Assembly (NCBI RefSeq): GCF_035621495.1
Contig: NZ_CP141821.1
Coordinates: forward strand, 586,760 to 650,759
Length of the DNA: 64,000 bases
Origin: Thermococcus sp. SY098
GTDB lineage: Archaea; Methanobacteriota_B; Thermococci; Thermococcales; Thermococcaceae
Direction: 5' to 3'
The position numbers were made by a program, and so were the translations under genes. Within the stretch, counting starts at the first letter, position 1. Each line of letters opens with the position of its first letter. This document shows positions 1 to 64,000 of the stretch, in pieces. The notes below the pieces were generated by a model that worked only from the letters and a program-made list of their open reading frames with translations, was not told where the DNA came from and made no database searches.

Positions 1-453
1 AGACCAAACTCTGGAAAGCTCGTTACAGAGGAAAAAGAGTGGGCAAAAAAGATAATGCATGAGCAGGAACTGGATCACATGATAGTCGATTCAGCGGCAG
101 GAATTGGATGTCAAGTGATTGCCAGCGTTGGCGGAGCAGATGTTGCTATCCTCGTTGCAGAGCCTACTCCAGCATCACTGAGCGATGTTAAAAGGGTTTA
201 CAAGGTTGTCCAACACTTCAGGGAGCCAGCTTACTTGATAATCAACAAAGCAGACATAAATCCCGGCTTTAAGGGGCTTTATGAGTTCGCAGAGCAGGAG
301 GGAATACCAATTTTAGGTGAAATACCCTACGATAGGGCAATTCCATATAGCATGACTATGCTCAAGCCTTTTGTTGAAGCATTTCCAGAGTCAAAAGCCA
401 GCAAAGCACTTAAAGAAATTGCAAAAGCTGTGGAGGATGAAATCTTGGAGTAG
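1..453 (+). CDS. MinD-superfamily P-loop ATPase with ferredoxin insert (5' truncated)
   Basis: The reading frame is open from base 1, so the N-terminus with the Walker A loop and any [4Fe-4S] ferredoxin insert lies outside the window. What remains is the C-terminal half of a ParA/MinD-type ATPase: a switch-II segment (DHMIVDSAAGIGCQVIAS), then ADVAILVAEPTPASLSDVKR and the NKAD nucleotide-contact strand. This ending is typical of the archaeal ferredoxin-MinD family, often found near NifX-like and radical SAM genes and presumed to act in metal-cluster handling. The downstream neighbours here (radical SAM, DUF134, NifX-like) fit that context. Family assignment is good; the exact role is unknown. 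Confidence 0.8.
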   Translation, partial: RPNSGKLVTEEKEWAKKIMHEQELDHMIVDSAAGIGCQVIASVGGADVAILVAEPTPASLSDVKRVYKVVQHFREPAYLIINKADINPGFKGLYEFAEQEGIPILGEIPYDRAIPYSMTMLKPFVEAFPESKASKALKEIAKAVEDEILE

Positions 454-537
454 TCTTAAGTTCTATTTTTATCTTAAGTCTCAGTTGTTAGACATTACCG
501 ATAAACCTAAAGCCATGTTATAGCAATATCACATGAA

Positions 538-1635
538 ATGACAAAGTGCAAGATGTGTGGTTATGAGTCCGAAGATATAAGCAAATCAGTTGGAGTATGT
601 GTTAACTGCCTTAGAAAAAACGATCAAGCTTTGAGAACAGCAATGGAAAGTCACTTCAAGTGGCGTAAGCTTATAAGACTTCCTCCAGAGCCGCCAAAGG
701 ACGGGGAACTCCAATGCAAAATCTGTGTTAATGAGTGCAAAATTCCAAGAGGTGGTCCAGGTTACTGTGGAATAATATGGAACAAAAATGGAAGGTTAAC
801 CACAATAACCGGGACATTTGACAAAGCATATCTCCACTGGTATCTCGATCCTCATCCAACAAACTGTGTTGCTGAGCCCATCTGCCCTGAGCGGGAGCAT
901 TACGGCTTTTACAACTTAGCTGTATTTTTTGCCGGATGCAACTTGGACTGCCTCTTTTGCCAGAACATTCACCACAAATACATGATAAAGGAAGGTAGAA
1001 TTGACCTTAGGGAAGGCATTGTATTAAGTACAGATGAGCTTGCAAATATCGCTATGCAGAGACGGGTTACTTGTGTCTGCTACTTCGGAGGCGATCCAAC
1101 ACCGCACAGCATTTACGCTCTGAAAGTCTCAAGAAAAATTCTAAAGCGGGCTGAAGAAGGTAAAGAAATGAAAAGAATCTGCTGGGAGACAAACGGCCTG
1201 GAAAATCCAGAGATTATGATGAAAATGGCAGAGCTCAGCCTTAAAAGCGGAGGGATTGTTAAGATCGACTGGAAGGCATACACACCAAGTGTTTATCAGG
1301 CTCTGACAGGGATAAACGGGGAAAAAGCTATTAAAAGGATAAAAGAGAACGTTAAGCTTGTCTTGAAGATGAGTAAAGGAAGAGAGTTACCCCTTTTGGT
1401 TGTCAGCACTCTTGTAGTTCCCCATTATGTTGATGAGCATGAAGTATTTAATATTGCAAGGTATATAGCTGGAATAAATCCAGAAACCCCTTATGTGCTG
1501 TTGGCTTTTGCCCCCCAGCATTTAATGTATGATGTCCCAACAACAAGCAGGAGGCAAATGGAAAGCGTTTACAAAGCAGCTCAAGATGCTGGGCTAAAAA
1601 ACATTTACATCGGAAATCCATGGCTACTGAGATAA
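538..1635 (+). CDS. Radical SAM protein, PflA-like
   Basis: A 365-residue protein with a CX3CX2C radical SAM motif (Cys134, Cys138, Cys141 in FAGCNLDCLFCQN) that would bind the [4Fe-4S] cluster cleaving S-adenosylmethionine. The N-terminus adds a Cys4 zinc-ribbon-like unit (C4, C7, C21, C24) and a further Cys cluster (C60, C63, C67, C77). It resembles the archaeal pyruvate-formate-lyase-activase-like group, whose substrate is not known. The ATG at 538 is preferred because the nearby ATG at 533 runs straight into a stop. No strong Shine-Dalgarno is visible. It ends tail-to-tail against the DUF134 gene with no spacer. Confidence 0.85.
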   Translation: MTKCKMCGYESEDISKSVGVCVNCLRKNDQALRTAMESHFKWRKLIRLPPEPPKDGELQCKICVNECKIPRGGPGYCGIIWNKNGRLTTITGTFDKAYLHWYLDPHPTNCVAEPICPEREHYGFYNLAVFFAGCNLDCLFCQNIHHKYMIKEGRIDLREGIVLSTDELANIAMQRRVTCVCYFGGDPTPHSIYALKVSRKILKRAEEGKEMKRICWETNGLENPEIMMKMAELSLKSGGIVKIDWKAYTPSVYQALTGINGEKAIKRIKENVKLVLKMSKGRELPLLVVSTLVVPHYVDEHEVFNIARYIAGINPETPYVLLAFAPQHLMYDVPTTSRRQMESVYKAAQDAGLKNIYIGNPWLLR

Positions 1636-1989
1636 CTACTCCTCGTTATCCAAGCTTTGGGTTTTTGGCACCTCATTTCCCTGTGCCAGAATTATCAGCT
1701 CCCTCCCCTCAACGAGCATTTGTGCAACTTTCTTCCTCGCTGAGCTTAAAGCTCTCCAGACCGTTCCCCTCGAAACGCCCATCCTCTTTCCTGCCTCTTC
1801 CTGAGTTAGTCCTTCATAATCCACCAATCTCAACGCCTCAAACTCCTCGTATGTCATGAAAATCGGCGGCTGAGGTGGTCCAATAGGTGGGCGTGCTGGA
1901 TAGAAGTGCTTAATCTCTGGGATAAGACCAATAAAGCGCATCTTCCTTCTTCGCCCTCTGCCTCTACCTCTTCCTGTTCCCCAAGGCAT
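1636..1989 (-). CDS. DUF134 (UPF0251) DNA-binding protein
   Basis: A small basic protein with an Arg/Gly-rich N-terminus (MPWGTGRGRGRGRRRKMRF) and a sigma-70 region-4-like helix-turn-helix (LTQEEAGKRMGVSRGTVWRA). That is the layout of the UPF0251/DUF134 family of predicted DNA-binding proteins. The ATG at 1989 is chosen because GGTG lies about 8 nt upstream; an in-frame start 15 nt earlier has no such site. DUF134 genes often sit near NifX-like dinitrogenase cofactor proteins, and two of these lie 2.7-4 kb downstream with palindromic operators. It is a reasonable but unproven candidate for their regulator. Confidence 0.88.
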   Translation of the reverse strand: MPWGTGRGRGRGRRRKMRFIGLIPEIKHFYPARPPIGPPQPPIFMTYEEFEALRLVDYEGLTQEEAGKRMGVSRGTVWRALSSARKKVAQMLVEGRELIILAQGNEVPKTQSLDNEE

Positions 1990-2107
1990 TTTAACACCAA
2001 GCAAGAATTTTTCATTCAGACTTTATAGGGATTTCCCTTCAATCCAACTTGAAACTGTCAAAGGGTTTTTTAGGAAAGTTATGCAGAACTTAATTTCAGG
2101 TGGGACA

Positions 2108-2458
2108 ATGAAAAAGATAGTGGTAATTATTGTTTTGCTTATTGTTGGTGGAGCAATAGCCACTTGGAGCCATATCAAGGAAGAGAAGAGAGTAGTGGTA
2201 TTACAAGCAACGTTTAAAATGGGTGGCATAACTTATGAAGGGTATGAAATACAAGGAGATACGTTGATTTTTAAATTCAAGCGAACTGGGGATGTTTTTA
2301 CTCAGGCAATAGTGAAGAAAGAGGTTAAGGTAGGAATTGAAGATTTTCCTGCTAAAGTTGTTGTGGAGGTTAACACCAACGGAAATATTAAGAGATATGA
2401 GGCAGAATTAATTTTTGATGGGGATGACGAAAGAGTATATAAAGCCTCAGAGCTTTGA
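2108..2458 (+). CDS. Small membrane-anchored protein, unknown function
   Basis: I do not recognise this 116-residue protein. It begins with Met-Lys-Lys and a single hydrophobic segment (residues 4-20, IVVIIVLLIVGGAIATW), which looks like a signal anchor. A polar, beta-rich domain of about 95 residues follows and probably faces outside the cell. The ATG at 2108 has AGGTGGG just upstream; an earlier in-frame Met at 2081 lacks this. Its last 35 bases overlap the start of the small zinc-finger gene, so the two are probably translated from one transcript. Confidence 0.7.
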   Translation: MKKIVVIIVLLIVGGAIATWSHIKEEKRVVVLQATFKMGGITYEGYEIQGDTLIFKFKRTGDVFTQAIVKKEVKVGIEDFPAKVVVEVNTNGNIKRYEAELIFDGDDERVYKASEL

Positions 2459-2579
2459 GTTTGTGTGTCCGTTCTGCGGGTACAGAGCAAGGAGCCTCGA
2501 AGAGCTTAAGCAGCATATCTTTGAAAAGCATACCTTTAACAGAGAAGACATCAGAGGTTCACGGTTCATCAAGATCTAA
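2424..2579 (+). CDS. Short C2H2-type zinc finger protein
   Basis: A 51-residue frame carries one clear zinc finger: CPFCGY, a 14-residue stretch, then HIFEKH, giving C-x2-C...H-x4-H spacing typical of archaeal C2H2 mini-proteins. It overlaps the end of the preceding membrane-protein gene in another frame and ends with TAA at 2577. The start at 2424 (ATG ACG AAA) gives MTKEYIKPQSFEFVCPFCGY; a GTG at 2463 immediately before the finger is an alternative. It is probably a nucleic-acid-binding or protein-interaction module, but nothing in the sequence shows which. Confidence 0.65.
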   Translation: MTKEYIKPQSFEFVCPFCGYRARSLEELKQHIFEKHTFNREDIRGSRFIKI

Positions 2580-2641
2580 AAATGTGGGGTGCTTAAGAAA
2601 GATTAATAACTTCTCATAAGGAACTCTCTGTGGTGGGTGAG

Positions 2642-3097
2642 ATGGAATTTAAAGTTGTAGAGAGAAAGATAGGATGGCACAAAGACTTTGACAGTTCGCA
2701 TTTTTTGGCTCTGCCTTACGACAGCAAATGTTTGAGAATTCATGGGCATACCTACAACGTCGATGTTGAGATTTGGGGAGACTTAGATGAGAGGGGCATG
2801 ATTTTTGATTTCAATCACTTAAGCAATCTCATTAAGGAAGTCGATCACCGCATTTTAACGAGCATTAACTGGATCAAGGAAGAGGGTGACTATATAATCA
2901 TAGCTCGAAATGATAAAGAGCTCAAACTTCCAAAAAAAGAAGTAGTCATAGTCGATGCTCCCAATGTTACTGCTGAGCTTATAGCGGAGTGGTTTGCAAA
3001 GAGGATAGCAGAAAAAGCCGGGAAAAATGTAAAGCGAATAAAAGTTAAGGTCTGGGAGGATCCAAGAAGCTATGCTGAGATAGTCTTAGAACGCTAA
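2642..3097 (+). CDS. 6-pyruvoyl-tetrahydropterin synthase / QueD-like protein
   Basis: The protein has the zinc-binding histidines of the PTPS/QueD fold: SSHF near the N-terminus and the CLRIHGHTY block, whose Cys-x3-His-Gly-His spacing matches QueD-type 6-carboxytetrahydropterin synthases. A conserved Glu in WEDPRSYAEI closes the protein. QueD makes the preQ0 precursor used for archaeosine in tRNA; PTPS relatives act in pterin synthesis, and the sequence alone does not decide between them. The ATG at 2642 follows GGTGGGTGAG; a GTG start 12 nt earlier would overlap that site. It is a stand-alone gene with short spacers on both sides. Confidence 0.82.
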   Translation: MEFKVVERKIGWHKDFDSSHFLALPYDSKCLRIHGHTYNVDVEIWGDLDERGMIFDFNHLSNLIKEVDHRILTSINWIKEEGDYIIIARNDKELKLPKKEVVIVDAPNVTAELIAEWFAKRIAEKAGKNVKRIKVKVWEDPRSYAEIVLER

Positions 3098-3154
3098 CGT
3101 TTGTTCCAAAAAGATTAAATCCTGTTCACCATATCTTTTTTAAGGTGAAGGAAG

Positions 3155-3577
3155 ATGAGATTCTCAAGAGGAAGAAACTTTATGTTTAGAATCCCAGAAG
3201 GAGAAGAGTTCCTAACATTCATTAACAAATTCGCAGAAAAAAACAACGTTCTTATCGGAACCGTGAGTGCAATTGGGACACTAAGAAACCCGAAAATCGG
3301 GTATTTTGAAGAGGAAAAGGGCAAATATAAGGTAATTGAGTTAAGCGGTACTTATGAGCTCCTTTCTGCGCTGGGCAACATCAGCCTGAAAGATGGGAGG
3401 CCTTTTGCCCATATCCATGTAGCTTTAGGAGACAAAGAAGGGAAGGTATGGGGTGGCCACTTAATTGAAGGAGAAGTATTTGTCGCTGAAGTCATCATTC
3501 ACGAACTGCTCGGAGAACCCCTGGAAAGAAAGCTTCAAAAGAATGGATTAGCACTTTGGGATGCAGAAAAAATTTAA
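3155..3577 (+). CDS. PPC/DUF296 domain protein
   Basis: A 140-residue single-domain protein of the PPC (DUF296) family, the domain that follows AT-hooks in plant nuclear proteins and occurs alone in prokaryotes. The start MRFSRGRNFMFRIPEGEEF and the central FAHIHVALGDKEGKVWGGHL with its paired histidines are characteristic. Prokaryotic PPC proteins form trimers and some bind a metal at those histidines; their function is not established and DNA binding is only inferred from the plant case. A good AAGGTGAAGGAAG ribosome site precedes ATG 3155. Confidence 0.85.
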   Translation: MRFSRGRNFMFRIPEGEEFLTFINKFAEKNNVLIGTVSAIGTLRNPKIGYFEEEKGKYKVIELSGTYELLSALGNISLKDGRPFAHIHVALGDKEGKVWGGHLIEGEVFVAEVIIHELLGEPLERKLQKNGLALWDAEKI

Positions 3578-3591
3578 AGGAGCAAAACCCC

Positions 3592-4164
3592 TCATACTTT
3601 CTTCTCTTCCTTTAAGATTTTTGCAAGTACCATGTAATGCCATCCCATTATCCCAAAGATGCCTATGAACTCTGAAACTGCCACTCCTCTAAAGACTTTC
3701 ATTGCCCAAAGACCAAGGATCCAGCTGAGAACGAATATTATGGCAGTTATCATCCCAAGTTGTTTCTCTCCTCCAAGATATAACCCAACCCCAGCCACCA
3801 GCATCCCAAAACTTGCCGTAATGAAGAAACCCCAGCTGACATAGTAGTGAAGGGAAGTCCCTTCAGGAAAAATTCCAATTCCCGCCAGGAATATCAAGCC
3901 AAGGATAAAAATCCAGATTCCAAGCTTCATTGTAGGGTGTTTTGCCTTCTTGAAAAGCCCTAAAGCATAATAGATACCCAAAATCGCCGCAACTATAAGT
4001 GGAACATTCATCACCCAGTTATAAGGCAGACCAACTTTTCCGAGATCGCTTATAGCATTATTTGTGATGCTCCACCAAGAGCGATGTATGACTATTGCTG
4101 TGAATATCCCACCTAATCCGATCAACGGTGCACAGAGACCAGCCAGTTGTTGGCTTCTTCTCAT
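3592..4164 (-). CDS. DUF998-like integral membrane protein
   Basis: A 190-residue protein with about six hydrophobic segments spread evenly over its length, and the ITNNAISDLG and GIGIFPEGTSLHYYVSW motifs seen in DUF998 membrane proteins. The function of the family is unknown. The ATG at 4164 follows GTGAT at a good distance; an in-frame GTG at 4188 would add eight residues and cannot be excluded. It is transcribed toward the PPC gene and may be read from the region around 4200, where a short AT-rich spacer separates it from the ABM-domain gene. Confidence 0.75.
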   Translation of the reverse strand: MRRSQQLAGLCAPLIGLGGIFTAIVIHRSWWSITNNAISDLGKVGLPYNWVMNVPLIVAAILGIYYALGLFKKAKHPTMKLGIWIFILGLIFLAGIGIFPEGTSLHYYVSWGFFITASFGMLVAGVGLYLGGEKQLGMITAIIFVLSWILGLWAMKVFRGVAVSEFIGIFGIMGWHYMVLAKILKEEKKV

Positions 4165-4250
4165 TGGTATCACTGGTTTAATATTCACCTTCTACCTATA
4201 AACCCTAACGCCTATTAAAACTCCCAACAGGGGTTTAAGTTCAGCATACA

Positions 4251-4559
4251 CTACTTCTCATAAAACACCCTATACTGCTGAACGTATTTCTCCTTTTCCA
4301 GTAGAAAGTCGTCGTCTTCCGGATAGTACTTTGCGAGTTCAGGATTTTCGCCCGCGAACTTTTTAATTGACTCCATTGAGTCCCAGATGGTTACGAGAAG
4401 GAAATGTGCCACCTCTTCTTCATCTCTCCGCGTGAAATAAAGTTTTATCAAACCATCAACAGAGCTATAATCTGGTACCGCTCTTTCAATCAAAAACTTC
4501 TCATATTCGTCAGCTTTTGCAATTGGAACTTTTCCATGCCACAACCTCATAATAGCCAA
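4251..4559 (-). CDS. Antibiotic biosynthesis monooxygenase (ABM) domain protein
   Basis: A single ABM-like ferredoxin-fold domain of 102 residues (MAIMRLWHGKVPIAKADEYEKF...), rich in alternating strands and helices, with a conserved HFLLVTIWDS core. ABM proteins act as small oxygenases or haem/quinone-handling proteins; no substrate can be named here. The start is a choice: GGGTGAT ends 4 nt before a TTG at 4559, which gives the usual length, while ATG 4550 sits 13 nt from that site and GTG 4568 lies within it. I favour TTG. Confidence 0.72.
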   Translation of the reverse strand: MAIMRLWHGKVPIAKADEYEKFLIERAVPDYSSVDGLIKLYFTRRDEEEVAHFLLVTIWDSMESIKKFAGENPELAKYYPEDDDFLLEKEKYVQQYRVFYEK

Positions 4560-4651
4560 AAATATCACCCAGTTTACCTATAGGCTTGAGGTATTTAAAA
4601 CTAATGCCACAACGTTATTACTCTCAGTAAAAAGAAAGAGAAAAGCTTGTT

Positions 4652-5128
4652 TCACCACTCGTTCACACCACGTCCTCTACCCATACCACGTCCCATTCCT
4701 TTTCCTCGACCTTTTCCCATTCCTCTACCGTAACCTCCACCCATGCCTCTTCCTGGACCAATTCCACCACCTTCAGCTCCAAGAATTGGCTGTGTCAATT
4801 CTCCTCTGAGATAAGCCTGAACAGCTTGTTCGACTGTCATAGTTGGTGGTGCTGAGACAAACTTTATGCCCGCAGCTTGAAGAACTTGTGAGGAATTTGG
4901 ACCAAACTGCCCAGCTATAACAACATCCGCACCTTCATTTATACAAAATTGAGCTGCCTGAATACCCGCACCTCTTGGAGCACTGTAAGCGGGATTTTGA
5001 ACCACCTGAATATTCGTTACGTTTCCGTTCTCATCAACATCAACAATCGTGAATGTTGGAGCTCTCCCAAAGGCTTGGCTTACAGAGTCATCCAGTCCAC
5101 CTTTTATGGTTGCTACAACAATTTTCAT
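4652..5128 (-). CDS. NifX/NifB-type (dinitrogenase iron-molybdenum cofactor) domain protein B
   Basis: Residues 1-110 form a NifX/NafY-like domain: MKIVVATIKGGLDDSVSQAFGRAPTF is the usual opening, followed by GADVVIAGQFGPNSSQVLQAAGI. This family carries iron-sulfur or iron-molybdenum clusters in diazotrophs; in non-diazotrophic archaea its task is unknown. The last 40 residues are an unusual Gly/Arg/Met-rich tail (repeats of GRGMGRG). GGAGGTGAG lies 4 nt before ATG 5128. Upstream is a TTTTGCATATGCAAAA palindrome shared with its paralogue at 5444-6016. Confidence 0.88.
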   Translation of the reverse strand: MKIVVATIKGGLDDSVSQAFGRAPTFTIVDVDENGNVTNIQVVQNPAYSAPRGAGIQAAQFCINEGADVVIAGQFGPNSSQVLQAAGIKFVSAPPTMTVEQAVQAYLRGELTQPILGAEGGGIGPGRGMGGGYGRGMGKGRGKGMGRGMGRGRGVNEW

Positions 5129-5171
5129 ATTCTCACCTCCGCTCCAAATTAGGACAGCCTAACTTAAAAAG

Positions 5172-5187
5172 TTTTGCATATGCAAAA
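5172..5187. promoter_or_regulatory. Palindromic operator upstream of NifX-like gene B
   Basis: A perfect 16-bp palindrome, TTTTGCATATGCAAAA, lies 44 bases upstream of the NifX-like gene, with TATA-like sequences on either side (TTTAATATG before it and TTTTTAAG after it in the direction of transcription). A longer version with the same centre precedes the paralogous gene (6039-6060). Position near the promoter suggests a homodimeric transcription factor site. The DUF134 protein at 1636-1989 is a candidate ligand by context only. Confidence 0.65.
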
Positions 5188-5192
5188 ACATA

Positions 5193-5411
5193 TTAAACCC
5201 ACATTCTCAGTCTTAAAAGCTCCCTCAGCAGAAGCAGAACTACCAGGGCTATCACATACGGCGCTGCAACGAGGAACAGCTTAATTAAGACGTACAGTAT
5301 CGCAACTATGAACAAAAAGTCCACAATTCCAAAGAATCCACCAAATCTTCTAAAGCTCCATAAGCTTCTTCTATACCCCCTTCCATAGCCTCCACTTATC
5401 CATCTCGGCAT
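5193..5411 (-). CDS. Small membrane protein between NifX-like genes
   Basis: A 72-residue protein of no family I recognise. The N-terminal 25 residues are basic and aromatic/Gly-rich (MPRWISGGYGRGYRRSLWSF), followed by a long hydrophobic stretch (residues 28-63) that could form one or two membrane helices. TGAGGTGATAAA gives an excellent ribosome site before ATG 5411. It is read in the same direction as both NifX-like genes, 32 bases after the first and upstream of the second. Its GYGRGY start echoes their glycine/arginine tails, hinting at a shared complex. Confidence 0.75.
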   Translation of the reverse strand: MPRWISGGYGRGYRRSLWSFRRFGGFFGIVDFLFIVAILYVLIKLFLVAAPYVIALVVLLLLRELLRLRMWV

Positions 5412-5443
5412 TTTATCACCTCAAAATATGGAAAAATAGGAAA

Positions 5444-6016
5444 TCACCACCAGCCATAAAGCCACCTAAGTGCTCTCCTGCTGGGCATTCCCGTCCACGG
5501 GCAGTATCCTAAGCGAGCACCCCAGCCTCTTCCGCCTCTTCCCCATCCTCTGCTCCAACCACGGCCTCTACCCCAACCGTAGCCAAAGCCATAAGCTGGC
5601 GGGTAAGCTGGCCCATAGGCTGGTGCTGACGGAACTGGATATGTTGGTGCCGTAACTTGAGGCTGAATCGTTTGAGGAGCGCCCTTGATTACGCTCTCAA
5701 CGGCTTCTCTAATTGGTATTCCTGGTGGGAATGTGTAAATCTTAATTCCTGCTGCTTGGATTGCTCCTAAAGCGTTTGGCCCAAGCTGGGGAACAATAAC
5801 TGCATCAACGCCTTCATTTATGAGCATTTGCACAGCCATTGGACCCGCTCCACTGGGAGCACTAACTGCTGGATTCTGAATCGTTTTTACGTTCTTGATT
5901 TCACCATTCTCAACTTCAATTATAGTGAAAACTGGTGCTCTGGCGAAAACTGGTGCAATTGTGTCCTCTAATCCACCATTAGCTGAGCTTGGAACCGCAA
6001 TTTTCATACTCACCAT
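5444..6016 (-). CDS. NifX/NifB-type (dinitrogenase iron-molybdenum cofactor) domain protein A
   Basis: Residues 1-115 are a NifX-like domain (KIAVPSSANGGLEDTIAPVFARAP, then GVDAVIVPQLGPNALGAIQAAGI), paralogous to the protein at 4652-5128. A Pro/Ala/Tyr-rich linker leads into a Trp/Gly/Arg-rich tail ending LGYCPWTGMPSRRALRWLYGWW, longer than in usual family members. The ATG at 6016 has GGAGGTGAT 4 nt upstream; earlier in-frame starts lie inside or before that site. A 22-bp palindrome sits just upstream. Cluster carrying or scaffolding is inferred from the family only. Confidence 0.86.
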   Translation of the reverse strand: MVSMKIAVPSSANGGLEDTIAPVFARAPVFTIIEVENGEIKNVKTIQNPAVSAPSGAGPMAVQMLINEGVDAVIVPQLGPNALGAIQAAGIKIYTFPPGIPIREAVESVIKGAPQTIQPQVTAPTYPVPSAPAYGPAYPPAYGFGYGWGRGRGWSRGWGRGGRGWGARLGYCPWTGMPSRRALRWLYGWW

Positions 6017-6038
6017 GCTCATCACCTCCCAATTTTCT

Positions 6039-6060
6039 ATTTTGTGCATATGCACAAAAT
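6039..6060. promoter_or_regulatory. Palindromic operator upstream of NifX-like gene A
   Basis: A perfect 22-bp palindrome centred on TGCATATGCA, with core TTTTGTGCATATGCACAAAA, lies 22 bases upstream of ATG 6016. In the direction of transcription it directly follows a TATA-like GCTTTTAAGA (6060-6069), so a bound protein would cover the expected transcription start, as a repressor would. It shares TTTTG...CATATG...CAAAA with the 5172-5187 site. Confidence 0.7.
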
Positions 6061-6093
6061 CTTAAAAGCTTTTCGGTTGACCTAACATACTGG

Positions 6094-6103
6094 TTTATAA
6101 ATA
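6094..6103 (+). promoter_or_regulatory. TATA box of hef
   Basis: TTTATAAATA matches the archaeal TATA consensus. Transcription would begin about 25 bases further on, near 6120, giving a short leader before ATG 6131. The divergent NifX-like promoter begins about 25 bases to the left, so the two genes share a compact intergenic region. Confidence 0.65.
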
Positions 6104-6130
6104 CGAAGAGAGAAGATAATTGAGATAGCC

Positions 6131-8443
6131 ATGTACTTGCGGAGAGATTTAATCCAACCTCGTATCTACCAAGAAGTCATCTATGCAAAGTGTAAGGATA
6201 AGAATAGCCTAATTGTTCTCCCAACCGGTTTAGGAAAAACACTCATTGCAATGATGATTGCTGATTATAGACTGTCAAAATACGGTGGGAAGGTTCTAAT
6301 GCTTGCTCCCACAAAACCCCTTGCTCTTCAGCACAGAGAAAGCTTCGTTAGGCTTTTTAACCTGCACCCTGAGAAAATCAACGTTTTAACTGGTGAGCTC
6401 TCCCCAGAGCAGCGAGCCAAAATCTGGGAGAGGAGCATAATCATCACGGCAACTCCCCAGACGATTGAAAATGATCTCCTCGTTGGGAGAATAAGCTTAG
6501 AAGATGTCGTTCTGCTTGTATTTGATGAAGCCCATAGGGCTGTTGGAAACTACGCATATGTTTACATTGCCAGAGAATATATGCAACAGGCAAAACATCC
6601 CCTCATTTTGGGTCTAACCGCCTCACCAGGTAATGATGAGGAAAAAATAAGACAAGTTCTAAAGAATTTGTACATCGAGCATGTCGAAGTGAGAACTGAA
6701 AGCTCTCTAGATGTTAGACCTTATGTTCAGGGCATAAGATTTGAGTGGATTAAAGTTGAACTGCCCGGGATTTATAAAGAAGTTAGAAAGCTCCTGAGGG
6801 AAATGCTTAAAGATGCCCTAAAACCTTTGGCCGAAGCTGGCTTGGTGGATTCCTACTCTCCAGACATACCAAAGAAAGACGTCCTCAAAGCGGGGCAAAT
6901 AATCAATGCTGAAGTTGCAAAAGGCAATTATGAAGTTGGAAAACTCATGCTCTATCAAGCTAAAGCTATGAAGCTTCACCATGCCATTGAGCTTTTGGAG
7001 ACGCAGGGATTAACAGCACTGAGAGCTTATCTAAAAAGGCTCTACGAAGAGAGGCAAATGAAATCAAACAAAGAGCTCATGAGCGATCCAAGAATGAAGA
7101 AGGCAATATCACTTTTAATTCAAGCCAGAGATTTAGGATTGGATCATCCAAAAATGGACAAGCTAAAGGAGCTTATAGAAGAGCAGCTTGAGAAAAAACC
7201 CAACTCAAAAATAATTGTTTTCACGAATTATAGGGATACTGCAAAGAAAATAGTTAAAGAGTTAGTTGATATGGGGATTAAAGTTTCACGCTTCGTTGGA
7301 CAAGCAAGCAGAGAGAATGACAAGGGAATGAGCCAGAAGAAGCAGAAAGAAATCCTTGACCTCTTCTCTCAAGGAATATTCAATGTTCTGGTAGCCACAA
7401 GTGTTGGTGAAGAAGGTCTGGATGTTCCAGAAGTAGATTTGGTTGTATTCTATGAGCCGGTACCCTCAGCAATTAGAAGCATACAAAGAAGAGGAAGAAC
7501 CGGAAGGCACAAACCTGGCAGAGTTGTGATTTTAATGGCAAAAGGAACGAGGGACGAAGCATACTACTGGAGTTCAAGACACAAAGAAAAGCAGATGATT
7601 GCCGTCCTTAAGAAGGTGAGTGAGATGGTTAAAAAAGAAAGACAAGCTTCCCTTTTGGGATTTGTCAAGCCCAAAAAGGAGGAAGGAAAAGGGGAGATTA
7701 TTGCTGAAGAAGAGAAAGAACATCAGAAAGCCGAAGTTTCAAAGGAGGAGGTTTATGAGAAACTTCCAGTTAAGCCAATTTTTGTGAAAAAGCCTAAAGG
7801 AATTGTTATCTATGTTGATTCCCGTGAGCTGAAGAGTCAAGTGCCTAAGTATCTTAAGGAACTTGGCGCCCATATTGAAGTCAAAACTCTGGATGTCGGT
7901 GATTACATAGTCAGCGAGGATGTAGCCGTTGAGAGAAAGTCAGCGAATGATTTCATTCAATCTATAATTGACGGTCGTCTCTTTGACCAAGTGAAGAGAT
8001 TAACAGAGGCATATGCGAGGCCTGTGATAATCATTGAGGGGCAGCTTTATGGGATTAGGAATGTTCATCCCAATGCAATTAGAGGGGCTTTAGCTGCCGT
8101 AACCATTGACTGGGGCGTGCCAATCCTATTTTCTACTGATGCTAAGGAGACAGCACAGTTCATATACTTAATCGCAAAGAGAGAGCAGGAGGAGAGGAAA
8201 AAAGAAGTTGCTGTTAGGAGCGAGAAAAAGGCATTGACTTTAGCGGATAGGCAGAGGCTGATAGTTGAAGGCTTGCCCTATGTTTCAGCAACTTTAGCGA
8301 AGCGTTTGCTTAGGCATTTTGGAAGCGTTGAAAGGGTTTTCACAGCAAAAGAAAACGAGCTCATGGAAGTTGAAGGCATTGGAGAGAAAATAGCAAGGGA
8401 GATTAGAAAAGTAATAACAGCTCCGTACCTGGAGGAGGAGTAG
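6131..8443 (+). CDS. hef: Hef helicase/nuclease (XPF/FANCM family)
   Basis: A 770-residue Hef. The N-terminal superfamily-2 helicase has Walker A PTGLGKT (31-37), DEAH (132-135) and the QRRGRTGR motif VI. A charged linker (about 500-560) joins a C-terminal XPF-type nuclease with the VERKSANDF catalytic motif (about 599-607), and tandem helix-hairpin-helix motifs close the protein. Hef unwinds and cleaves stalled-fork and branched DNA in euryarchaea. Length and domain order are normal and both active sites look intact. It is a single gene with its own TATA box. Confidence 0.97.
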   Translation: MYLRRDLIQPRIYQEVIYAKCKDKNSLIVLPTGLGKTLIAMMIADYRLSKYGGKVLMLAPTKPLALQHRESFVRLFNLHPEKINVLTGELSPEQRAKIWERSIIITATPQTIENDLLVGRISLEDVVLLVFDEAHRAVGNYAYVYIAREYMQQAKHPLILGLTASPGNDEEKIRQVLKNLYIEHVEVRTESSLDVRPYVQGIRFEWIKVELPGIYKEVRKLLREMLKDALKPLAEAGLVDSYSPDIPKKDVLKAGQIINAEVAKGNYEVGKLMLYQAKAMKLHHAIELLETQGLTALRAYLKRLYEERQMKSNKELMSDPRMKKAISLLIQARDLGLDHPKMDKLKELIEEQLEKKPNSKIIVFTNYRDTAKKIVKELVDMGIKVSRFVGQASRENDKGMSQKKQKEILDLFSQGIFNVLVATSVGEEGLDVPEVDLVVFYEPVPSAIRSIQRRGRTGRHKPGRVVILMAKGTRDEAYYWSSRHKEKQMIAVLKKVSEMVKKERQASLLGFVKPKKEEGKGEIIAEEEKEHQKAEVSKEEVYEKLPVKPIFVKKPKGIVIYVDSRELKSQVPKYLKELGAHIEVKTLDVGDYIVSEDVAVERKSANDFIQSIIDGRLFDQVKRLTEAYARPVIIIEGQLYGIRNVHPNAIRGALAAVTIDWGVPILFSTDAKETAQFIYLIAKREQEERKKEVAVRSEKKALTLADRQRLIVEGLPYVSATLAKRLLRHFGSVERVFTAKENELMEVEGIGEKIAREIRKVITAPYLEEE

Positions 8444-8692
8444 CGTTTGATCAATAATGTCTAAGTAGCTCTAAAAGAGATAGAATTTCAGTGCATTCCT
8501 CTTAGTGTAGCGGGCTTACGATGAATTTCACCCCAAGTAGAGTTTTACTTGAGTCCGCATTTTTAGATGCACAAAGGGCGTCAGTTTTCAGAAACTCTAC
8601 CTAAAAATGGTACGAAGAAGTAAATTCAAACAAAATAAGTCCTACTGAAACTCGAATGCAATCTTAAAATATGTCACTTAGACAGTTTGAAT
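8444..8692. other. Spacer after hef with nested inverted repeats
   Basis: No coding frame is convincing here. Several short inverted repeats are nested around one centre: TAGAATTTCAG/CAGAAACTCTA (8481-8491 with 8589-8599, two mismatches), GTGCAT/ATGCAC (8491-8496 with 8567-8572), GCGG/CCGC (8510-8513 with 8555-8558) and AAGTA/TACTT (8535-8539 with 8546-8550). Nesting suggests an RNA fold but base composition is ordinary. CTTAAAATAT at 8663-8672 is a TATA-like element placed correctly for the GC-rich RNA that follows. Confidence 0.35.
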
Positions 8693-8880
8693 ATTTCCGC
8701 CAGCGCTTCGTGGGAAGCGAAGCTTCCCGACGTGTTGGGACTTTGTCCCAACATGCGAAGCAAAGGGCTGAAAATGTGCCCCGGGGGAGCGGAGGGAACT
8801 CACGGCTCGCCTTCGCGCTCATTCCCCACGGTTGCCCGGGGCATTATAAATTTCACACATTCAAACTTAAGCTTTTTTCA
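8693..8880 (+). ncRNA. GC-rich structured non-coding RNA candidate
   Basis: An island of high GC in a lower-GC genome, the classic signature of structured RNA in hyperthermophiles. Clear stems: GCTTCG/CGAAGC (8705-8710 with 8756-8761) encloses GGGAAGC-GAA-GCTTCCC (8712-8728) and TGTTGGGAC-TTT-GTCCCAACA (8733-8753), a three-way junction. A second domain is closed by the nine-pair TGCCCCGGG/CCCGGGGCA (8777-8785 with 8835-8843) and contains GAGCG/CGCTC (8787-8791 with 8816-8820). TATA-like CTTAAAATAT lies about 25 bases before the proposed start and a T-run (8873-8878) follows. I see no RNase P or SRP RNA signature. Ends are approximate. Confidence 0.6.
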
Positions 8881-8934
8881 TAACCACTGGGAATATTCAT
8901 AAGGGAGGGTAATAATCACGGTTTATGAAAAAGA

Positions 8935-8944
8935 TTATATAAGG
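8935..8944 (+). promoter_or_regulatory. TATA box of the 8975 gene
   Basis: TTATATAAGG is a good archaeal TATA element about 40 bases before ATG 8975. Expected transcription start is near 8965, leaving room for the GGTGGT ribosome site. Confidence 0.6.
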
Positions 8945-8974
8945 CTTTTCTCTTAGAATAAAGTGGTGGTATGT

Positions 8975-9214
8975 ATGAAAATCGTTGAATTAGACATCAG
9001 GTTACCATATGACAAAAGAGGGAAAGTTCTAAGCAGATTATGTGATAGGGTTAGGGGTAAAATTAAGGATATACACTTCTTCCCGCCCACAGCCTCTGGA
9101 ATAAGTGAAATAAGAATGGAAGTTGAGACTGAAAACGTTCAAAAACTTCTTCAAGACTTAAAGAGGATCATAAAAGAAGGGAAAATAAGCTTCAAAGTCT
9201 TGGCTGAGGCTTAA
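8975..9214 (+). CDS. Conserved archaeal small protein, unknown function
   Basis: A 79-residue protein (MKIVELDIRLPYDKRGKVLSRL...) with a predicted strand-helix-strand-strand-helix-strand pattern like a small ferredoxin-like or ACT-type fold. I do not recognise the family. The ATG at 8975 follows GGTGGT with 6-7 nt spacing; GTG codons at 8963 and 8966 lie inside that site. The gene has its own TATA box and ends two bases before the convergent D-aminopeptidase gene. Confidence 0.7.
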   Translation: MKIVELDIRLPYDKRGKVLSRLCDRVRGKIKDIHFFPPTASGISEIRMEVETENVQKLLQDLKRIIKEGKISFKVLAEA

Positions 9215-9216
9215 CT

Positions 9217-10059
9217 TTAACGCTGAACTATCGCTCTAATCCCTGCCGCTGCAAACACTAAGAGCTCAAAGAGCTTGTATGCCTCTTCTACATTCTTTGC
9301 TTCAAACTCCACAGTTTTTCCATCAAGTCTCTTCACAGTGGGCAAAAGCTCAGCTGCATCTGCCATCTCACTTCCCAAGAAGCGAAGCTTAGCCCTTACT
9401 GGTTTTTCTGTTTTTAGCGGTTTAGCTTCTCCACGCTTAAACTTTTCAACAGCTCTATCTACTGCTTCCCTTAACTCCTTTTCAAGCTTCGCCAAGCTTA
9501 GGCTTTTGGCTGAGTATCTTGATAGAGCGTTTTTAAACACAACGCCCTCAGCCCAGGGGGTGAAGCTTTTCACATCTTCTTCAATCAGCTTTGCGTCTCC
9601 ACCAACAAGAACAACTGGAATGCCCCATTCGCCCAAAAGGTAGCTGTTGAGCAAAAACTCACTCACTTTAACTCCGTTTATCTCGAAATAATCAACTGCC
9701 GCACCACTGTAAGTGTGATCAAAGGTTGCATAGGAGGTTCCAGCTTTTGCATGGTAACCCAAGAACATTGCTATATCACTCCCCTTAGCAAAAGCCACCA
9801 TACTTAAAGGTCTTGGAAATCCTCTCACAAGTTCAACATATTCTGGCAGTTCTTCAACTAAGAGGTTGACCATAGGACCATGACTGTCTGCTATTATAAT
9901 TTCCTCAAAACCTTTTTCATGAAGCGCTTCTGCAACAATCAACGTTGTTTTGGTTGCTATCTTTCTTGCCTCATTATATAAGGCTCCTTTAACAAAGAGA
10001 TGCTCTCTGCTGACGACAAAAGGCATGCCCTCTAAATCTATGGAGATAAAGGCTTTCAT
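9217..10059 (-). CDS. M55-family D-aminopeptidase (DppA-like)
   Basis: A 280-residue M55 metallopeptidase. The zinc-binding features of DppA are present: SIDLEGM at the N-terminus, ADSHGPM, and GYHAKAG. The family forms ring-shaped decamers that remove D-amino acids from peptides. The physiological substrate in archaea, which lack peptidoglycan, is unclear and may come from scavenged peptides. The ATG at 10059 is preceded by GGTGATGCAA; GTG and ATG codons upstream lie in the ribosome site. The gene stands alone, convergent with 8975-9214. Confidence 0.87.
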   Translation of the reverse strand: MKAFISIDLEGMPFVVSREHLFVKGALYNEARKIATKTTLIVAEALHEKGFEEIIIADSHGPMVNLLVEELPEYVELVRGFPRPLSMVAFAKGSDIAMFLGYHAKAGTSYATFDHTYSGAAVDYFEINGVKVSEFLLNSYLLGEWGIPVVLVGGDAKLIEEDVKSFTPWAEGVVFKNALSRYSAKSLSLAKLEKELREAVDRAVEKFKRGEAKPLKTEKPVRAKLRFLGSEMADAAELLPTVKRLDGKTVEFEAKNVEEAYKLFELLVFAAAGIRAIVQR

Positions 10060-10115
10060 TTGCATCACCAAGATAAATATCGAAACGGTAAAAGAAAAGT
10101 TTTGTGGTAATAAGA

Positions 10116-10877
10116 TTAGCTCTTGATCCCCTTGATTAAACTCTCAAGCCTCTTTCTTGCTTCTTCCAAAGAATCAGCCTTTTCAATAGCTGTCCCAGTA
10201 ACAATGATATCTGCTCCGCTCTGGGCAACCTCTCTGGCATCTTCATAAGTTCTTATCCCACCTCCAACGATGAGTGGGACATCAATAACGCTCTTGACAA
10301 CTCTGATCATCTCATTTGGAACATGCTTTGGTGCACCGCTTCCAGCCTCGAGGTATACTAATCTCATTCCCAAATATTGGCCAGCCAAAGCATAAGCTGC
10401 AGCTATTTTTGGCTTATGTCTGGGAATTGGTTTTGCATCTCCAACCCAGCCAACAGTTTCACCCGGCTCTATGATGAGATATGCCATGGGAATCGGCTCA
10501 ATTCCATACCTTTTTACGGTAAATGCACCTAAAGCTTGAGCACCCGTAATAAAGAATGGATTTCTCGAATTGAGAAGGCTCATGAAAAAGATTGCATCAG
10601 CGTATTTAGTAATCCCCCCATGAGAACCAGGGAAGAGTATTACGGGCAGAGAGGAGCTTTCTTTTATTGCTTTGACTACTTCATCAAGAACCTCGCCTTC
10701 AGCACCAGTTGAGCCCCCGACCATTACTGCATCTGCTCCAACTTCTTCACACATCTGAGCTATTTTTGAAGCTTCTTCTGGTGAGACATCATCCGGATCA
10801 AGCAAAACAAAGTGCAGCTTTTCTTTTTCAAGCTTTTCGTGAATGTATGATTCAACCTTTCCGAGCTTGAGCTTCAT
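10116..10877 (-). CDS. Geranylgeranylglyceryl phosphate synthase
   Basis: A 253-residue TIM-barrel prenyltransferase that joins geranylgeranyl diphosphate to sn-glycerol-1-phosphate, the first ether-bond step of archaeal membrane lipids. Family motifs are clear: HFVLLDPDD near the start, GADAVMVGGSTG, FPGSHGGI, YLEAGSGAP, and the phosphate-binding VGGGIRTYEDA and ADIIVTGTAIE near the end. It overlaps the DUF123 gene by four bases (ATGA), so the two are translationally coupled. The G1P it uses is made by the dehydrogenase at 26431-27471. Confidence 0.96.
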   Translation of the reverse strand: MKLKLGKVESYIHEKLEKEKLHFVLLDPDDVSPEEASKIAQMCEEVGADAVMVGGSTGAEGEVLDEVVKAIKESSSLPVILFPGSHGGITKYADAIFFMSLLNSRNPFFITGAQALGAFTVKRYGIEPIPMAYLIIEPGETVGWVGDAKPIPRHKPKIAAAYALAGQYLGMRLVYLEAGSGAPKHVPNEMIRVVKSVIDVPLIVGGGIRTYEDAREVAQSGADIIVTGTAIEKADSLEEARKRLESLIKGIKS

Positions 10878-11317
10878 TTCTCTCCCTCCAATTTTCTAAC
10901 TTCATTGGGACTTTTAACACTTTTCCACTTCAGCCCCAATTTTCGGAGGATACTGGTTAAGATTTTATCCGGTTCATCTTTGAAATAATAGAGATTTGAA
11001 CCTATTCTTAAATCACTTGCTCCAAATCCTTTAATGGGCTTTCCAAATTTAGAGACCTCCATTGATAGTTTTTCTTCAATTTTTGCATCACTTGGAATTA
11101 AGTAGGCTCTCAGAAGCTCGGATTCTTTAAGAAGAAAATCAACATGCCAGTGAAGATTTTTATCTTTTCTAAAGTGTCGCTCAACTCTTTTCTCAAGGGA
11201 ATTCATTGCAGAGCCTACATAAACATAATATCCTGCTTTAAGAGGGAACTCTTTTCTTTTGGTTCGTACAATTATGTCTCTTTCGACTTTAACGACTAAG
11301 AAATATGAACCTCTCAT
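10874..11317 (-). CDS. DUF123 GIY-YIG-like protein
   Basis: A 147-residue DUF123 protein: the N-terminal half has a GIY-YIG-like core (YYVYVGSAMNSLEKRVERHF) followed by HWHVDFLL and FGASDLRIGSNLYYF. The domain resembles endonuclease III-associated and UvrC-type nuclease folds, but activity has not been shown from sequence and key residues are partly changed. GGTGGTATT precedes ATG 11317. It is first in a two-gene operon with GGGP synthase, with no evident functional link. Confidence 0.85.
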   Translation of the reverse strand: MRGSYFLVVKVERDIIVRTKRKEFPLKAGYYVYVGSAMNSLEKRVERHFRKDKNLHWHVDFLLKESELLRAYLIPSDAKIEEKLSMEVSKFGKPIKGFGASDLRIGSNLYYFKDEPDKILTSILRKLGLKWKSVKSPNEVRKLEGEK

Positions 11318-11378
11318 AATACCACCTTACAAAGAAGGTTTTATAAACCAACCTCCAACCCATTATTAGGTGGAATTA

Positions 11379-11777
11379 ATGGATAAGAAAAAGAAGAAAC
11401 CTGTGGATGAATTTGCTTGGCAAGAATATGATAAGGAGGAGTTTAGAGAAAAATTCCCTGCCTTAGCTGAAGAGCTCGAAGAGAGGGAGGGCATTGTTAT
11501 CGAAGGTTATCGTGTAGACGAATTCCAAGTTCTTGAAGAGGAGGAGTTTGAAGAAGAAAAGATAGACTTTTCAGGATATAATCCTACAGTAATTGATTTC
11601 TTAAGAAGGTGCGAAACCGATGAAGAGGCTTTAGAGATTATTAACTGGCTTGAGGAAAGAGGCGAGATAACTCATGAGATGGCTAAAGACTTAAGGATTA
11701 CCCTTGTTAAGAAAGGAGTTAGGGCTTTCGGGCCAAAGAAAGAGTGGGGCTGGTACGAAAGACACGGAAAGCATTAA
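11379..11777 (+). CDS. DUF2095-type acidic protein
   Basis: A 132-residue, strongly acidic protein starting MDKKKKKPVDEFAWQEYDKEEFREKFP, which I place in DUF2095, an archaeal family without known function. The middle third is Glu-rich (EEEEFEEEK); the C-terminus is basic and aromatic (WGWYERHGKH). ATG 11379 follows TTAGGTGG by 5-6 nt; the GTG at 11370 overlaps that site. It is divergent from DUF123 and convergent with AMP phosphorylase. Confidence 0.75.
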   Translation: MDKKKKKPVDEFAWQEYDKEEFREKFPALAEELEEREGIVIEGYRVDEFQVLEEEEFEEEKIDFSGYNPTVIDFLRRCETDEEALEIINWLEERGEITHEMAKDLRITLVKKGVRAFGPKKEWGWYERHGKH

Positions 11778-11788
11778 AAAGGGGAAAG

Positions 11789-13300
11789 TTAGATATTCCC
11801 TATTCGCTGTAAGACCATACCCTCAATTCTTATTGGCTCTGTTCTTCTTGCGTAGACAATTGCCTGCTCAAGTCTTGCCTCACTTTCTGCGTAAATTTTG
11901 AACAATGGATCTCCTTCCCTTACTTTCTCTCCGACCTTAACATAAAGCTCAAGTCCAGCTCCCTTGTCCTCAGGTGCTCCAGCTGCTCTTGCAATTCCTG
12001 TTATAGCTTTGTTGTCGATAAATGTTATATATCCGCTTGTTGGTGCTGTGAATGTGTATGTTTTGTCTCCAATTGGGATTTCCTCTGGTTTAATATCTGG
12101 ATTTCCTCCCTGTTCTTCGATGATTTCCCTCATCTTCTGATATGCTTTTCCGCTCTCGAGAATTTCTCTTGCCATCTTCTTACCCATTCCAGCTGGTGCA
12201 ACACCACCCATTTCTAAGAGAATTCCAGCCAGACCCGTTGCCTTCTCAACGAGGCTTCCAGGACCTTTTCCGGTCATAAGTGTCTGCAGTGCTTCCTTAG
12301 CTTCAAGGGCTGGGCCAACTGTGTGTCCAACTGGCTGTCCACCATAGGTTATTGCAACCTCAACATACTGTCCCAATCTCTTTCCAAGCTCAATGAAGTC
12401 TCTTGCTAATGACCTTGCTTCTTCCATTGTCTCAACTTTGACTCCCTTACCGGTTGGAATGTCAATTAAAATGTACTGAGAACCCATTGCATACTTCTTT
12501 GACATAATACTCGCAAGCATTAATCCTCTTGGATCAATGCTTAGGGCTCTCTCTGCTTTAATTGTTATGTCATCAGCCGGGGCTAAGTTCAATGCTCCTC
12601 CCCACACGAGGCAAGCACCAATTTTTTCAACGATTCTCTTAATCTCATCCAGGCTAAGAGAGACATTTGTAAGCACTTCAACAACATCAGCTGTTCCTGC
12701 CGCACTTGTGATAGCTCTTGATGATGTCTTTGGAATTGTTAATCCAGCGGCGGCAACAATTGGAACAACAAGGATGTTTGTCTTGTTTCCTGGGACTCCA
12801 CCAATGCTGTGGACGTCCATAATTGGTTTTCTGTCTATGTCCAACATATCACCTGTCTCTGCCATTGCAACGGTGAGCCATGCTATTTCATCCATATCAA
12901 GTCCATTGACCTCAAGGGCAGTGACAAATGCACTGATTTCAATTTCTCTGAGCTTTCTATCAACAATATCTTTAATTATGCTCTCAATCTCAACTTTTCT
13001 CAGCTTTGCTCCATGCATCTTCTTCTTTATGTAGCGTATGCTTTCTGGAGTTCCCGCTGGGGCTATGTTGACAATTTCACCCTGAGAAAAGCTGTGCACT
13101 TGAAGAACATCCTTGCTCAGTCCAATTTCTCCTTCTTCAACCATGTTGCTTATCACAACGTCTCCATACACTGTTTTCTTGCCAGTTTCTATTTTAACCA
13201 AATCTTCTGGATGCAATTTGACTCTCTTAGCGTCCTTCTCGTTGATGACAACCACAAACCTCCCAGTATACACATCGAGAATTTTTATTTTGGCTTTCAT
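11789..13300 (-). CDS. deoA: AMP phosphorylase (archaeal DeoA)
   Basis: A 503-residue member of the thymidine/AMP phosphorylase family. Residues 1-85 are the archaeal N-terminal extension missing from bacterial thymidine phosphorylases; the family signature [19 protein letters not shown] follows in the alpha/beta domain. In Thermococcales this enzyme releases ribose-1,5-bisphosphate from nucleoside monophosphates and feeds type III RuBisCO. The partner isomerase and RuBisCO are not in this window. ATG 13300 has GGAGGGAGC immediately upstream, unlike the Met 33 bases earlier. Confidence 0.95.
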
Positions 13301-13436
13301 GCTCCTCCCTCCAAAAGGCTGGCAATACTCCATATTGAAAAAAACACTACTTAAAGATTTTTAACTAACTTATGAAAAACTTTGAAGCTATTGAAAAGAA
13401 TAGACACAAGAATCTGTAAAGAAACAAAGACATGCT

Positions 13437-13688
13437 CTAAGCAGTAATGCTCTTTGAAAAGTTCGGCAATGCAAATTTTGAGAGATTTGATCCTGCTGAG
13501 AAGAGGGTAAATGCCCTTAGCACGTCATGTGCCACTTTTTTTAACTCTTCTGGAAGAACGGCATCCTTTCCATATGCATAATATATCACCTCATCGAGGG
13601 GGGCGCTTATAAGCCTGCCATTGAATAGATACACCTCTTTTTCTGTTATCTCTATCTGATATTCAGGATATACCAGTTTTACTTTCAT
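13437..13688 (-). CDS. Small hypothetical protein
   Basis: An 83-residue protein I do not recognise, opening MKVKLVYPEYQIEITEKEVYLFNGRLISAPLDEVIYYAYG, which suggests a short beta-rich N-terminus followed by helices. TTGGAGGTGGGGCGCT gives a strong ribosome site before ATG 13688, which supports a real gene. It stands between AMP phosphorylase and the MinD operon with AT-rich spacers on both sides. Confidence 0.65.
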   Translation of the reverse strand: MKVKLVYPEYQIEITEKEVYLFNGRLISAPLDEVIYYAYGKDAVLPEELKKVAHDVLRAFTLFSAGSNLSKFALPNFSKSITA

Positions 13689-13816
13689 AGCGCCCCACCT
13701 CCAATATATAATAACAGCAAAAGCATATTTTTAAAACTAACGCCGTAAAATTTTTAGTTACATAATTATAAAAATTTTAAAGTATCGAAAAAATAGAACT
13801 AAAATAGAGACATGGA

Positions 13817-14062
13817 CTATAGATTTTTAATTTCCTCTTCAATTGACTCTTCGAGAGTCTTTTCCCATTCGGCAATATCAAAGTCCACAAGTTCGGATTC
13901 TAAGTCCTCTTTGAGATGAAGAACTCTTCTTTTCAGTGCATTCTTTGTTTCTTCATCATAGACCACATAGTAAGGGCTCCTTCTAACTGAGAGATAAAGA
14001 AGTGCCAGTACAATATTGAGCATCAAGAGAATAACAATGATCCCGTAAATTATTACGTTCAT
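13817..14062 (-). CDS. Single-span membrane protein coupled to MinD
   Basis: An 81-residue protein with one N-terminal membrane segment (residues 2-25, [20 protein letters not shown]) and an acidic, helical cytoplasmic tail ([15 protein letters not shown]). The family is unknown to me. It begins within the stop codon of the MinD-like ATPase (ATGA overlap at 14059-14062), so the two are coupled. A role as membrane partner of that ATPase is an inference from this arrangement. Confidence 0.7.
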
Positions 14063-14841
14063 CTTCTCTTCCCCCCAAAGAGTGCTCTAAACACCCTTTT
14101 AATGGGGCTTTCGGGTTCAGGTGGCTGCCATCTTATTCCAGCGAGTTTTGCTGCCAACTGTTTAATGGCTATAGCTGCTGGTGAGGTGGGATTTTTAACA
14201 ACTAATGGAACTCCATATGCCGATGCCCTCTTAACTTCTGGATCTTCCGGTATTATTGCCAGGACCGGTACTTCAAGAATTGCTTCTATTTCTTCCTTCG
14301 TGAGCTCAGTTTTTTCGTTGGTAACTCTATTGAGAACAGCTCCAAGTGGAAGTGTTCCAAGCTTCTCGGCAACAAGTTTTGTTTTGAGTGAATCGGTAAT
14401 AGCAGAGATTTCAGGATTTGTAACGACTATCAATTCCTTACCAATAAGCAAAGCTGTAACTGACGTAATCTCCAATCCGGCTGGTGCATCAATGAGAATA
14501 AAATCTCCCATTTGAGATATCTCTCTAATTAATTCCCTTAGCCTTTCGGGCTTTGCTTTTTTAATTTTTTCCAGACTTAATCCTCCTGGGATGACCTTAA
14601 CTCCTGCAGGTCCTTCGTATATTGCATCTCTAAGATCGGCTTCTCTTGCCAGAACATCATGCAACGTTACTGGAATGTCTTCCATTCCAAGAATAAGGCT
14701 CAGATTTGCCATTGTAATATCTGCATCTATCACTATAACCTCCTTTCCAAATTGTGCCAAAGCAACACCCAAGTTCGCAACCACTGTTGTTTTACCTGTT
14801 CCTCCTTTACCAGAAGCAAATACAATTGATCTTCCTTCCAC
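14059..14841 (-). CDS. MinD/ParA-type ATPase with C-terminal membrane-targeting helix
   Basis: A 260-residue MinD-type ATPase with the deviant Walker [10 protein letters not shown] near residue 10, [13 protein letters not shown] and DAPAGLEI switch motifs. The C-terminus ([16 protein letters not shown]) is a basic amphipathic helix like the MinD membrane-targeting sequence. GTG 14841 is chosen because GGGGGTG lies 5 nt upstream and it removes an implausible TTG-started extension. A TATA-like GCATATAAGT is about 45 bases upstream. Archaeal MinD proteins position other machinery rather than necessarily the division site. Confidence 0.88.
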
Positions 14842-15146
14842 GGTTACACCCCCAATCTTTGCCGTTGATATCAAAACCCTTCCTACTTATATGCGCCATG
14901 TCATTAAATAGCTTTCCCTTTATTGTGGATGTTACAATGGAAACCCTTGGACTTTTTCTCAGAGAAATATGATGAGGCAGTGTACTGAGGCAATTTCTGC
15001 TGCTTCTGAGCTACATTACCCTTTCGCACCTCATATATATTAAGATAACGGTTGAAAAAACCTAATCCCAGAAAGGAGTTGTGAATTAATACGAAAAATA
15101 TCAAAAGAGAAACAAGAGAAAGACACTAAGACACTACATGATACAG
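14842..15146. other. 305-base spacer, MinD promoter
   Basis: No gene is supported here. On the minus strand CATATAAGT (about 14884-14892) is a TATA-like element for the MinD gene, and another TATA-like run (TTAATATATATG, about 15035-15046) lies further upstream. A weak box C/D-like pattern on the plus strand is discussed under rejected items. Confidence 0.45.
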
Positions 15147-15971
15147 TCATGCTTTTTCTTTCTCTTCTATCTCTTTCTCAAGCTTCTTCCTGGCTACCTC
15201 CGATGTATCAGCTAAACTCCTGAAGAGTTTGAGCATTTCCATAGGAAGTGTTAGAACTATAACATTGCTTTTGTCACTCGCAACATCGCTTATTGTCTGC
15301 AGTGTTCTTAATTGCAGTGCCATTGGGTGTTCCGAAATTATTTCAGCGGCTTCTCTGAGCTTCTCTGCTGCCTGCCTCTCCGCCTCAGCAAGTGTTATCC
15401 TTGCTCTTCTTTCTCTCTCTGCCTCAGCCTGTCTTGCCATTGCCCTCTGCATTCCACTCGGCAACTCAACATCTTTTATCTCAACTGTTGTCACCTTGAT
15501 TCCCCATGGATCAGTTGCTTCGTCTATAATTCTCTGCAATTCTCTGTTCAGCTTTTCCCTCTCACTCAGGAGCTCGTCCAGATGTGCCTGACCGATTACA
15601 CTCCTCAAGGTTGTCTGGGCAATTTGGGAGGTCGCCATAATGAAGTTCTTAACCTGTGTGACAGCTTTAATTGGATCAACTACCCTAAAGTAAACGACTG
15701 CATTAACCCTAACTGGAACGTTGTCTTTAGTTATTGTCTCCTGCACTGGAACATCTAAAACTTGAGTTCTTAAGTCCACTATGACTGCCTTTTCAAATAT
15801 TGGGATTATGAAGAACAGACCAGGACCTCTTGCTCCAACGACCCTTCCCAAACGGAATATCACTGCTCTTTCGTACTCCTTGACTATCTTCAGTGCCGAC
15901 CCCAAAAATACCAAAACAAACAACAAAACAATTGCTGTTACGATAAAGTTTCCACCAATAAAGCTTACCAT
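15147..15971 (-). CDS. Stomatin/prohibitin (SPFH) membrane protein
   Basis: A 274-residue slipin-type stomatin: an N-terminal membrane segment (residues 9-27), the [24 protein letters not shown] opening of the SPFH domain, then a long charged coiled coil ([29 protein letters not shown]). The C-terminal [17 protein letters not shown] region is the site cut by the NfeD/1510-N protease in Pyrococcus. It starts three bases after the stop of that protease gene, so both are in one operon. Confidence 0.93.
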
Positions 15972-15974
15972 TTT

Positions 15975-17324
15975 TCATTCACCACCTTTACTTTCTTCTT
16001 CAACATTTTTCTCTTTTTCTCTAACAACAATAAGCTTTAGCCCTTCCATTCCTACAACCCTGACTTTTTCACCAATGTTTATTTCTTCCCCAGTTTTGCT
16101 GACCGCTTTCCAGAGTTCACCCCTAATCTTTATCATTCCTTCAGGAACAAGAGGTTCAACGACTTCTCCGGTCAGACCTATCATTTCCTCTTTTCCTGTC
16201 TGTGCTTTTCTTCTGTGTGCCCTTATCACTGCAGCCATTCCAAATGCAAAGAACACTGCCAGCAGGATACCTATAGTTATTATCACCAGTCTAAGCTGAC
16301 TGTAGACTTCTCTGCTTACTAAATAATCCACGCCACCACCTCCACTGAATAGGAATATGCTTCCGATAACAAACGATATGAAACCAGCAACCGTAAAGAG
16401 ACCGAAGGTCGGAGTTAACGCTTCAGCTATGAAGAAGATGATTGCGAGGAATATTAACAAAAGACCGGCACTTCTATATCCAAAATATCCCAATCCGATT
16501 ATGGCAAGAGCGATCATTATTGCCCCAGCAGTTTCTGGAACATGCCATCCTGGGCTTAAGAATCCCAGAATCAATGCCCATATTCCAAGGGTCAAGAGCA
16601 CATATGCAACTACTGGATCAGTTATGTATGTAATGAGCTGATCCTTGAATGTTGGCCTTAGGTAAACTACCTGAGCACCTTTTAGACTAAGTGTCACGTA
16701 TTTGCCGTTAACAGGTAGTTTGGTTTTCATTCCATCAGCTTTGTTAAGAAGGTCATTTAAGTCATATGCTATAACTTCAATCACATGATATTTCAGCGCT
16801 TCCTCAGGAGTCAAGCTTAAATCTTCGGTTATGAATTTTTCAGCGATTGTTGCATTTCTTCCGCTTGCCTCAGCGAGACTCTTAATGTACGCAACATAAA
16901 AATTTGTTATCTTAGCTGGTGCCTCAATTATGCTTCCATTTTGAGAATAACCGAGAATTGGTCTGCATGCTCCGATACCTGTCCCTGGTGCCATTGCTAT
17001 TAAATGGGACCCCAATGCTATGTAAGTTCCAGCAGAAGCAGCCATGGCCCCAGAGGGATAGACATATATTATTACCGGGACTCTTGCGGTTTGGATTCTC
17101 TGTATTATGTTCTGCATAGCGTCTCCTCTGCCTCCGGGGGTATCAAGCTCGATGATTATGGCATTTGCATTAGCTCTTTCCGCCTCACTTATGTATCTAT
17201 CAAATTGATCATAAGTATATGAGGTTATTTGACCTTTAATTTGAGCCACATAAACAGTCTTCGCCTGGGCAAGTGCAGGTGTTAGGAGAATGAATAATGC
17301 CACGATCAGCAAGACTTTTCGCAT
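15975..17324 (-). CDS. NfeD-family membrane serine protease (stomatin operon partner)
   Basis: A 449-residue protein: signal peptide (MRKVLLIVALFILLTPALAQA), a ClpP-like serine protease domain (residues 25-230) with nucleophile serine in GAMAASAGTY and the catalytic lysine in the EAPAKITNF region, then four to five membrane segments and a C-terminal OB-fold NfeD domain (MIGLTGEVVEPLVPEGMIKIRGE). The homologous Pyrococcus 1510-N protease is a Ser-Lys enzyme that cleaves the stomatin encoded by the next gene. The set forms a membrane quality-control module. Confidence 0.93.
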   Translation of the reverse strand: MRKVLLIVALFILLTPALAQAKTVYVAQIKGQITSYTYDQFDRYISEAERANANAIIIELDTPGGRGDAMQNIIQRIQTARVPVIIYVYPSGAMAASAGTYIALGSHLIAMAPGTGIGACRPILGYSQNGSIIEAPAKITNFYVAYIKSLAEASGRNATIAEKFITEDLSLTPEEALKYHVIEVIAYDLNDLLNKADGMKTKLPVNGKYVTLSLKGAQVVYLRPTFKDQLITYITDPVVAYVLLTLGIWALILGFLSPGWHVPETAGAIMIALAIIGLGYFGYRSAGLLLIFLAIIFFIAEALTPTFGLFTVAGFISFVIGSIFLFSGGGGVDYLVSREVYSQLRLVIITIGILLAVFFAFGMAAVIRAHRRKAQTGKEEMIGLTGEVVEPLVPEGMIKIRGELWKAVSKTGEEINIGEKVRVVGMEGLKLIVVREKEKNVEEESKGGE

Positions 17325-17468
17325 TTATCACCACCTTGTATAAAATTTGTTTCTTCAACCTAATTAAAGTTTTCTCTCAGATTTCCGCACTAACGTTTAA
17401 ATCTATATTGAAGACCATGGATCTCAAAAAACTAATAAGGAAGGAGCGAGATTTTTTACTGATGGATT

Positions 17469-17756
17469 ATGAGAGAGGAAATCAAGAAGTTTAGGGTTGT
17501 TAGGGGGTATGAAAAAATTAAAATCGCATGGAAGGTTATACGAGGTGCGGCAAAGTATTCGAATAAAGAACCATTTTGGGAATTCCTAAGGAAAGAGTTT
17601 GGAATAAAGGACAGAGAAATCAAAGAGATTATGCTGTTCTTAGAGGAAGTGGGTGAGTTAGAGATCAAACGTTCTCAAGATGGGAAACGCCTTTATGTGT
17701 CTACCCTAAAGGATATAAAGGAAAATCCAGTCAAACTTGATCAATGGTTGAAATGA
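17469..17756 (+). CDS. Winged-helix-like small protein, unknown function
   Basis: A 95-residue basic protein (MREEIKKFRVVRGYEKIKIAWKVIRGA...). The end (IKEIMLFLEEVGELEIKRSQDGKRLYVSTL) looks like the recognition helix and wing of a winged helix, but I cannot name a family. The frame is closed by a stop at 17460, so ATG 17469 is the only ATG start. The AAGGAAGGAG site lies rather far upstream (about 20 nt). A TATA-like CGTTTAAATC is near 17394. It ends in a four-base ATGA overlap with the DNA glycosylase gene, so it heads that operon. Confidence 0.65.
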   Translation: MREEIKKFRVVRGYEKIKIAWKVIRGAAKYSNKEPFWEFLRKEFGIKDREIKEIMLFLEEVGELEIKRSQDGKRLYVSTLKDIKENPVKLDQWLK

Positions 17757-18574
17757 TAGACCTCAAAAAAGTAACTCACGAGATGATAAAGAACAAAACT
17801 TGGAGATATGAGAGAGGAATATTCTGGCAGGCTTTAGATTATGGCATAGTTGGTTTTGATGGGGAAAACTTTTACCTGCCATATTATCTTTCATCCAAAG
17901 AAAAGAAGGACGCAAAAGAGAAAATTAAATTCATTCTTGGACTTAATACAGATTTAGAGAGATTTTATGGCGAAATTCAAGATTCAAAGTTTGCATTCCT
18001 TATTGAGGAATTCTATGGGCTAACAGTTCCAGCTGCTCCTTATAAGTATCAAGCTCTGGTTGAGACAATAGCTCAACAGCAAGTCAGCTTTGAATTTGCA
18101 ATGAGGACAATTAGGAACTTAGTTGAGTTGGCTGGCAGGAAAATTGGAAGCTTGTATGTTTTTCCAAAGCCAGAAAATATAGCAGAGCTGAGTGTTGAAG
18201 AGCTAAAGAAAGCGAAGCTCGGGTATAGAGCAGGGTACATTAAAGAACTTACTGAACTTCATTTAAAAGGAAAGCTTGATTTAAGCCTTGAACAGTTTAC
18301 AGAACAAGAAGCAATAAAATATCTTACAAAATTCCGAGGGATTGGAAAGTGGAGCGCTGAGCTTTTTCTTTTATATGGGCTCAGAAAGAATGTTTATCCG
18401 GCTGGAGATTTGGGATTGAGGAGGGGCATTGCCAAAATCTTTGGGAAGAGGACTAAAGAAGTAAAAGAAAAAGACGTGAGAGAAATTATAGAGCCCTATG
18501 GAAAGTGGAAGAGCCTATTAGCATTTTACATCTTATGTTATGACAGGAAAACTGAAATGGAACGAAAAAGGTGA
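17753..18574 (+). CDS. HhH-GPD DNA glycosylase (AlkA/OGG-like)
   Basis: A 273-residue base-excision repair glycosylase. The helix-hairpin-helix KFRGIGKWSAELFLLYGL and the catalytic aspartate in VYPAGDLGLRRGIAK mark the HhH-GPD superfamily; the N-terminal beta domain and IAQQQVSFEFAMR resemble AlkA-like enzymes, so alkylated bases are likely substrates, though oxidised bases cannot be ruled out. The ATG at 17753 overlaps the preceding stop as ATGA; ATG 17744 is an alternative. The next gene starts five bases after its stop. Confidence 0.88.
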   Translation: MIDLKKVTHEMIKNKTWRYERGIFWQALDYGIVGFDGENFYLPYYLSSKEKKDAKEKIKFILGLNTDLERFYGEIQDSKFAFLIEEFYGLTVPAAPYKYQALVETIAQQQVSFEFAMRTIRNLVELAGRKIGSLYVFPKPENIAELSVEELKKAKLGYRAGYIKELTELHLKGKLDLSLEQFTEQEAIKYLTKFRGIGKWSAELFLLYGLRKNVYPAGDLGLRRGIAKIFGKRTKEVKEKDVREIIEPYGKWKSLLAFYILCYDRKTEMERKR

Positions 18575-18579
18575 ATCCA

Positions 18580-18906
18580 ATGGAAATAATCCTTCCAAAA
18601 GAGAAGTTCAAAGAGCTTAAAAAGCTCGACGAGACGGGAATCATGAAATTAATCGAGGAGAATCTTGAAAAAGCTGAGGAAACCCTAAAAGCTGAACGGG
18701 AATCCTTTCTTAATGAAAAGAAAGCTAAGCTTGAGGAAAAGCTAAAAGAGATCGAAGAGCAGCTTGAGGCTTTAGAGATGTTTTATGAAAAAGCTCTGAA
18801 AGATAGAGAGTTCATGCGTGAGATGAGTGAAAAATTAAGAAAAGAAAATGCAGCTTTGAGAAGAGAGCTGGAGGAGAAAAAGCGTGCGCTTGAAAATAAA
18901 ACCTGA
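18580..18906 (+). CDS. Coiled-coil protein, unknown function
   Basis: A 108-residue protein that is almost entirely coiled coil from residue 20 on (Glu/Lys/Leu-rich heptads, for example EEKLKEIEEQLEALEMFYEKAL). There is no catalytic motif. AGGTGAATCC precedes ATG 18580. It lies in the glycosylase operon and overlaps the next coiled-coil gene by 23 bases, so the two products may pair with each other. That partnership is inferred only from gene order and structure. Confidence 0.7.
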   Translation: MEIILPKEKFKELKKLDETGIMKLIEENLEKAEETLKAERESFLNEKKAKLEEKLKEIEEQLEALEMFYEKALKDREFMREMSEKLRKENAALRRELEEKKRALENKT

Positions 18907-19279
18907 AAGGGGATTTGGAAAAATTGAGGTTGAGATTAATGAAGATCTTTGGAAGAAAATAGAAGATCTCAGCGAAAAATACAAGGTTAGTGAGGATTAC
19001 ATCCTAAGGATAATCCTTACTGGGGAATTTAAAACCCCCAATGAAGACGTGCAGAACCTTGAGAAAGAAGTGCAAGAGCTCGAAAAAAAGGTATATGAAC
19101 TTGAAAAGAAGTGGGCACCCCTCAGATATAAAGCCTATGGAGTTAGTGAAGACAACAAAATTTTGGCTATAGAGCTGAGCGGGCTTTTGGCTGAAAACAC
19201 GCAGCTTAAAAGGTTTTTAAGGAAAAAGGTCAAGCCAAATTTTGAGCTTAGAAAACTTATTGAATACTACATCCGATAA
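18884..19279 (+). CDS. Ribbon-helix-helix-like/coiled-coil protein
   Basis: A 131-residue protein, family unknown to me. The N-terminal 50 residues (KIEVEINEDLWKKIEDLSEKYKVSEDYILRIILTGE) look like a strand-helix-helix unit similar to ribbon-helix-helix DNA-binding proteins; residues 55-78 form a coiled coil (NLEKEVQELEKKVYELEKKW). The GTG start at 18884 lies about 10 nt after GGAGG; TTG 18890 is possible. It is last in the glycosylase operon and stops six bases before the box C/D RNA. Confidence 0.65.
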   Translation: MRLKIKPERGFGKIEVEINEDLWKKIEDLSEKYKVSEDYILRIILTGEFKTPNEDVQNLEKEVQELEKKVYELEKKWAPLRYKAYGVSEDNKILAIELSGLLAENTQLKRFLRKKVKPNFELRKLIEYYIR

Positions 19280-19285
19280 AATTAT

Positions 19286-19342
19286 AGCGGATGATGAGTA
19301 AATTTAAGCGGAGCGATGAAGAACCCTATGAGCGCTGACGCT
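19286..19342 (+). ncRNA. Box C/D sRNA, predicted guide for C34 of tRNA-Met
   Basis: Terminal stem AGCG/CGCT (19286-19289 with 19339-19342), box C ATGATGA (19291-19297), degenerate D' CGGA (19309-19312), degenerate C' GCGATGA (19313-19319) and box D CTGA (19335-19338). The D guide contains CCCTATGAGC (19324-19333), exactly complementary to GCTCATAGGG at 29395-29404 in the intron-containing tRNA-Met gene of this window. The fifth base before box D (G19330) pairs with the first anticodon base, C34. Cm34 in elongator tRNA-Met guided by C/D RNA is known in archaea. The D' guide target is unknown. Confidence 0.85.
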
Positions 19343-19373
19343 TTATTTTCTTCTACGGGGGAGTGTGGTAGCT

Positions 19374-22300
19374 ATGATGGGATTAGCCGAGATTGAGAGA
19401 AAGGCATTTGATTTGATGGCTACTTCTATCAGAAAATACGAATTTATAGAGAGATGGAAATTTGAAGGAAAAACCATAAGGTTACCATTCCAGAGAGAAG
19501 CTGAGCCAGGTGCATTGTTTGTTTTCTCAAGAGAGATTGAAGTCCCCAACGATGGCCTTAAATGGTTCCTAAAAGTTTCTATGGAAGGAAATGCTTTAGT
19601 AAAACTTGACGGAACAGCATATGGAACAATAGATGATGTTCACACTTACATACCGATTCGTCCTGGAAAGCATAAGCTTGAGCTCATAGTATCTCCTCTA
19701 ACAATGTTTGGATACCACAAATGGCGTATTAAAATTGATTATGCAATGCTCATTGGGATTATGTGGGAACCTTATGTCTTAGCTCAAAGACTTCTTGATT
19801 TAGTGAGCTTCATTGAAGTAATACAGGAAGAAGATTTGAAAGAAGCTTTAATGAAGGAACTCTCAGATATCCTTATTCGGGTTAAGAGCGTTCCGAATAT
19901 TAAGCAGATAACTCTCCTAAGGATGCTCCTTCATGATGGAGGTTTGGGGATTAAAGAGCTCAAAATTGGACGCTTTGATGTAAGGGATGTCAGACCTGAT
20001 TACATGTTTCTCTCTGCGGTGTATGGAATTGGTGCTATGAAAGGAAAAATTGAAGATATTCCCAAGCCGAGAAGAGAACACTATCTAAAGGAAATTAATA
20101 GAATACTCGAAGAGCTTGAAGATGCACTTACCAGACTGAGAAGGATATTCCCAAAAATCGGCAAAGCTTATGCTTTCGCGCATTCTCACATAGATGCTGC
20201 TTGGCTGTGGACATATGCCGAAACAAAACAGAAGATTTTGAGAACTTTTTCGACAATTGAGAGACTCATGAGGAGATATGGAATAACATACATCCAAAGC
20301 TCAGCCCAGTACTATGAATGGCTTGAGGAACTTGACAAAGAACTCTTTGAGAAAGTTAAAAAGTATGTCCGAGAAGGAAAGTGGATATTGGCTGGAGGAA
20401 TGTGGGTCGAAAGTGACGTTCAGCTTATAGATGGTGAATCCCTTGTGAGACCAGTTCCTGTACGGCCAAAGATATTTTCTTGAAAAATTCGGGAGAATAG
20501 CAAAGATAGGGTGGCTCCCTGACACATTCGGCTTCTCTGCTTCCCTGCCGCAAATAATGAAGAAGAGCGGGATTGAAGTCTTTGCTACGTATAAGCTCCT
20601 GTGGAATGAAAGGAATGAGTTTCCATATCATGCCTTCATATGGAAGGGAATTGATGGGACAGAAATCCCTGTTCACATTATGATGAGCTACAAGTCTTCA
20701 ATGACTGCTAAAAGTCTCTACAAGCAGTGGAAGCGCTATAAAAACAAATACGAAGTTCCCTTCCTGCTTTATGCTTACGGATATGGTGACGGTGGCGGAG
20801 GAATTACATGGGAAATGGTTGAAATGATGAAGCACATGAACAAAGTGCCCCACATTCCCAAGGTGGTCAAAGGGTATGAGGATGAATATGTAGCAGAGCT
20901 CAAATCATGCATTGATAATATGCCTACATGGGAAGGCGAACTTTACGTTGAGGTACACAGAGGGACATATACAACCAACCTTAAGATGAAGAAGTACATG
21001 GCTGATGCTGAGTCAGTTTTGAGAAGTGCTGAAATCTGGAGCACAATAGCTGAAATGCTTGGACTTGTTGAATATCCAAAAGAAGAGCTTGAAAAGCTCT
21101 GGAAGAAGATTTTGCTGCATCAGTTCCATGATGTTCTGCCTGGCTCATCAATAAGGGAAGTTTATGATGAGGCTATTGAGGACTTAAAGAAGGTAATCAG
21201 AGAAGCGGAGGAAATAATTCACAGTGTATTGGAGAGAATTGCTGAGAAGGAAGGCAATGACTTAGTCTTCAATGACCTGCCCTGGAAGAGGAGAGAGGTG
21301 GTTGAGGTTAATGGAGAATACCACCTCCTCGAGGCTCCACCTCTGGGCTGGAAACTCTTTGAGCCTATTGAAGCTAAGGAAGGGGTTAAGGTTAGAGATG
21401 AGAGGGATAAAATAATACTCGAAAATGAGTATCTAAGGGCAGTTATAAACAAGGATGGGGAACTAATTTCTCTCTATGACAAAGAGAATAAGAGAGAGGC
21501 ATTAAGAAGCACAAGCAACGTCTTGATGGCACATATAGATACGCCAGGTATGTGGGATGCTTGGGATATAAATGAGGACTTCCTGATTCAGGGTGAGAAG
21601 CTCAAGACTCTTGAAGAAGCTAAGGTGGTTTACCAGAGTCCATTAATTGCGGTCATCAAAGTGGTCAAAGGCTATGGCAACTCAGGAGTAACTCAGTTTA
21701 TAAAGCTCCGCAAGGAATCAAAATTATTAGAGTTTGAGACTAAAGTCGACTGGAAGGACAAGGAAATTCTGCTTAAGGCATGGTTCAACTTCAACACACA
21801 CAACTGGAGCTCTTTCTATGATATCCCTTATGGTGTAATAGAAAGACCAGCGGTAAGAAACACTCCTTGGGAGCAGGCCAAATTTGAGGTTCCAGCTCTG
21901 AGGTGGGCAGATGTCTGCGATGGTGATTATGGAGTTGCTATAATCTGCACGTCAAGGCATGGCTATACAAACTGGGACTCAAAGATTGGACTCAGTCTGC
22001 TCAAGTCGCCAATTTATCCAAATCCATGGAGCGACTTAGGAGAGGGTGAATTTACATATTACATCTATCCTCACAAGGGAGATTGGTTTGAGGGAGAAGT
22101 TTACAAGAGGGCACTGGAAGTTTGGTCAAAGCTTAGGGTTGTCAAGGCAAAGAGAGTTGAAGGAAAAGCTAAGGAGTTCAGTTTTATGAGGACGGATGCG
22201 GTAGTTGGAGCGTTGAAGAAAGCAGAAGATGGAAACGGATATATCTTAAGGCTGTACAATCCATCAAAAGAGGAGCTTGAGGTTGAACTGCCAAGGGAAG

Positions 22301-22398
22301 GCATTGAGATGGATATGATTGAACTCAAGGAACTTGGAAAGGTCAGTAGAAAAGTCAAGCTAAAACCCTTTGAGATCAAAACGATTAAGATTTCTTAG
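19374..22398 (+). pseudogene. GH38 alpha-mannosidase interrupted by a +1 frameshift
   Basis: Two frames together encode one glycoside hydrolase family 38 protein of about 1000 residues. Frame one (to TGA 20483) has the zinc-binding AHSHIDAAWLWTYAE and nucleophile region GGMWVESDVQ followed by GESLVR; after an extra C in the CC at 20451-20452 the sequence continues as QFLYGQRYFLEKFG in the other frame, through LPDTFGFSASLPQIM and HQFHDVLPGSSI to the end. All else appears intact, so this is either a recent inactivation or a sequencing error. ATG 19374 is the likely start. The product would trim alpha-mannosides. The 3' end overlaps nob1 by 14 bases. Confidence 0.9.
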
Positions 22399-22876
22399 TC
22401 TTTTTTCTTCTGCTCTTCCTTCTTGGGAGCAACCTAACAGGACTCCCACAGTCAGGGCAGATGCCCTCTGGCGGCTCGCGTTTAAATTTCTTGTTGCATC
22501 CAATGCATACATATCTCCAGCGGATTACTTTCTTTATGCCTCTTTTAAGGGTTTTAAACCTTATTCCAAGGATTTTGGCAATATTCTGGAGATTATAGTC
22601 ATCAGTAAAAAGGACAGCTTTTAGTTCATAAGCAAGGGCAAGAACTTCAATATCCGCTTCGCTCAGCTCATCTAATTCCCCGGTCTCGAGGGCTTTCGTC
22701 TTAATAACCTCAATGCTTTCCTTTGAAGGTACCAAAACTTTTACCTTGCCAGCACTGATCAAACTCTCCAAAAAAAGCTTTGACTCTGGGTCTTTAACTT
22801 CTTCAATCACCTTAGGGGTTGTGTATCCTTCGACATCGATTCCCTGAATGAATATTGCAGCATCAATGATGAGCAT
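22385..22876 (-). CDS. nob1: Nob1 rRNA-processing endonuclease
   Basis: A 163-residue archaeal Nob1: a PIN nuclease domain ([11 protein letters not shown] opening with Asp5, later [12 protein letters not shown] and [10 protein letters not shown] acidic residues) followed by a zinc ribbon ([10 protein letters not shown]...[10 protein letters not shown]) and a basic tail. Nob1 makes the final cut at the 3' end of 16S rRNA. It lies convergently with the mannosidase gene and divergently from pxpA. Length and active-site residues are normal. Confidence 0.93.
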
Positions 22877-22935
22877 GATAAAAGTTCAACGTTAGGGTTA
22901 AAGCTTTATCCCCCAATATATTTTTGGTGATGCTT

Positions 22936-23700
22936 ATGAAAGTTGACCTCAATTCTGATCTTGGTGAAAGCTTTGGGAGATACAAACTCGGCATGGACGA
23001 AGAAGTTATGAAATACATCACATCAGCCAACGTTGCATGCGGCTGGCACGCTGGAGACCCATTGGTAATGAGAAAAACCGTAAAGCTTGCAAAAGAAAAT
23101 GGCGTTGAAGTAGGTGCCCATCCGGGCTATCCTGATTTACTCGGCTTTGGCAGAAGATATATGAAAATAACAAGAGAGGAAGCGAAGAACTATATTCTCT
23201 ATCAAATTGGGGCTTTGTATGCGTTTGTTAAAGCAGAGGGCTTAACTCTGCAGCATGTTAAACCCCATGGAGCTCTCTACAATGCTTTAGTCAAAGATGA
23301 AGAGCTTGCAAGGGGGGTTCTTGAGGGAATAGCAGATTTTGACAAAAAGCTGATTTTTGTAGGGCTCTCACTCTCAAAGCCCTTGGAGATTGCTGAAGAG
23401 ATGGGGCTTAAAGCTGCCCACGAGGTCTTTGCCGACAGGGCTTACAACCCAGATGGAACCTTAGTTCCAAGGAGCAAGGAAGGTGCAGTAATTCACGATA
23501 AGGAGCTTATAGCAGAAAGGGTAATCTCAATGGTCAAGGATGGTGGCGTTAAAGCAATCAACGGTGAGTGGATTGAGCTTAAAGCCGACACAATTTGCGT
23601 CCACGGTGACAATCCAAAAGCCCTCGAGATCACAGCATACATCAGAAAGCGCTTAGAGGAAGAGGGAGTCAAGATTGTGCCAATGAGAAAGGTTATTTAA
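22936..23700 (+). CDS. pxpA: 5-oxoprolinase subunit A (LamB/YcsF family)
   Basis: A 254-residue PxpA with [11 protein letters not shown] at the start, then [19 protein letters not shown] and [10 protein letters not shown]. PxpA acts with PxpB and PxpC in ATP-dependent opening of 5-oxoproline to glutamate, a damaged-metabolite recycling reaction. ATG 22936 has GGTGAT 4 nt upstream. In most genomes pxpB follows directly; here an antitoxin-toxin pair (23734-24289) intervenes. Confidence 0.95.
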
Positions 23701-23733
23701 GCATCAACAATAATAGGGAATGGAGGGAAAAAG

Positions 23734-23925
23734 ATGGGGATAATAGAGGCAGTTTATGAAAATGGAGTGTTTAAACCTCTAAAGAAAGTAAAAGCTCCAA
23801 AGAGGGTTAAACTGGTGATAATCAAGGATTTTGAAAGGGATTTGGAGGAGGTATTTGGAATACTCAGCGAGGATATTGATGTCAGAGAACTGAGAAAAGA
23901 GTGGGATAGAAATGTATCTTATTGA
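23734..23925 (+). CDS. DUF104/AF2212-like antitoxin
   Basis: A 63-residue protein with the DUF104 opening IEAVYENGVFKPLKKV and an acidic helical C-terminus (DIDVRELRKEWDRN). Such proteins are antitoxins for PIN-domain VapC toxins in archaea. GGAGGG lies 6 nt before ATG 23734. It overlaps the toxin gene by 14 bases. The C-terminal helix probably occupies the toxin active site, as in other VapB proteins; that is inferred. Confidence 0.85.
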   Translation: MGIIEAVYENGVFKPLKKVKAPKRVKLVIIKDFERDLEEVFGILSEDIDVRELRKEWDRNVSY

Positions 23926-24289
23926 CACCGATATAATAATTGACATCCTTAGAGGCATTAAGGGATCAAAGGAATTCCTATTAGACTTATCAAAAGATGG
24001 ACTCTTTCTCTCAGTTATCAGCATGGCAGAAATATTCTCAGGGAAAGAGACAAGAGATCCAGTAAAACATGAGAAAATCTTAAGGTTTCTGTCTCATTTT
24101 GAGGTAATACCCCTAACCCAAGAAATTGCCATTCTGGGAGGAGCAATAAGAAGGGATTATCAAATTGGCCTAGCTGATGCGTTGATCGCTGCAGCTGCAA
24201 TTCACAATGGATTAACAGTGGTAACTTACAATACAAAACATTTTGAAAAAGTTGAGGGTTTAAAAATTCTAAAACCAAACTACAGGTGA
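23912..24289 (+). CDS. vapC: VapC-type PIN-domain ribonuclease toxin
   Basis: A 125-residue PIN-domain protein. The acidic catalytic residues are visible: LIDTDIIID (Asp5, Asp7), the SMAEIFSG glutamate, and GLADALIAAAA. VapC toxins cut tRNA or rRNA unless held by their antitoxin. The start codon lies inside the antitoxin gene, and pxpB starts four bases after its stop, so toxin expression is tied to the 5-oxoprolinase transcript. Confidence 0.9.
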   Translation: MYLIDTDIIIDILRGIKGSKEFLLDLSKDGLFLSVISMAEIFSGKETRDPVKHEKILRFLSHFEVIPLTQEIAILGGAIRRDYQIGLADALIAAAAIHNGLTVVTYNTKHFEKVEGLKILKPNYR

Positions 24290-24293
24290 TTCT

Positions 24294-24971
24294 ATGCAGT
24301 TCAAGCCTGCAGGAGACTCTGCTTTGGTTATTATTTTTGGGGATAGAATAGACGAGGGGATTAACAAAAAAGTCCATGCAGTTGCCAGTGCCATAGAAAA
24401 AGCCTCTCCAGATTGGCTTGTTGAAGTTGTTCCCACCTATACAAGCATCTATGTGTATTATGACCCACTCAAGCTCAGCTATCAAGAAGCCCTCGATGCC
24501 ATTAAGCCCTTCCTCTCAGCGGAACCAAAAGGGGAAAAGCCAAGGATTGTAGAAATCCCAACAGTCTATGGTGGAGAATTTGGACCAGATATTGAGTTCG
24601 TAGCAAAGCACAATGGATTAACTGTTGATGATGTCATCGAAATTCACTCAAAGCCGCTCTACAGAGTTTACATGCTTGGATTTACGCCAGGATTTGCTTA
24701 TCTTGGGGGAATGGATGAAAAAGTTGCAACTCCTCGTTTAGAAAAGCCACGCTTGAAAGTGCCAGCGGGGAGTGTTGGCATAGCTGGAAAGCAAACGGGC
24801 ATTTATCCCATAGAAAGCCCCGGCGGATGGAGACTGATTGGGAGAACACCTCTGAGACTTTTCACTCCGGAGAAGGAGCCACCAACTCTGTTACAGCCGG
24901 GTGATTACGTCAAGTTCGTGCCGATAAGTGAGGAAGAGTTTTGGGAACTCCACGGGGGCGAGCAGAAATGA
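24294..24971 (+). CDS. pxpB: 5-oxoprolinase subunit B (KipI family)
   Basis: A 225-residue PxpB/KipI protein with family motifs GDSALVIIFGD, YMLGFTPGFAYLGGM, and VPAGSVGIAGKQTGIYP ending in PTLLQPGDYVKFVP. It forms a complex with PxpC that activates 5-oxoproline with ATP. GGTGATTCT precedes ATG 24294. The stop overlaps the pxpC start (ATGA). Confidence 0.95.
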   Translation: MQFKPAGDSALVIIFGDRIDEGINKKVHAVASAIEKASPDWLVEVVPTYTSIYVYYDPLKLSYQEALDAIKPFLSAEPKGEKPRIVEIPTVYGGEFGPDIEFVAKHNGLTVDDVIEIHSKPLYRVYMLGFTPGFAYLGGMDEKVATPRLEKPRLKVPAGSVGIAGKQTGIYPIESPGGWRLIGRTPLRLFTPEKEPPTLLQPGDYVKFVPISEEEFWELHGGEQK

Positions 24972-25963
24972 TTGAGCTCATTGATGTTCCCTCCCTCATC
25001 ACAATCCAAGACCTTGGAAGATACGGCTACCAGAAGTTTGGAATCCCCGTTAGCGGAGTCATGGACGAAGTGAGTGCGCGCTTGGCTAACTACCTCGTTG
25101 GGAATCGTGACAACGCCCCTTTAATCGAATTTGTCTTAAAAGGTCCCACCATAAGATTCCACTCCTCAGCAGTTTTTGCAGTTGCTGGGGATGTTGATGT
25201 AAGGTTAAATGGAATTCCGATTGAACCCTGGCAGAGCCACTGGGCTAAGCGGGGAGATGTTCTTGAGATAGGAATCCTAAAGAGCGGTGTTTATGGATAT
25301 ATAGCATTCGCCGGCGGGATTTTGTGTGACAAAATCCTCGGAAGCTGCTCAACTTATTTAAGGGCAAAGCTTGGGAGAGCTTTGAAGCAGGGAGATAAGC
25401 TCAAGCTCGGATATGCAATTCTGACAGGAAAAGAAGGGAAAGTTCTGCCAGAACCATTAATCCCGCGCTACTCAAACGAAGGCGAGATTAGGGTTATTCT
25501 GGGCCCCCAGCTTGAACATTTCACAGAAAAAGGTATTGAAACTTTTCTAAGCTCAACCTATGAAGTCACGCCAAATTCAGATAGAATGGGTTACCGTTTG
25601 GAAGGTCCAGAGATAGAGCACTCCGAAAAAGGGGCAGATATAATCACTGATGCAATCCCTTTGGGAGCTATTCAGGTTCCAGCCAACGGGAAGCCGATAA
25701 TCATGCTCGCCGACAGACAGACAACAGGAGGCTATGCAAAAATTGGGGTAGTTGCGAGGGTTGATGTGCCAAAGGTTGCCCAAACAAGAGCAGGAGGAAA
25801 GCTGAGATTCAAAGCAATAAATGTGGAAGAAGCCCAAGAGCTGCTTAGAAAGAGGGAATTTTTATTCAGAAGCATCAAGCGCCTTCTTGATGGAGAAGTG
25901 AGAGGTTACAAGATAAAAGCGCTTGGAGAAGAGTTCATGGTTTTTGTGGAAAAAGAGAAATAG
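24968..25963 (+). CDS. pxpC: 5-oxoprolinase subunit C (KipA family)
   Basis: A 331-residue cyclophilin-like-fold protein of the KipA/PxpC family: SLITIQDLGRYGYQKFGIPV near the start, later SDRMGYRLEGP and ILADRQTTGGYAKIG-like motifs. It works with PxpB. ATG 24968 overlaps the pxpB stop by four bases and an upstream TTG start would extend implausibly into pxpB. The operon ends here; the convergent UPF0179 gene follows after nine bases. Confidence 0.94.
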   Translation: MIELIDVPSLITIQDLGRYGYQKFGIPVSGVMDEVSARLANYLVGNRDNAPLIEFVLKGPTIRFHSSAVFAVAGDVDVRLNGIPIEPWQSHWAKRGDVLEIGILKSGVYGYIAFAGGILCDKILGSCSTYLRAKLGRALKQGDKLKLGYAILTGKEGKVLPEPLIPRYSNEGEIRVILGPQLEHFTEKGIETFLSSTYEVTPNSDRMGYRLEGPEIEHSEKGADIITDAIPLGAIQVPANGKPIIMLADRQTTGGYAKIGVVARVDVPKVAQTRAGGKLRFKAINVEEAQELLRKREFLFRSIKRLLDGEVRGYKIKALGEEFMVFVEKEK

Positions 25964-25972
25964 AAAAGAGAA

Positions 25973-26401
25973 CTACTCTTTTTCCCTCATAACTTTGACC
26001 ACTTTGTATTTTTTACCGTTGCACTCGATTTCACCGACAATTTCGAGGATTTTAACAGCATCGCCCTCAAAAAGTCCTTCTGGTCTGATTACATCCTTCT
26101 TTTCTGGGTCATCGCATTCAACAAAGTTAATTTTAATCTTTGAACCAACTATTGCAAGCCTGGGCTCTATTGCCACCTCTATGGAAGGCTCAACGACCTC
26201 AACGACTCTGACTTTTCCTTCATGAAGGGGGCAGGAGTGCTCTATGTTCCTTACTCGTACCACTTTGTACCTCCTTCCCGGCTCCAAGTTCCCAACGCAG
26301 ACCCTTGCGAGCCTGCAGGTTTTGCATGGGTCAGCTGGGCCGTAATAAATGAATTCAACACCAGGTTTAGCTAACTTTTCACCAACTAACGTGATTACCA
26401 T
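25973..26401 (-). CDS. UPF0179 cysteine-rich protein
   Basis: A 142-residue protein of the archaeal UPF0179 family, with [20 protein letters not shown] and later SCPLHEGKV and VECDD cysteines that may bind a metal. Function is unknown. ATG 26401 follows GGAGGTGTCAGA; an upstream in-frame start lacks a site. It lies immediately downstream of G1P dehydrogenase in the same direction, probably in one transcript. Confidence 0.88.
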
Positions 26402-26430
26402 TCTGACACCTCCTATGTGAATGGTGATAG

Positions 26431-27471
26431 TCAAATAACTCCAGTGATTTTAGCAGCTTTTTCAGCTGCTTCTCGCGTTAAACCATCCTTTCCCAAGATG
26501 GTGTATCTCTCAGGTCTGATTGTATGTGCAATGGTTAGAGCTTCAATAATATACTCCGGATCAATGCCTAATTCATATGCATTTGTTGGAGCGTTGACCT
26601 TCTTTAAGGTTTCTCTAATTTTCTGCCACTTCAGTCCGTGGAGGTAAGCCATAATTATCGTTCCAACACCACACTGCTCACCGTGCAGAGCTGGCTTAGG
26701 GGCAATTAAATCCAAGGCATGGCTGAAAAGATGCTCAGCTCCGCTTGCTGGTCTTGAAGAGCCGGCTATGCTCATGGCAACGCCGCTTGAAATTAACCCT
26801 TTTATTACTTTCCTAACGCTTTCTTCATTACCAAGTCTTATGATGTCAGCGTTCTTTATCACCATTTTGGCACTCATTAAAGAAAGAGAAGCTGCATACT
26901 CGCTGTAATACTCTCCTTTGAGTTTATGTGCTAACTGCCAGTCTTTTACTGCCGTTAAGTTGGAAATCATGTCCCCAACTCCCGCCGCAAGATACCGGTA
27001 TGGAGCAGTTTTGATGACTTTTACATCGGCAATAACAGCTATCGGTGGCTTTGCCTTTATCGAAGTCTTGGCATTGAGATCTTTAATTGAAGCATTTGCG
27101 CTTGCTATGCCGTCGTGAGAAGCAGTTGTGGGGAAGCTGATAAACGGAATATCACTCCTGAATGAGGCAAGTTTGGCAACGTCAATTATGCTTCCACCGC
27201 CGACAGCAACGACCCATTGAACATTCTCATTTTTTATCTTCTTGATTGTTCTTTCAACTTCTTTCATTGAAGCTTTTTTGATTGTTAAACTGTGAACATC
27301 AAAGCTCTCTTTTAAGTGATGCCTAACCTCCCTTCCAGCAATCTCTTTAGTTTTGGGCCCGTAAAGAATCAGCACTCTTTCGCCTAATTTTAGCCTTTTA
27401 GCAACTTCCCCGACCTTATCTTTCAAATTTTCTCCAAGAAGAACCTCGCGAGGTAATTCCATTAAGTGCAT
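26431..27471 (-). CDS. egsA: Glycerol-1-phosphate dehydrogenase
   Basis: A 346-residue NAD(P)-dependent G1P dehydrogenase, which makes the sn-1 glycerol phosphate backbone specific to archaeal lipids. Motifs: [10 protein letters not shown] nucleotide loop, [17 protein letters not shown] substrate region, and zinc ligands in [20 protein letters not shown] and [11 protein letters not shown] 27471 follows GGTGATGGTC; another Met (27462) is possible. It supplies the GGGP synthase at 10116. Confidence 0.96.
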
Positions 27472-27567
27472 GACCATCACCTTTGCTTATATTTCTCTCT
27501 CGAAGCTTAAAAATTAATTGGAAAGAAAAGCTTTAATTGGAAAGGGCAAATTCTTAGTGGTGATTAA

Positions 27568-28374
27568 ATGGGAGTGAGTGAGATATTCCAAAAGTACTTT
27601 GTGAATCCGATAAAATACAATACTGGCTATAACGTCGTTAACACACTAACCTACGCGATCATTTTGGGAATAGCAGCCTTAGGAGTTTATAAAATCCTGA
27701 AACGGCTGGGGATAAAATATGACAATGCGTTTTTTAGAGCGTTAATCCCTTACATGATATTTGGAGCATTTACAAGGGCATTAACTGATGCCACCATATA
27801 CCCGAGAACATATTTAACAGTGACCCCCGGAATATATGTGGTTACTTTTGCAATAACCTTCACTGCCCTGCTTATTACACATAAGCTCTTTGAAGACTGG
27901 AGGAGGGTATTTCTCTACTTTGGCTGGGCACTGGTAGGCTTTGATTTTGTCATGTTGCTGACGCATTTAGATAAAGTTCACTTCACCTGGATTGTGCTGA
28001 AGTACTTCATTCCAGCCCTGATAATAGCAGAGAGCGTTATCTATCTAATGACCAAGAAAATTGAGCTCGTCAGAGAAAACAGCTACCTCTTCTATGCCCA
28101 CTTTTATGATGCAACGACCACTTTTGTTGGAATCCAGTTTATGGGCTATTGGGAGCAACATGTCCTCCCAAGATTTCTGATGAATCTTACAGGGACAGCG
28201 GCGGTTATGTATCTCCTAAAGTTTGTAACCCTGATGGTAGCACTCTATCTCATGAAAGAACTGCAGGAAACCGAAAGCGACAAAGAGCTTATGGACTTCA
28301 TCAAAACGGTGATTTTTATTCTCGGATTTGCCCCGGGAACGAGAAATCTATTAAGAATGCTCATGGGGGTTTGA
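27568..28374 (+). CDS. DUF63 integral membrane protein
   Basis: A 268-residue protein with about seven hydrophobic segments, matching archaeal DUF63. Conserved polar residues inside membrane segments (FGAFTRALTDATIYPRTYLTVTPGIY, then YFGWALVGFDFVMLLTHLD, and HFYDATTTFVGI) suggest an enzyme or transporter acting in the membrane, but function is unknown. TAGTGGTGATTAA gives a good ribosome site. The phosphatase gene starts two bases after its stop. Confidence 0.85.
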   Translation: MGVSEIFQKYFVNPIKYNTGYNVVNTLTYAIILGIAALGVYKILKRLGIKYDNAFFRALIPYMIFGAFTRALTDATIYPRTYLTVTPGIYVVTFAITFTALLITHKLFEDWRRVFLYFGWALVGFDFVMLLTHLDKVHFTWIVLKYFIPALIIAESVIYLMTKKIELVRENSYLFYAHFYDATTTFVGIQFMGYWEQHVLPRFLMNLTGTAAVMYLLKFVTLMVALYLMKELQETESDKELMDFIKTVIFILGFAPGTRNLLRMLMGV

Positions 28375-28376
28375 AA

Positions 28377-29132
28377 ATGTATGAATGGAACGAAATAGCC
28401 TTGAATATTGCAAAAGAAGTTGAAAAGGAAATACTCCCCCTTTTTGGGAAGCCCGAAGGTGGAAAAGTCATTGGAGTTAGCCCCAGCGGAGACAAGACCA
28501 AGCTCATCGATAAGATTGCCGAGAATGTTGTTCTTAACGCTCTAAAACCCCTTGGCGTGAATATTGTTAGTGAAGAAGTGGGGAATATTGATGTTGGAAG
28601 TGATTATACAGTTGTAGTTGATCCAGTTGATGGTTCGTTCAACTTCATCCATGGCATTCCAGTTTTCGGCTTCAGTTTTGCCGTGTTTAAAGGTAGCAAG
28701 CCAGAGTATGCAATGCTCTACGAATTCATTACAAAGAGCGTCTATGAGGGAATTTCTGGGGAAGGTGCTTACCTCAATGGCAGACCCATCCATGTTAGGG
28801 AACTCAACGAGAAATCAATAGCGATAAGCTTTTACACAAGGGGGAGGGGAGTAGGGCTGATAAACAAAGTTAAGCGCATTAGGGTGCTTGGAGCTATTGC
28901 AATAGAGCTTGCCTACTTGGCAAAAGGTTCTCTCGATGGGGTTTTAGACATTAGGAACTACGTGAGGCCGACAGACATAGCGGCGAGTGCTTTAATAGCC
29001 AAAGAAGCCGGAGCAATAATAACTGATGACACCGGGAAGGAGCTGAAATTTGAATTAAGCGCCTCTGAAAAGCTGAACATCATAGCAGTTAACGATGAAA
29101 GATTGCTCAAGCTGATACTGGAGAGTATTTAG
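28377..29132 (+). CDS. Inositol-1-monophosphatase / fructose-1,6-bisphosphatase
   Basis: A 251-residue lithium-sensitive phosphatase-fold enzyme. The metal-binding DPVDGSFNF motif, the SEEVG glutamate upstream and the second motif RPTDIAASALIAKEAGA are intact. Archaeal members hydrolyse both inositol-1-phosphate and fructose-1,6-bisphosphate; the former serves inositol lipids and the solute di-inositol phosphate. It is coupled to DUF63. Confidence 0.93.
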   Translation: MYEWNEIALNIAKEVEKEILPLFGKPEGGKVIGVSPSGDKTKLIDKIAENVVLNALKPLGVNIVSEEVGNIDVGSDYTVVVDPVDGSFNFIHGIPVFGFSFAVFKGSKPEYAMLYEFITKSVYEGISGEGAYLNGRPIHVRELNEKSIAISFYTRGRGVGLINKVKRIRVLGAIAIELAYLAKGSLDGVLDIRNYVRPTDIAASALIAKEAGAIITDDTGKELKFELSASEKLNIIAVNDERLLKLILESI

Positions 29133-29204
29133 GCAATATTGTTCCAAGAATTAACTCTTTTTCCCTTGAGGGGTTAATTATATAGGAGCGAGGAGTGTTA
29201 ACCC

Positions 29205-29313
29205 CAACAGATGAGAGGAAAGGAAGAGTGTAGGAAACGTAGTTTCCCCGGTAGTGAAAAAGAGTGGGGGAGTAGGTAAGATAGGAGAGGGGGAGATTCT
29301 TCTCCCCCTCTCC
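29205..29313 (+). ncRNA. Purine-rich non-coding RNA candidate
   Basis: A non-coding stretch with a TATA-like TTATATAGG (29178-29186) about 25 bases before 29205. It holds a hairpin GGAAAC-GTA-GTTTCC (29233-29247) and, at the end, a perfect 13-bp stem with TTCT loop (29284-29296 with 29301-29313). GGGGTTAA/TTAACCCC (29170-29177 with 29198-29205) flanks the TATA element and could be an operator. There are no C/D or H/ACA boxes and no open frame. The terminal hairpin ends 12 bases before the tRNA TATA box. Confidence 0.4.
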
Positions 29314-29324
29314 TGCTAACGAAA

Positions 29325-29336
29325 GATTTAAAAATG
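29325..29336 (+). promoter_or_regulatory. TATA box of tRNA-Met
   Basis: GATTTAAAAATG is a TATA-like element whose centre lies about 32 bases before the first base of the tRNA, allowing a short 5' leader for RNase P removal. Confidence 0.6.
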
Positions 29337-29362
29337 CATCACAAGGAGGTATATGCGGGCGT

Positions 29363-29470
29363 GCCGGGGTAGCTTAGCCTGGTCAAAGCGCCCGGCTCAT
29401 AGGGCGACTCCCCTTCGGGGGAGCCTGAGAAACCGGGAGATCCGGGGTTCGAAGCCCCGCCCCGGCACCA
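29363..29470 (+). tRNA. tRNA-Met (CAT), elongator type, with 30-nt intron
   Basis: Acceptor GCCGGGG/CCCCGGC with discriminator A and encoded CCA, D arm GCTTAGCCTGGTCAAAGC, anticodon stem CCCGG/CCGGG with loop CTCATA-A, and T arm CGGGG-TTCGAAG-CCCCG. Anticodon CAT is at 29398-29400. A 30-base intron (29402-29431) follows base 37. It forms a bulge-helix-bulge: CTCA/TGAG helix flanked by bulges TAG (29400-29402) and AAA (29430-29432), with an inner hairpin CTCCCC-TTCG-GGGGAG. The start GCCGGGG and body fit elongator tRNA-Met rather than initiator or tRNA-Ile2. The box C/D RNA at 19286-19342 matches its anticodon/intron junction. Confidence 0.95.
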
Positions 29471-29548
29471 TAACAAACTTTTCTCGTGAAAGTTTGACTA
29501 AAACTCCAGACACGTCACATTTTTAAGCTTGTCTTCTAAACTTAACCC

Positions 29549-30040
29549 ATGCTTCTAACGAACCACGCAAAGCAGAGAATTGTTAAAAGGCTGTCGAAGA
29601 GAAGAAAGCTTGAGCGAGTTTATTCTGCACTTTTAGATTTCCTTAAAAATGCAGAAAGAATTGAGATTAATGAAAAAATAACCATCTTCACAGATAAAAG
29701 GAAATCCCTTGTATGTACCAAGCTCAATGCCGAGCTTTTGGACTTCAATGAAGTTTTGAAAAGAGCCAAAGGTATTAATGAGGCTTATGAGTGCGTTTTC
29801 TGGGGAAAAGAGAAATTTGCGAAAGTTACAACACCCAAGAAATTCCTGAAGCAAATTCCTGAAGGTAGATACTACTTCTACATCAACAAGGAAAAGAAAG
29901 TCCTCTACATTGGAGATGAACCTCCGCTGTTGGCAATAACCTTCAGACCAGCAAGGAGGAAAGAGAGAACCCTAAAGGGCAAAACCACCCATCAAGCTTC
30001 CACTGGAACGACGTATATGTCCCCAAACGGCTCCTCCTGA
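29549..30040 (+). CDS. Hypothetical basic protein
   Basis: A 163-residue basic protein I cannot assign. The opening MLLTNHAKQRIVKRLSKRRKLERVYSALLDFLKNA is reminiscent of small RelE-like or DUF4258-type proteins, and the rest is strand-rich (FTDKRKSLVCTKL, YYFYINKEKKVLYIG). TAAACTTAACCC before ATG 29549 gives no strong ribosome site. The last 49 bases overlap the 3' end of scpA on the other strand, so the C-terminal 16 residues (THQASTGTTYMSPNGSS) are constrained by ScpA coding and may be non-functional tail. Confidence 0.6.
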   Translation: MLLTNHAKQRIVKRLSKRRKLERVYSALLDFLKNAERIEINEKITIFTDKRKSLVCTKLNAELLDFNEVLKRAKGINEAYECVFWGKEKFAKVTTPKKFLKQIPEGRYYFYINKEKKVLYIGDEPPLLAITFRPARRKERTLKGKTTHQASTGTTYMSPNGSS

Positions 30041-30648
30041 ATAAGCTCAACCTTCCCCATGTTTGCTAAAAACAGCAGATAGAGGAAAGTCCTTGCAACT
30101 ATCTTTGGACTTGGGTCAAACACAAGCTCCCAAAAGCTTATCTTCTCCTTAGTCTCCTCATAGAGTCTCTTAACAATCGCATACAGTCTATTCACGTGCT
30201 TTTCGATGTCAACTCTGAAGTCATCAACAACAAAGATTTCCTCTTCAATCTCTACCTTCTTCTTTGCCTTCGGCTTCCTCTTCTCTACATCTTCGAGAGC
30301 ATCCATGAGAGCCTCTATGAGATCATCCAAGGTATAGTAGCGCTCGACTCTTCTAAGGGGCGGCACATAAGGCTCAACGTCAACCCTTATGCGCTCCCCC
30401 TTCTTCTCTTCCTCCTTCTCCTCATCCGCATAAAGTAAAGCCTCTGTCTTCATTCTCAAAAGAATTGACGCTGCAAGGATAGCTCTCGCTGAAAGCCTCA
30501 GGTCAAGTTCTTTCATCTCCCTTAAGCGCTCAATGTATTTCTCTGTTAAATCAACTATGTCAATGTTCCAAGGGTCTACCTTGCCCATTGTGACGAGCTG
30601 TAAGAGAATATCAATGGGAGTTATCTCCTCTTCATATCTGCGCTCCAT
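29992..30648 (-). CDS. scpA: Condensin subunit ScpA (kleisin)
   Basis: A 218-residue archaeal ScpA: EEEITPIDILLQLVTMGKVDPWNIDIVDLTEKY is the N-terminal kleisin helix region that clasps the SMC neck; an acidic/basic linker follows; VARTFLYLLFLANMGKVELIQEEPFGDIYV is the C-terminal winged helix that binds the SMC head cap. ATG 30648 has GGGTGACC upstream. In this operon it is separated from smc by four HEPN/nucleotidyltransferase genes, and its start region is part of a 17-bp direct repeat. Confidence 0.93.
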   Translation of the reverse strand: MERRYEEEITPIDILLQLVTMGKVDPWNIDIVDLTEKYIERLREMKELDLRLSARAILAASILLRMKTEALLYADEEKEEEKKGERIRVDVEPYVPPLRRVERYYTLDDLIEALMDALEDVEKRKPKAKKKVEIEEEIFVVDDFRVDIEKHVNRLYAIVKRLYEETKEKISFWELVFDPSPKIVARTFLYLLFLANMGKVELIQEEPFGDIYVVPVEA

Positions 30649-30997
30649 TTTGGTCACCCTTGAGTTCGGATAATATCTCAATTAGTCTCTTTTTGATTGC
30701 TGGGATTCTCACAGTAACAGTTCTCCAGACAAGTTCATAATCAACACCAAAGTAGAAGTGAATCAATTTGTCTCTCATACCAGCCATCTGCTTCCATGGG
30801 ACATCATCATATATTTCCCTGATATGTGGTGGAATGTGTTTAGCAGCCTCTCCAATTATTTCAAGCTTCCTTAAAACTGCGCTCACAGTTTTATCATCTG
30901 CTACAAAGTCCTCAAAACTCATACCTTCAATGAACCGTCCAATGCTTTCCATTGCTTCAATTATATCCCTGAGGTATAGAGTATAATTCCTCTTCAT
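30632..30997 (-). CDS. hepT: HepT-type HEPN ribonuclease toxin
   Basis: A 121-residue DUF86/HepT protein. The toxin active site RX4HXY is exact: R-DKLI-H-F-Y in MRDKLIHFYFG. HepT toxins cut RNA and are silenced by AMP addition to the tyrosine by their MntA partner, encoded just before (ATGA overlap at 30994-30997). The last nine residues (KGDQNGAQI) are encoded by bases that also form the scpA ribosome site and start, so the C-terminus seems to have been built from the pre-existing scpA leader. Confidence 0.9.
   Translation of the reverse strand: MKRNYTLYLRDIIEAMESIGRFIEGMSFEDFVADDKTVSAVLRKLEIIGEAAKHIPPHIREIYDDVPWKQMAGMRDKLIHFYFGVDYELVWRTVTVRIPAIKKRLIEILSELKGDQNGAQI
30642..30658. repeat. 17-bp direct repeat, copy at scpA start
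   Basis: In the direction of transcription the repeat reads GGTGACCAAAATGGAGC and contains the scpA ribosome site and ATG. The identical sequence occurs at 31278-31294 over the mntA start, exactly 636 bases away; the mntA-hepT cassette is the unit between them. Confidence 0.85.
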
Positions 30998-31284
30998 ACC
31001 TCAATAGCCTCCCTAAATACGGATTGTCTCAGCTCTTTTCTAAGAGCATTTTTTGGCACAACATCAACTTTTATTCCCAACCTTTCCGTCAGAAATTCCT
31101 CCAGAGCTATGAGGTCAAATAGATCAGCATCTTCTGAGAATTCAACGAGAACATCCACATCACTGGTCTCCCTTTGTTCTCCCCTAACATAAGAGCCAAA
31201 GACTGCTAAACTCTTGACCTTGTATCTGCTTTTCAGTTCGGGTTTGAGCTCTTCAAGAACTTTTAATATACCTTCAAGCTCCAT
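30994..31284 (-). CDS. mntA: MntA-type nucleotidyltransferase antitoxin
   Basis: A 96-residue minimal nucleotidyltransferase. The GSX10DXD motif is exact (GS-YVRGEQRETS-DVD). MntA antitoxins AMPylate the HepT tyrosine; hepT follows directly. ATG 31284 lies behind GGTGACC AAA, a sequence identical to the one before scpA. The stop of the preceding nucleotidyltransferase gene (TGA) lies inside that ribosome site, so translation is tightly chained. Confidence 0.9.
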   Translation of the reverse strand: MELEGILKVLEELKPELKSRYKVKSLAVFGSYVRGEQRETSDVDVLVEFSEDADLFDLIALEEFLTERLGIKVDVVPKNALRKELRQSVFREAIEV

Positions 31285-31294
31285 TTTGGTCACC
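31278..31294. repeat. 17-bp direct repeat, copy at mntA start
   Basis: Second copy of GGTGACCAAAATGGAGC (minus-strand sense), covering the mntA ribosome site and start codon; partner of 30642-30658. Flanking bases on either side differ between the copies, so the identity stops sharply. Confidence 0.85.
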
Positions 31295-31697
31295 GCTCAA
31301 TCCTCATCCAGCCTTTTTCAATCCTCTTAAATTTCTTTTTTGCCTGAGTAAACAGCTTCTTAATTTCTCTCAGATAATTCTCATCAGCAAAAAGCACAAT
31401 ACCCTCTTCAAGAGCATCAAGAGCCAAGGGATGTCCTTTTAGTATCATTTTTTGAAATTCCTTGGTAGTATAACCTTTAATATCCATAGGGGCAGACGTC
31501 TCATCGAGCAGATAGAGGAGTTTAAGCCGCTCATTGAAGTTTTTAGGTAACTCATCAGAGATCACTAAAATATCAACATCACTGCCAACTCCAAAAGTTC
31601 CCTTAGCAATTGAACCATGAAGGACTATGAGCTTCGGATTGAGCTTTTCTTTAATGGTTTGCGTGTATTTGTCAATCTCTTTTTTGTATGGAAGCAT
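31290..31697 (-). CDS. Nucleotidyltransferase-domain protein (MNT), partner of HEPN
   Basis: A 135-residue nucleotidyltransferase with exact GSX10DXD (GS-IAKGTFGVGS-DVD) in VLHGSIAKGTFGVGSDVDIL and a C-terminal helical, lysine-rich extension (FTQAKKKFKRIEKGWMRIER) longer than in MntA. It starts at ATG 31697 within the end of the HEPN gene (26-base overlap), behind GGGAG. With the HEPN protein it forms the first of two such modules in the smc operon. An antitoxin role is inferred. Confidence 0.87.
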   Translation of the reverse strand: MLPYKKEIDKYTQTIKEKLNPKLIVLHGSIAKGTFGVGSDVDILVISDELPKNFNERLKLLYLLDETSAPMDIKGYTTKEFQKMILKGHPLALDALEEGIVLFADENYLREIKKLFTQAKKKFKRIEKGWMRIER

Positions 31698-32088
31698 TTG
31701 CAATCTCCCTCACGAAATTTAAGATTTCTCCAGCAGCTCTGATTGCTTCCTCAGCATCAATCTTATCGTAATATTCGTAAGGTGAACCTTCAATATACGC
31801 ATCTGGATAACGTGGAGGTATGTAATGTCTGTCTAACACTCGAGCATTTCTAAACAAATTCTGTGGTACTTGAACTTCCTTAGATAAAATGTCCAAAAGT
31901 TTCTTAATGGAGTGCCCATACGTCATTATTCCCAAACCATACAACAATGCTTTGACCGCTAATTCAGCAGCTTGTTGCGCTTTAAAGCATGCCCAACTAT
32001 AATCCCCACTGTCCTTATCTCTAATTGCACTTTTTAGTGTATACTCAGCATGCTTAAACCATCTTATGAACTCTTCTCTATCGAACAT
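31672..32088 (-). CDS. HEPN-domain protein
   Basis: A 138-residue HEPN-domain protein of the COG2250 type: REEFIRWFKHAEYTLKSAIRD start, FKAQQAAELAVKALLYGLG helix, and RHYIPPRYPDAYIEGSPYEYY. It lacks the RX4HXY of HepT, so RNase activity is less certain. ATG 32088 begins one base after the smc stop, with GGGTG inside the smc end. Its closeness to smc means it is read on the condensin transcript. Confidence 0.87.
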   Translation of the reverse strand: MFDREEFIRWFKHAEYTLKSAIRDKDSGDYSWACFKAQQAAELAVKALLYGLGIMTYGHSIKKLLDILSKEVQVPQNLFRNARVLDRHYIPPRYPDAYIEGSPYEYYDKIDAEEAIRAAGEILNFVREIANASIQKRD

Positions 32089-32089
32089 T

Positions 32090-35000
32090 TCAAACACCCA
32101 AAGCATTTCTCTGTCTTGCTCTTTCGAGATACTCCATTGCCTTCTCCAAGCTCAAGCTGACGACCCTTGAAATTCCCTCTCTCATCGAAACACCGATTAT
32201 CTTTTCAGCATTTGCCATCATAACATCTCTGAGAGTTATAACTATAAACTGACTGTGCTGTGATGCCTCTTTTATTAAATCAGCAACTCTCTTGACATTT
32301 GCGTCATCAAGGTGTGCATCAATCTCGTCAAAGAGATAGAACGGGGCTGGCTTATATCTCTGGATTGCAAAGACGAATGCCAAAGCCGTCAAAGCTTTCT
32401 CTCCACCGCTCATTGCTTCGATTCTCTTTACCTCCTTTCCAGCAGGCTTTGCTTCAATTTCAAGACCTCCACTGAATGGATCATCTGGATTCTCAAGGAT
32501 TAATCTTGCAGAACCTCCTGGAGAAAGCTTGGCAAACAGCTCCGAAAAGTTCCTGGCTATTGCATTAAGCGTCGTCATGAAGACATTCTTCTTCTGAGCT
32601 TCAATCTCATCTATGAACTCCAATATGCTTTCCTTCTCTGCCTCAAGTCTTTCTCTCTTTGACTTAAGCTCCATGTATCTCCTTTCGACAATTTCAAAGT
32701 CCTCGATGGCTTTCATGTTAACTGGCTCAAGCTCCTTGATTTCCTCTTCCATCTGATCAATCTCTTCCCTCAGCTTCTCAAGGTCAAGTGGGATTTCCTT
32801 TACGAGCTTTGTATCATGGTGCTTAAGCTCTCTGTTCCTCTCTTGAAGCTGGGCATTATACTGGGCAATCTTAATCTTGAGCGTATTTGCCTCAATCCTA
32901 AGCTCCTGCAGTCTGTTATTGAGCCTGTCTTTCTCCTCTCTAAGCTGGATTATCTCTTTCTTCAACTCCTCTCTCTTATCCCTTAATGCTTTAAGCTCCT
33001 CTCTGACTTCACTCTCTTGCTCTTCTAACTTCTTCAGCTCTTCTTGAAGCTTTGCTATATCCTCTTCGTTCTTCGCTATGCTCTGCTTGAATGCATTAAT
33101 CCTGTTCACAAGCCCTTCAATTTCCTCCTCAAGATCCGCCTTTCTTGGAAGTAATTCTTCGTTAATTCTCACATCAAGGCTTTCGAGCTTTGATTCAACT
33201 TTGCTTAACTCTTCCCTGAGCTTGCTTATTTCATGTTCAACTTCCCTAATCTTTTGGTTAAGCTCCCTCGCCTCTGGATTATCTAAAGCCTTCTTTAACT
33301 TGTCTTTCTTCTTTTCCAAGCGCTCAATCTTTCCTTTGAGCTTTGCAAGCTCGCCTTTTGTATCATAGATTTTCTTTTCAAGAGCTTTAATCAGCTCTTC
33401 ACTCTCTTTAATCTCTTCACTTAGAAGTTTGTCTTCTTTCAGCAATCTGTCCATTTCCTTTTGGAGAACATCTAAATCCTTGCTGACGTTGCTCTTCTTC
33501 ATCCTGAGCTCAAAGAGCTCTCTCTCAAGACCTCTGTATTCAATCTTTAATGCATTAATCTCAGACTCAAGTTTCTCCTTTTCCCTTTCAAGAGCTTCTA
33601 CCTTCTTTTTCAGCTCTTCAGTGTTTACAGCCAATCTTGCCCTGGGCTTATAGTAACCGCCAACTATGGCACCGCTCTTTTCAAGGAGTTCCCCACCAAG
33701 TGTCACCATTCGAACTTTTCCTATTCCAACACCCCTTGCTTCGTCCATATCATTGACTATCAGGGTATCACCAAGGGCAAAAGCAACTGCATTATGGAAC
33801 TTGGGATCATACTCCACAACATCCATCGCTGGAATTCCAAGAGGAGCTTCCTTAAGGGAACGGGGCTTTATTTTATTTAAGGGCAAGAAGGTCAATCTTC
33901 CAAGTCTATTCTCTTTTAGGAACTTGATTGCTTTCTCAGCTACTCTATCATCCTCAACAATGACATTATCTGCATGAGAACCAAGGGCAACATCAATGGC
34001 AACAAAATAATTATCATCTTTGATCCTGATTAATTCGGCCAAAGATCCGTAAACTCCTGGAATGTTTGCTCTCCTTAAGGCTTCAAGTGCTTTATTTTTG
34101 CTTACTTCTCTCTGAGCCTCTGCTCTAATTAACTCTTGTTTGGCTTTTTCCAGCTCTGGAATGACTTTTTGGAGTTTCTGCTGTTTTTCCTCAAGTTCCT
34201 TTTCGACTTTTCTGAGTTGTGATTCTCTCTTTTGCATCTTGCCTTCTATTTCACCAAGCTCAGCTTTTTTTTCATCAATCCTTGTCTTAAGATCTGCTAT
34301 TTTGTTTTTCAGGGTCAATCTCTTTGCATTATTTTGAACAATTTTGCTTTTCAGTCTCTCTATCTCCTCCTCAAACTTCTTTATGTCACTTTCCTTCATG
34401 TAAAAGTCGCGCTTTGCATTTTCAAGCTCTTCTGTAACCTTATCAAACTCCTGCTTTGCTATAGTGAAGTTCTTATCAATTTCGCCGAGTTTTACAATTA
34501 ATTCATTTCTTTCTTTCTCTTTCTCTTCTATCTCCTTAAGCAGCTTTTCCTTTCTCTTGCTCCACCTCTGTATTGCAGACTTGCTCTTTTCGATTTCTTC
34601 TGAAATTCGTTTAAGCTCTTCTTTGCTCCTTATGAGTCTTCTCTGGCTTTCTTCAATTTCTTTCTTGGCAAGCTCAATATTTTTCTTAGCCATCTCTATC
34701 TTTGATTTTACATCACTTATTTTTCTTGTAAGCTCTAAGATGCCATCTTCACTCTTCTCCTCCAGCTCTCTTTCTATTTTAGCCAGCAGGTTTTCTTTTT
34801 CAAGTATCCCCTTTACAATTTCCTTTAATTTATCCTCAACCTCTTTAGCTTCCTTCTCTATCTGTTTGTCTCTTTCTTCACTTTCTTTAATGAGCTTTTC
34901 AAGCCTTTTGATCTCTCCTACAAGGAGAGTAACTTTGGCCTTTTCTAACTTCTCTTTCAAGTCCAAGTACCGTAGTGCATCGTTTCTTTCTTTCTCCAGC

Positions 35001-35617
35001 TTGTCCAATTGCTTTTTCACTTCGTGTATAAGCAAATCTACCCTTGCAAGATTTTCTTCAGCCTGCTTGAGTTCTTCCATAGCTTTCTTTTTCTTTGCAT
35101 CATATTCTGCAATTCCAGAAATCTCGTCAATTATCATTCTCCTCTCTACAGGACTCATCTTGATGAACTTTGTAATATCACCCTGAAGAACTAAGTTATA
35201 CCCTTCTGGAGAGATCATTGCGGCACTCAGAATGTCGAGAATGTCGCTTCTGCTTGTCCTTTTACCGTTAAGCCAGTACGTACTCCTCCCGTCAGGATAC
35301 ACTCTTCTCTTTATAACAACCTCATCCTCATCCACTGGGAAACCTCTGTCTTCATTGTTAAAGTAAATCGTCACTTCAGCATATTTGGCAGGAGGCTCCT
35401 TTTTTGTTCCTGCAAAGATTAGGTCGCTTATTCTTGTAGCACGCATAGCCTTAGCAGAAAGTCCTCCCAGAACAAAGAGAATAGCATCACCGATATTGCT
35501 TTTACCACTGCCATTGGCGCCTACGATCGCTGTAAATCCTTTAGAAAAGGGTACAACAACTTTCCTGCTGCCATATGATTTGAATCCTTTCATTTCGAGT
35601 TTCTCAATATATGGCAT
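32090..35617 (-). CDS. smc: Chromosome condensation ATPase SMC
   Basis: A 1175-residue SMC, full length for Thermococcales. N-terminal head with Walker A GANGSGKSN (about residue 32) and KMSPVERRMIIDEISGIAEYD; two long Glu/Lys-rich coiled coils; a hinge at about 510-660 (IPGVYGSLAELIRI through SGAIVGGYYKPRARL); and the C-terminal head with signature MSGGEKALTALAFVF and Walker B FYLFDEIDAHLD. It forms the ring with ScpA. ATG 35617 follows AGGTGTATGAG. All motifs are intact. Confidence 0.97.
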   Translation of the reverse strand: MPYIEKLEMKGFKSYGSRKVVVPFSKGFTAIVGANGSGKSNIGDAILFVLGGLSAKAMRATRISDLIFAGTKKEPPAKYAEVTIYFNNEDRGFPVDEDEVVIKRRVYPDGRSTYWLNGKRTSRSDILDILSAAMISPEGYNLVLQGDITKFIKMSPVERRMIIDEISGIAEYDAKKKKAMEELKQAEENLARVDLLIHEVKKQLDKLEKERNDALRYLDLKEKLEKAKVTLLVGEIKRLEKLIKESEERDKQIEKEAKEVEDKLKEIVKGILEKENLLAKIERELEEKSEDGILELTRKISDVKSKIEMAKKNIELAKKEIEESQRRLIRSKEELKRISEEIEKSKSAIQRWSKRKEKLLKEIEEKEKERNELIVKLGEIDKNFTIAKQEFDKVTEELENAKRDFYMKESDIKKFEEEIERLKSKIVQNNAKRLTLKNKIADLKTRIDEKKAELGEIEGKMQKRESQLRKVEKELEEKQQKLQKVIPELEKAKQELIRAEAQREVSKNKALEALRRANIPGVYGSLAELIRIKDDNYFVAIDVALGSHADNVIVEDDRVAEKAIKFLKENRLGRLTFLPLNKIKPRSLKEAPLGIPAMDVVEYDPKFHNAVAFALGDTLIVNDMDEARGVGIGKVRMVTLGGELLEKSGAIVGGYYKPRARLAVNTEELKKKVEALEREKEKLESEINALKIEYRGLERELFELRMKKSNVSKDLDVLQKEMDRLLKEDKLLSEEIKESEELIKALEKKIYDTKGELAKLKGKIERLEKKKDKLKKALDNPEARELNQKIREVEHEISKLREELSKVESKLESLDVRINEELLPRKADLEEEIEGLVNRINAFKQSIAKNEEDIAKLQEELKKLEEQESEVREELKALRDKREELKKEIIQLREEKDRLNNRLQELRIEANTLKIKIAQYNAQLQERNRELKHHDTKLVKEIPLDLEKLREEIDQMEEEIKELEPVNMKAIEDFEIVERRYMELKSKRERLEAEKESILEFIDEIEAQKKNVFMTTLNAIARNFSELFAKLSPGGSARLILENPDDPFSGGLEIEAKPAGKEVKRIEAMSGGEKALTALAFVFAIQRYKPAPFYLFDEIDAHLDDANVKRVADLIKEASQHSQFIVITLRDVMMANAEKIIGVSMREGISRVVSLSLEKAMEYLERARQRNALGV

Positions 35618-35692
35618 CTCATACACCTAAGGGGAAAGATTGGATATGAGGTTATATATAAGTTACTGAGGTGCAAGAAGAATCGAAAAGCA

Positions 35693-36148
35693 CTATCCTT
35701 CCACAATTCGTTTAAGAAGAGCAACGGTTTTATCATCAAGCCCCTCACTAATACTAACAATAAATCCTGAGTTATTCAAAAGTGCTATGTCTCTAAGCTT
35801 CCCTGTAAATCTTAACGTTGCTTCAAGACCTTGCTCCATCATCAGATATTCAAACGCATCCAAGACTATTATTGGTGATTCTTTCTTTATTATTTCCCAA
35901 ACTTTTTGTTCAATAACATATAGATCTGTGGGAGAAACAGCGTTGGGATGGTCTATCTTGCTTATCCAGATATAGAAAGTTGCATTGTCATTTACAGTTG
36001 GAGGTGTCCTGGTAATTAAAATCTTCTTTTTATGAGAAAATTTCTTTAAGAGATTCCGCATTTTGGAATAGTGAACAACTTGAAAAGGAAGCTCTTCCTT
36101 CTCAAACTTCACGTTAGCAGACATCATATCTTTAAGCATTTTAAACAT
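35693..36148 (-). CDS. DUF835-like protein
   Basis: A 151-residue protein that resembles the archaeal DUF835 domain, whose function is unknown: a core of ILITRTPPTVNDNATFYIWISK, then ESPIIVLDAFEYLMMEQGLEATLRFTGKLRDIAL, similar in layout to a degenerate P-loop ATPase. ATG 36148 lies 4-5 nt after GGGGGATGAG; ATG 36139 is possible. ACTTTATAAATTT (about 36275-36287) is a TATA-like element on this strand, implying a leader of roughly 100 bases. Confidence 0.65.
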   Translation of the reverse strand: MFKMLKDMMSANVKFEKEELPFQVVHYSKMRNLLKKFSHKKKILITRTPPTVNDNATFYIWISKIDHPNAVSPTDLYVIEQKVWEIIKKESPIIVLDAFEYLMMEQGLEATLRFTGKLRDIALLNNSGFIVSISEGLDDKTVALLKRIVEG

Positions 36149-36358
36149 CACTCATCCCCCAAGATATGGGTCCCAAGATATTTACTGATTTTAGTCTTAG
36201 GAGTCCCGTACTTATTAGAACAGTGTATACCGAAAATGTAACCACTTTACTGATATCTGATTTGACTTTAAATTTATAAAGTTTTGCCTTATTTTTATGT
36301 GAAAATATGACCAAAAATATAGGAAAAGGTACAGAAATCAGTTATAACCCGTGGTTAA

Positions 36359-36760
36359 TTATTCCGTTCTTTCACATAATTCCAACAAAACTCCATTGAC
36401 ACTTTTTGGGTGGACAAACGCTATTTTTGCACCACCAGCACCAATTCTTGGCTTTTCATCAATCAGCCTAAATCCTTGCTCTTTAAGCCTCTCCAAGTGC
36501 TCTTCGATATTCTCAACACCAAGAGCAATGTGATGAATTCCCTCTCCTCTCTTGGCAATGAACTTTGATATCGGTGAATCTTCGCTTGTCCCTTCTAAGA
36601 GTTCAATTCTGCTTTCGCCGACTTTAAACACAGCAACTCTGACTTTCTGCTCCGGCACCTCTTCAATCTCAGCAACTTTCAATCCAAGACTTTCCCAGAG
36701 CTTAATTGCTTCGTCTAAATTTTTAACGGCAATTCCTATATGATCAATCTTCTTTATCAT
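36359..36760 (-). CDS. mce: Methylmalonyl-CoA epimerase
   Basis: A 133-residue vicinal-oxygen-chelate protein with the metal-binding [33 protein letters not shown] and VLLELCE blocks of methylmalonyl-CoA epimerase. It converts the (S)- and (R)-epimers. It overlaps meaB by four bases (ATGA) and is last in the methylmalonyl operon. The gene is complete. Confidence 0.93.
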
Positions 36761-37716
36761 ATCTTCACCCCCAGAGTTTCTTTCAAAACAACTTCAGCAG
36801 CAGAATAGGGATCCATTTCCCTTTTCACGATTTTATCAATAAGTTTTGAAAGTTCTTTATCCTCCAGCTTTTCACTAATTTTCCTTGCAACAGAATCAGA
36901 AACAATTGTTTTTACTTCCTCTTCTGCCCTAAACTTCTTTTTCTTCTCAATTTCTCCGCTCTCTTCAAGGAACTTTCTGTGTCTTTTTATTGCTTCCCAT
37001 AGGTCTTTAATGCCCTTCATAGTGACAGCCACAGTTTCAACAATCGGTGGCCTCCAGCCTCTCTTCTCCCACTTCTCCTTTTCAAGGTCAAGCAGTAGGT
37101 TGAGCTCAAAGAAAGTTGCATCTGCACCTTCCTTATCAGCTTTGTTTATGACGAATATATCTGCAATCTCCATTAAACCTGCTTTGATTGCCTGGATATC
37201 ATCTCCTAATCCAGGAACTGTGACTAACACTACGGTGTCAGCTGTTTTGACGATATCAACTTCAATCTGTCCAACACCAACAGTTTCAACAAAAATAACG
37301 TCACATCCATAGGCGTCAAGGACTTTAATGGCATCATTCGTTGCCTTGGCCAAACCTCCGAGTGATCCACGAGTAGCCATACTCCTTATGAAAACTCCGG
37401 GATCAGTCGAGTGGCGTTGCATTCTAATCCTATCACCAAGCAATGCTCCACCAGTAAATGGTGAGGTTGGATCAATGGCTATGACCCCAACTATTAATCC
37501 CTCATTACGAGCTTGTTTTATAAGTTTGTCAAGAAGGGTTGACTTTCCAGAGCCTGGGGGACCTGTAATCCCAATGATGTAGGCTTTTCCAGTATACTTG
37601 TAAATTTTTTTGACGATTTCGCGAGCCATTTCTTCATCATTTTCAACCAAAGTAATTAACCTTGCAGTTGCTTTTTTGTCTCCCGTGAGCATTCTCTCAA
37701 TTAGGTTGTCAATCAT
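36757..37716 (-). CDS. meaB: MeaB/ArgK-type G3E GTPase, methylmalonyl-CoA mutase chaperone
   Basis: A 319-residue GTPase: Walker [44 protein letters not shown] switch and NKADKEGAD base-recognition motif. MeaB loads and protects the B12 cofactor of methylmalonyl-CoA mutase. ATG 37716 lies behind GTGATGCCA. It sits between the cobalamin subunit and the epimerase, in one operon. Confidence 0.94.
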
Positions 37717-37761
37717 TGGCATCACTTGGTTTAATTATCCAGCCTTGAAATATAAAGTTTA

Positions 37762-38193
37762 TTAACCCCCTCTGAACTTCTTAAGTTTTGGGACGTTCTC
37801 ATCAATGAAATTGATTATCTCATTAATTGGACTTCCCGGGCCAAAAACTTTTGCAACTCCCATTTTTTCAAGTTCTTGGGCATCATCTGGAGGAATAATG
37901 CCCCCAGCAATCACAAGAACGTCTTCATTTGGCTTAAGTCCCTTCTCTTCAAGTAGCCTGAGTATCTTCGGAATTAGAACCATGTGAGCTCCAGAAAGGA
38001 TGCTGATTCCAAGAACATCAACGTCTTCTTGGATAACACTCTCAACAATCTGTTCAGGCGTTTGTCTAATCCCGGTATAAATGACCTCAAAACCTGCATC
38101 TCTCAAAGCTCTTGCAATAACTTTAGCACCTCTATCATGACCATCCAAACCGGGTTTAGCTATGAGAACCCTAACTTTCGAGCGCTCAACCAT
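37762..38193 (-). CDS. Methylmalonyl-CoA mutase cobalamin-binding subunit
   Basis: A 143-residue B12-binding domain with the histidine-on motif DXHXXG ([13 protein letters not shown]), then [10 protein letters not shown] and [10 protein letters not shown]. It is the small subunit of a split mutase; the large catalytic subunit is not in this window and must be elsewhere. GGTGGTGGAGA precedes ATG 38193, with a TATA-like ATATTTAAATAC at 38230-38241 in the right place. Confidence 0.93.
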
Positions 38194-38457
38194 TCTCCAC
38201 CACCAACTTTCCTAAAGCACAGATAGTATTTAAATATTGTCAAAACTAAAGGTTTAACTTTACATTGGATATTTTATCCAGAACTTTGAAAAGTTTGAGG
38301 TTTACAAAACTTAAATTATTTACGTCCAAAACAGAGCGATAAACAAAATACACGAATTTCATTTCTAACGTAAAGCTCTACAAATATTCACCAAATTCTG
38401 ACTCTAAACCAAAAAACATTTAATTGAGCAGAGTGCTAAAGTATGAAGGTTTTTAGG

Positions 38458-39108
38458 ATGATAGATATACATACACACACCCAATATTCTGATGGCATTG
38501 GTATGATTGGAGATAATGTTGCTGAAGCCGAGAAAAAGGGACTTAAGTTAGTCGGCATAAGTGATCATGTCCACTATTTTACTCCCAAAAGACTCAATAC
38601 ATACATATCGGAAATTCGACAGATAAAGAAAGATAGTGAAATTACTGTTCTGGCTGGAATTGAGGCTAACATTCTCGCAACAGGCGTTGATATAACCACA
38701 GAAATGGCAAAAAAGCTTGATTATGTTATTGCTTCTGCCCACGTATGGCTTGATCCTGGAGGGATCGATGCGTATCTTGATCTAATTAAAATAGCAATCC
38801 GAGACGAGAATGTGGACATAATTGGACATTTTGGTAATGTTTTTCCCTACATCGGGTACCCAAGCTATGAGGAATATCTGGAAATTGTCAAGCTTGCTGA
38901 AGAGTACGGCAAAGCCTTCGAAATCAGCTCCCGCTATAGAGTTCCAGAGCTGGATTTCATTAAGCTATGCATTAAAAGGGGAGTTAAACTGACATTTGCA
39001 AGCGATGCTCATATGCCCAGTGACGTAGGAGCTATTAGGTGGAGCGAAAAGGTCTTCAAAAAAGCTGGTGGAACAAGGGAAGACCTACTCTTCTCAGAAT
39101 TGCTTTAA
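38458..39108 (+). CDS. PHP-domain phosphoesterase
   Basis: A 216-residue PHP metallo-phosphoesterase (MIDIHTHTQYSDGIG, GISDHVHYF, AGIEANI, VIASAHVW, IGHFGN, and FASDAHMPSDVG metal ligands). Relatives include histidinol phosphatase and PolX-type domains; no substrate can be chosen. ATG 38458 follows GAAGG, and a TATA-like CATTTAAT near 38418 would start transcription close to 38443, favouring this start over the ATG there. The 3' end overlaps maf by 15 bases. Confidence 0.85.
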   Translation: MIDIHTHTQYSDGIGMIGDNVAEAEKKGLKLVGISDHVHYFTPKRLNTYISEIRQIKKDSEITVLAGIEANILATGVDITTEMAKKLDYVIASAHVWLDPGGIDAYLDLIKIAIRDENVDIIGHFGNVFPYIGYPSYEEYLEIVKLAEEYGKAFEISSRYRVPELDFIKLCIKRGVKLTFASDAHMPSDVGAIRWSEKVFKKAGGTREDLLFSELL

Positions 39109-39654
39109 GGGAAATCCTAACTTTTTAAGCTCGAGCACAACTTTAATTGGCAAGCCAACGACATTATAAAAATCCCCATAAATCCACTCTATAAAAATGG
39201 CGGCTTTCCCTTGAATAGCATAGGCTCCAGCTTTGTCTAAAGGCTCTCCTGTGCTTACATACCACTCAATTTCTTCCTCACTGAGATCCCTAAACTTAAC
39301 TTTTGTAACTTCAAAACCTGCAATCTCTTTTCCTTCGTGAATTATGCAGTAACCAGTGATAACTTCATGAATCTTCCCGCTTAATAGCTTGAGCATTTTC
39401 TCTGCTTCTTCTTCATTTTTAGGCTTTCCAAGGGCTTTGTTCTCAAGGACAACTATTGTATCAGCTCCGAGAACAGTACCCCCCGTTCTGTTGTACACTT
39501 CCCATGCTTTCTTCCTTGCAACTTCAACTGCCTTTTCTCGTGGGTTTTCCGTAATAACACTTTCATCAGCGTTGCTCGGCACTACCTTGAAGTCCTTAAA
39601 GAATCTCTCCAAAATTTCCCTTCGTCTTGGACTTTGGGATGCTAATATGAACAT
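39094..39654 (-). CDS. maf: Maf-family nucleotide pyrophosphatase
   Basis: A 186-residue Maf protein: LASQSPRRREIL opening, VLGADTIVVLENKALGKP and DKAGAYAIQGKAAIFIEWIYGDFYNVVGLP. Maf proteins hydrolyse non-canonical or excess nucleoside triphosphates (dTTP/UTP/modified bases). The gene is complete and single, convergent with the PHP gene. Confidence 0.93.
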   Translation of the reverse strand: MFILASQSPRRREILERFFKDFKVVPSNADESVITENPREKAVEVARKKAWEVYNRTGGTVLGADTIVVLENKALGKPKNEEEAEKMLKLLSGKIHEVITGYCIIHEGKEIAGFEVTKVKFRDLSEEEIEWYVSTGEPLDKAGAYAIQGKAAIFIEWIYGDFYNVVGLPIKVVLELKKLGFPLKQF

Positions 39655-39690
39655 CGAAAGGGACTTAAGAACTTAGGATAAAAACCTTTC

Positions 39691-39747
39691 GGGCGATGAT
39701 GACAATTTCGCTAGCTGAAGGTGATGACTACCCTCGCAACTGAGCTT
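39691..39747 (+). ncRNA. Box C/D sRNA, predicted 23S rRNA guide
   Basis: Canonical in every box: box C ATGATGA (39696-39702), 12-nt guide, box D' CTGA (39715-39718), 2-nt spacer, box C' GTGATGA (39721-39727), 12-nt guide, box D CTGA (39740-39743), with GGGC/GCTT ends able to pair. The D' guide CAATTTCGCTAG complements the universally conserved 23S segment UAGCGAAAUU (the I-CeuI/H71 region) over 10 nt; N+5 points to the C of that UAGC. The D guide CTACCCTCGCAA target is unknown to me. The 3' end lies against the tail of the convergent gene. Confidence 0.92.
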
Positions 39748-39748
39748 T

Positions 39749-39976
39749 TCAGCTTCTTTTAATTTCTTTCAATGACTTCTTTATCTCCTCAACATCTCTT
39801 TCAATCGTGGAAATTTGGCCAAAGAGTCTTTCAATCGTCTTGAGAACTAAATATATCAACGCCAACAAAAATGTCATATTTCCGATAAAGAAGATATCGT
39901 TCCCTATTATCAAGCCAATGACCATTAAGATTAGAGAACCAATAGCCAGAGACCAGAAAATTTTATCCTTCCACAT
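39749..39976 (-). CDS. Small two-span membrane protein
   Basis: A 75-residue protein (MWKDKIFWSLAIGSLILMVIG...) with two membrane segments (about residues 7-24 and 29-46) and a charged helical tail (GQISTIERDVEEIKKSLKEIKRS) that looks like a coiled coil. I do not recognise the family. GGTGGTAAT precedes ATG 39976. Its stop codon touches the end of the box C/D RNA on the other strand. Confidence 0.65.
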   Translation of the reverse strand: MWKDKIFWSLAIGSLILMVIGLIIGNDIFFIGNMTFLLALIYLVLKTIERLFGQISTIERDVEEIKKSLKEIKRS

Positions 39977-40043
39977 ATTACCACCAGAAATTAAAAACAC
40001 GAGAAATTTTAAAAAGTTTTCCAAATGTTAAAAACATTAAAAT

Positions 40044-41852
40044 TCAAAGGGAAGCCCAAATTTCAATTCCCGCTTCCAGCAGACGTTTAAGCTCCCTTCC
40101 AATTGGCGTGTTTTTGCTCACCTTAACTATGCCCTTCTTTGATGGCGTTGCTGTGAACACATACTGCTCCCCACCGAAGAACTTCAAAGGCTTCTTTGCG
40201 TAATCTGGTGAAACTCTCAGAACAATCTGCTTCTTCTTTTCTTCTACCTCAACCGGTATCCTCTCTTTTGGCATCTCCTTCATCTTCTCTTCAAAGCTCC
40301 TCACATCAATGCTTATGCCAAGTCTCTTCTCAATTTCTGTAATCCTCTTGCCTTTCTTTCCAATTATTGCAGGAATATCGAACTCATCTGCATAGATCAC
40401 CGCTTTGTGCGGGCTCACAAGCTCAACCTCAGTATAAACGTCGGGTAAGAATTTCTTTATTTCTTGCTTTAACCTCTTCTCAGCCAGCTTCATTGCAGGC
40501 GGCTTTTCCTTCTTTTTCACTGGAACAACACTTATCTCCTCGCCGTATGTGTAGATCTCATATTCAAGTTCTCCTGTATCAAAGTCTCTAACTTCAATTA
40601 CTGGTCTCGCCAGGTCCTCTTCGGTCATCCCAGTTGGCACTTTAACTTTATACTCGAGGGTAAGAACCTTATCAACCCTTCCCGCTTTGATGAAGATCAC
40701 CGTGTCCACTATCTGGGGGATCATGCCTAATTCAACCCTTCCAATAAAACGCTGGATTGCATCTATGGGCTTAGTTGCGTGAACCACACCGATCATGCCA
40801 ACACCGGCTAATCTTAAATCTGCGTAAATTTTGAAGTCACTTGTCTTTCTCATTTCGTCGAATATTGTGTAATCAGGTCTAACCAAAAGCAGAACATCAC
40901 CAGTTTTCTCCATCCTGCCACCAAGTGCTGTGTACTGGGTGATCTCCTCACTAACCTGCAGATCTCTTGGTTTTTCCATCGTCTTCACTATTTTACCCAT
41001 TGAAGCATAGTATTCAGCCAATGCCTGAGCAAATGTTGTTTTTCCCTCTCCAGGAGCTCCTGCAATCAAAATTCCCTCCGCCTTATCAGTCAGCCTCTCC
41101 AAGAGCTTTTCGCTCAGCTCATAATCCTCAATGCTGAGCTTAGTGATTGGTCTTACAGCTGTAATTTCAATTCTGTCAGCAAATGGGGGCTTCGCTATTA
41201 CAATACGATAGTTTCTGAGCTGAACAACGGTCGCTCCTGGTTCATCAAGTTCAATAAAAGACTCTGGATCCCTTTTTGCTCTCTCAACTATATCATCAGC
41301 TATTTCCTCAAGCTCCTCATCCGTTAATGGTTCATCCCTAATTGGAACTAAGTGCCATTCCCCGGGCTTTCCTTTCTTGGCTAATGGCTTCACACCAGCC
41401 TTAAGGTGAACGCTCATGGTGTGTTCATCAAAGAAGTCCTCCAAACGGTGTTTTACCTCCTTTCTTCCTGTGAGATACACAACTTCAATCCCCTTGGCTA
41501 TTGCTATATCCCTTTGAACCTGATCGCCGGTAATGAGAACTGCGTTGAGCTCTCTCGCAACTTCTCTCACCATATGGTCTATTTCTCCGGCTTTTGCCCT
41601 TCTGATTTGCCAAAGCTCTGGTCTCTCACCATAGAATTCAAGCAAAATTTTGTCTTCATCTGCCATTTTTCTTAGCTTTTTAAGCTCTTCTAATCCCACA
41701 TGTCCTATTGCTTTACCCTCATTAGCTTGATGCTCAATCTCAGCTATAACCGCCTCTGGAATGACCACCTTAACCTTCTCACCCAGAGTCTCTAAGTATT
41801 GAGTCAGTCTCCCATCAACGATCACACTTGTGTCTGCTACAAACACTTTCAT
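40044..41852 (-). CDS. PINA: PIN domain, ATPase and KH domain protein
   Basis: A 602-residue archaeal PINA. N-terminal PIN domain (VFVADTSVIVDGRL, later VLITGDQVQRDIA), central PilT/VirB11-like hexameric ATPase with Walker A GAPGEGKTT, acidic YTIFDEMR, and HATKPIDAIQRF, then a C-terminal KH domain (IPAIIGKKGKRITEIEKRL). In Sulfolobus PINA is a Holliday-junction branch-migration helicase working with Hjc. ATG 41852 follows GGGTGAGATT; an upstream in-frame Met has none. It is divergent from the MinD gene. Confidence 0.92.
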   Translation of the reverse strand: MKVFVADTSVIVDGRLTQYLETLGEKVKVVIPEAVIAEIEHQANEGKAIGHVGLEELKKLRKMADEDKILLEFYGERPELWQIRRAKAGEIDHMVREVARELNAVLITGDQVQRDIAIAKGIEVVYLTGRKEVKHRLEDFFDEHTMSVHLKAGVKPLAKKGKPGEWHLVPIRDEPLTDEELEEIADDIVERAKRDPESFIELDEPGATVVQLRNYRIVIAKPPFADRIEITAVRPITKLSIEDYELSEKLLERLTDKAEGILIAGAPGEGKTTFAQALAEYYASMGKIVKTMEKPRDLQVSEEITQYTALGGRMEKTGDVLLLVRPDYTIFDEMRKTSDFKIYADLRLAGVGMIGVVHATKPIDAIQRFIGRVELGMIPQIVDTVIFIKAGRVDKVLTLEYKVKVPTGMTEEDLARPVIEVRDFDTGELEYEIYTYGEEISVVPVKKKEKPPAMKLAEKRLKQEIKKFLPDVYTEVELVSPHKAVIYADEFDIPAIIGKKGKRITEIEKRLGISIDVRSFEEKMKEMPKERIPVEVEEKKKQIVLRVSPDYAKKPLKFFGGEQYVFTATPSKKGIVKVSKNTPIGRELKRLLEAGIEIWASL

Positions 41853-41957
41853 AATCTCACCCCACAGCCCGTAATTAAATTGATTTATAATCTTTGTCAT
41901 TCTCTACGGCTAAAACTTCATAAAGGTTTAGGGACACAAGAAATTAAGGTGGGAAAA

Positions 41958-42695
41958 TTGGGAAGGTTAATCTCAATAACCTCCGGTAAAGGGGGGACAG
42001 GAAAAACTACCACAACTGCTAACCTCGCAATTGCCCTTGGGAAGCATGGTTATAAAGTGTGTGCGATCGATGCAGATTTAACGATGGCAAATTTGAGTTT
42101 AATTATGGGTTTGGACAACGTTAATATCACAATCCATGATGTACTCGCTGGAGAAGCAAAGATAGATGACGCAATATATACTACCGAGTATGAGAATGTC
42201 CATGTTATACCTGCGGCAGTCGACTGGGAGCACGTAATAAAGGCAGACCCAAGAAACCTTCCAAGCATTATTAAACCTCTGAAAAGTAGGTTTGACTTTA
42301 TTCTAATCGACTGCCCAGCAGGTCTTCAAATGGATGCCATGAGTGCAATGCTCAGTGGGGAGGAAGCTGTAATTGTAACAAATCCAGAAATCTCATGTAT
42401 AACTGATTCAATGAAAGTTGGGATTGTCCTTAAAAAGGCAGGACTTGCCATTTTAGGGTTTGTATTAAACAGATATGGGAGAAGTGAAAATGATATACCC
42501 CCAGAAGCAGCCGAAGAAGTTATGGAGATTCCGCTCTTAGCAGTAATTCCAGAGGATCCGGCAATTAGAGAAGCCACACTGGAAGGAGTCCCAGTTGTGG
42601 CATATAAACCTAAATCAGAAGGGGCAAAAGCATTTATGGAGCTTGCAGAGAAGATTACGCGTATAGCAGGCTACAAAGCAAGGGTGATGTATTGA
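41958..42695 (+). CDS. MinD/ParA-type ATPase
   Basis: A 245-residue MinD-type ATPase with Walker [13 protein letters not shown] near residue 10, [15 protein letters not shown] and DCPAGLQMDA. Unlike the paralogue at 14059-14841 it has no obvious amphipathic C-terminal helix (ends ITRIAGYKARVMY), so membrane recruitment may differ. TTG 41958 is chosen: AGGTGGG lies 4 nt upstream and it gives the typical MGRLISITSGKGG start. The stop overlaps the GPN GTPase start (TGATG). Confidence 0.88.
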   Translation: MGRLISITSGKGGTGKTTTTANLAIALGKHGYKVCAIDADLTMANLSLIMGLDNVNITIHDVLAGEAKIDDAIYTTEYENVHVIPAAVDWEHVIKADPRNLPSIIKPLKSRFDFILIDCPAGLQMDAMSAMLSGEEAVIVTNPEISCITDSMKVGIVLKKAGLAILGFVLNRYGRSENDIPPEAAEEVMEIPLLAVIPEDPAIREATLEGVPVVAYKPKSEGAKAFMELAEKITRIAGYKARVMY

Positions 42696-43438
42696 TGATT
42701 CTAACCTTTGTAGGAACTGCAGGAAGTGGCAAGACGACAATAACCCACACATTTGGAAAATACTTAGAAAAAGAAGGATACACAGTTGGTTATGTAAATT
42801 TGGATACAGGGGTTAAAAAACTGCCTTACAAACCAGACATAGACGTCAGGAAAACCATAACTGTCGAGGAGATAATGAAAGAAGGTTATGGGCCCAACGG
42901 AGCTATTGTGGAAAGCTACGATAGATTAATGCCACATATTGAAAGATACATCACTAAAATTCTGGAGCTTGAGCAGGGAAAAGATTACGTTCTCATCGAT
43001 ACTCCTGGCCAAATTGAGACATTCCTTTTCCATGAATTTGGGGTTAGACTTATGGAAAATCTTCCAGCGCCCCTTGTTGTATACCTATTTAGCCCCGAGG
43101 TTCTAAGAAAGCCCCACGATTATTGTTTTGTCCGTTTTTTTGCTCTTATGATTGATTTAAGGCTTGGCTCAACCACAGTTCCAGCTTTAAATAAAGTGGA
43201 TTTAGTTGATAATTTGGACAAGCATAAGCAATATCTTGAGGACATGGAGTATCTAACATCCCGTCTAAAGCTTGATTCCTCAACACAGGGGTTGTTGGCG
43301 TACAAATTGTGTACATTTTTACCAGATGTCTCTTCACCTGTTCGAATCCTTTATCTATCGGCAAAAACAGGAGAGGGATTTAACGATTTGGAAACTATTG
43401 CATATGAACACTACTGCACCTGTGGGGATTTGACTTAG
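42695..43438 (+). CDS. GPN-loop GTPase
   Basis: A 247-residue GPN-loop GTPase: Walker A GTAGSGKTT, the defining Gly-Pro-Asn loop in GYGPNGAI, IDTPGQIE and LNKVDLVD. Archaeal members are homodimers; eukaryotic relatives help assemble RNA polymerase II, and the archaeal role is unclear. GGGTGAT lies 6 nt before ATG 42695, and the gene is coupled to MinD. A C-terminal Cys pair (YEHYCTCGD) is present. Confidence 0.92.
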   Translation: MILTFVGTAGSGKTTITHTFGKYLEKEGYTVGYVNLDTGVKKLPYKPDIDVRKTITVEEIMKEGYGPNGAIVESYDRLMPHIERYITKILELEQGKDYVLIDTPGQIETFLFHEFGVRLMENLPAPLVVYLFSPEVLRKPHDYCFVRFFALMIDLRLGSTTVPALNKVDLVDNLDKHKQYLEDMEYLTSRLKLDSSTQGLLAYKLCTFLPDVSSPVRILYLSAKTGEGFNDLETIAYEHYCTCGDLT

Positions 43439-43567
43439 TTCAATCTTGCTCCAGAGTTCCACACGCTTTTTCAGAGTATGCCTTGATTTACTGAAAACGT
43501 TTGCAAATAGAAAGGAAAAAGTCTTTTCTATTTTTGGCTATATCTTACCATTCCAGAGGTGAAGAAA

Positions 43568-45010
43568 ATGTGCCTAATAGCGGGAGGAGTGGGAAAAAAC
43601 CTCAAGGGAAAGATCATCAGCATGATCTTAGCTGGCAAACATAGGGGAAAGGACTCTTTTGGTGTGTGGACTGATGAGGGAGTTTTAAAAAGTCGAGATT
43701 TCTCCAAAGTTTATGAAATCCCGAACGGTAATATAGCACTTCTCCAGTGCAGATTAGCAATGACAGGCTCAAAAGAATTCACTCAACCGTTTTACAACGA
43801 GTTTGTTCTTGTCCATAATGGAGAGATTTACAATCACGTCCAAATCAGGGAATATCTGGAAAACACAGGAATTTCATTTGAAAGCAACGTTGACAGTGAA
43901 GTCATTTTGAGACTTTTAGAATTTTTAATTCATGAAAAAAAGATGCCTTACATTGAGGCAATACAGAAAAGTATGAGAATGTTGAACGGTGATTACGCTG
44001 TTGCCTTTTCTAATGGAAGAGAAATTTACCTCTTCAGGGATCCGATTGGAATCAGACCCCTATACTATTCACAAAATGGATTCTTTGCTTCTGAAAAGAA
44101 AGTTTTGTGGAGTATTAATGAGAAAGCCATCCCAGTGAACCCTGGTGAAGTTGTTAAAATTTCAAAAGGGAAGGTTGAGAGATTTAAGGTCTTTGATGTC
44201 CTTGAGCTTAAAGGCTCTGTCTTCTCTTATGAAACAGCAAAGAAATCTATAATTAAAAGTCTGGAATACTCTGTAAAAATGAGAGTTGGAAAAAAGACTG
44301 GTGTGTTGTTTTCTGGAGGATTGGACAGCTCGCTCTTAGCTTTGCTTTCATCAAAGTATTCTAATGTTACCCTTTATGCTGCGGGGGCAGAGGGGAGTCA
44401 AGACTTAGAGTGGGCACGCAAAGTGAGTGATATGCTGGGATTGGGGCTGAAGGAATATGTTTTTGACATTAGTGACGTTGAAGAAGTCATTCCAAAGGTG
44501 GTCTTTGCTATTGAAGAACCTAACCCCATGAATTTAGCAATAGGAATTCCTCTCTATTTTGCAACAAAACTCGCAAAAGAGGACAACTGCAAACTCCTGC
44601 TTAGTGGACAGGGGGCTGATGAGCTCTTCGGGGGGTACTTTAAGTATCTGGAAAATCCAGGGCTCATGGAAAAGGATCTGATTGAACTTGGAGAAAAAAA
44701 CTTAGCAAGGGATGACAAAATAGCAATGCTTAATAGTGTAGAAGGGAGGTTTCCATTTCTGGATCTAAATGTTGTCAGAACAGCGTTGAGAACCCCCACG
44801 GAATTCAAAATAAAGAACGGAATTAGGAAAGCAATTTTAAGAGAAGTGGCATTTGAACTGGGGCTGCCAAAAGAAGTTGCATACAGAGAAAAGAAAGCCT
44901 GTCAATATGGAACAAATTCGCAGAAAATACTACAGAAAATTGCAAAAAATAGGGGGATGAAGACCAGAGAATTCGTACACAAAGTATTCAATGAAGTATT
45001 TAAACACTGA
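43568..45010 (+). CDS. asnB: Asparagine synthetase (glutamine-hydrolysing)
   Basis: A 480-residue AsnB. Cys2 (MCLIAGG) is the class-II glutamine amidotransferase nucleophile after Met removal; FVLVHNGEIYNHVQIREYL belongs to the same domain. The synthetase domain has the PP-loop FSGGLDSS and LLSGQGADELFGGY. ATG 43568 follows GAGGTGAAGAAA. The gene is isolated, with about 130-base spacers on both sides. Length is typical of short archaeal AsnB. Confidence 0.93.
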   Translation: MCLIAGGVGKNLKGKIISMILAGKHRGKDSFGVWTDEGVLKSRDFSKVYEIPNGNIALLQCRLAMTGSKEFTQPFYNEFVLVHNGEIYNHVQIREYLENTGISFESNVDSEVILRLLEFLIHEKKMPYIEAIQKSMRMLNGDYAVAFSNGREIYLFRDPIGIRPLYYSQNGFFASEKKVLWSINEKAIPVNPGEVVKISKGKVERFKVFDVLELKGSVFSYETAKKSIIKSLEYSVKMRVGKKTGVLFSGGLDSSLLALLSSKYSNVTLYAAGAEGSQDLEWARKVSDMLGLGLKEYVFDISDVEEVIPKVVFAIEEPNPMNLAIGIPLYFATKLAKEDNCKLLLSGQGADELFGGYFKYLENPGLMEKDLIELGEKNLARDDKIAMLNSVEGRFPFLDLNVVRTALRTPTEFKIKNGIRKAILREVAFELGLPKEVAYREKKACQYGTNSQKILQKIAKNRGMKTREFVHKVFNEVFKH

Positions 45011-45157
45011 TAAACGATCCTAAACTCTCTTTAACATCTACAGATATACGGAGCCATCAGCTAACACTTTGGTAAACAATTTCAGAGTTAAAGCTACGAT
45101 TTCATGAAAAAAGCTTAAATATTAGACCTCCGTACAAATTAACGAAGGTGTAAAGTG

Positions 45158-46444
45158 ATGATGAGAAAAAAAGTCTTAACAACATCCTTAGTCATGATCT
45201 TCATGCTTTCACTAATCCCAATATCACACGCTGCAGATGTTAACATAGTGATACTTGTGAGTGATAATGAGGCAGATTCAACTTTAGCCGATAGTGTCGC
45301 AAACATTATTAATGCTTACGCAGTTATTAAAGTCCCTTGGGGAATCTACAACCCAAACTATTCTGCTGAAGTATTAAAATATGCCCCTGATAAGGTTATA
45401 ATAATTGGAGGACCCACGGCAGTTCCAATTGATTATGAAAAAGATCTTGAAGAGATGGACATCCCCTTCGAGAGATGGTACGGAAGGAACAGATATGAAA
45501 CCAATCTGGTGGTGGTTCAAAAGCTTAAGGAAGAATTCCCCGAAGAATTTTCCCAAATAGAGACAGTCTACATTGTACATGGTAGGGATGTCCTTAGCAT
45601 GCTTATGCAGAGGTGGCTTGATGCATTACCCAATGTAGCTGAGTACAAGTCAATTTGGGTATTTACTGGAGAAGGGTACGAGAATTTAAGCCTTCAAATT
45701 CTTGATGAGATACTTGAAGCATCACAGAGACGCCCATGGGTTGAAGTGATAGTAACTTCAAGATGGATTCAGCTGGAGCATAAAAAAGTTCCAAAACCTC
45801 TATTCAATATTAATACAGATGAAATTGCCAATTTTCTAAGGAAGAAGGGATATGAAGTAACTGTTGGTAATTATACGCGAGGAACGTACTTTACTATCAA
45901 GTATGCAGGCACAGTGGGTCAGGTTGTCTTAGAAACTCTGAAACTTGTGGACAACAAAACGCAAGTAGCAGAAAACTTCCTTGATGGTCTCGATATACCC
46001 GAAGCGAAGAAGAGACTCAACATGGCAAAAGAACAGATCACAAAAGCCTGGAAACTTTACAGTCTGGGCAACTATCAGGAGGCTTATCTTCTTGCAGTTG
46101 CAGCAAACAGAAATGCTGACTTCGTAATAAGCATGTCCGCTAAAGAGTGGAACAAAATTGCCCAGATGTCTCTGAACTATGCACTTAATAGGGAGGTTTT
46201 AAGGCTCGAGGCGAGAATCAACGCACTAAAAATCCTCGGCATTAATACCGAGAGCGTGGAGGAAGTTTTAGCAGAGATAAAATTAGCGATAAAATCCAAA
46301 AACTACTCAAAAGCCCTCAAACTTATCAAAGAAGCAAAGGAAGAGCTCAGAGAAATGTTTATCAACGAAAAAAGACGTCTTCCCCAAGTACCACCAGATC
46401 ACAGAGAAGAAAGAGGAAGACATGCTGAAAATCCAAGACCATAA
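45158..46444 (+). CDS. Secreted protein with CWB2-like domain
   Basis: A 428-residue secreted protein: signal peptide (MMRKKVLTTSLVMIFMLSLIPISHA), then a region resembling cell-wall-binding repeat 2: KVIIIGGPTAVP...ERWYGRNRYETNLVV. The second half is helical and contains paired helices that may form a coiled bundle. The last 29 residues (RRLPQVPPDHREERGRHAENPRP) differ in composition from the rest; a one-base slip in the A6 run at 46368-46373 would instead give KKDVFPKYHQITEKKEED, running to a stop at 46467-46469. A surface-layer role is inferred. Confidence 0.75.
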   Translation: MMRKKVLTTSLVMIFMLSLIPISHAADVNIVILVSDNEADSTLADSVANIINAYAVIKVPWGIYNPNYSAEVLKYAPDKVIIIGGPTAVPIDYEKDLEEMDIPFERWYGRNRYETNLVVVQKLKEEFPEEFSQIETVYIVHGRDVLSMLMQRWLDALPNVAEYKSIWVFTGEGYENLSLQILDEILEASQRRPWVEVIVTSRWIQLEHKKVPKPLFNINTDEIANFLRKKGYEVTVGNYTRGTYFTIKYAGTVGQVVLETLKLVDNKTQVAENFLDGLDIPEAKKRLNMAKEQITKAWKLYSLGNYQEAYLLAVAANRNADFVISMSAKEWNKIAQMSLNYALNREVLRLEARINALKILGINTESVEEVLAEIKLAIKSKNYSKALKLIKEAKEELREMFINEKRRLPQVPPDHREERGRHAENPRP

Positions 46445-46504
46445 TTGGCATTTAACTAAAACTTTTTAATTTCTTGTTCTTTTATCTGAGCAGAGGATGA
46501 AAAG

Positions 46505-47539
46505 ATGAGGATTCTCATGGTTGGGCATTACCCTCCACACACGGGTGGAATTGCCAGACACCTTGATAATTTAGTTAGAGAACTTAGAAAGAGGCACGAG
46601 GTACACGTTCTTACATATGGCCCCATAATCCCCAGAAAATTTGAATCAGGATTTGTCCATCAGGTTAAACCTCCGAGTATTTTTGGAATCAGGGGTGTAA
46701 GCTTTACGTTTTTAGCCTCTAAAAAAATTAAGGAGCTTCACAAAAAATACAGATTTGATATCATACATGCCCACTATATAGGAACAACAACATATGCTGC
46801 AATATTAGCCAAGAAACATGTTAAAGTCCCAATAGTTATTACAGCACACGGCAGTGATCTTGATTTCATGTCCAGACTGCCTTTAGGCACATATTATGTG
46901 AAAAAAAGCCTGAGTGAAGCAGATAGAGTTATAGCTGTTAGTCATTATTTAGCTAAAAAGGCACTCTCTCTTGGTGCAAAAAAGGTTTATGTTGTTCCAA
47001 ACGGAGTCGGGAAACTTCAATACGGCAAGAAGAAGAGGACGTTCACAACATTTATTGGAGCACTGAGGCACTATAAAAGTCCAGAAACAGTGATTAAACT
47101 TGCTGAAGTTTTCCCGGATGAGCAGTTCTTAATTGTCGGAGATGGTCCTCTTAAAAAGGTTTTAGAAGAAAAAGCTCCTTCTAATGTCAAATTTTTGGGC
47201 TATAGAAGGGATATAGAAAATATTCTTTCGAAAACTAAAATCTTAATCTTGCCCTCCAAACGAGAAGGTTTTGGACTGGTAATAGTTGAAGCAAACGCCT
47301 CAGAAGTTCCAGTAATTGGAAGAAAGGTAGGGGGCATTCCAGAGCTAATCCGAGAGGGCAAAAATGGGGTCACATTTGAAAAATTTGAAGAGTTGATTGG
47401 AAAGTTTCAAGGAATGCTGACTCCAAAAAAACAGCGTAAAATGGGAAGTTTTGGAAAAAAGATTTCTGAAAAGTATACGTGGAAAACCATTGCAAGACAA
47501 ATTGAAGAAATTTACAAATCTACACTACACTTTCCTTGA
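46505..47539 (+). CDS. GT4-type glycosyltransferase
   Basis: A 344-residue GT-B glycosyltransferase of the GT4 group. The N-terminal domain has YPPHTGGIARHL and DIIHAHYIG, then ITAHGSDLDF; the C-terminal domain has the donor-binding LILPSKREGFGLVIVEANASEVPVIG with the EX7E pair. It probably adds a sugar to a surface glycan or glycolipid; acceptor unknown. AGAGGATGAAAAG precedes ATG 46505. The C-terminus overlaps the gene on the other strand by 20 bases. Confidence 0.9.
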   Translation: MRILMVGHYPPHTGGIARHLDNLVRELRKRHEVHVLTYGPIIPRKFESGFVHQVKPPSIFGIRGVSFTFLASKKIKELHKKYRFDIIHAHYIGTTTYAAILAKKHVKVPIVITAHGSDLDFMSRLPLGTYYVKKSLSEADRVIAVSHYLAKKALSLGAKKVYVVPNGVGKLQYGKKKRTFTTFIGALRHYKSPETVIKLAEVFPDEQFLIVGDGPLKKVLEEKAPSNVKFLGYRRDIENILSKTKILILPSKREGFGLVIVEANASEVPVIGRKVGGIPELIREGKNGVTFEKFEELIGKFQGMLTPKKQRKMGSFGKKISEKYTWKTIARQIEEIYKSTLHFP

Positions 47540-47831
47540 GCTCCCTAATCCTGCTAACAGCTTTGTAAAACTCGTTAATATCGATCTCGTAAACCAATGT
47601 TCTACCCTGATATTTTGTTAAGAACCTAACGCTTCCATTCTCATCATCAACTGAGTACTCAACTAAGAGTCTCAGCTTATCACAGACATCGATGAATTCT
47701 TCCAAAGACTTCACTCTTACTTCGTCCCCCTCCAACTCCTGCATCTTAACCTCAAGAAAAGGCGTGTTGGGGAATAATCTTTTTAGCTCTCTCATCGAGT
47801 ATTTAAATGCATAATCTGACCTGTTCACCAT
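47520..47831 (-). CDS. Hypothetical protein
   Basis: A 103-residue acidic protein (MVNRSDYAFKYSMRELKRLFPNTPFLEVKMQELEGDEV...) with a mixed strand/helix pattern; I do not recognise it. The ATG at 47831 follows GGTGTTTCCC, while an in-frame TTG 12 bases earlier precedes that site. It overlaps the glycosyltransferase tail and is divergent from sua5, 60 bases away. Confidence 0.65.
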   Translation of the reverse strand: MVNRSDYAFKYSMRELKRLFPNTPFLEVKMQELEGDEVRVKSLEEFIDVCDKLRLLVEYSVDDENGSVRFLTKYQGRTLVYEIDINEFYKAVSRIRELKESVV

Positions 47832-47891
47832 GGGAAACACCAAGAGTAATTAATATCATAAGATTAAATAAAGATGTTGGAAGTGAGGGTT

Positions 47892-48917
47892 ATGACAATT
47901 GTAATAAATATGAGAGACGGAGTTGATAATAAAAAAATCAAAATTGCCGCAAAGTTCATTAGAGAGGGTAAACTTGTTGCTTTTCCAACTGAGACAGTGT
48001 ATGGACTTGGAGCCGATGCATTAAACGAGAAAGCAGTTAGGAGAATTTTCGAGGCAAAAGGCAGACCTGCTGACAATCCACTAATTGTGCACATAGCTCG
48101 GTTTGAGCAGCTATACGAGTTGGCAAGAAACGTTCCCAGAGAAGCCGAAATTTTGGCAGAGCACTTCTGGCCGGGGCCTTTAACTATAGTGCTGCCGAAA
48201 AAAGACAATGTCCCCAAAACTACAACAGGTGGGCTTGATACTGTGGCAATAAGAATGCCCGCTCATGAAATTGCCCTCAACCTAATTAAAGCGAGTGGAA
48301 GACCAATAGCAGCACCTTCAGCCAATATAAGTGGTAAACCCAGCCCTACCTTAGCAGAACATGTAGTGGATGACTTTTATGGGAAAATAGAGTGTATAAT
48401 TGATGGAGGAGAAGTGAAAATTGGAGTTGAGTCTACGGTTTTAGATCTAACGACAAAACCACCTACTCTTCTGAGACCGGGAGGCTTACCCTTAGAGGAG
48501 ATAGAAAGGACCATTGGAAGAATAAAAATCCATCCGGCTGTAAAAGGTAAAACTGTAGATATTGCAAAAGCTCCGGGAATGAAGTACAAGCATTATGCTC
48601 CAAATGCCCAAGTGATTGTAATTGAAGGGGATAGGGAAAAAGTTAAAGAGAAAATCAAGAAGCTTTTGAAAGAGTACAAAAAAAGAGGAATAAAAGTCGG
48701 CATTATGGCTACTGGAGATTTTTATGAGGCTGATGCATATGTAAATCTGGGAAATAGTGAAGAGGAAGTAGCGAAAAATCTCTTCAGAGCCCTGAGGGAA
48801 CTTGATAAATCTGGAGTTGATGTAATCCTTGCAGAAGGAATAGAAGAAAAAGGGCTGGGACTCGCAGTAATGAACCGTCTCAGAAAAGCTGCTGGATACA
48901 GAATAGTTAAAGCATAA
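47892..48917 (+). CDS. sua5: Threonylcarbamoyl-AMP synthase Sua5
   Basis: A 341-residue Sua5: an N-terminal YrdC domain (VAFPTETVYGLGADAL, KGRPADNPLIVH, SANISGKPSPT, STVLDLTTKPPTLLRPG) that makes threonylcarbamoyl-AMP for the t6A37 modification of ANN-decoding tRNAs, plus the C-terminal Sua5 domain (KAPGMKYKHYAPNAQV onwards). GTGAGGGTT precedes ATG 47892. t6A37 requires A37, which the tRNA-Met in this window has. Confidence 0.94.
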   Translation: MTIVINMRDGVDNKKIKIAAKFIREGKLVAFPTETVYGLGADALNEKAVRRIFEAKGRPADNPLIVHIARFEQLYELARNVPREAEILAEHFWPGPLTIVLPKKDNVPKTTTGGLDTVAIRMPAHEIALNLIKASGRPIAAPSANISGKPSPTLAEHVVDDFYGKIECIIDGGEVKIGVESTVLDLTTKPPTLLRPGGLPLEEIERTIGRIKIHPAVKGKTVDIAKAPGMKYKHYAPNAQVIVIEGDREKVKEKIKKLLKEYKKRGIKVGIMATGDFYEADAYVNLGNSEEEVAKNLFRALRELDKSGVDVILAEGIEEKGLGLAVMNRLRKAAGYRIVKA

Positions 48918-48955
48918 CCCTTTTATCTAATGAGAGATAATGCTTAAATAATGCG

Positions 48956-50197
48956 ATGGATATAAAATTAAGGCTTGAAGGGAATTGCAATCATGAAGAG
49001 GTGAGAATCTTGCCGTTTAACCCATTCACTTCAAGTCCAGAAGACTTGGAAGGGATTGGTTACAAGCGCATTACGGATGGCAAAATCAAGGAGGGGCTCA
49101 AATACCTTATTAAAGCCGCAAAAGGATATGAGGAAATCGGAAAGCTCATGGATGCGGCAAGACTTTATAAGTATATTGGAGTTTCCCTTCTGAACAAAAC
49201 CAAAACCCCACAAAAAGCACGACCGTTTCTTCTCAAAAGCGCTTATATGTACCTGCACCTGATTGAAGAAGAAATTGAAAAAATAGAGATAAACCTCATA
49301 AAACTTGAGGATTTCTGCTTAAATGTGCTTGAAATCTTTACTCTCCTGAATGATGAGAAGAACCTGAAAAAATACACCAGGGAATTTGCGGTAATGTATG
49401 AGGACCTCGCCAATGCATACCTTGATACTGATGATATAGAATCTGCAATCGCAGCGTATGAAACATCATACAGATACTACAAGCTTATTGGAGATTTAGA
49501 TGGGGTCCATATAGCTGCAGAGAGACTTATAGATCTGTATGGAAAGTTAGCCGAGCAGTACCTCGAAGATGGTTATTACAACGAAGCGGGGGACACATTT
49601 TTCAGGCTGGGATACTTTGTTAAGGATCTCTTTGATTACGATTCCCATTTTATAGAGATCCTTGATACTGCTGGAAAAAACTACGAGAGAGCAAGCAAGG
49701 AAGCATATGCTGAAGGAGATCTCGATCAAACCACAGAAAGGTTGCTTAAAGCAGAATACGCCTATCTCTTAGCAAGAAACTTCAATAGAGCAAAGCTGAT
49801 AGGGCTGAATGTTAGCAGAATGCTGTATCAGCTTGTGAACAGTTACAGAAGCAAAGGAAAATTTGAAAAAGTTGGGGACAAATTGTTGCAACTTGCAGAA
49901 GCATTAATTGGTGTAGGAAAAATTGAAAACGGACTGGAGGTATATAAAACCGCCCTTGAAGAGTCCAAGGGCAAGATAAATTATAGAGTCAGAATTAGAA
50001 CCGCACTGCTTCGGTATCTTGCAGCTAAGAAAAAGGATGTTGCAATACTTGAACGGATAGAGCAGATAGAATTCTACTCAAAACGTGCGGATTATATAAA
50101 AGCTTTAGAAATTGCAGAGAAGATAATTAGTGAATATCCCGAGCTAAAAGAAATTAAAAACAAATTGTACCATGCGGAGGGTATAGTCACTGGTTGA
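48956..50197 (+). CDS. Alpha-helical (TPR/SNAP-like) repeat protein
   Basis: A 413-residue all-helical protein built of about ten antiparallel helix pairs, for example FAVMYEDLANAYLDTDDIES and AAYETSYRYYKLIGDLDG, similar to soluble NSF attachment protein-like and TPR solenoids. No enzyme motif is present, so a scaffold role is likely. The start at 48956 lacks a clear ribosome site. It stops within a convergent frameshifted winged-helix gene (11-base overlap). Confidence 0.75.
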   Translation: MDIKLRLEGNCNHEEVRILPFNPFTSSPEDLEGIGYKRITDGKIKEGLKYLIKAAKGYEEIGKLMDAARLYKYIGVSLLNKTKTPQKARPFLLKSAYMYLHLIEEEIEKIEINLIKLEDFCLNVLEIFTLLNDEKNLKKYTREFAVMYEDLANAYLDTDDIESAIAAYETSYRYYKLIGDLDGVHIAAERLIDLYGKLAEQYLEDGYYNEAGDTFFRLGYFVKDLFDYDSHFIEILDTAGKNYERASKEAYAEGDLDQTTERLLKAEYAYLLARNFNRAKLIGLNVSRMLYQLVNSYRSKGKFEKVGDKLLQLAEALIGVGKIENGLEVYKTALEESKGKINYRVRIRTALLRYLAAKKKDVAILERIEQIEFYSKRADYIKALEIAEKIISEYPELKEIKNKLYHAEGIVTG

Positions 50198-50412
50198 TCC
50201 CCGCCCTTCTGTACCCCCTCCTTCTTGTGTCTCCCAAAAAGAAAACCTCCTCAACAAGTCCCTTCTGCTTTAAAATCCTCAATGCGTAGCGAACGGTTCT
50301 TTCCGAAAGAGACGTCAGACGAGCAATTTCCTTAGAAGAGAGCGGTTTCTCACTTAAGCTCTCAAAAACTCGTATTGCTGAGGTAGGTAAAGCAAACTAC
50401 ATCCCCCCTCAT
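50187..50412 (-). pseudogene. Winged-helix transcriptional regulator with a one-base frameshift
   Basis: ATG 50412 behind GGTGGTGACA starts MRGDVV; after one extra T in the TTT (plus-strand AAA, 50394-50396) the frame continues as ALPTSAIRVFESLSEKPLSS, KEIARLTSLSERTVRYALRI and LKQKGLVEEVFF to a stop at 50187. The 226-base span is one base longer than a whole number of codons. The product would be a MarR/ArsR-like winged helix of about 74 residues. TATA-like ACTTTATAAC lies about 35 bases upstream. No uninterrupted frame exists, so it is either a recent mutation or a sequencing error. Confidence 0.8.
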
Positions 50413-50472
50413 TGTCACCACCACTAAAAAGTTTAGAGGAGGGGTTATAAAGTTTCCGATTAAGGCAAAGGT

Positions 50473-50892
50473 TCACTCCCTTGGCTTAAGTGCAACCCTC
50501 GGGAGGGGAATGTGGTATGGAATCTTCATGTCTTTTGCAGCGATCATTAAAAAGGGGCTGATCTCATTTGTTATGAAGTTGACAACTTCAGCAAATACCT
50601 CCGGTCTAACTTTTTTCTCCTTCTCCCAAAGATCAAGGATCCCATCAATCTGCTCTTTCTGAGGAGGCAAGTAGAACACCATTCCCTCAACCACAGCACT
50701 TGCGACCTCAGGACGATAATTTATTCTGTATTCAAAAAGAATCTCAATTCCGTTTACCTTTCCCGTAGGCATTCTCAGCTCCCCAAGTCTGACTTCTTTA
50801 ATCTGCGGGGAAAGGTTAACTTCAACCCTGCCGATTACTCCTCCTTTTTTCTCAATCTGTATTTTGGTAATGTTTATTCCCAACACTGGCAT
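50473..50892 (-). CDS. Conserved archaeal protein, unknown function
   Basis: A 139-residue protein (MPVLGINITKIQIEKKGGVIGRVEVNLSP...) with a strand-rich first half and helical second half (EVFAEVVNFITNEISPFLMIAAKDMKIPYHIPLP). I cannot name the family; the layout recalls archaeal SecB-like chaperones but that is a guess. ATG 50892 follows GGTGAAAAAG; the two GTG codons before it lie in that site. Confidence 0.65.
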   Translation of the reverse strand: MPVLGINITKIQIEKKGGVIGRVEVNLSPQIKEVRLGELRMPTGKVNGIEILFEYRINYRPEVASAVVEGMVFYLPPQKEQIDGILDLWEKEKKVRPEVFAEVVNFITNEISPFLMIAAKDMKIPYHIPLPRVALKPRE

Positions 50893-50983
50893 CTTTTTCA
50901 CCACTCCAACTTCAACTGATGCTTATAAAACCTTATTGGTTCCCCCAGCTAAAAGTTAAAAGTCCACATGAATAGTTTAAATC

Positions 50984-51691
50984 ATGCCGAGAGAAAAAGT
51001 TGTTCGTGTGTGGGATGAGCGAGAGATAGTGTATTCTCCGAAAAGATGGCGCTATTTGTGGGAAAAGCGAGAAAAAGCATTACAGATCATGGAGCGCTTA
51101 GCTCAGTTTGACCCCCACGTTTATGGAAGCGTTGCAAGGGGAGATGTTAGAAAAGATAGCGATATAGATATTGTTATTCCTTACAAAGTGCCAAGCTATC
51201 TAATTGAGCTTGCTCTTGAAGGAATACCAATTCAAGCAAGAAGAATTGTTATGGCAACCCCATGGCATCTCATAAAGGGACATATTGAAATTGATGAAGA
51301 AACAACTGTAACATTCTTTTTGACGAATCCCACAGATAAAGAGCTTGAATTCTACAAATGGGGTGGAATGGTCGATATCTGGGGAGTAAAAACCAAGCAA
51401 AGGGTTCCGGGAGTTAATAAAAAGCTGATTCTGATTATTCCGACAGAAAAGGGACATATTGAGAGGGAAGTTGTTGGAAGGGAAAGTGAAGTTGCAAAGA
51501 TTATCGGTGTAAGTGTTGAGCTTGTCAAAGAAAGAGTGCATATCCTGACAAGAAGAGACGCAATTGGAAGAACCGGAATTTACCTCAACGAAGAAGTTCC
51601 AGACTGGATGAGCTTTGAAGAAGCTTTGAAGATGATAGCTGATAGGGATCCCAACATTAGGAGGAAGGTCAGAGAGAGCGGAGGAATTTAA
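50984..51691 (+). CDS. Nucleotidyltransferase-domain protein (archaeal COG1708 type)
   Basis: A 235-residue protein with exact GSX10DXD (GS-VARGDVRKDS-DID) in VYGSVARGDVRKDSDIDIVI, followed by an extended archaeal domain with PTEKGHIEREVVGRE and a helix-turn-helix-like end (VAKIIGVSVELVKERVHILTRRD). Unlike the small MNT proteins at 30994-31697 it has no HEPN partner. Its substrate is unknown; it may be a regulator or tRNA/protein nucleotidyltransferase. It overlaps the cyclase gene tail by four bases. Confidence 0.85.
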   Translation: MPREKVVRVWDEREIVYSPKRWRYLWEKREKALQIMERLAQFDPHVYGSVARGDVRKDSDIDIVIPYKVPSYLIELALEGIPIQARRIVMATPWHLIKGHIEIDEETTVTFFLTNPTDKELEFYKWGGMVDIWGVKTKQRVPGVNKKLILIIPTEKGHIEREVVGRESEVAKIIGVSVELVKERVHILTRRDAIGRTGIYLNEEVPDWMSFEEALKMIADRDPNIRRKVRESGGI

Positions 51692-52254
51692 AGCAAAACA
51701 ACAGCCCTAACGGGACTTCCGGAACCGTTTTTGATTTTAAGCGGGAATGCTATGAAAGTAAAGTTTTTCCCAACCAGCTTTTCAAGGTTTGTCAAGTTTT
51801 CAAAAATTGGAATCTCAGCAGAGAGGAGCACTCTGTGGACTTCCTCGTTGCCAATGCTCATTCCATCAGTCCCAACAGCCTTAACCCCAGCATTGACCAA
51901 AAACTCAGCAAGTTCTACACTTAGCTCTCTCCCTCCCGAATAAAACAGCACAATTTTTCCTTCTAAGTCTGTTTTGGGAACTTCTTTAATAGTTACTTCA
52001 CCCTGACCATCAGAGACATCAACGACGATAGCTCTTCCAAAGAACTTCTCCAAAGGAAGCCCATCTACAGCTTTTCCACCTTTTATGAAGTGTGCTGGAG
52101 CGTCAACATGAGTTCCGCTGTGCTCTCCAAAGCAGAGAAGATTCATGTAGTATCCGTCCTTTTCAAGGCTTGTCCACTCTTTAATTTTGATCTCTGGATC
52201 ACCTGGATAAACTTCAAGCTCTTCGCTCAAAGTTTTTGTTAGATCAACAATCAT
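51688..52254 (-). CDS. Cyclase / kynurenine formamidase-like hydrolase
   Basis: A 188-residue metal-dependent hydrolase with the family motif HSGTHVDAPAHF and the opening IVDLTKTLSEELEVYPGDPE. Members hydrolyse formyl-kynurenine or related amides; in archaea the substrate is not known. GGTGGGGGCA precedes ATG 52254. It is divergent from ahcY. Confidence 0.88.
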   Translation of the reverse strand: MIVDLTKTLSEELEVYPGDPEIKIKEWTSLEKDGYYMNLLCFGEHSGTHVDAPAHFIKGGKAVDGLPLEKFFGRAIVVDVSDGQGEVTIKEVPKTDLEGKIVLFYSGGRELSVELAEFLVNAGVKAVGTDGMSIGNEEVHRVLLSAEIPIFENLTNLEKLVGKNFTFIAFPLKIKNGSGSPVRAVVLL

Positions 52255-52309
52255 TGCCCCCACCAATTGATTTTTAACACCTGAGCCTTAAAAGTAAACA
52301 GGTGGTAAC

Positions 52310-53575
52310 ATGGACTGCACGAAGGATTATTGCGTTAAGGATATTAACTTGGCTCCAGAAGGAGAGAAGAAAATTGATTGGGTTTCTCGCTTTATGCCTG
52401 TCCTCCAGAGCATAAGAAAGGATTTCGAGAAAGAAAAACCGTTTAAAGGTATCAGGATCGCTGCCTGCCTGCATTTGGAAATGAAGACTGCTTTTCTCCT
52501 TCTCACGCTGAAAGCTGGAGGGGCAGAGGTCTCAGCAACTGCAAGCAATCCTCTAAGTACCCAAGATGATGTTGTTGCGGCTTTAGCAAGAGCAGGAGTG
52601 AAAGTGTACGCATGGAAAGGGGAGAACACGGAGGCGTATTACGAGAACATGCACAAAGCCCTTGACATAAAGCCCAACATTCTCATAGATGACGGAGCGG
52701 ACATGATCAGCGTTGTTCACAGAGAGAGGCAAGAACTCATTGACGATATTTGGGGAGCCAGCGAGGAAACGACAACTGGAGTTATCCGCTTAAGGGCGAT
52801 GGAAAAAGATGGAGTGCTTAAATTCCCAATCATAGCTGTCAATGATTCATATACAAAGTATTTATTCGACAATCGCTATGGGACTGGTCAGTCCACATGG
52901 GACGGCATAATAAGAACTACCAACCTTCTTGTGGCGGGCAAAAACGTCGTTGTCGTCGGTTATGGCTGGTGCGGAAGGGGAATAGCAATAAGAGCAAGAG
53001 GATTAGGTGCTACAGTTATAGTGGTTGAAGTTGATCCAATTAGGGCATTGGAAGCAAGGATGGATGGCTTTTTAGTCATGCCGATGAGAGAGGCAGCTAA
53101 GATTGGAGATATATTCATAACGGCAACCGGTGACATAAACTGCATCCGCAAGGAGCATTTTGAAGTTATGAAGGACGGAGTAATCTTAGCCAACGCCGGG
53201 CATTTTGATGTTGAGATTTCAAAGCCGGATTTAGAGTCCTTAGCTGTTGAGATCAGCAAACCAAGGCCCAACATAACTGAATATAAGCTCAAAGATGGGA
53301 GAAGACTGTATTTGCTTGCAGAAGGGAGGCTTGTTAATTTAGCGGCAGCAGATGGACATCCAGCTGAGATAATGGACATGAGCTTTGCCCTGCAAGCTAT
53401 GGCGGCTAAATATATCAGGGATAATCATGAGAAGCTTGAGAACAAGGTCTACGTTCTGCCGAGAGAAATTGATGAGATGGTGGCGAGGATTAAGCTCAAA
53501 GCCATGGGAATTGAGATTGAACAGCTCACGGAGGAGCAGATGAAATACTTGGAAAGCTGGGAGCATGGAACGTGA
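52310..53575 (+). CDS. ahcY: S-adenosylhomocysteine hydrolase
   Basis: A 421-residue AhcY. Key features: [53 protein letters not shown] loop [13 protein letters not shown], and NAGHFDVEI. It recycles S-adenosylhomocysteine from methylation reactions to homocysteine and adenosine, as needed with SAM-using proteins in the window. AGGTGGTAAC precedes ATG 52310. It is complete and standard length. Confidence 0.96.
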
Positions 53576-53623
53576 TTTCCAATATTATTTTTTCTTTTCC
53601 CCATTAGGAACTCGCAAACCCGG

Positions 53624-55006
53624 TCAGCTGACTTCAATTCTCTCAACGAGTTTTCTCCGGATTTCGTAAATTCTGTTCCTGAAGTGTTCTGAATGTTCTT
53701 TAAGCCTGGCTATTTCAGAAAGCTCAAGACCTTCTTTGTATTCTCTCGCAGCCCTCTCCAAATTCCCCTCTTTGGCGCTTTCTTCTGCATTTTGCACCTT
53801 TCTATTGAGAAAGTCCAAGAGCTGATTTCTGAGGTTCACCGTTGCCAATCTGAGCGCGATATCAACGAAAAGCTGGGAGCGTAGCCGCTGATTTTTAATG
53901 GTTTTTGCCTCTTCTATTGCCTTTTCAAACAACACTTGATATCCATCTCTTCTCCTGTTGAAGAGCTCCAAGCCGATTATAGAAAATGCCCTCCCCCGAT
54001 AATAGCCATCCCGTATATGTCCAACGACTTGCAATGCCCTTTCAAATTCACCTTTCTCCGCCAACGCTATGCTCATTTCGCTTAAAGCTAAATCTTTATG
54101 GATTTGATCTTTAAGGCTTTCAACGATTTTTAACGCCTCCTCATAGTGACCAGCTTTTATGAGTGCACTAACGCTCAACGCTCGAAGCTTAAGTTTCTTT
54201 TTTCTGTCATCAATTAGCACTATGAGATTTAGAGCCTTGGTCAGATTTCCAGCGCTTATAAGCCTCAAGATAACTGATTCAAGAACCTGGATCTGAGCTT
54301 CTTTTACCCTTAACTTCTCTATAAGATTTAAACTTTCATCAACTCTTCCAGCTTCTGCAAGCTTTGAAATTATTTCTCCAAACGTCATCTCTCTCATGAC
54401 GAAGTTCTCTATCTCTGAAGCACTTTTTAATGCCTGAGAGAATACCGACAGATATAGTTGAATGCCAGCTTCTGCGAGGGCTTTCCCTATCTCGCTAAAT
54501 GCTATTGCCCTATAATAGGGATCTGAAATTTTCTTTGCGACTTTAATTGCCCCTTCAATGTCTTCACTCTTAAGCAAATCCTTTAGAAAGTACATTACCG
54601 CTGCAACTTTGTCTTCCTTGAGTTCTATTTTGAAGATCAAAGTCAATATCTCCTCAACGAGCTTAAGGGCAAGTGTTTCATCAAATGTGACAACCTCCAC
54701 AGCTATATCGGATAATGCCATCGCCTTTTCTTTAGGATTGGCAAGCTTCTTTGCTTCATTTATCGCCATTTGAAGGAGTCCCTTGTAGAGACCAACATCT
54801 GCATCTTTAACCGCAGTAGCTAAGCTCAGGAGCGATTGAATTCTCGTTAAATCATCCTTAATTGCCTCAACAGTGTCGAATCCTAAAGATAACAACTGTT
54901 GATCTCCGTGAGAAATCCTTAGAAGAGTGCTTATTATTTTCATTTTCTCACTGTTGTTATCAATGAATGGTAGCAACTCCAAGATTTCATTAATTTTCTC
55001 TTCCAT
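53624..55006 (-). CDS. Alpha-solenoid repeat protein
   Basis: A 460-residue all-helical protein made of tandem repeats of roughly 35-40 residues with a recurring AIAFSEIGKALAEAG-type helix (for example ALSDIAVEVV, LALSEMSIALAEKGEFERAL, FSIIGLELF), resembling TPR-like solenoids of archaea. There is no catalytic motif. It likely scaffolds protein complexes. Ribosome site TTGGGATG overlaps the start. It is flanked by ahcY and a divergent hydrolase. Confidence 0.75.
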   Translation of the reverse strand: MEEKINEILELLPFIDNNSEKMKIISTLLRISHGDQQLLSLGFDTVEAIKDDLTRIQSLLSLATAVKDADVGLYKGLLQMAINEAKKLANPKEKAMALSDIAVEVVTFDETLALKLVEEILTLIFKIELKEDKVAAVMYFLKDLLKSEDIEGAIKVAKKISDPYYRAIAFSEIGKALAEAGIQLYLSVFSQALKSASEIENFVMREMTFGEIISKLAEAGRVDESLNLIEKLRVKEAQIQVLESVILRLISAGNLTKALNLIVLIDDRKKKLKLRALSVSALIKAGHYEEALKIVESLKDQIHKDLALSEMSIALAEKGEFERALQVVGHIRDGYYRGRAFSIIGLELFNRRRDGYQVLFEKAIEEAKTIKNQRLRSQLFVDIALRLATVNLRNQLLDFLNRKVQNAEESAKEGNLERAAREYKEGLELSEIARLKEHSEHFRNRIYEIRRKLVERIEVS

Positions 55007-55135
55007 CCCAACTCACGAATTTATCTATCCCTCCGGAGTTTATAACGTTCTCGGCTTGAGCCTATCAATATTAAACTTGTCTGCCTAAGTAACATTTTTA
55101 TTCCTCTTTCCCCAACTTTTTATCTGGTGTTTTCG

Positions 55136-55906
55136 ATGATATACCGGGCTAAATTTGGAACTCCTGAAAGAGGATGGGTTGTTCTTGTTCACGGTCTTGG
55201 GGAGCACAGCGGCAGATATGAGAAGCTGATAAACATGCTTGTAGATGAGGGATTTGCCGTCTATACCTTCGACTGGCCCGGACATGGGAAAAGCGGAGGG
55301 AAGAGAGGACACGCAACAGTTGGACAGGCTATGAGAACAATTGACGAGATTATCGAGGAAATCGGGGAGAAGCCATTTCTCTTTGGACACAGCTTAGGTG
55401 GATTAACGGTCATCAGATATGCACAAACACGACCAGATAGGATTAGAGGAGTCATAGCTTCTTCACCAGCCTTAGCAAAAAGCCCCAAGACCCCGAGCTT
55501 TATGATACTCTTAGCAAAGGTACTGGGGAGCATTGTTCCCACTCTAACTTTAAGCAACGGAATTGATCCAAATCTATTGTCTCGAAACAAAGAGGCTGTT
55601 AGGAAATATATTGAAGATGAACTCGTGCATGACAAAATTTCAGCAGCTTTGGGAAAGAGTATTTTTGAAAATATGGAAAAAGCACATAAAGAGGCTGGGA
55701 AGATCAAAGCCCCCATACTAATCCTAATAGGCACAGAAGACGTCATAACACCACCAGAAGGGGCGAGAAAGCTGTTTGAAAAGTTGACAGTTGAAGATAA
55801 AACGCTCAAAGAGTTCAAAGGGGCATATCATGAGATTTTCGAAGATCCGGAATGGGGAGATGAGTTCCATAAGACGATAATTGAATGGCTGAGAATCCAC
55901 TCTTAA
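55136..55906 (+). CDS. Alpha/beta hydrolase, (lyso)phospholipase/monoacylglycerol lipase-like
   Basis: A 256-residue serine hydrolase: oxyanion HGLGEHSGRY, nucleophile GHSLGG, acid in GTEDVITPPEG, and catalytic His in AYHEIFED. It matches the monoglyceride lipase/lysophospholipase group characterised in Thermococcus. ATG 55136 follows GGTGTTTTCG; a GTG nine bases earlier is in the ribosome site. No signal peptide is seen, so it acts inside the cell. Confidence 0.92.
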   Translation: MIYRAKFGTPERGWVVLVHGLGEHSGRYEKLINMLVDEGFAVYTFDWPGHGKSGGKRGHATVGQAMRTIDEIIEEIGEKPFLFGHSLGGLTVIRYAQTRPDRIRGVIASSPALAKSPKTPSFMILLAKVLGSIVPTLTLSNGIDPNLLSRNKEAVRKYIEDELVHDKISAALGKSIFENMEKAHKEAGKIKAPILILIGTEDVITPPEGARKLFEKLTVEDKTLKEFKGAYHEIFEDPEWGDEFHKTIIEWLRIHS

Positions 55907-55955
55907 GAAAAGGAAATATATTTATAATTCCAATTCACTCTGTGAGGGAGTTGGA

Positions 55956-56888
55956 ATGAAAACAATTTTCATCAAGCCTAAAGGTGGGCGGATTATCTCA
56001 GCAATTCTCGTAGTGTTCTTTATACTCTTTTTACTCCCAGTAGTTTTCGTTTACACCCATACTTCAGGAGGCAAAATTTTCTTGTTAGCATTTATGGGAT
56101 TTGCAACCTTGCTCTTTGTTGTAGGGTTTTATTTCCAGCATACCATTCTAAAACAAGCAAAAAAAGCAGAACGCCTATTCTCCATAGTGAGCATCTCAGA
56201 AATCGGTATTTCATTCCCAGAAGAACTTGAATTTGAGTATGGGATTTTAAACATGAAAGCATGGTGGAGCAGCAGCGGGAAGAGTAGAAGCTACCATGTA
56301 TCAAGAGAGTTTACTCCAGCTGGGAGTGCAAGGGCTTCAAATATTCCCTTCATAAATGCCGAATTCAGGATGGCAATATTGTCCGATGGTTCAGGATTTG
56401 TAAGCGCTCCGGCTGTAAGAATACTTAGCGAGCCTTACAGGGATGTCGTCTTCTTGTTTTTAACTGAGAAAGGAAACGTGGATGCAAATGGAACCTTGGT
56501 TTTATCAACAGACAATGACTCTGCCCAAGTTATAGTTAAGGGTGTTGAGGAGAACATAACCGGTAGGGTGTACTCCACACTCAACAAGGCAAGGAAGGTT
56601 AAAATTACAATTTCCGCTCCAGAGAGTGCCTATGAAATCCCAATTGCAGAGGGAGACAACTTTGAGTTCTCTTACAGGATGCTTCCAGAAGAGAACATAA
56701 TTATCGCTGGAGGGTATGAAAGCATTGATCCAAGAGTAATCAAAAGGAAGTTAGGTAAACAGTATGTGGCTATGGGTCACGGGGAGTTCATTTTGAAGGG
56801 CACACTGGATTTGCCGTTCAGGAGAGATGTTTCTGAAAGCATGAGCTTTACCGTTACACTGGAAGAGAAAGATGAATGGGGATTTTAA
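55956..56888 (+). CDS. Membrane protein with GHGEF domain, unknown function (paralogue 1)
   Basis: A 310-residue protein with two N-terminal membrane segments (about residues 12-34 and 41-62) and a long strand-rich domain. The C-terminal 110 residues, from GRVYSTLNKARKVKITI to KQYVAMGHGEFILKGTLDLP and SESMSFTVTLEE, align with the protein at 63119-63892, which lacks the membrane part. I do not recognise the family. Its stop overlaps the next gene as TAATG. The domain probably lies outside or near the membrane; the function is unknown. Confidence 0.7.
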   Translation: MKTIFIKPKGGRIISAILVVFFILFLLPVVFVYTHTSGGKIFLLAFMGFATLLFVVGFYFQHTILKQAKKAERLFSIVSISEIGISFPEELEFEYGILNMKAWWSSSGKSRSYHVSREFTPAGSARASNIPFINAEFRMAILSDGSGFVSAPAVRILSEPYRDVVFLFLTEKGNVDANGTLVLSTDNDSAQVIVKGVEENITGRVYSTLNKARKVKITISAPESAYEIPIAEGDNFEFSYRMLPEENIIIAGGYESIDPRVIKRKLGKQYVAMGHGEFILKGTLDLPFRRDVSESMSFTVTLEEKDEWGF

Positions 56889-57682
56889 TGCTCATTGACA
56901 CCTTTCCAACATTTCTTAAGCACTGGGATGGCACTGAAGAAAGCTGGTTGAGGTACATTCAAGAGTACCCAGAACTTTTTGAGAAGATTAAGCGGGACTA
57001 TGAGCGCTATAAAATGGACTGGAGGGAATATCTAGAGCTCCTCACCAAGAGAAATACCGACGAACTTAAGCTTGCGTATGAGAATCTGCTGAAAGTTCTC
57101 CCACAGGTAGAGAGGAAAATTAAGATACTCTTTGACGTCAAAGACTACAACATTGTAATCTACGTTGGTCTTGAGAACGGTGCTGGATGGGTAACCGAGT
57201 TCATGGGGAAACCCTCAATTCTTTTTGGTCTTGAAGCTATTGCAGAGCTTAAATGGTATGACAAGCTTGAAGGGTTAATTGCTCATGAGTTTGGACACTT
57301 GGTTCACTGGCTTTTACGAGGGGAAGACATAGAAAAGCTTGAAGATGAGCAGATGATGTGGCTCTACACAGAAGGATTCGCCCAGAGGATTGAAGATTTA
57401 ATTACTGGCAGACCTTGGCACTTTGAGGAAGAAGGATGGTTTGAATGGTGCGAAGAAAATGAAAAGCTTCTCAAGAAAGAGTTTTTAAGAAGGATAAAGA
57501 AGAAAGAGCCACTGAATCCATTCTTTGGCTCATGGTATCAGCTCTTTGGAAAGCAGTTTTTGGGCTACTATCTTGGCTACAGATTCATTTTAAATCTTGA
57601 GGAAAAGTTTTCACTTGGAGAAATAGCAAAACTTGAAAAGGGGAAAATTAAAGAAGAAATCCTAAAGTTTTTGGAAGATTAG
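56888..57682 (+). CDS. HEXXH metalloprotease-like protein
   Basis: A 264-residue soluble protein with HEFGH at 133-137 ([12 protein letters not shown]) and Glu162 in YTEGFAQR, the pattern of a gluzincin-like zinc peptidase (H, H, E ligands). No signal peptide is visible, so it is cytoplasmic. ATG 56888 overlaps the stop of the GHGEF membrane gene; ATG 56876 is possible. The coupling suggests that the two act together, for example the peptidase on a membrane partner. It ends four bases into purA. Confidence 0.78.
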
Positions 57683-58698
57683 ATGTTCTCCCTCAGGTCA
57701 ATTATATGCTCAAGCTCTGGACCGGTCTTTATCAAGCCAACTGGAACTCCAACTTTGTCTTCAATCTCCTCTATGAACTCCTTAGCCCTCATGGGCAGCT
57801 TATCATAATCTGTTACGCCAAAGGCTTCTTTATCATATTTGTCAAGCATCGTTATTGCAAGCATCGTAGCGCCGTTAATCTTTGCAGAGTATCTTGCAAA
57901 TTCGAAGTCAAACCAGCCAACTCTCCTCCTTCTTCCAGTCACTGTGCCATATTCAACCAACCCCATTTTCTCTGCCTCTTCCATTGGCATTTCTGTTGGA
58001 AACGGCCCAGCTCCCACCCTCGTTGGAAAGCTCTTAAAAACAACTATGACATCATCAACCCTCGTCGGTCCAATTCCAACGTCGCTTGCTATTGCTGATG
58101 CTGAAGTGTCTTTTGAGGTTACATAAGGATATGTGCCAAAATACAAGCTCAGTCCAAAGCCCTGTGTGCCTTCAACCAGAACAAGCTTTCCTTCATCCAA
58201 GGCATCATTAACTTCCCGTGCAACATCAGTAAGGTAGGGCTCAAGCTCTTTGATGTCTTTAGCTTGTCTTGCCTTCCTCAAAGCTCTGTCAGCATTTGCC
58301 GGACCACAGCCACTTCCTGTTGTGCCTATCTTTCCATGCAAATAACCGTTTTTCCTATCCATCTCCTTGTGGTGTGGCTCAATTATTGCACACCTGTAAT
58401 CTATACCTACCCTCTTGGCAACATCAAACTCTTTGAGATGCTCAAGCTCATGGAAGAAAACCTCTGGGTCAACCAAAACTCCAGCTCCAACCAAAAGCCT
58501 TGCTTCCCTGTTCATAAAACCCGTGGGCAGCTGTCTAACTGCGTATTTTTTCCCGTGTATAAAAACGCTGTGTCCTGCGTTTGTTCCCACGCCTCCGCGT
58601 GCAATGACTTCTGGTTTGTCATGCAGAGCGAGATAGGCAATTACAGAACCTTTTCCCTCATCTCCCCATTGTCCACCAACAACAATAACACTTGGCAT
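57679..58698 (-). CDS. purA: Adenylosuccinate synthetase
   Basis: A 339-residue archaeal-length PurA, the GTP-dependent step from IMP to adenylosuccinate in AMP synthesis. Motifs: [54 protein letters not shown] 58698 gives the standard start; 28 further upstream codons are leader, not protein. A weak GGGTAAGAG lies before it. Archaeal enzymes lack a central insert, in keeping with the short length. Confidence 0.95.
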
Positions 58699-58778
58699 GG
58701 CTCTTACCCATAGATAAGTCAATAACACCCTTAAAACAGTTTCGGAAAAAGGAAAAATTAACAAGAAAATGTTAAAGT

Positions 58779-60464
58779 TCATTCAACCACAATTTTAACG
58801 CCATCTATTTGGTACTCTTTGTTTTCGTTTATCATCCACTCATGGGGATCAAGAATTACAGCTAATGGCTTTCCTTCACACTCAATGGTTATTCTGGCTT
58901 CTCCTTTTATCCAAAGTACCCTTACAATGTTTTCTCTATCTGTCTCTACTTTTACCTCCAGGGGCATTGTGAAGTTGTTTCTATCAATGAGTTCAAAGCT
59001 CAAAAGATACTTTCCGTTATTCTGAACAATGGTGAAGTTTTTAACCTCATAATCGGGCACCTTTGCTGAATAAAACCATTCCTCGAAAAACCAATCCAAA
59101 TCTTGATTACTTACATTCTCGAAAATTTCTTGAATTCTCTTCAGCCCACAGCTTGTATAATGACATTCCCTTACGATTTGCCTAAGACCTTCAAAGAACG
59201 TTTCATTGCCGAGAACAAACTGCAGAGAGCGGAACACAAAGCCCCCTTTGCGATAAACTATTGGATACATCTTCTGTAGGCTCAAAGAGCTTTTGTAAGC
59301 TTTAGCCAGCGAAACATTCCGCTCCATCATGCTGAGATTTTCAGATATATCTAAAAAATTGGATGGCACATCTTCGGAATGGGTAAGGACATAAGCCATG
59401 GCAGAAAATGTGGCCAGGGACTCGGAAATTTTTCCCAAATCAGCGTATGACCCGAACCATGAATGGGAAATCTCGTGGGATAACAGCCACACATCAAAAC
59501 CTCTGCCAGAAACTATAATGACGCCCTTGCCAATATTTAAGCCAGCATGAGGCTTAGCAAGCCTCGAGACCACTATATCAAGATGATCATAAGGGTAAAT
59601 CCCGTACCATTGAGAAAATGTTCTTACTATGCTTTCGACCTGTAAAAGTGTCACATTACCCTTTTCGCTTTCATTTACTGGCATATAAATCGTGATATTT
59701 ACACTTTTTTCATGAAGGCGGACGGTTCTTGTAAACCTATTGAACTTCCCAATAAAAATGAGGGGAAAATTCGAATTTCTCTGTTCAAAATGTAGAATTC
59801 TTTGTTTGCCAGAAAGTTTTGAATCCACAAGCTCCCATGGAGCGTATGAAGAGGAATCCACAACAAAAGCCCACCACTCCTTTGGCAACTTTATGAGAAG
59901 TGTATTGCCTCTCTTTGTCCCCCTAATTGCCACAGAAGGGAAATACATTGGTGCCAAAAGAACTTCTTCCTTGTTTTTTGTGCTTTGATTAATCAACAGT
60001 CCAAGAGATCCCAATCCGGATGGTAGGATATCTCTCCAGTTAAGTTCATACTCAAGCGTTATTTCCACTTTGTCCTTCTGAGGCTCAAATGTCAGGTAAA
60101 TAATGTCTTTTCCTTGGGAAATTGAGGCATTCACCAGCTCCGCATTTTCCAGCCTTAGGTTTCTGATTTTTATGAGAGGGTAGAGATATGAGATTGCCAC
60201 TTTTGCAGTACTTGCATTTCCTACAGTCTTTAATATTAGAGTTTCATTTGTCCTTATTGTGCCATTTTCAAGGAAAAGCATTTCAACAGCGGAGCTGTAT
60301 TCAAAAGCCGCAGAGTTCTCCAGATAAGAGGTTAGGGAGATGTTAGAAGAAGATAAAGTTGAAACATCAATTACCAGTTCTTTGGTCCTTTTACTGCTCT
60401 TATACCCTACAAAAAATGAAGCAACTAAAATCAGAAGGATAAGCAGAGAGACAATCCGTTTCAT
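58779..60464 (-). CDS. Membrane-anchored M1-like (gluzincin) peptidase
   Basis: A 561-residue protein with an N-terminal signal anchor (residues 4-20) and a region like M1 aminopeptidases: [18 protein letters not shown], then HEISHSWFG (330-338) and SESLATF (Glu348). The spacing from the last His to this Glu is about 14 residues, shorter than the usual 18-19, and no GAMEN motif is seen, so substrate specificity is unusual. GGGATGATTC precedes ATG 60464. It is second in an operon with the next secreted protein. Confidence 0.85.
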
Positions 60465-60467
60465 GAA

Positions 60468-62096
60468 TCATCCCTCTTGGAAATAGAATCCCTCCTCGAA
60501 AAAAGTTCTCCCTTTAATCAGGTAGCTACTGTTGTAGTTAAAATATCGGAGCATTTTTCTTGTGCAGTACCTATCAACGCCAGCAATTACAATTATGAAC
60601 TTCTCGTTGTTCCATGAATTTCTTAAGGTTTGAACAACTCCTAAGGGATATTCTTCGGGAGCTATATCATCAGACTTAGCCACTTTAATGCTACCGTTTG
60701 AAAAGATGAACGAAATTGGATTTTCAACAGCCATGAAGTTTCTTACAAGCTTCCACCTGCTATCAAAAGAAAATCTCACCACAAGTTCTTTGGTTAGGTT
60801 CTTAGTTAATTCATTTGCTACCGGTCCTCCAATTATTATTAGATTACTTTCCAAATCTTCATTTGTGAGTTCTTTATCTCTCTTGACTTCAACCGATATC
60901 CCCGCACTTCTCAACCAATCAGCAAGCATTAGTGCAGACTCTTTATCATATTCATTTCCGCTTTCATCTGGATTTTGCGTTCCATAAACTATGATAACTC
61001 TTTTCTCTGTGTAAATTCTATTTGCTGCCCAAAACCCATTTACAGGCATTTTTGAATTAAAGTATCTGCTTAGGTTGTCTTTCGTTACCAGCTTTCCCAC
61101 AACCTCCGGTATCTGACTGAATGAAATGTTCTCTTGAAATGCTTTAGCCAAATCCCCAACAAGAACATAGCCGATAGTTGCATCTTTTAGAATGAGGTAC
61201 TCTGCGATGGTATCGTTGTAGTGTTCCCCAAGATAATAATGGGTAAAAGCCTCAACCAAGTTTTCATTTAGATATGCCCCACTTGTGGAAAAATCCCGAT
61301 TATATGCTTCAAGTGGAAGCTCTTCCAAAACTTTTTGGTAGATGAAGCGGTACTCTGATGACATGCCAAGCCTATCAGAATCCAGAAAAGCGTGGGCAAA
61401 CTCGTGGATAAAGAAGGCCCTGAACATGTAGTCTTTGATTGCTTGAACGTTTGGCAAGCCAGTATATTTCAGATTTTCAAGATAGCTCCTCGGTATGGAT
61501 CCAATCATGTAAGCTTTGGTTAGTACGTGGCGTGAGTGAAGGTGAATGAAGAGAGAATATGAAAGTTCAACTCGATATTCGGCATATTTCTTTCCAGAAC
61601 GATGCTCAAGCTCCTCAATAAAGTCCAGCTCTTTAAAAATATCCTTAATTGGAGTAAGCGCTTTCTCATATTCCCCCCTGTGAGTATTGTAGAATTTCAT
61701 GAAGTTACTCTCTTTGGCAAAATCTGAAAGCTCAGCATAAAAATCTGACAAGTTCTCTTGATCTCCAAGATAATCTCTAACTGCCAAGCTACTTGCCCAG
61801 TTCCAGATGTTTTCATCTTTGACATAGTTGGGTAGCTCCTTAGGGAACATTTGCCTCATTGATTTCACTGCCACATAATCTCTGTAAGGAGCAAAATACG
61901 TCAGAACATCATGCACATAGCTCTGAGGGGCAATAATAAAGTAATCACTCCCATTAAAAGCTAAAATATAAACCACAGCAAACAGTTCAAGGTTAGGGTT
62001 GATTTCTACCACAACCTGAGGCTGCTCTTCAGCTTTGATAAAAGATGTCTGTGACATGAGCAAGAGAAAGCACAAAATTAATGAAGCCCTCTTCAC
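60468..62096 (-). CDS. Secreted DUF4932-like metalloprotease
   Basis: A 542-residue secreted protein: signal peptide (MKRASLILCFLLLMSQTSFIKA), a NPNLELFAVVYILA region typical of DUF4932, HEFAH (231-235) in FFIHEFAHAFLD with Glu282 in NENLVEAFTHYY, and a C-terminal half with IIVYGTQNPDES and NLIIIGGPVANELTKNL, motifs shared with S-layer-like proteins of Thermococcales. GTG 62096 follows GGTGGTAAAT, better than the ATG 12 bases earlier. A cell-surface peptidase is inferred; the M1-like gene starts three bases after its stop. Confidence 0.8.
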   Translation of the reverse strand: MKRASLILCFLLLMSQTSFIKAEEQPQVVVEINPNLELFAVVYILAFNGSDYFIIAPQSYVHDVLTYFAPYRDYVAVKSMRQMFPKELPNYVKDENIWNWASSLAVRDYLGDQENLSDFYAELSDFAKESNFMKFYNTHRGEYEKALTPIKDIFKELDFIEELEHRSGKKYAEYRVELSYSLFIHLHSRHVLTKAYMIGSIPRSYLENLKYTGLPNVQAIKDYMFRAFFIHEFAHAFLDSDRLGMSSEYRFIYQKVLEELPLEAYNRDFSTSGAYLNENLVEAFTHYYLGEHYNDTIAEYLILKDATIGYVLVGDLAKAFQENISFSQIPEVVGKLVTKDNLSRYFNSKMPVNGFWAANRIYTEKRVIIVYGTQNPDESGNEYDKESALMLADWLRSAGISVEVKRDKELTNEDLESNLIIIGGPVANELTKNLTKELVVRFSFDSRWKLVRNFMAVENPISFIFSNGSIKVAKSDDIAPEEYPLGVVQTLRNSWNNEKFIIVIAGVDRYCTRKMLRYFNYNSSYLIKGRTFFEEGFYFQEG

Positions 62097-62195
62097 ATTT
62101 ACCACCATATCAAGTTTAGAAAGTTAAAAATAAAAGTTTTATTGCAAAGGGTAAAGGATAAAACTCGAAAATACGAATGGTCTTAGGTGTTTAAA

Positions 62196-63122
62196 ATGAT
62201 AAAAAACAAGCTCATTGTGGTAACTGGTGGAGCCGGCTTCATAGGCTCACATATCGCTGAAGAGCTTAGTAGAGATAATGACGTTATTGTTATTGACAAC
62301 CTCTATTCGGGAAAAGTTGAGAATGTGCCAGAAAACGTAAAATTCATCCAAGCCGATATTAGGGACTATGAAAGCATAGCCGATATGATAAGCCAAGCGG
62401 ATTACGTCTTTCATGAGGCAGCACTTGTGAGTGTTGTCGAAAGCGTGGAGAAGCCGATTTTAACCGAAGAAATCAATGTTCTGGGAACGCTGAACATCCT
62501 AAGAGCCTTAAGCGAAGGACATGGCAAGCTTATCTTTGCATCCTCTGCCGCTGTATACGGCGACAATCAAAATCTGCCTCTGAAGGAGGAGGAGAAGCCC
62601 AAGCCCCTGTCACCTTATGGAGTAACAAAAGTCTCTGGAGAGTACTACTGCAGAGTCTTTTACGAGCTCTATGGAGTTCCAGCAGTGACTTTGAGGTATT
62701 TCAACGTCTTTGGTGAAAGACAAGGGTACAACCAGTATGCTGGAGTTATAAGCATCTTCATCAACCGTGCTTTGAAAAATGAGCCACTGATAATTTTTGG
62801 AGACGGAAAACAGACGAGGGACTTCATTTATGTTAAAGATGTAGTTAAAGCGAACATTTTAGTTGCAGAAAAGGAGAGAGCAAACGGAGAAGTGTTTAAT
62901 GTTGCCCGCGGTGAGAGAACGACAATCCTTGAGCTGGCTATGAAAATCATCGATGCGACAAATTCATCAAGCTCAATAATCTTTGATAAACCAAGACCTG
63001 GCGATATAAAACACAGTCAAGCCGATATAAGTAAAATCAAGAAGCTTGGGTTCAAACCGGAGTACTCTCTTGAGGAAGGGCTTTTGAGGACGATTGAGTG
63101 GTACAGGGGGCAAAAAGCATGA
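62196..63122 (+). CDS. NAD-dependent epimerase (UDP-glucose 4-epimerase type)
   Basis: A 308-residue short-chain dehydrogenase/epimerase: Rossmann GGAGFIGSH, SSAAVYGDN, catalytic YGVTK (YXXXK), and RPGDIKHSQADISK near the C-terminus. It interconverts sugar nucleotides such as UDP-glucose and UDP-galactose for surface glycans. TAGGTGTTTAAA precedes ATG 62196. The stop overlaps the GHGEF paralogue start (ATGA). Confidence 0.92.
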   Translation: MIKNKLIVVTGGAGFIGSHIAEELSRDNDVIVIDNLYSGKVENVPENVKFIQADIRDYESIADMISQADYVFHEAALVSVVESVEKPILTEEINVLGTLNILRALSEGHGKLIFASSAAVYGDNQNLPLKEEEKPKPLSPYGVTKVSGEYYCRVFYELYGVPAVTLRYFNVFGERQGYNQYAGVISIFINRALKNEPLIIFGDGKQTRDFIYVKDVVKANILVAEKERANGEVFNVARGERTTILELAMKIIDATNSSSSIIFDKPRPGDIKHSQADISKIKKLGFKPEYSLEEGLLRTIEWYRGQKA

Positions 63123-63892
63123 AAGTCTTGAGCATAACCCTAAGCTCCAAACTGTCGTCCTTTCTGAGGAGAAAGCTTGTTAAAGCCGTTGAAGAGTTCT
63201 CAAACAAAATTGAGGCTGAAGAAAATTTAATTATTCTGCCAAAGAAAGAAAAAGCCGAATTTGGAACATTCCTATGCTCAAGCAGCATAATAGCGGGGAA
63301 GCATATAGGGAGAACGTACTATGAAGGACTCATATTCTCCACCTCACGGAGATTTGAAAAGGAAGCAGAGATTACAGCAAAGGAACTGCTCCTTGAACCA
63401 AAAGAATACAGAGTAGAGGTTGACGTAAACGGAGCTGGAACCCTAAAATTGCCTGGCTTCAGATTGGAAAATGGCATTTTAATCCTCTATATACTGCCCA
63501 AATACATTTTTGAATTCTCACAAGAGAATCTAACACTGGCAACTCAAGAAGATTATGTCCAGATAACATTTTCTCCATTAGAATATGGATTTAGAGGGGA
63601 AGTTTCTCTGAGCCTGAATAAGGCGAAAGAGGTTAGAGTTCTTCTCAAGGGAAACAAAGCCGAGGAATTTCTGTTCTGGGATAATGAAAGCGGCTCGTTT
63701 ACTTACAACTTTATAGATGAACCGCTGGTAATTATCTCACATGAGAAGCTCATAACACCAAAAGAATTTGCCAGAAGTCTTGGAAAAGTCTCAATAATTA
63801 GCGGACACGGAGAATTTGGGATTGTAGGAGAAATGGTGCTGCCTCTAAAGAAAGAGGTAATGGAAAGCATAAATCTGACGGTTACTTTTTAG
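63119..63892 (+). CDS. GHGEF-domain protein, unknown function (paralogue 2)
   Basis: A 257-residue protein without membrane segments. The C-terminal half (GEVSLSLNKAKEVRVLL to GKVSIISGHGEFGIVGEMVLPLKKEVMESINLTVTF) aligns with the membrane protein at 55956-56888: both share LNKA(K/R)xV, GHGEF and ESxxxTVT. The N-terminal half is distinct. CAGGGGGC precedes ATG 63119, and the gene is coupled to the epimerase. The family is unrecognised; a shared role with the 55956 protein in a surface process is speculation. Confidence 0.72.
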   Translation: MKVLSITLSSKLSSFLRRKLVKAVEEFSNKIEAEENLIILPKKEKAEFGTFLCSSSIIAGKHIGRTYYEGLIFSTSRRFEKEAEITAKELLLEPKEYRVEVDVNGAGTLKLPGFRLENGILILYILPKYIFEFSQENLTLATQEDYVQITFSPLEYGFRGEVSLSLNKAKEVRVLLKGNKAEEFLFWDNESGSFTYNFIDEPLVIISHEKLITPKEFARSLGKVSIISGHGEFGIVGEMVLPLKKEVMESINLTVTF

Positions 63893-64000
63893 GAACCTTA
63901 AACCCCATTGCCTGTTCTTGCTGTATCTTTTGAGCTTTCTGTGCCAAATCTTGGAGTTTTTGCTCAATTTGCTGTAATGCCTCTTGAGTTCTCTTTATAG
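63882..64000 (-). CDS. C-terminus of a Gln-rich coiled-coil protein (truncated by window end)
   Basis: The open frame on the minus strand runs from the window edge to TAA at 63882-63884 and shows IKRTQEALQQIEQKLQDLAQ, then KAQKIQQEQAMGFKVPKK. This is a coiled-coil tail of a protein whose start lies outside the window. It overlaps the end of the GHGEF gene by 11 bases. Function cannot be judged. Confidence 0.6.
   Translation of the reverse strand, partial: IKRTQEALQQIEQKLQDLAQKAQKIQQEQAMGFKVPKK

Follow-up and report, generated by a model that had tools for sequence, protein, structure and literature searches.

The segment at positions 19286–19342 of the window, by which we mean the whole stretch of 64,000 nucleotides analysed here, very probably encodes the Thermococcales wobble-methylation guide of tRNA-Met, a box C/D sRNA that would direct 2′-O-methylation of C34 on the unspliced elongator pre-tRNA-Met. 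Such a guide is already known in kind and the copy in the window is an ordinary one: C/D-guided Cm34 of elongator tRNA-Met in archaea, which the earlier note had called established, is indeed published, a separate sRNA (sR49 in Pyrococcus, and further guides in haloarchaea) having been described as guiding Cm34 of the intron-containing tRNA, with part of the intron pairing with the guide, so that methylation must come before splicing (Grosjean 2008; PMC2584109). A review counts four Pyrococcus sRNAs for position 34, with that for tRNA-Met among them (PMC7994747), and sRNA-dependent 2′-O-methylation of C34 of tRNA-Met has been shown for H. volcanii according to the literature citing the Haloferax work of Joardar 2011 (PMC4033218; PMC6601510). 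What is added here to the known precursor-first model is comparative support, from which the extent of the duplex under selection can be read: it comprises exactly ten bases, of which three belong to the intron, and base 11 of the guide is free to drift.

The sRNA has the composition of an archaeal box C/D sRNA, with boxes C (RUGAUGA) and D (CUGA), a terminal stem, internal C′/D′ boxes and guides of approximately 12 nt (here 11 and 12 nt); direct reading of the sequence confirmed box C, box D, the degenerate D′ and C′ and the terminal stem as named in the earlier note. The features at this locus are as follows:

19286–19342, + strand: box C/D guide sRNA of the sR41 type, predicted to guide Cm34 of pre-tRNA-Met (cmscan RF01126; Thermococcales orthologues)
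19286–19289, + strand: terminal stem, 5′ side AGCG (sequence read directly)
19291–19297, + strand: box C, ATGATGA (sequence read directly)
19298–19308, + strand: D′ guide GTAAATTTAAG, 11 nt, without a conserved target (varies strongly between species)
19309–19312, + strand: box D′, CGGA, degenerate (sequence and parsed relatives)
19313–19315: spacer GCG between D′ and C′, a 3-nt K-loop
19316–19322, + strand: box C′, ATGAAGA (sequence and parsed relatives)
19323–19334, + strand: D guide ACCCTATGAGCG, exactly 12 nt (sequence and parsed relatives)
19324–19333: selected core CCCTATGAGC of the D guide, with G19330 as the +5 base opposite C34
19335–19338, + strand: box D, CTGA (sequence read directly)
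19339–19342, + strand: terminal stem, 3′ side CGCT, giving a stem of 4 bp (sequence read directly)
19250–19266, + strand: putative archaeal promoter AGAAAACTTATTGAATA, BRE/TATA-like (sequence inspection)

The putative promoter is contained in the final codons of the gene upstream, approximately 27 nt 5′ of the sRNA, and transcription of the sRNA would be driven by this BRE/TATA-like stretch. The matching position in relatives of genus group g4, a sister lineage that we take to be Thermococcus in the narrow sense, reads AGAAAGCTTATATCC.

The covariance search that had been proposed as a check spoke for the C/D assignment, returning orthologues across the Thermococcales and, in the cmscan of the window, a match to RF01126 (‘sR41’) of 57.6 bits against a gathering cut-off of 54 (E = 1.6e-10; called span 19287–19340). 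In a genome-wide search, the set-up of which differs from that of the window scan, the same locus scored 43.2 bits (E = 5.7e-11), below the RF01126 cut-off. The match to this family of Pyrococcus C/D sRNAs extends over the whole length, with the same boxes and the same D guide, CCCUAUGAGC, but with a different D′ guide. The haloarchaeal sR-tMet model (RF02163), of a guide for which C34 of elongator pre-tRNA-Met is likewise the target (Joardar et al. 2011, cited in PMC4033218 and PMC6601510), covers exactly 19286–19342 at 29.2 bits, short of its family threshold of 50 bits, and is longer, at 72 positions compared with the 57 nt of the window sRNA. The names conflict in the literature: the tRNA-Met guide of Pyrococcus is given as sR49 and sR41 as an orphan in PMC2584109, against which the Rfam sR41 consensus itself bears the tRNA-Met guide.

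The target lies in a tRNA gene of the same window:

29363–29401, + strand: elongator tRNA-Met(CAT), 5′ exon up to A37 (sequence and conservation)
29395–29404, + strand: guide target GCTCATAGGG, seven exon and three intron bases, C34 at 29398 (pairing)
29402–29431, + strand: tRNA-Met intron, 30 nt, at 37/38 (sequence inspection)
29432–29470, + strand: tRNA-Met 3′ exon with encoded CCA (sequence inspection)

The splice sites form a canonical bulge–helix–bulge, in which CTCA at 29396–29399 faces TGAG at 29426–29429 in a 4-bp helix flanked by the 3-nt bulges TAG and AAA. No tRNA of the window was reported by ARAGORN, which was run with bacterial settings, and the call of tRNA-Met is based on the sequence and its conservation in 91 genomes. 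Rfam found 44 tRNAs in the genome, including two further CAT tRNAs, both without an intron: the initiator (L148), recognized by its GGG/CCC anticodon stem, and L165, read as tRNA-Ile2. Since no other CAT tRNA with an intron was found, 29363–29470 was assigned as the elongator. In P. furiosus introns occur in tRNA-Met and tRNA-Trp only (PMC7668247). The genes of the sRNA, at 19286, and of tRNA-Met, at 29363, are separate and lie approximately 10 kb apart; a distance of approximately 6–12 kb is seen in many genomes (also in G075, G079, G081 and G093), and in genomes of the Pyrococcus group the two genes are far apart.

The pairing proposed in the earlier note was recovered base for base: CCCTATGAGC is perfectly complementary over 10 nt to GCTCATAGGG at 29395–29404, the fifth base before box D, G19330, faces C29398, that is C34, and, with the intron starting at 29402, seven of the pairs are exonic and three intronic. 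The D guide is thus directed against the anticodon loop with C34 at the +5 position, as in a tRNA-Met Cm34 guide, and its pairing runs into the intron by three pairs that are kept on both sides. Within the window, the only copy of CCCTATGAGC is that of the sRNA and the only copy of its complement is the target at 29395–29404, with 0.09 matches expected by chance and two matches in none of 100 shuffles. The exonic stretch GCTCATAACC is also present in the initiator, in tRNA-Ile2 and in the spliced tRNA-Met, each of which offers seven pairs to the guide, compared with ten in the precursor; the corresponding duplex energies at 85 °C, from a protein-free nearest-neighbour extrapolation, are −1.9 and −4.8 kcal/mol, respectively.

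The independent evidence for the pairing, comparative in kind, is on the guide side. CCCTATGAGC is kept in all 31 loci fetched as best covariance-model matches by a search that did not demand the core, these loci coming from related species and not representing 31 independent events. Among 25 distinct anatomies, for which the parsing pattern presupposed the core, so that its invariance is taken from the 31 loci instead, the entropy amounts to 0.9–1.9 bits per site in the D′ guide and to 1.2 bits at base 11, next to the core (A 14, G 10, T 1). Homologous loci keep the boxes, a point on which the earlier note had staked its reading: canonical relatives carry ATGATGA and CTGA, with conservation across six genera, and box C is invariant in 26 distinct canonical-form relatives, picked by a pattern that itself contains ATGATGA. 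By a hand tally from which recognized pattern matches other than sRNAs were excluded, a perfect guide stands before CTGA or CCGA in 89 of 94 Thermococcales (36 CTGA and 53 CCGA). The target GCTCATAGGG with a tRNA-like tail is identical in 91 of the 94, including all 74 good genomes, and was not found in three incomplete ones (G092, G003 and G053).

In every strong covariance-model match, as in other archaeal orders, the guide bases whose only possible partners lie in the intron show the same conservation as the bases facing the exon, and this comparison supports the earlier proposal that modification should precede splicing. A guide-only scan of named genomes returned Methanobrevibacter, Methanosphaera, Methanovirga, Pyrohabitans and other Hydrothermarchaeota, together with scattered chance matches in bacteria. 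A tRNA search that left the intron unconstrained was applied to 16 of these archaeal genomes; all recognizable tRNA-Met introns began with GGG, the pattern having caught no clear tRNA in the remaining genomes of the 16; this intron start is thus also found in Methanobacteriales and Hydrothermarchaeota. As the start of the intron is constrained by the tRNA and by the splicing motif as well, conservation of the target is to be read as consistency and not as covariation. In the sRNA–intron comparison suggested in the earlier note, both the core and GGG are conserved; a by-eye comparison of guide base 11 with intron base 4 across relatives revealed no consistent pairing, and the duplex was therefore set at 10 bp. 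In the Hydrothermarchaeota and relatives (L194, L195, L197, L203, L208, L222 and L234) the D′ guide is itself conserved, reading TGATGGGCGA before CTGA, hinting at another second target in these organisms.

That the element resembles a C/D sRNA by chance, in intergenic sequence that happens to match the tRNA, would be conceivable in that ten-base matches do occur and, in other genomes, coding sequences here and there contain the literal guide-box pattern; the Rfam E value of 1.6e-10, the conservation across six genera and the absence of doubly matching sequences among the 100 shuffles speak against it, and by the comparative record this explanation is already refuted, its residual probability being negligible. 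Hardly more credible is the view that the sRNA mainly serves an rRNA by means of its D′ guide, with the tRNA match secondary. Many archaeal C/D sRNAs guide rRNA methylation, and the D′ guide of the g4 relatives does match 23S rRNA; that of the window, however, lacks conservation beyond close relatives, and a search for an rRNA target of GTAAATTTAAG gave only G·U-rich or flank matches, none of them convincing.

Improbable, though less so than either of these, is methylation of C34 on the spliced tRNA-Met and on the initiator through the seven exon pairs, the match to the intron being incidental. All three CAT tRNAs share the seven bases, and Cm34 is reported for the initiator tRNA-Met of P. furiosus, which lacks an intron (PMC7668247); this report complicates a strict need for the intron. 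A conserved dedicated initiator guide, sought as the pattern GGTTATGAG followed by box D, was found neither in the genome itself nor in Pyrococcus, the matches elsewhere being scattered and variably spaced; given Cm34 on the initiator, either the 7-bp match suffices there or something else acts on it. Were the match incidental, however, the three guide bases opposite the intron would be expected to vary as base 11 and the D′ guide do. No such drift is observed; all three persist in the remodelled g4 form and in archaea of other orders. Seven pairs are, moreover, weak at the growth temperature.

Guidance on the unspliced precursor, the reading that we prefer, would proceed from a box C/D sRNP presumably assembled with L7Ae, Nop5 and fibrillarin, the D guide of which would hybridize to ten bases of the pre-tRNA-Met, seven in the anticodon loop and three in the intron, and so position C34 for 2′-O-methylation, probably ahead of splicing. 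Because the same seven bases are common to all CAT tRNAs and to the spliced tRNA-Met, discrimination would depend on the intron pairs, which would set the elongator precursor apart from the initiator, from tRNA-Ile(CAT) and from the spliced product. This offers a simple reason for the kept start of the tRNA-Met intron, the sole part of the target that separates the elongator precursor from the initiator and tRNA-Ile(CAT). As the target overlaps the bulge–helix–bulge, guide binding and splicing should exclude each other on one molecule.

Among other known systems, the guide in the pre-tRNA-Trp intron (sR50; Cm34 and Um39) is likewise of the C/D type and directed at C34 of a pre-tRNA with an intron, but lies inside the intron, whereas the window sRNA is a separate gene approximately 10 kb from its target. 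The human SNORD97 and SCARNA97, also of the C/D type, direct Cm34 of elongator tRNA-Met (PMC6601510); they are a eukaryotic snoRNA and scaRNA, and common descent with the window sRNA is not claimed.

The g4 genomes were mostly missed by the covariance search, and Rfam at its cut-offs found none of seven remodelled g4 loci; the guide is present there in front of CCGA, the usual box D in most of g4, and in G024 its locus lies near 287.6 kb. The canonical form is retained in G047, G053 and G064, which branch early within g4. The g4 flanks that were read show, after the same upstream gene, two tandem sRNAs, the first with other guides and the second with the tRNA-Met guide. A g4 sRNA matched over model positions 1–37 is not the orthologous tRNA-Met guide with an altered D guide, but the separate upstream sRNA; a weak covariance-model match in G024 falls on the published sR61 (2070055–2070116). 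In the upstream sRNA (L116, L118 and others) the D′ guide AGCGAATTGC is largely conserved and fits 23S TGCAATTCGCT, and the D guide reads, by species group, GAGGACTGGCC, which fits a 16S-side stretch, or GAGCAACGCTAT, for which no good rRNA match was found. In L287 and L288, of the Pyrococcus group, an apparent C′–D half of the upstream sRNA directly precedes the tRNA-Met guide.

Of 45 distinct parsed sequences, 44 are remodelled (43 from g4 and one, L077, from g2) and one, L079 of the Pyrococcus group, served as the canonical U:U control; L279, also from g4, is not among the parsed sequences. The 3b:3n position of the K-turn is C·C in 32 of the remodelled sequences, G:C in eight, C·U in two, A·C in two and U:U in none, and −1b:−1n is C:G in 41 and G:C in three. 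The canonical form combines ATGATGA with CTGA, i.e. U:U, in 26 of 26 distinct sequences, which were selected by a pattern containing ATGATGA. The outer stem reaches the 14-bp counting limit in 22 of the 45 sequences and is shorter (4–12 bp) in the rest, two records having ended at the fetched ends. A C at 3b and C:G at −1b:−1n favour K-turn folding in Mg2+ (PMC6298567; PMC5689011), and a Watson–Crick 3b:3n pair prevents ion-driven folding (PMC6298567). Folding in Mg2+ may thus be predicted for most, not all, of the remodelled sequences; the idea that all g4 K-turns fold with ions was dropped, with eight of the 44 carrying the Watson–Crick G:C pair.

The D′ guide of the g4 form is NTCCAAGACGGG in all 43 parsed g4 sequences and pairs with 23S CCGTCTTGGA, where the other Thermococcales that were read have CCGTCTTGAA. 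A search with a 27-base pattern and up to three mismatches, which could hide other variants, located the 23S stretch in 61 genomes and gave no match in 33; in hand-counted rows, it reads CTTGGA in 38 of 38 g4 genomes and CTTGAA in 23 of 23 genomes of g1, g2, g3 and g5. All 38 CTTGGA genomes have the remodelled guide and all 23 CTTGAA genomes the canonical one; the 23S difference seems to have arisen once, within one clade, and is to be counted as one event and not as 61. In the other Thermococcales, a search before CTGA for a guide to the ancestral 23S sequence brought up no conserved sRNA. Since the conserved D′ guide fits a substitution that, among the genomes read, is confined to g4, one RNA probably serves both tRNA-Met and 23S, the new rRNA sequence and the guide fitting it occurring together. 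On balance, we lean towards a g4 guide remodelled in the same genomic slot that would methylate both C34 of pre-tRNA-Met and a new 23S uridine, at about position 649 of the LSU match in G023; the forms with C at 3b and C:G at −1b:−1n may fold their K-turn in the absence of L7Ae. The g4 form thereby offers a natural comparison of one guide on two different K-turn frames.

In the window, the GH38 α-mannosidase gene adjoining the sRNA is split into ORFs at 19365–20483 and 20557–22398, with Glyco_hydro_38N divided between the two in different frames. From the shared start, the reading frame stops after 369 amino acids, compared with 451 in L031, and in L028 and L029 the same gene shows no stop within the fetched locus (486 and 489 amino acids, respectively); the split may reflect a frameshift or a sequencing error. 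Two further guide RNAs were identified by Rfam in the window: a second C/D sRNA, sR39, at 39692–39745 on the + strand (75.2 bits) and an H/ACA guide, Pab160, at 8775–8842 on the − strand (65.3 bits).
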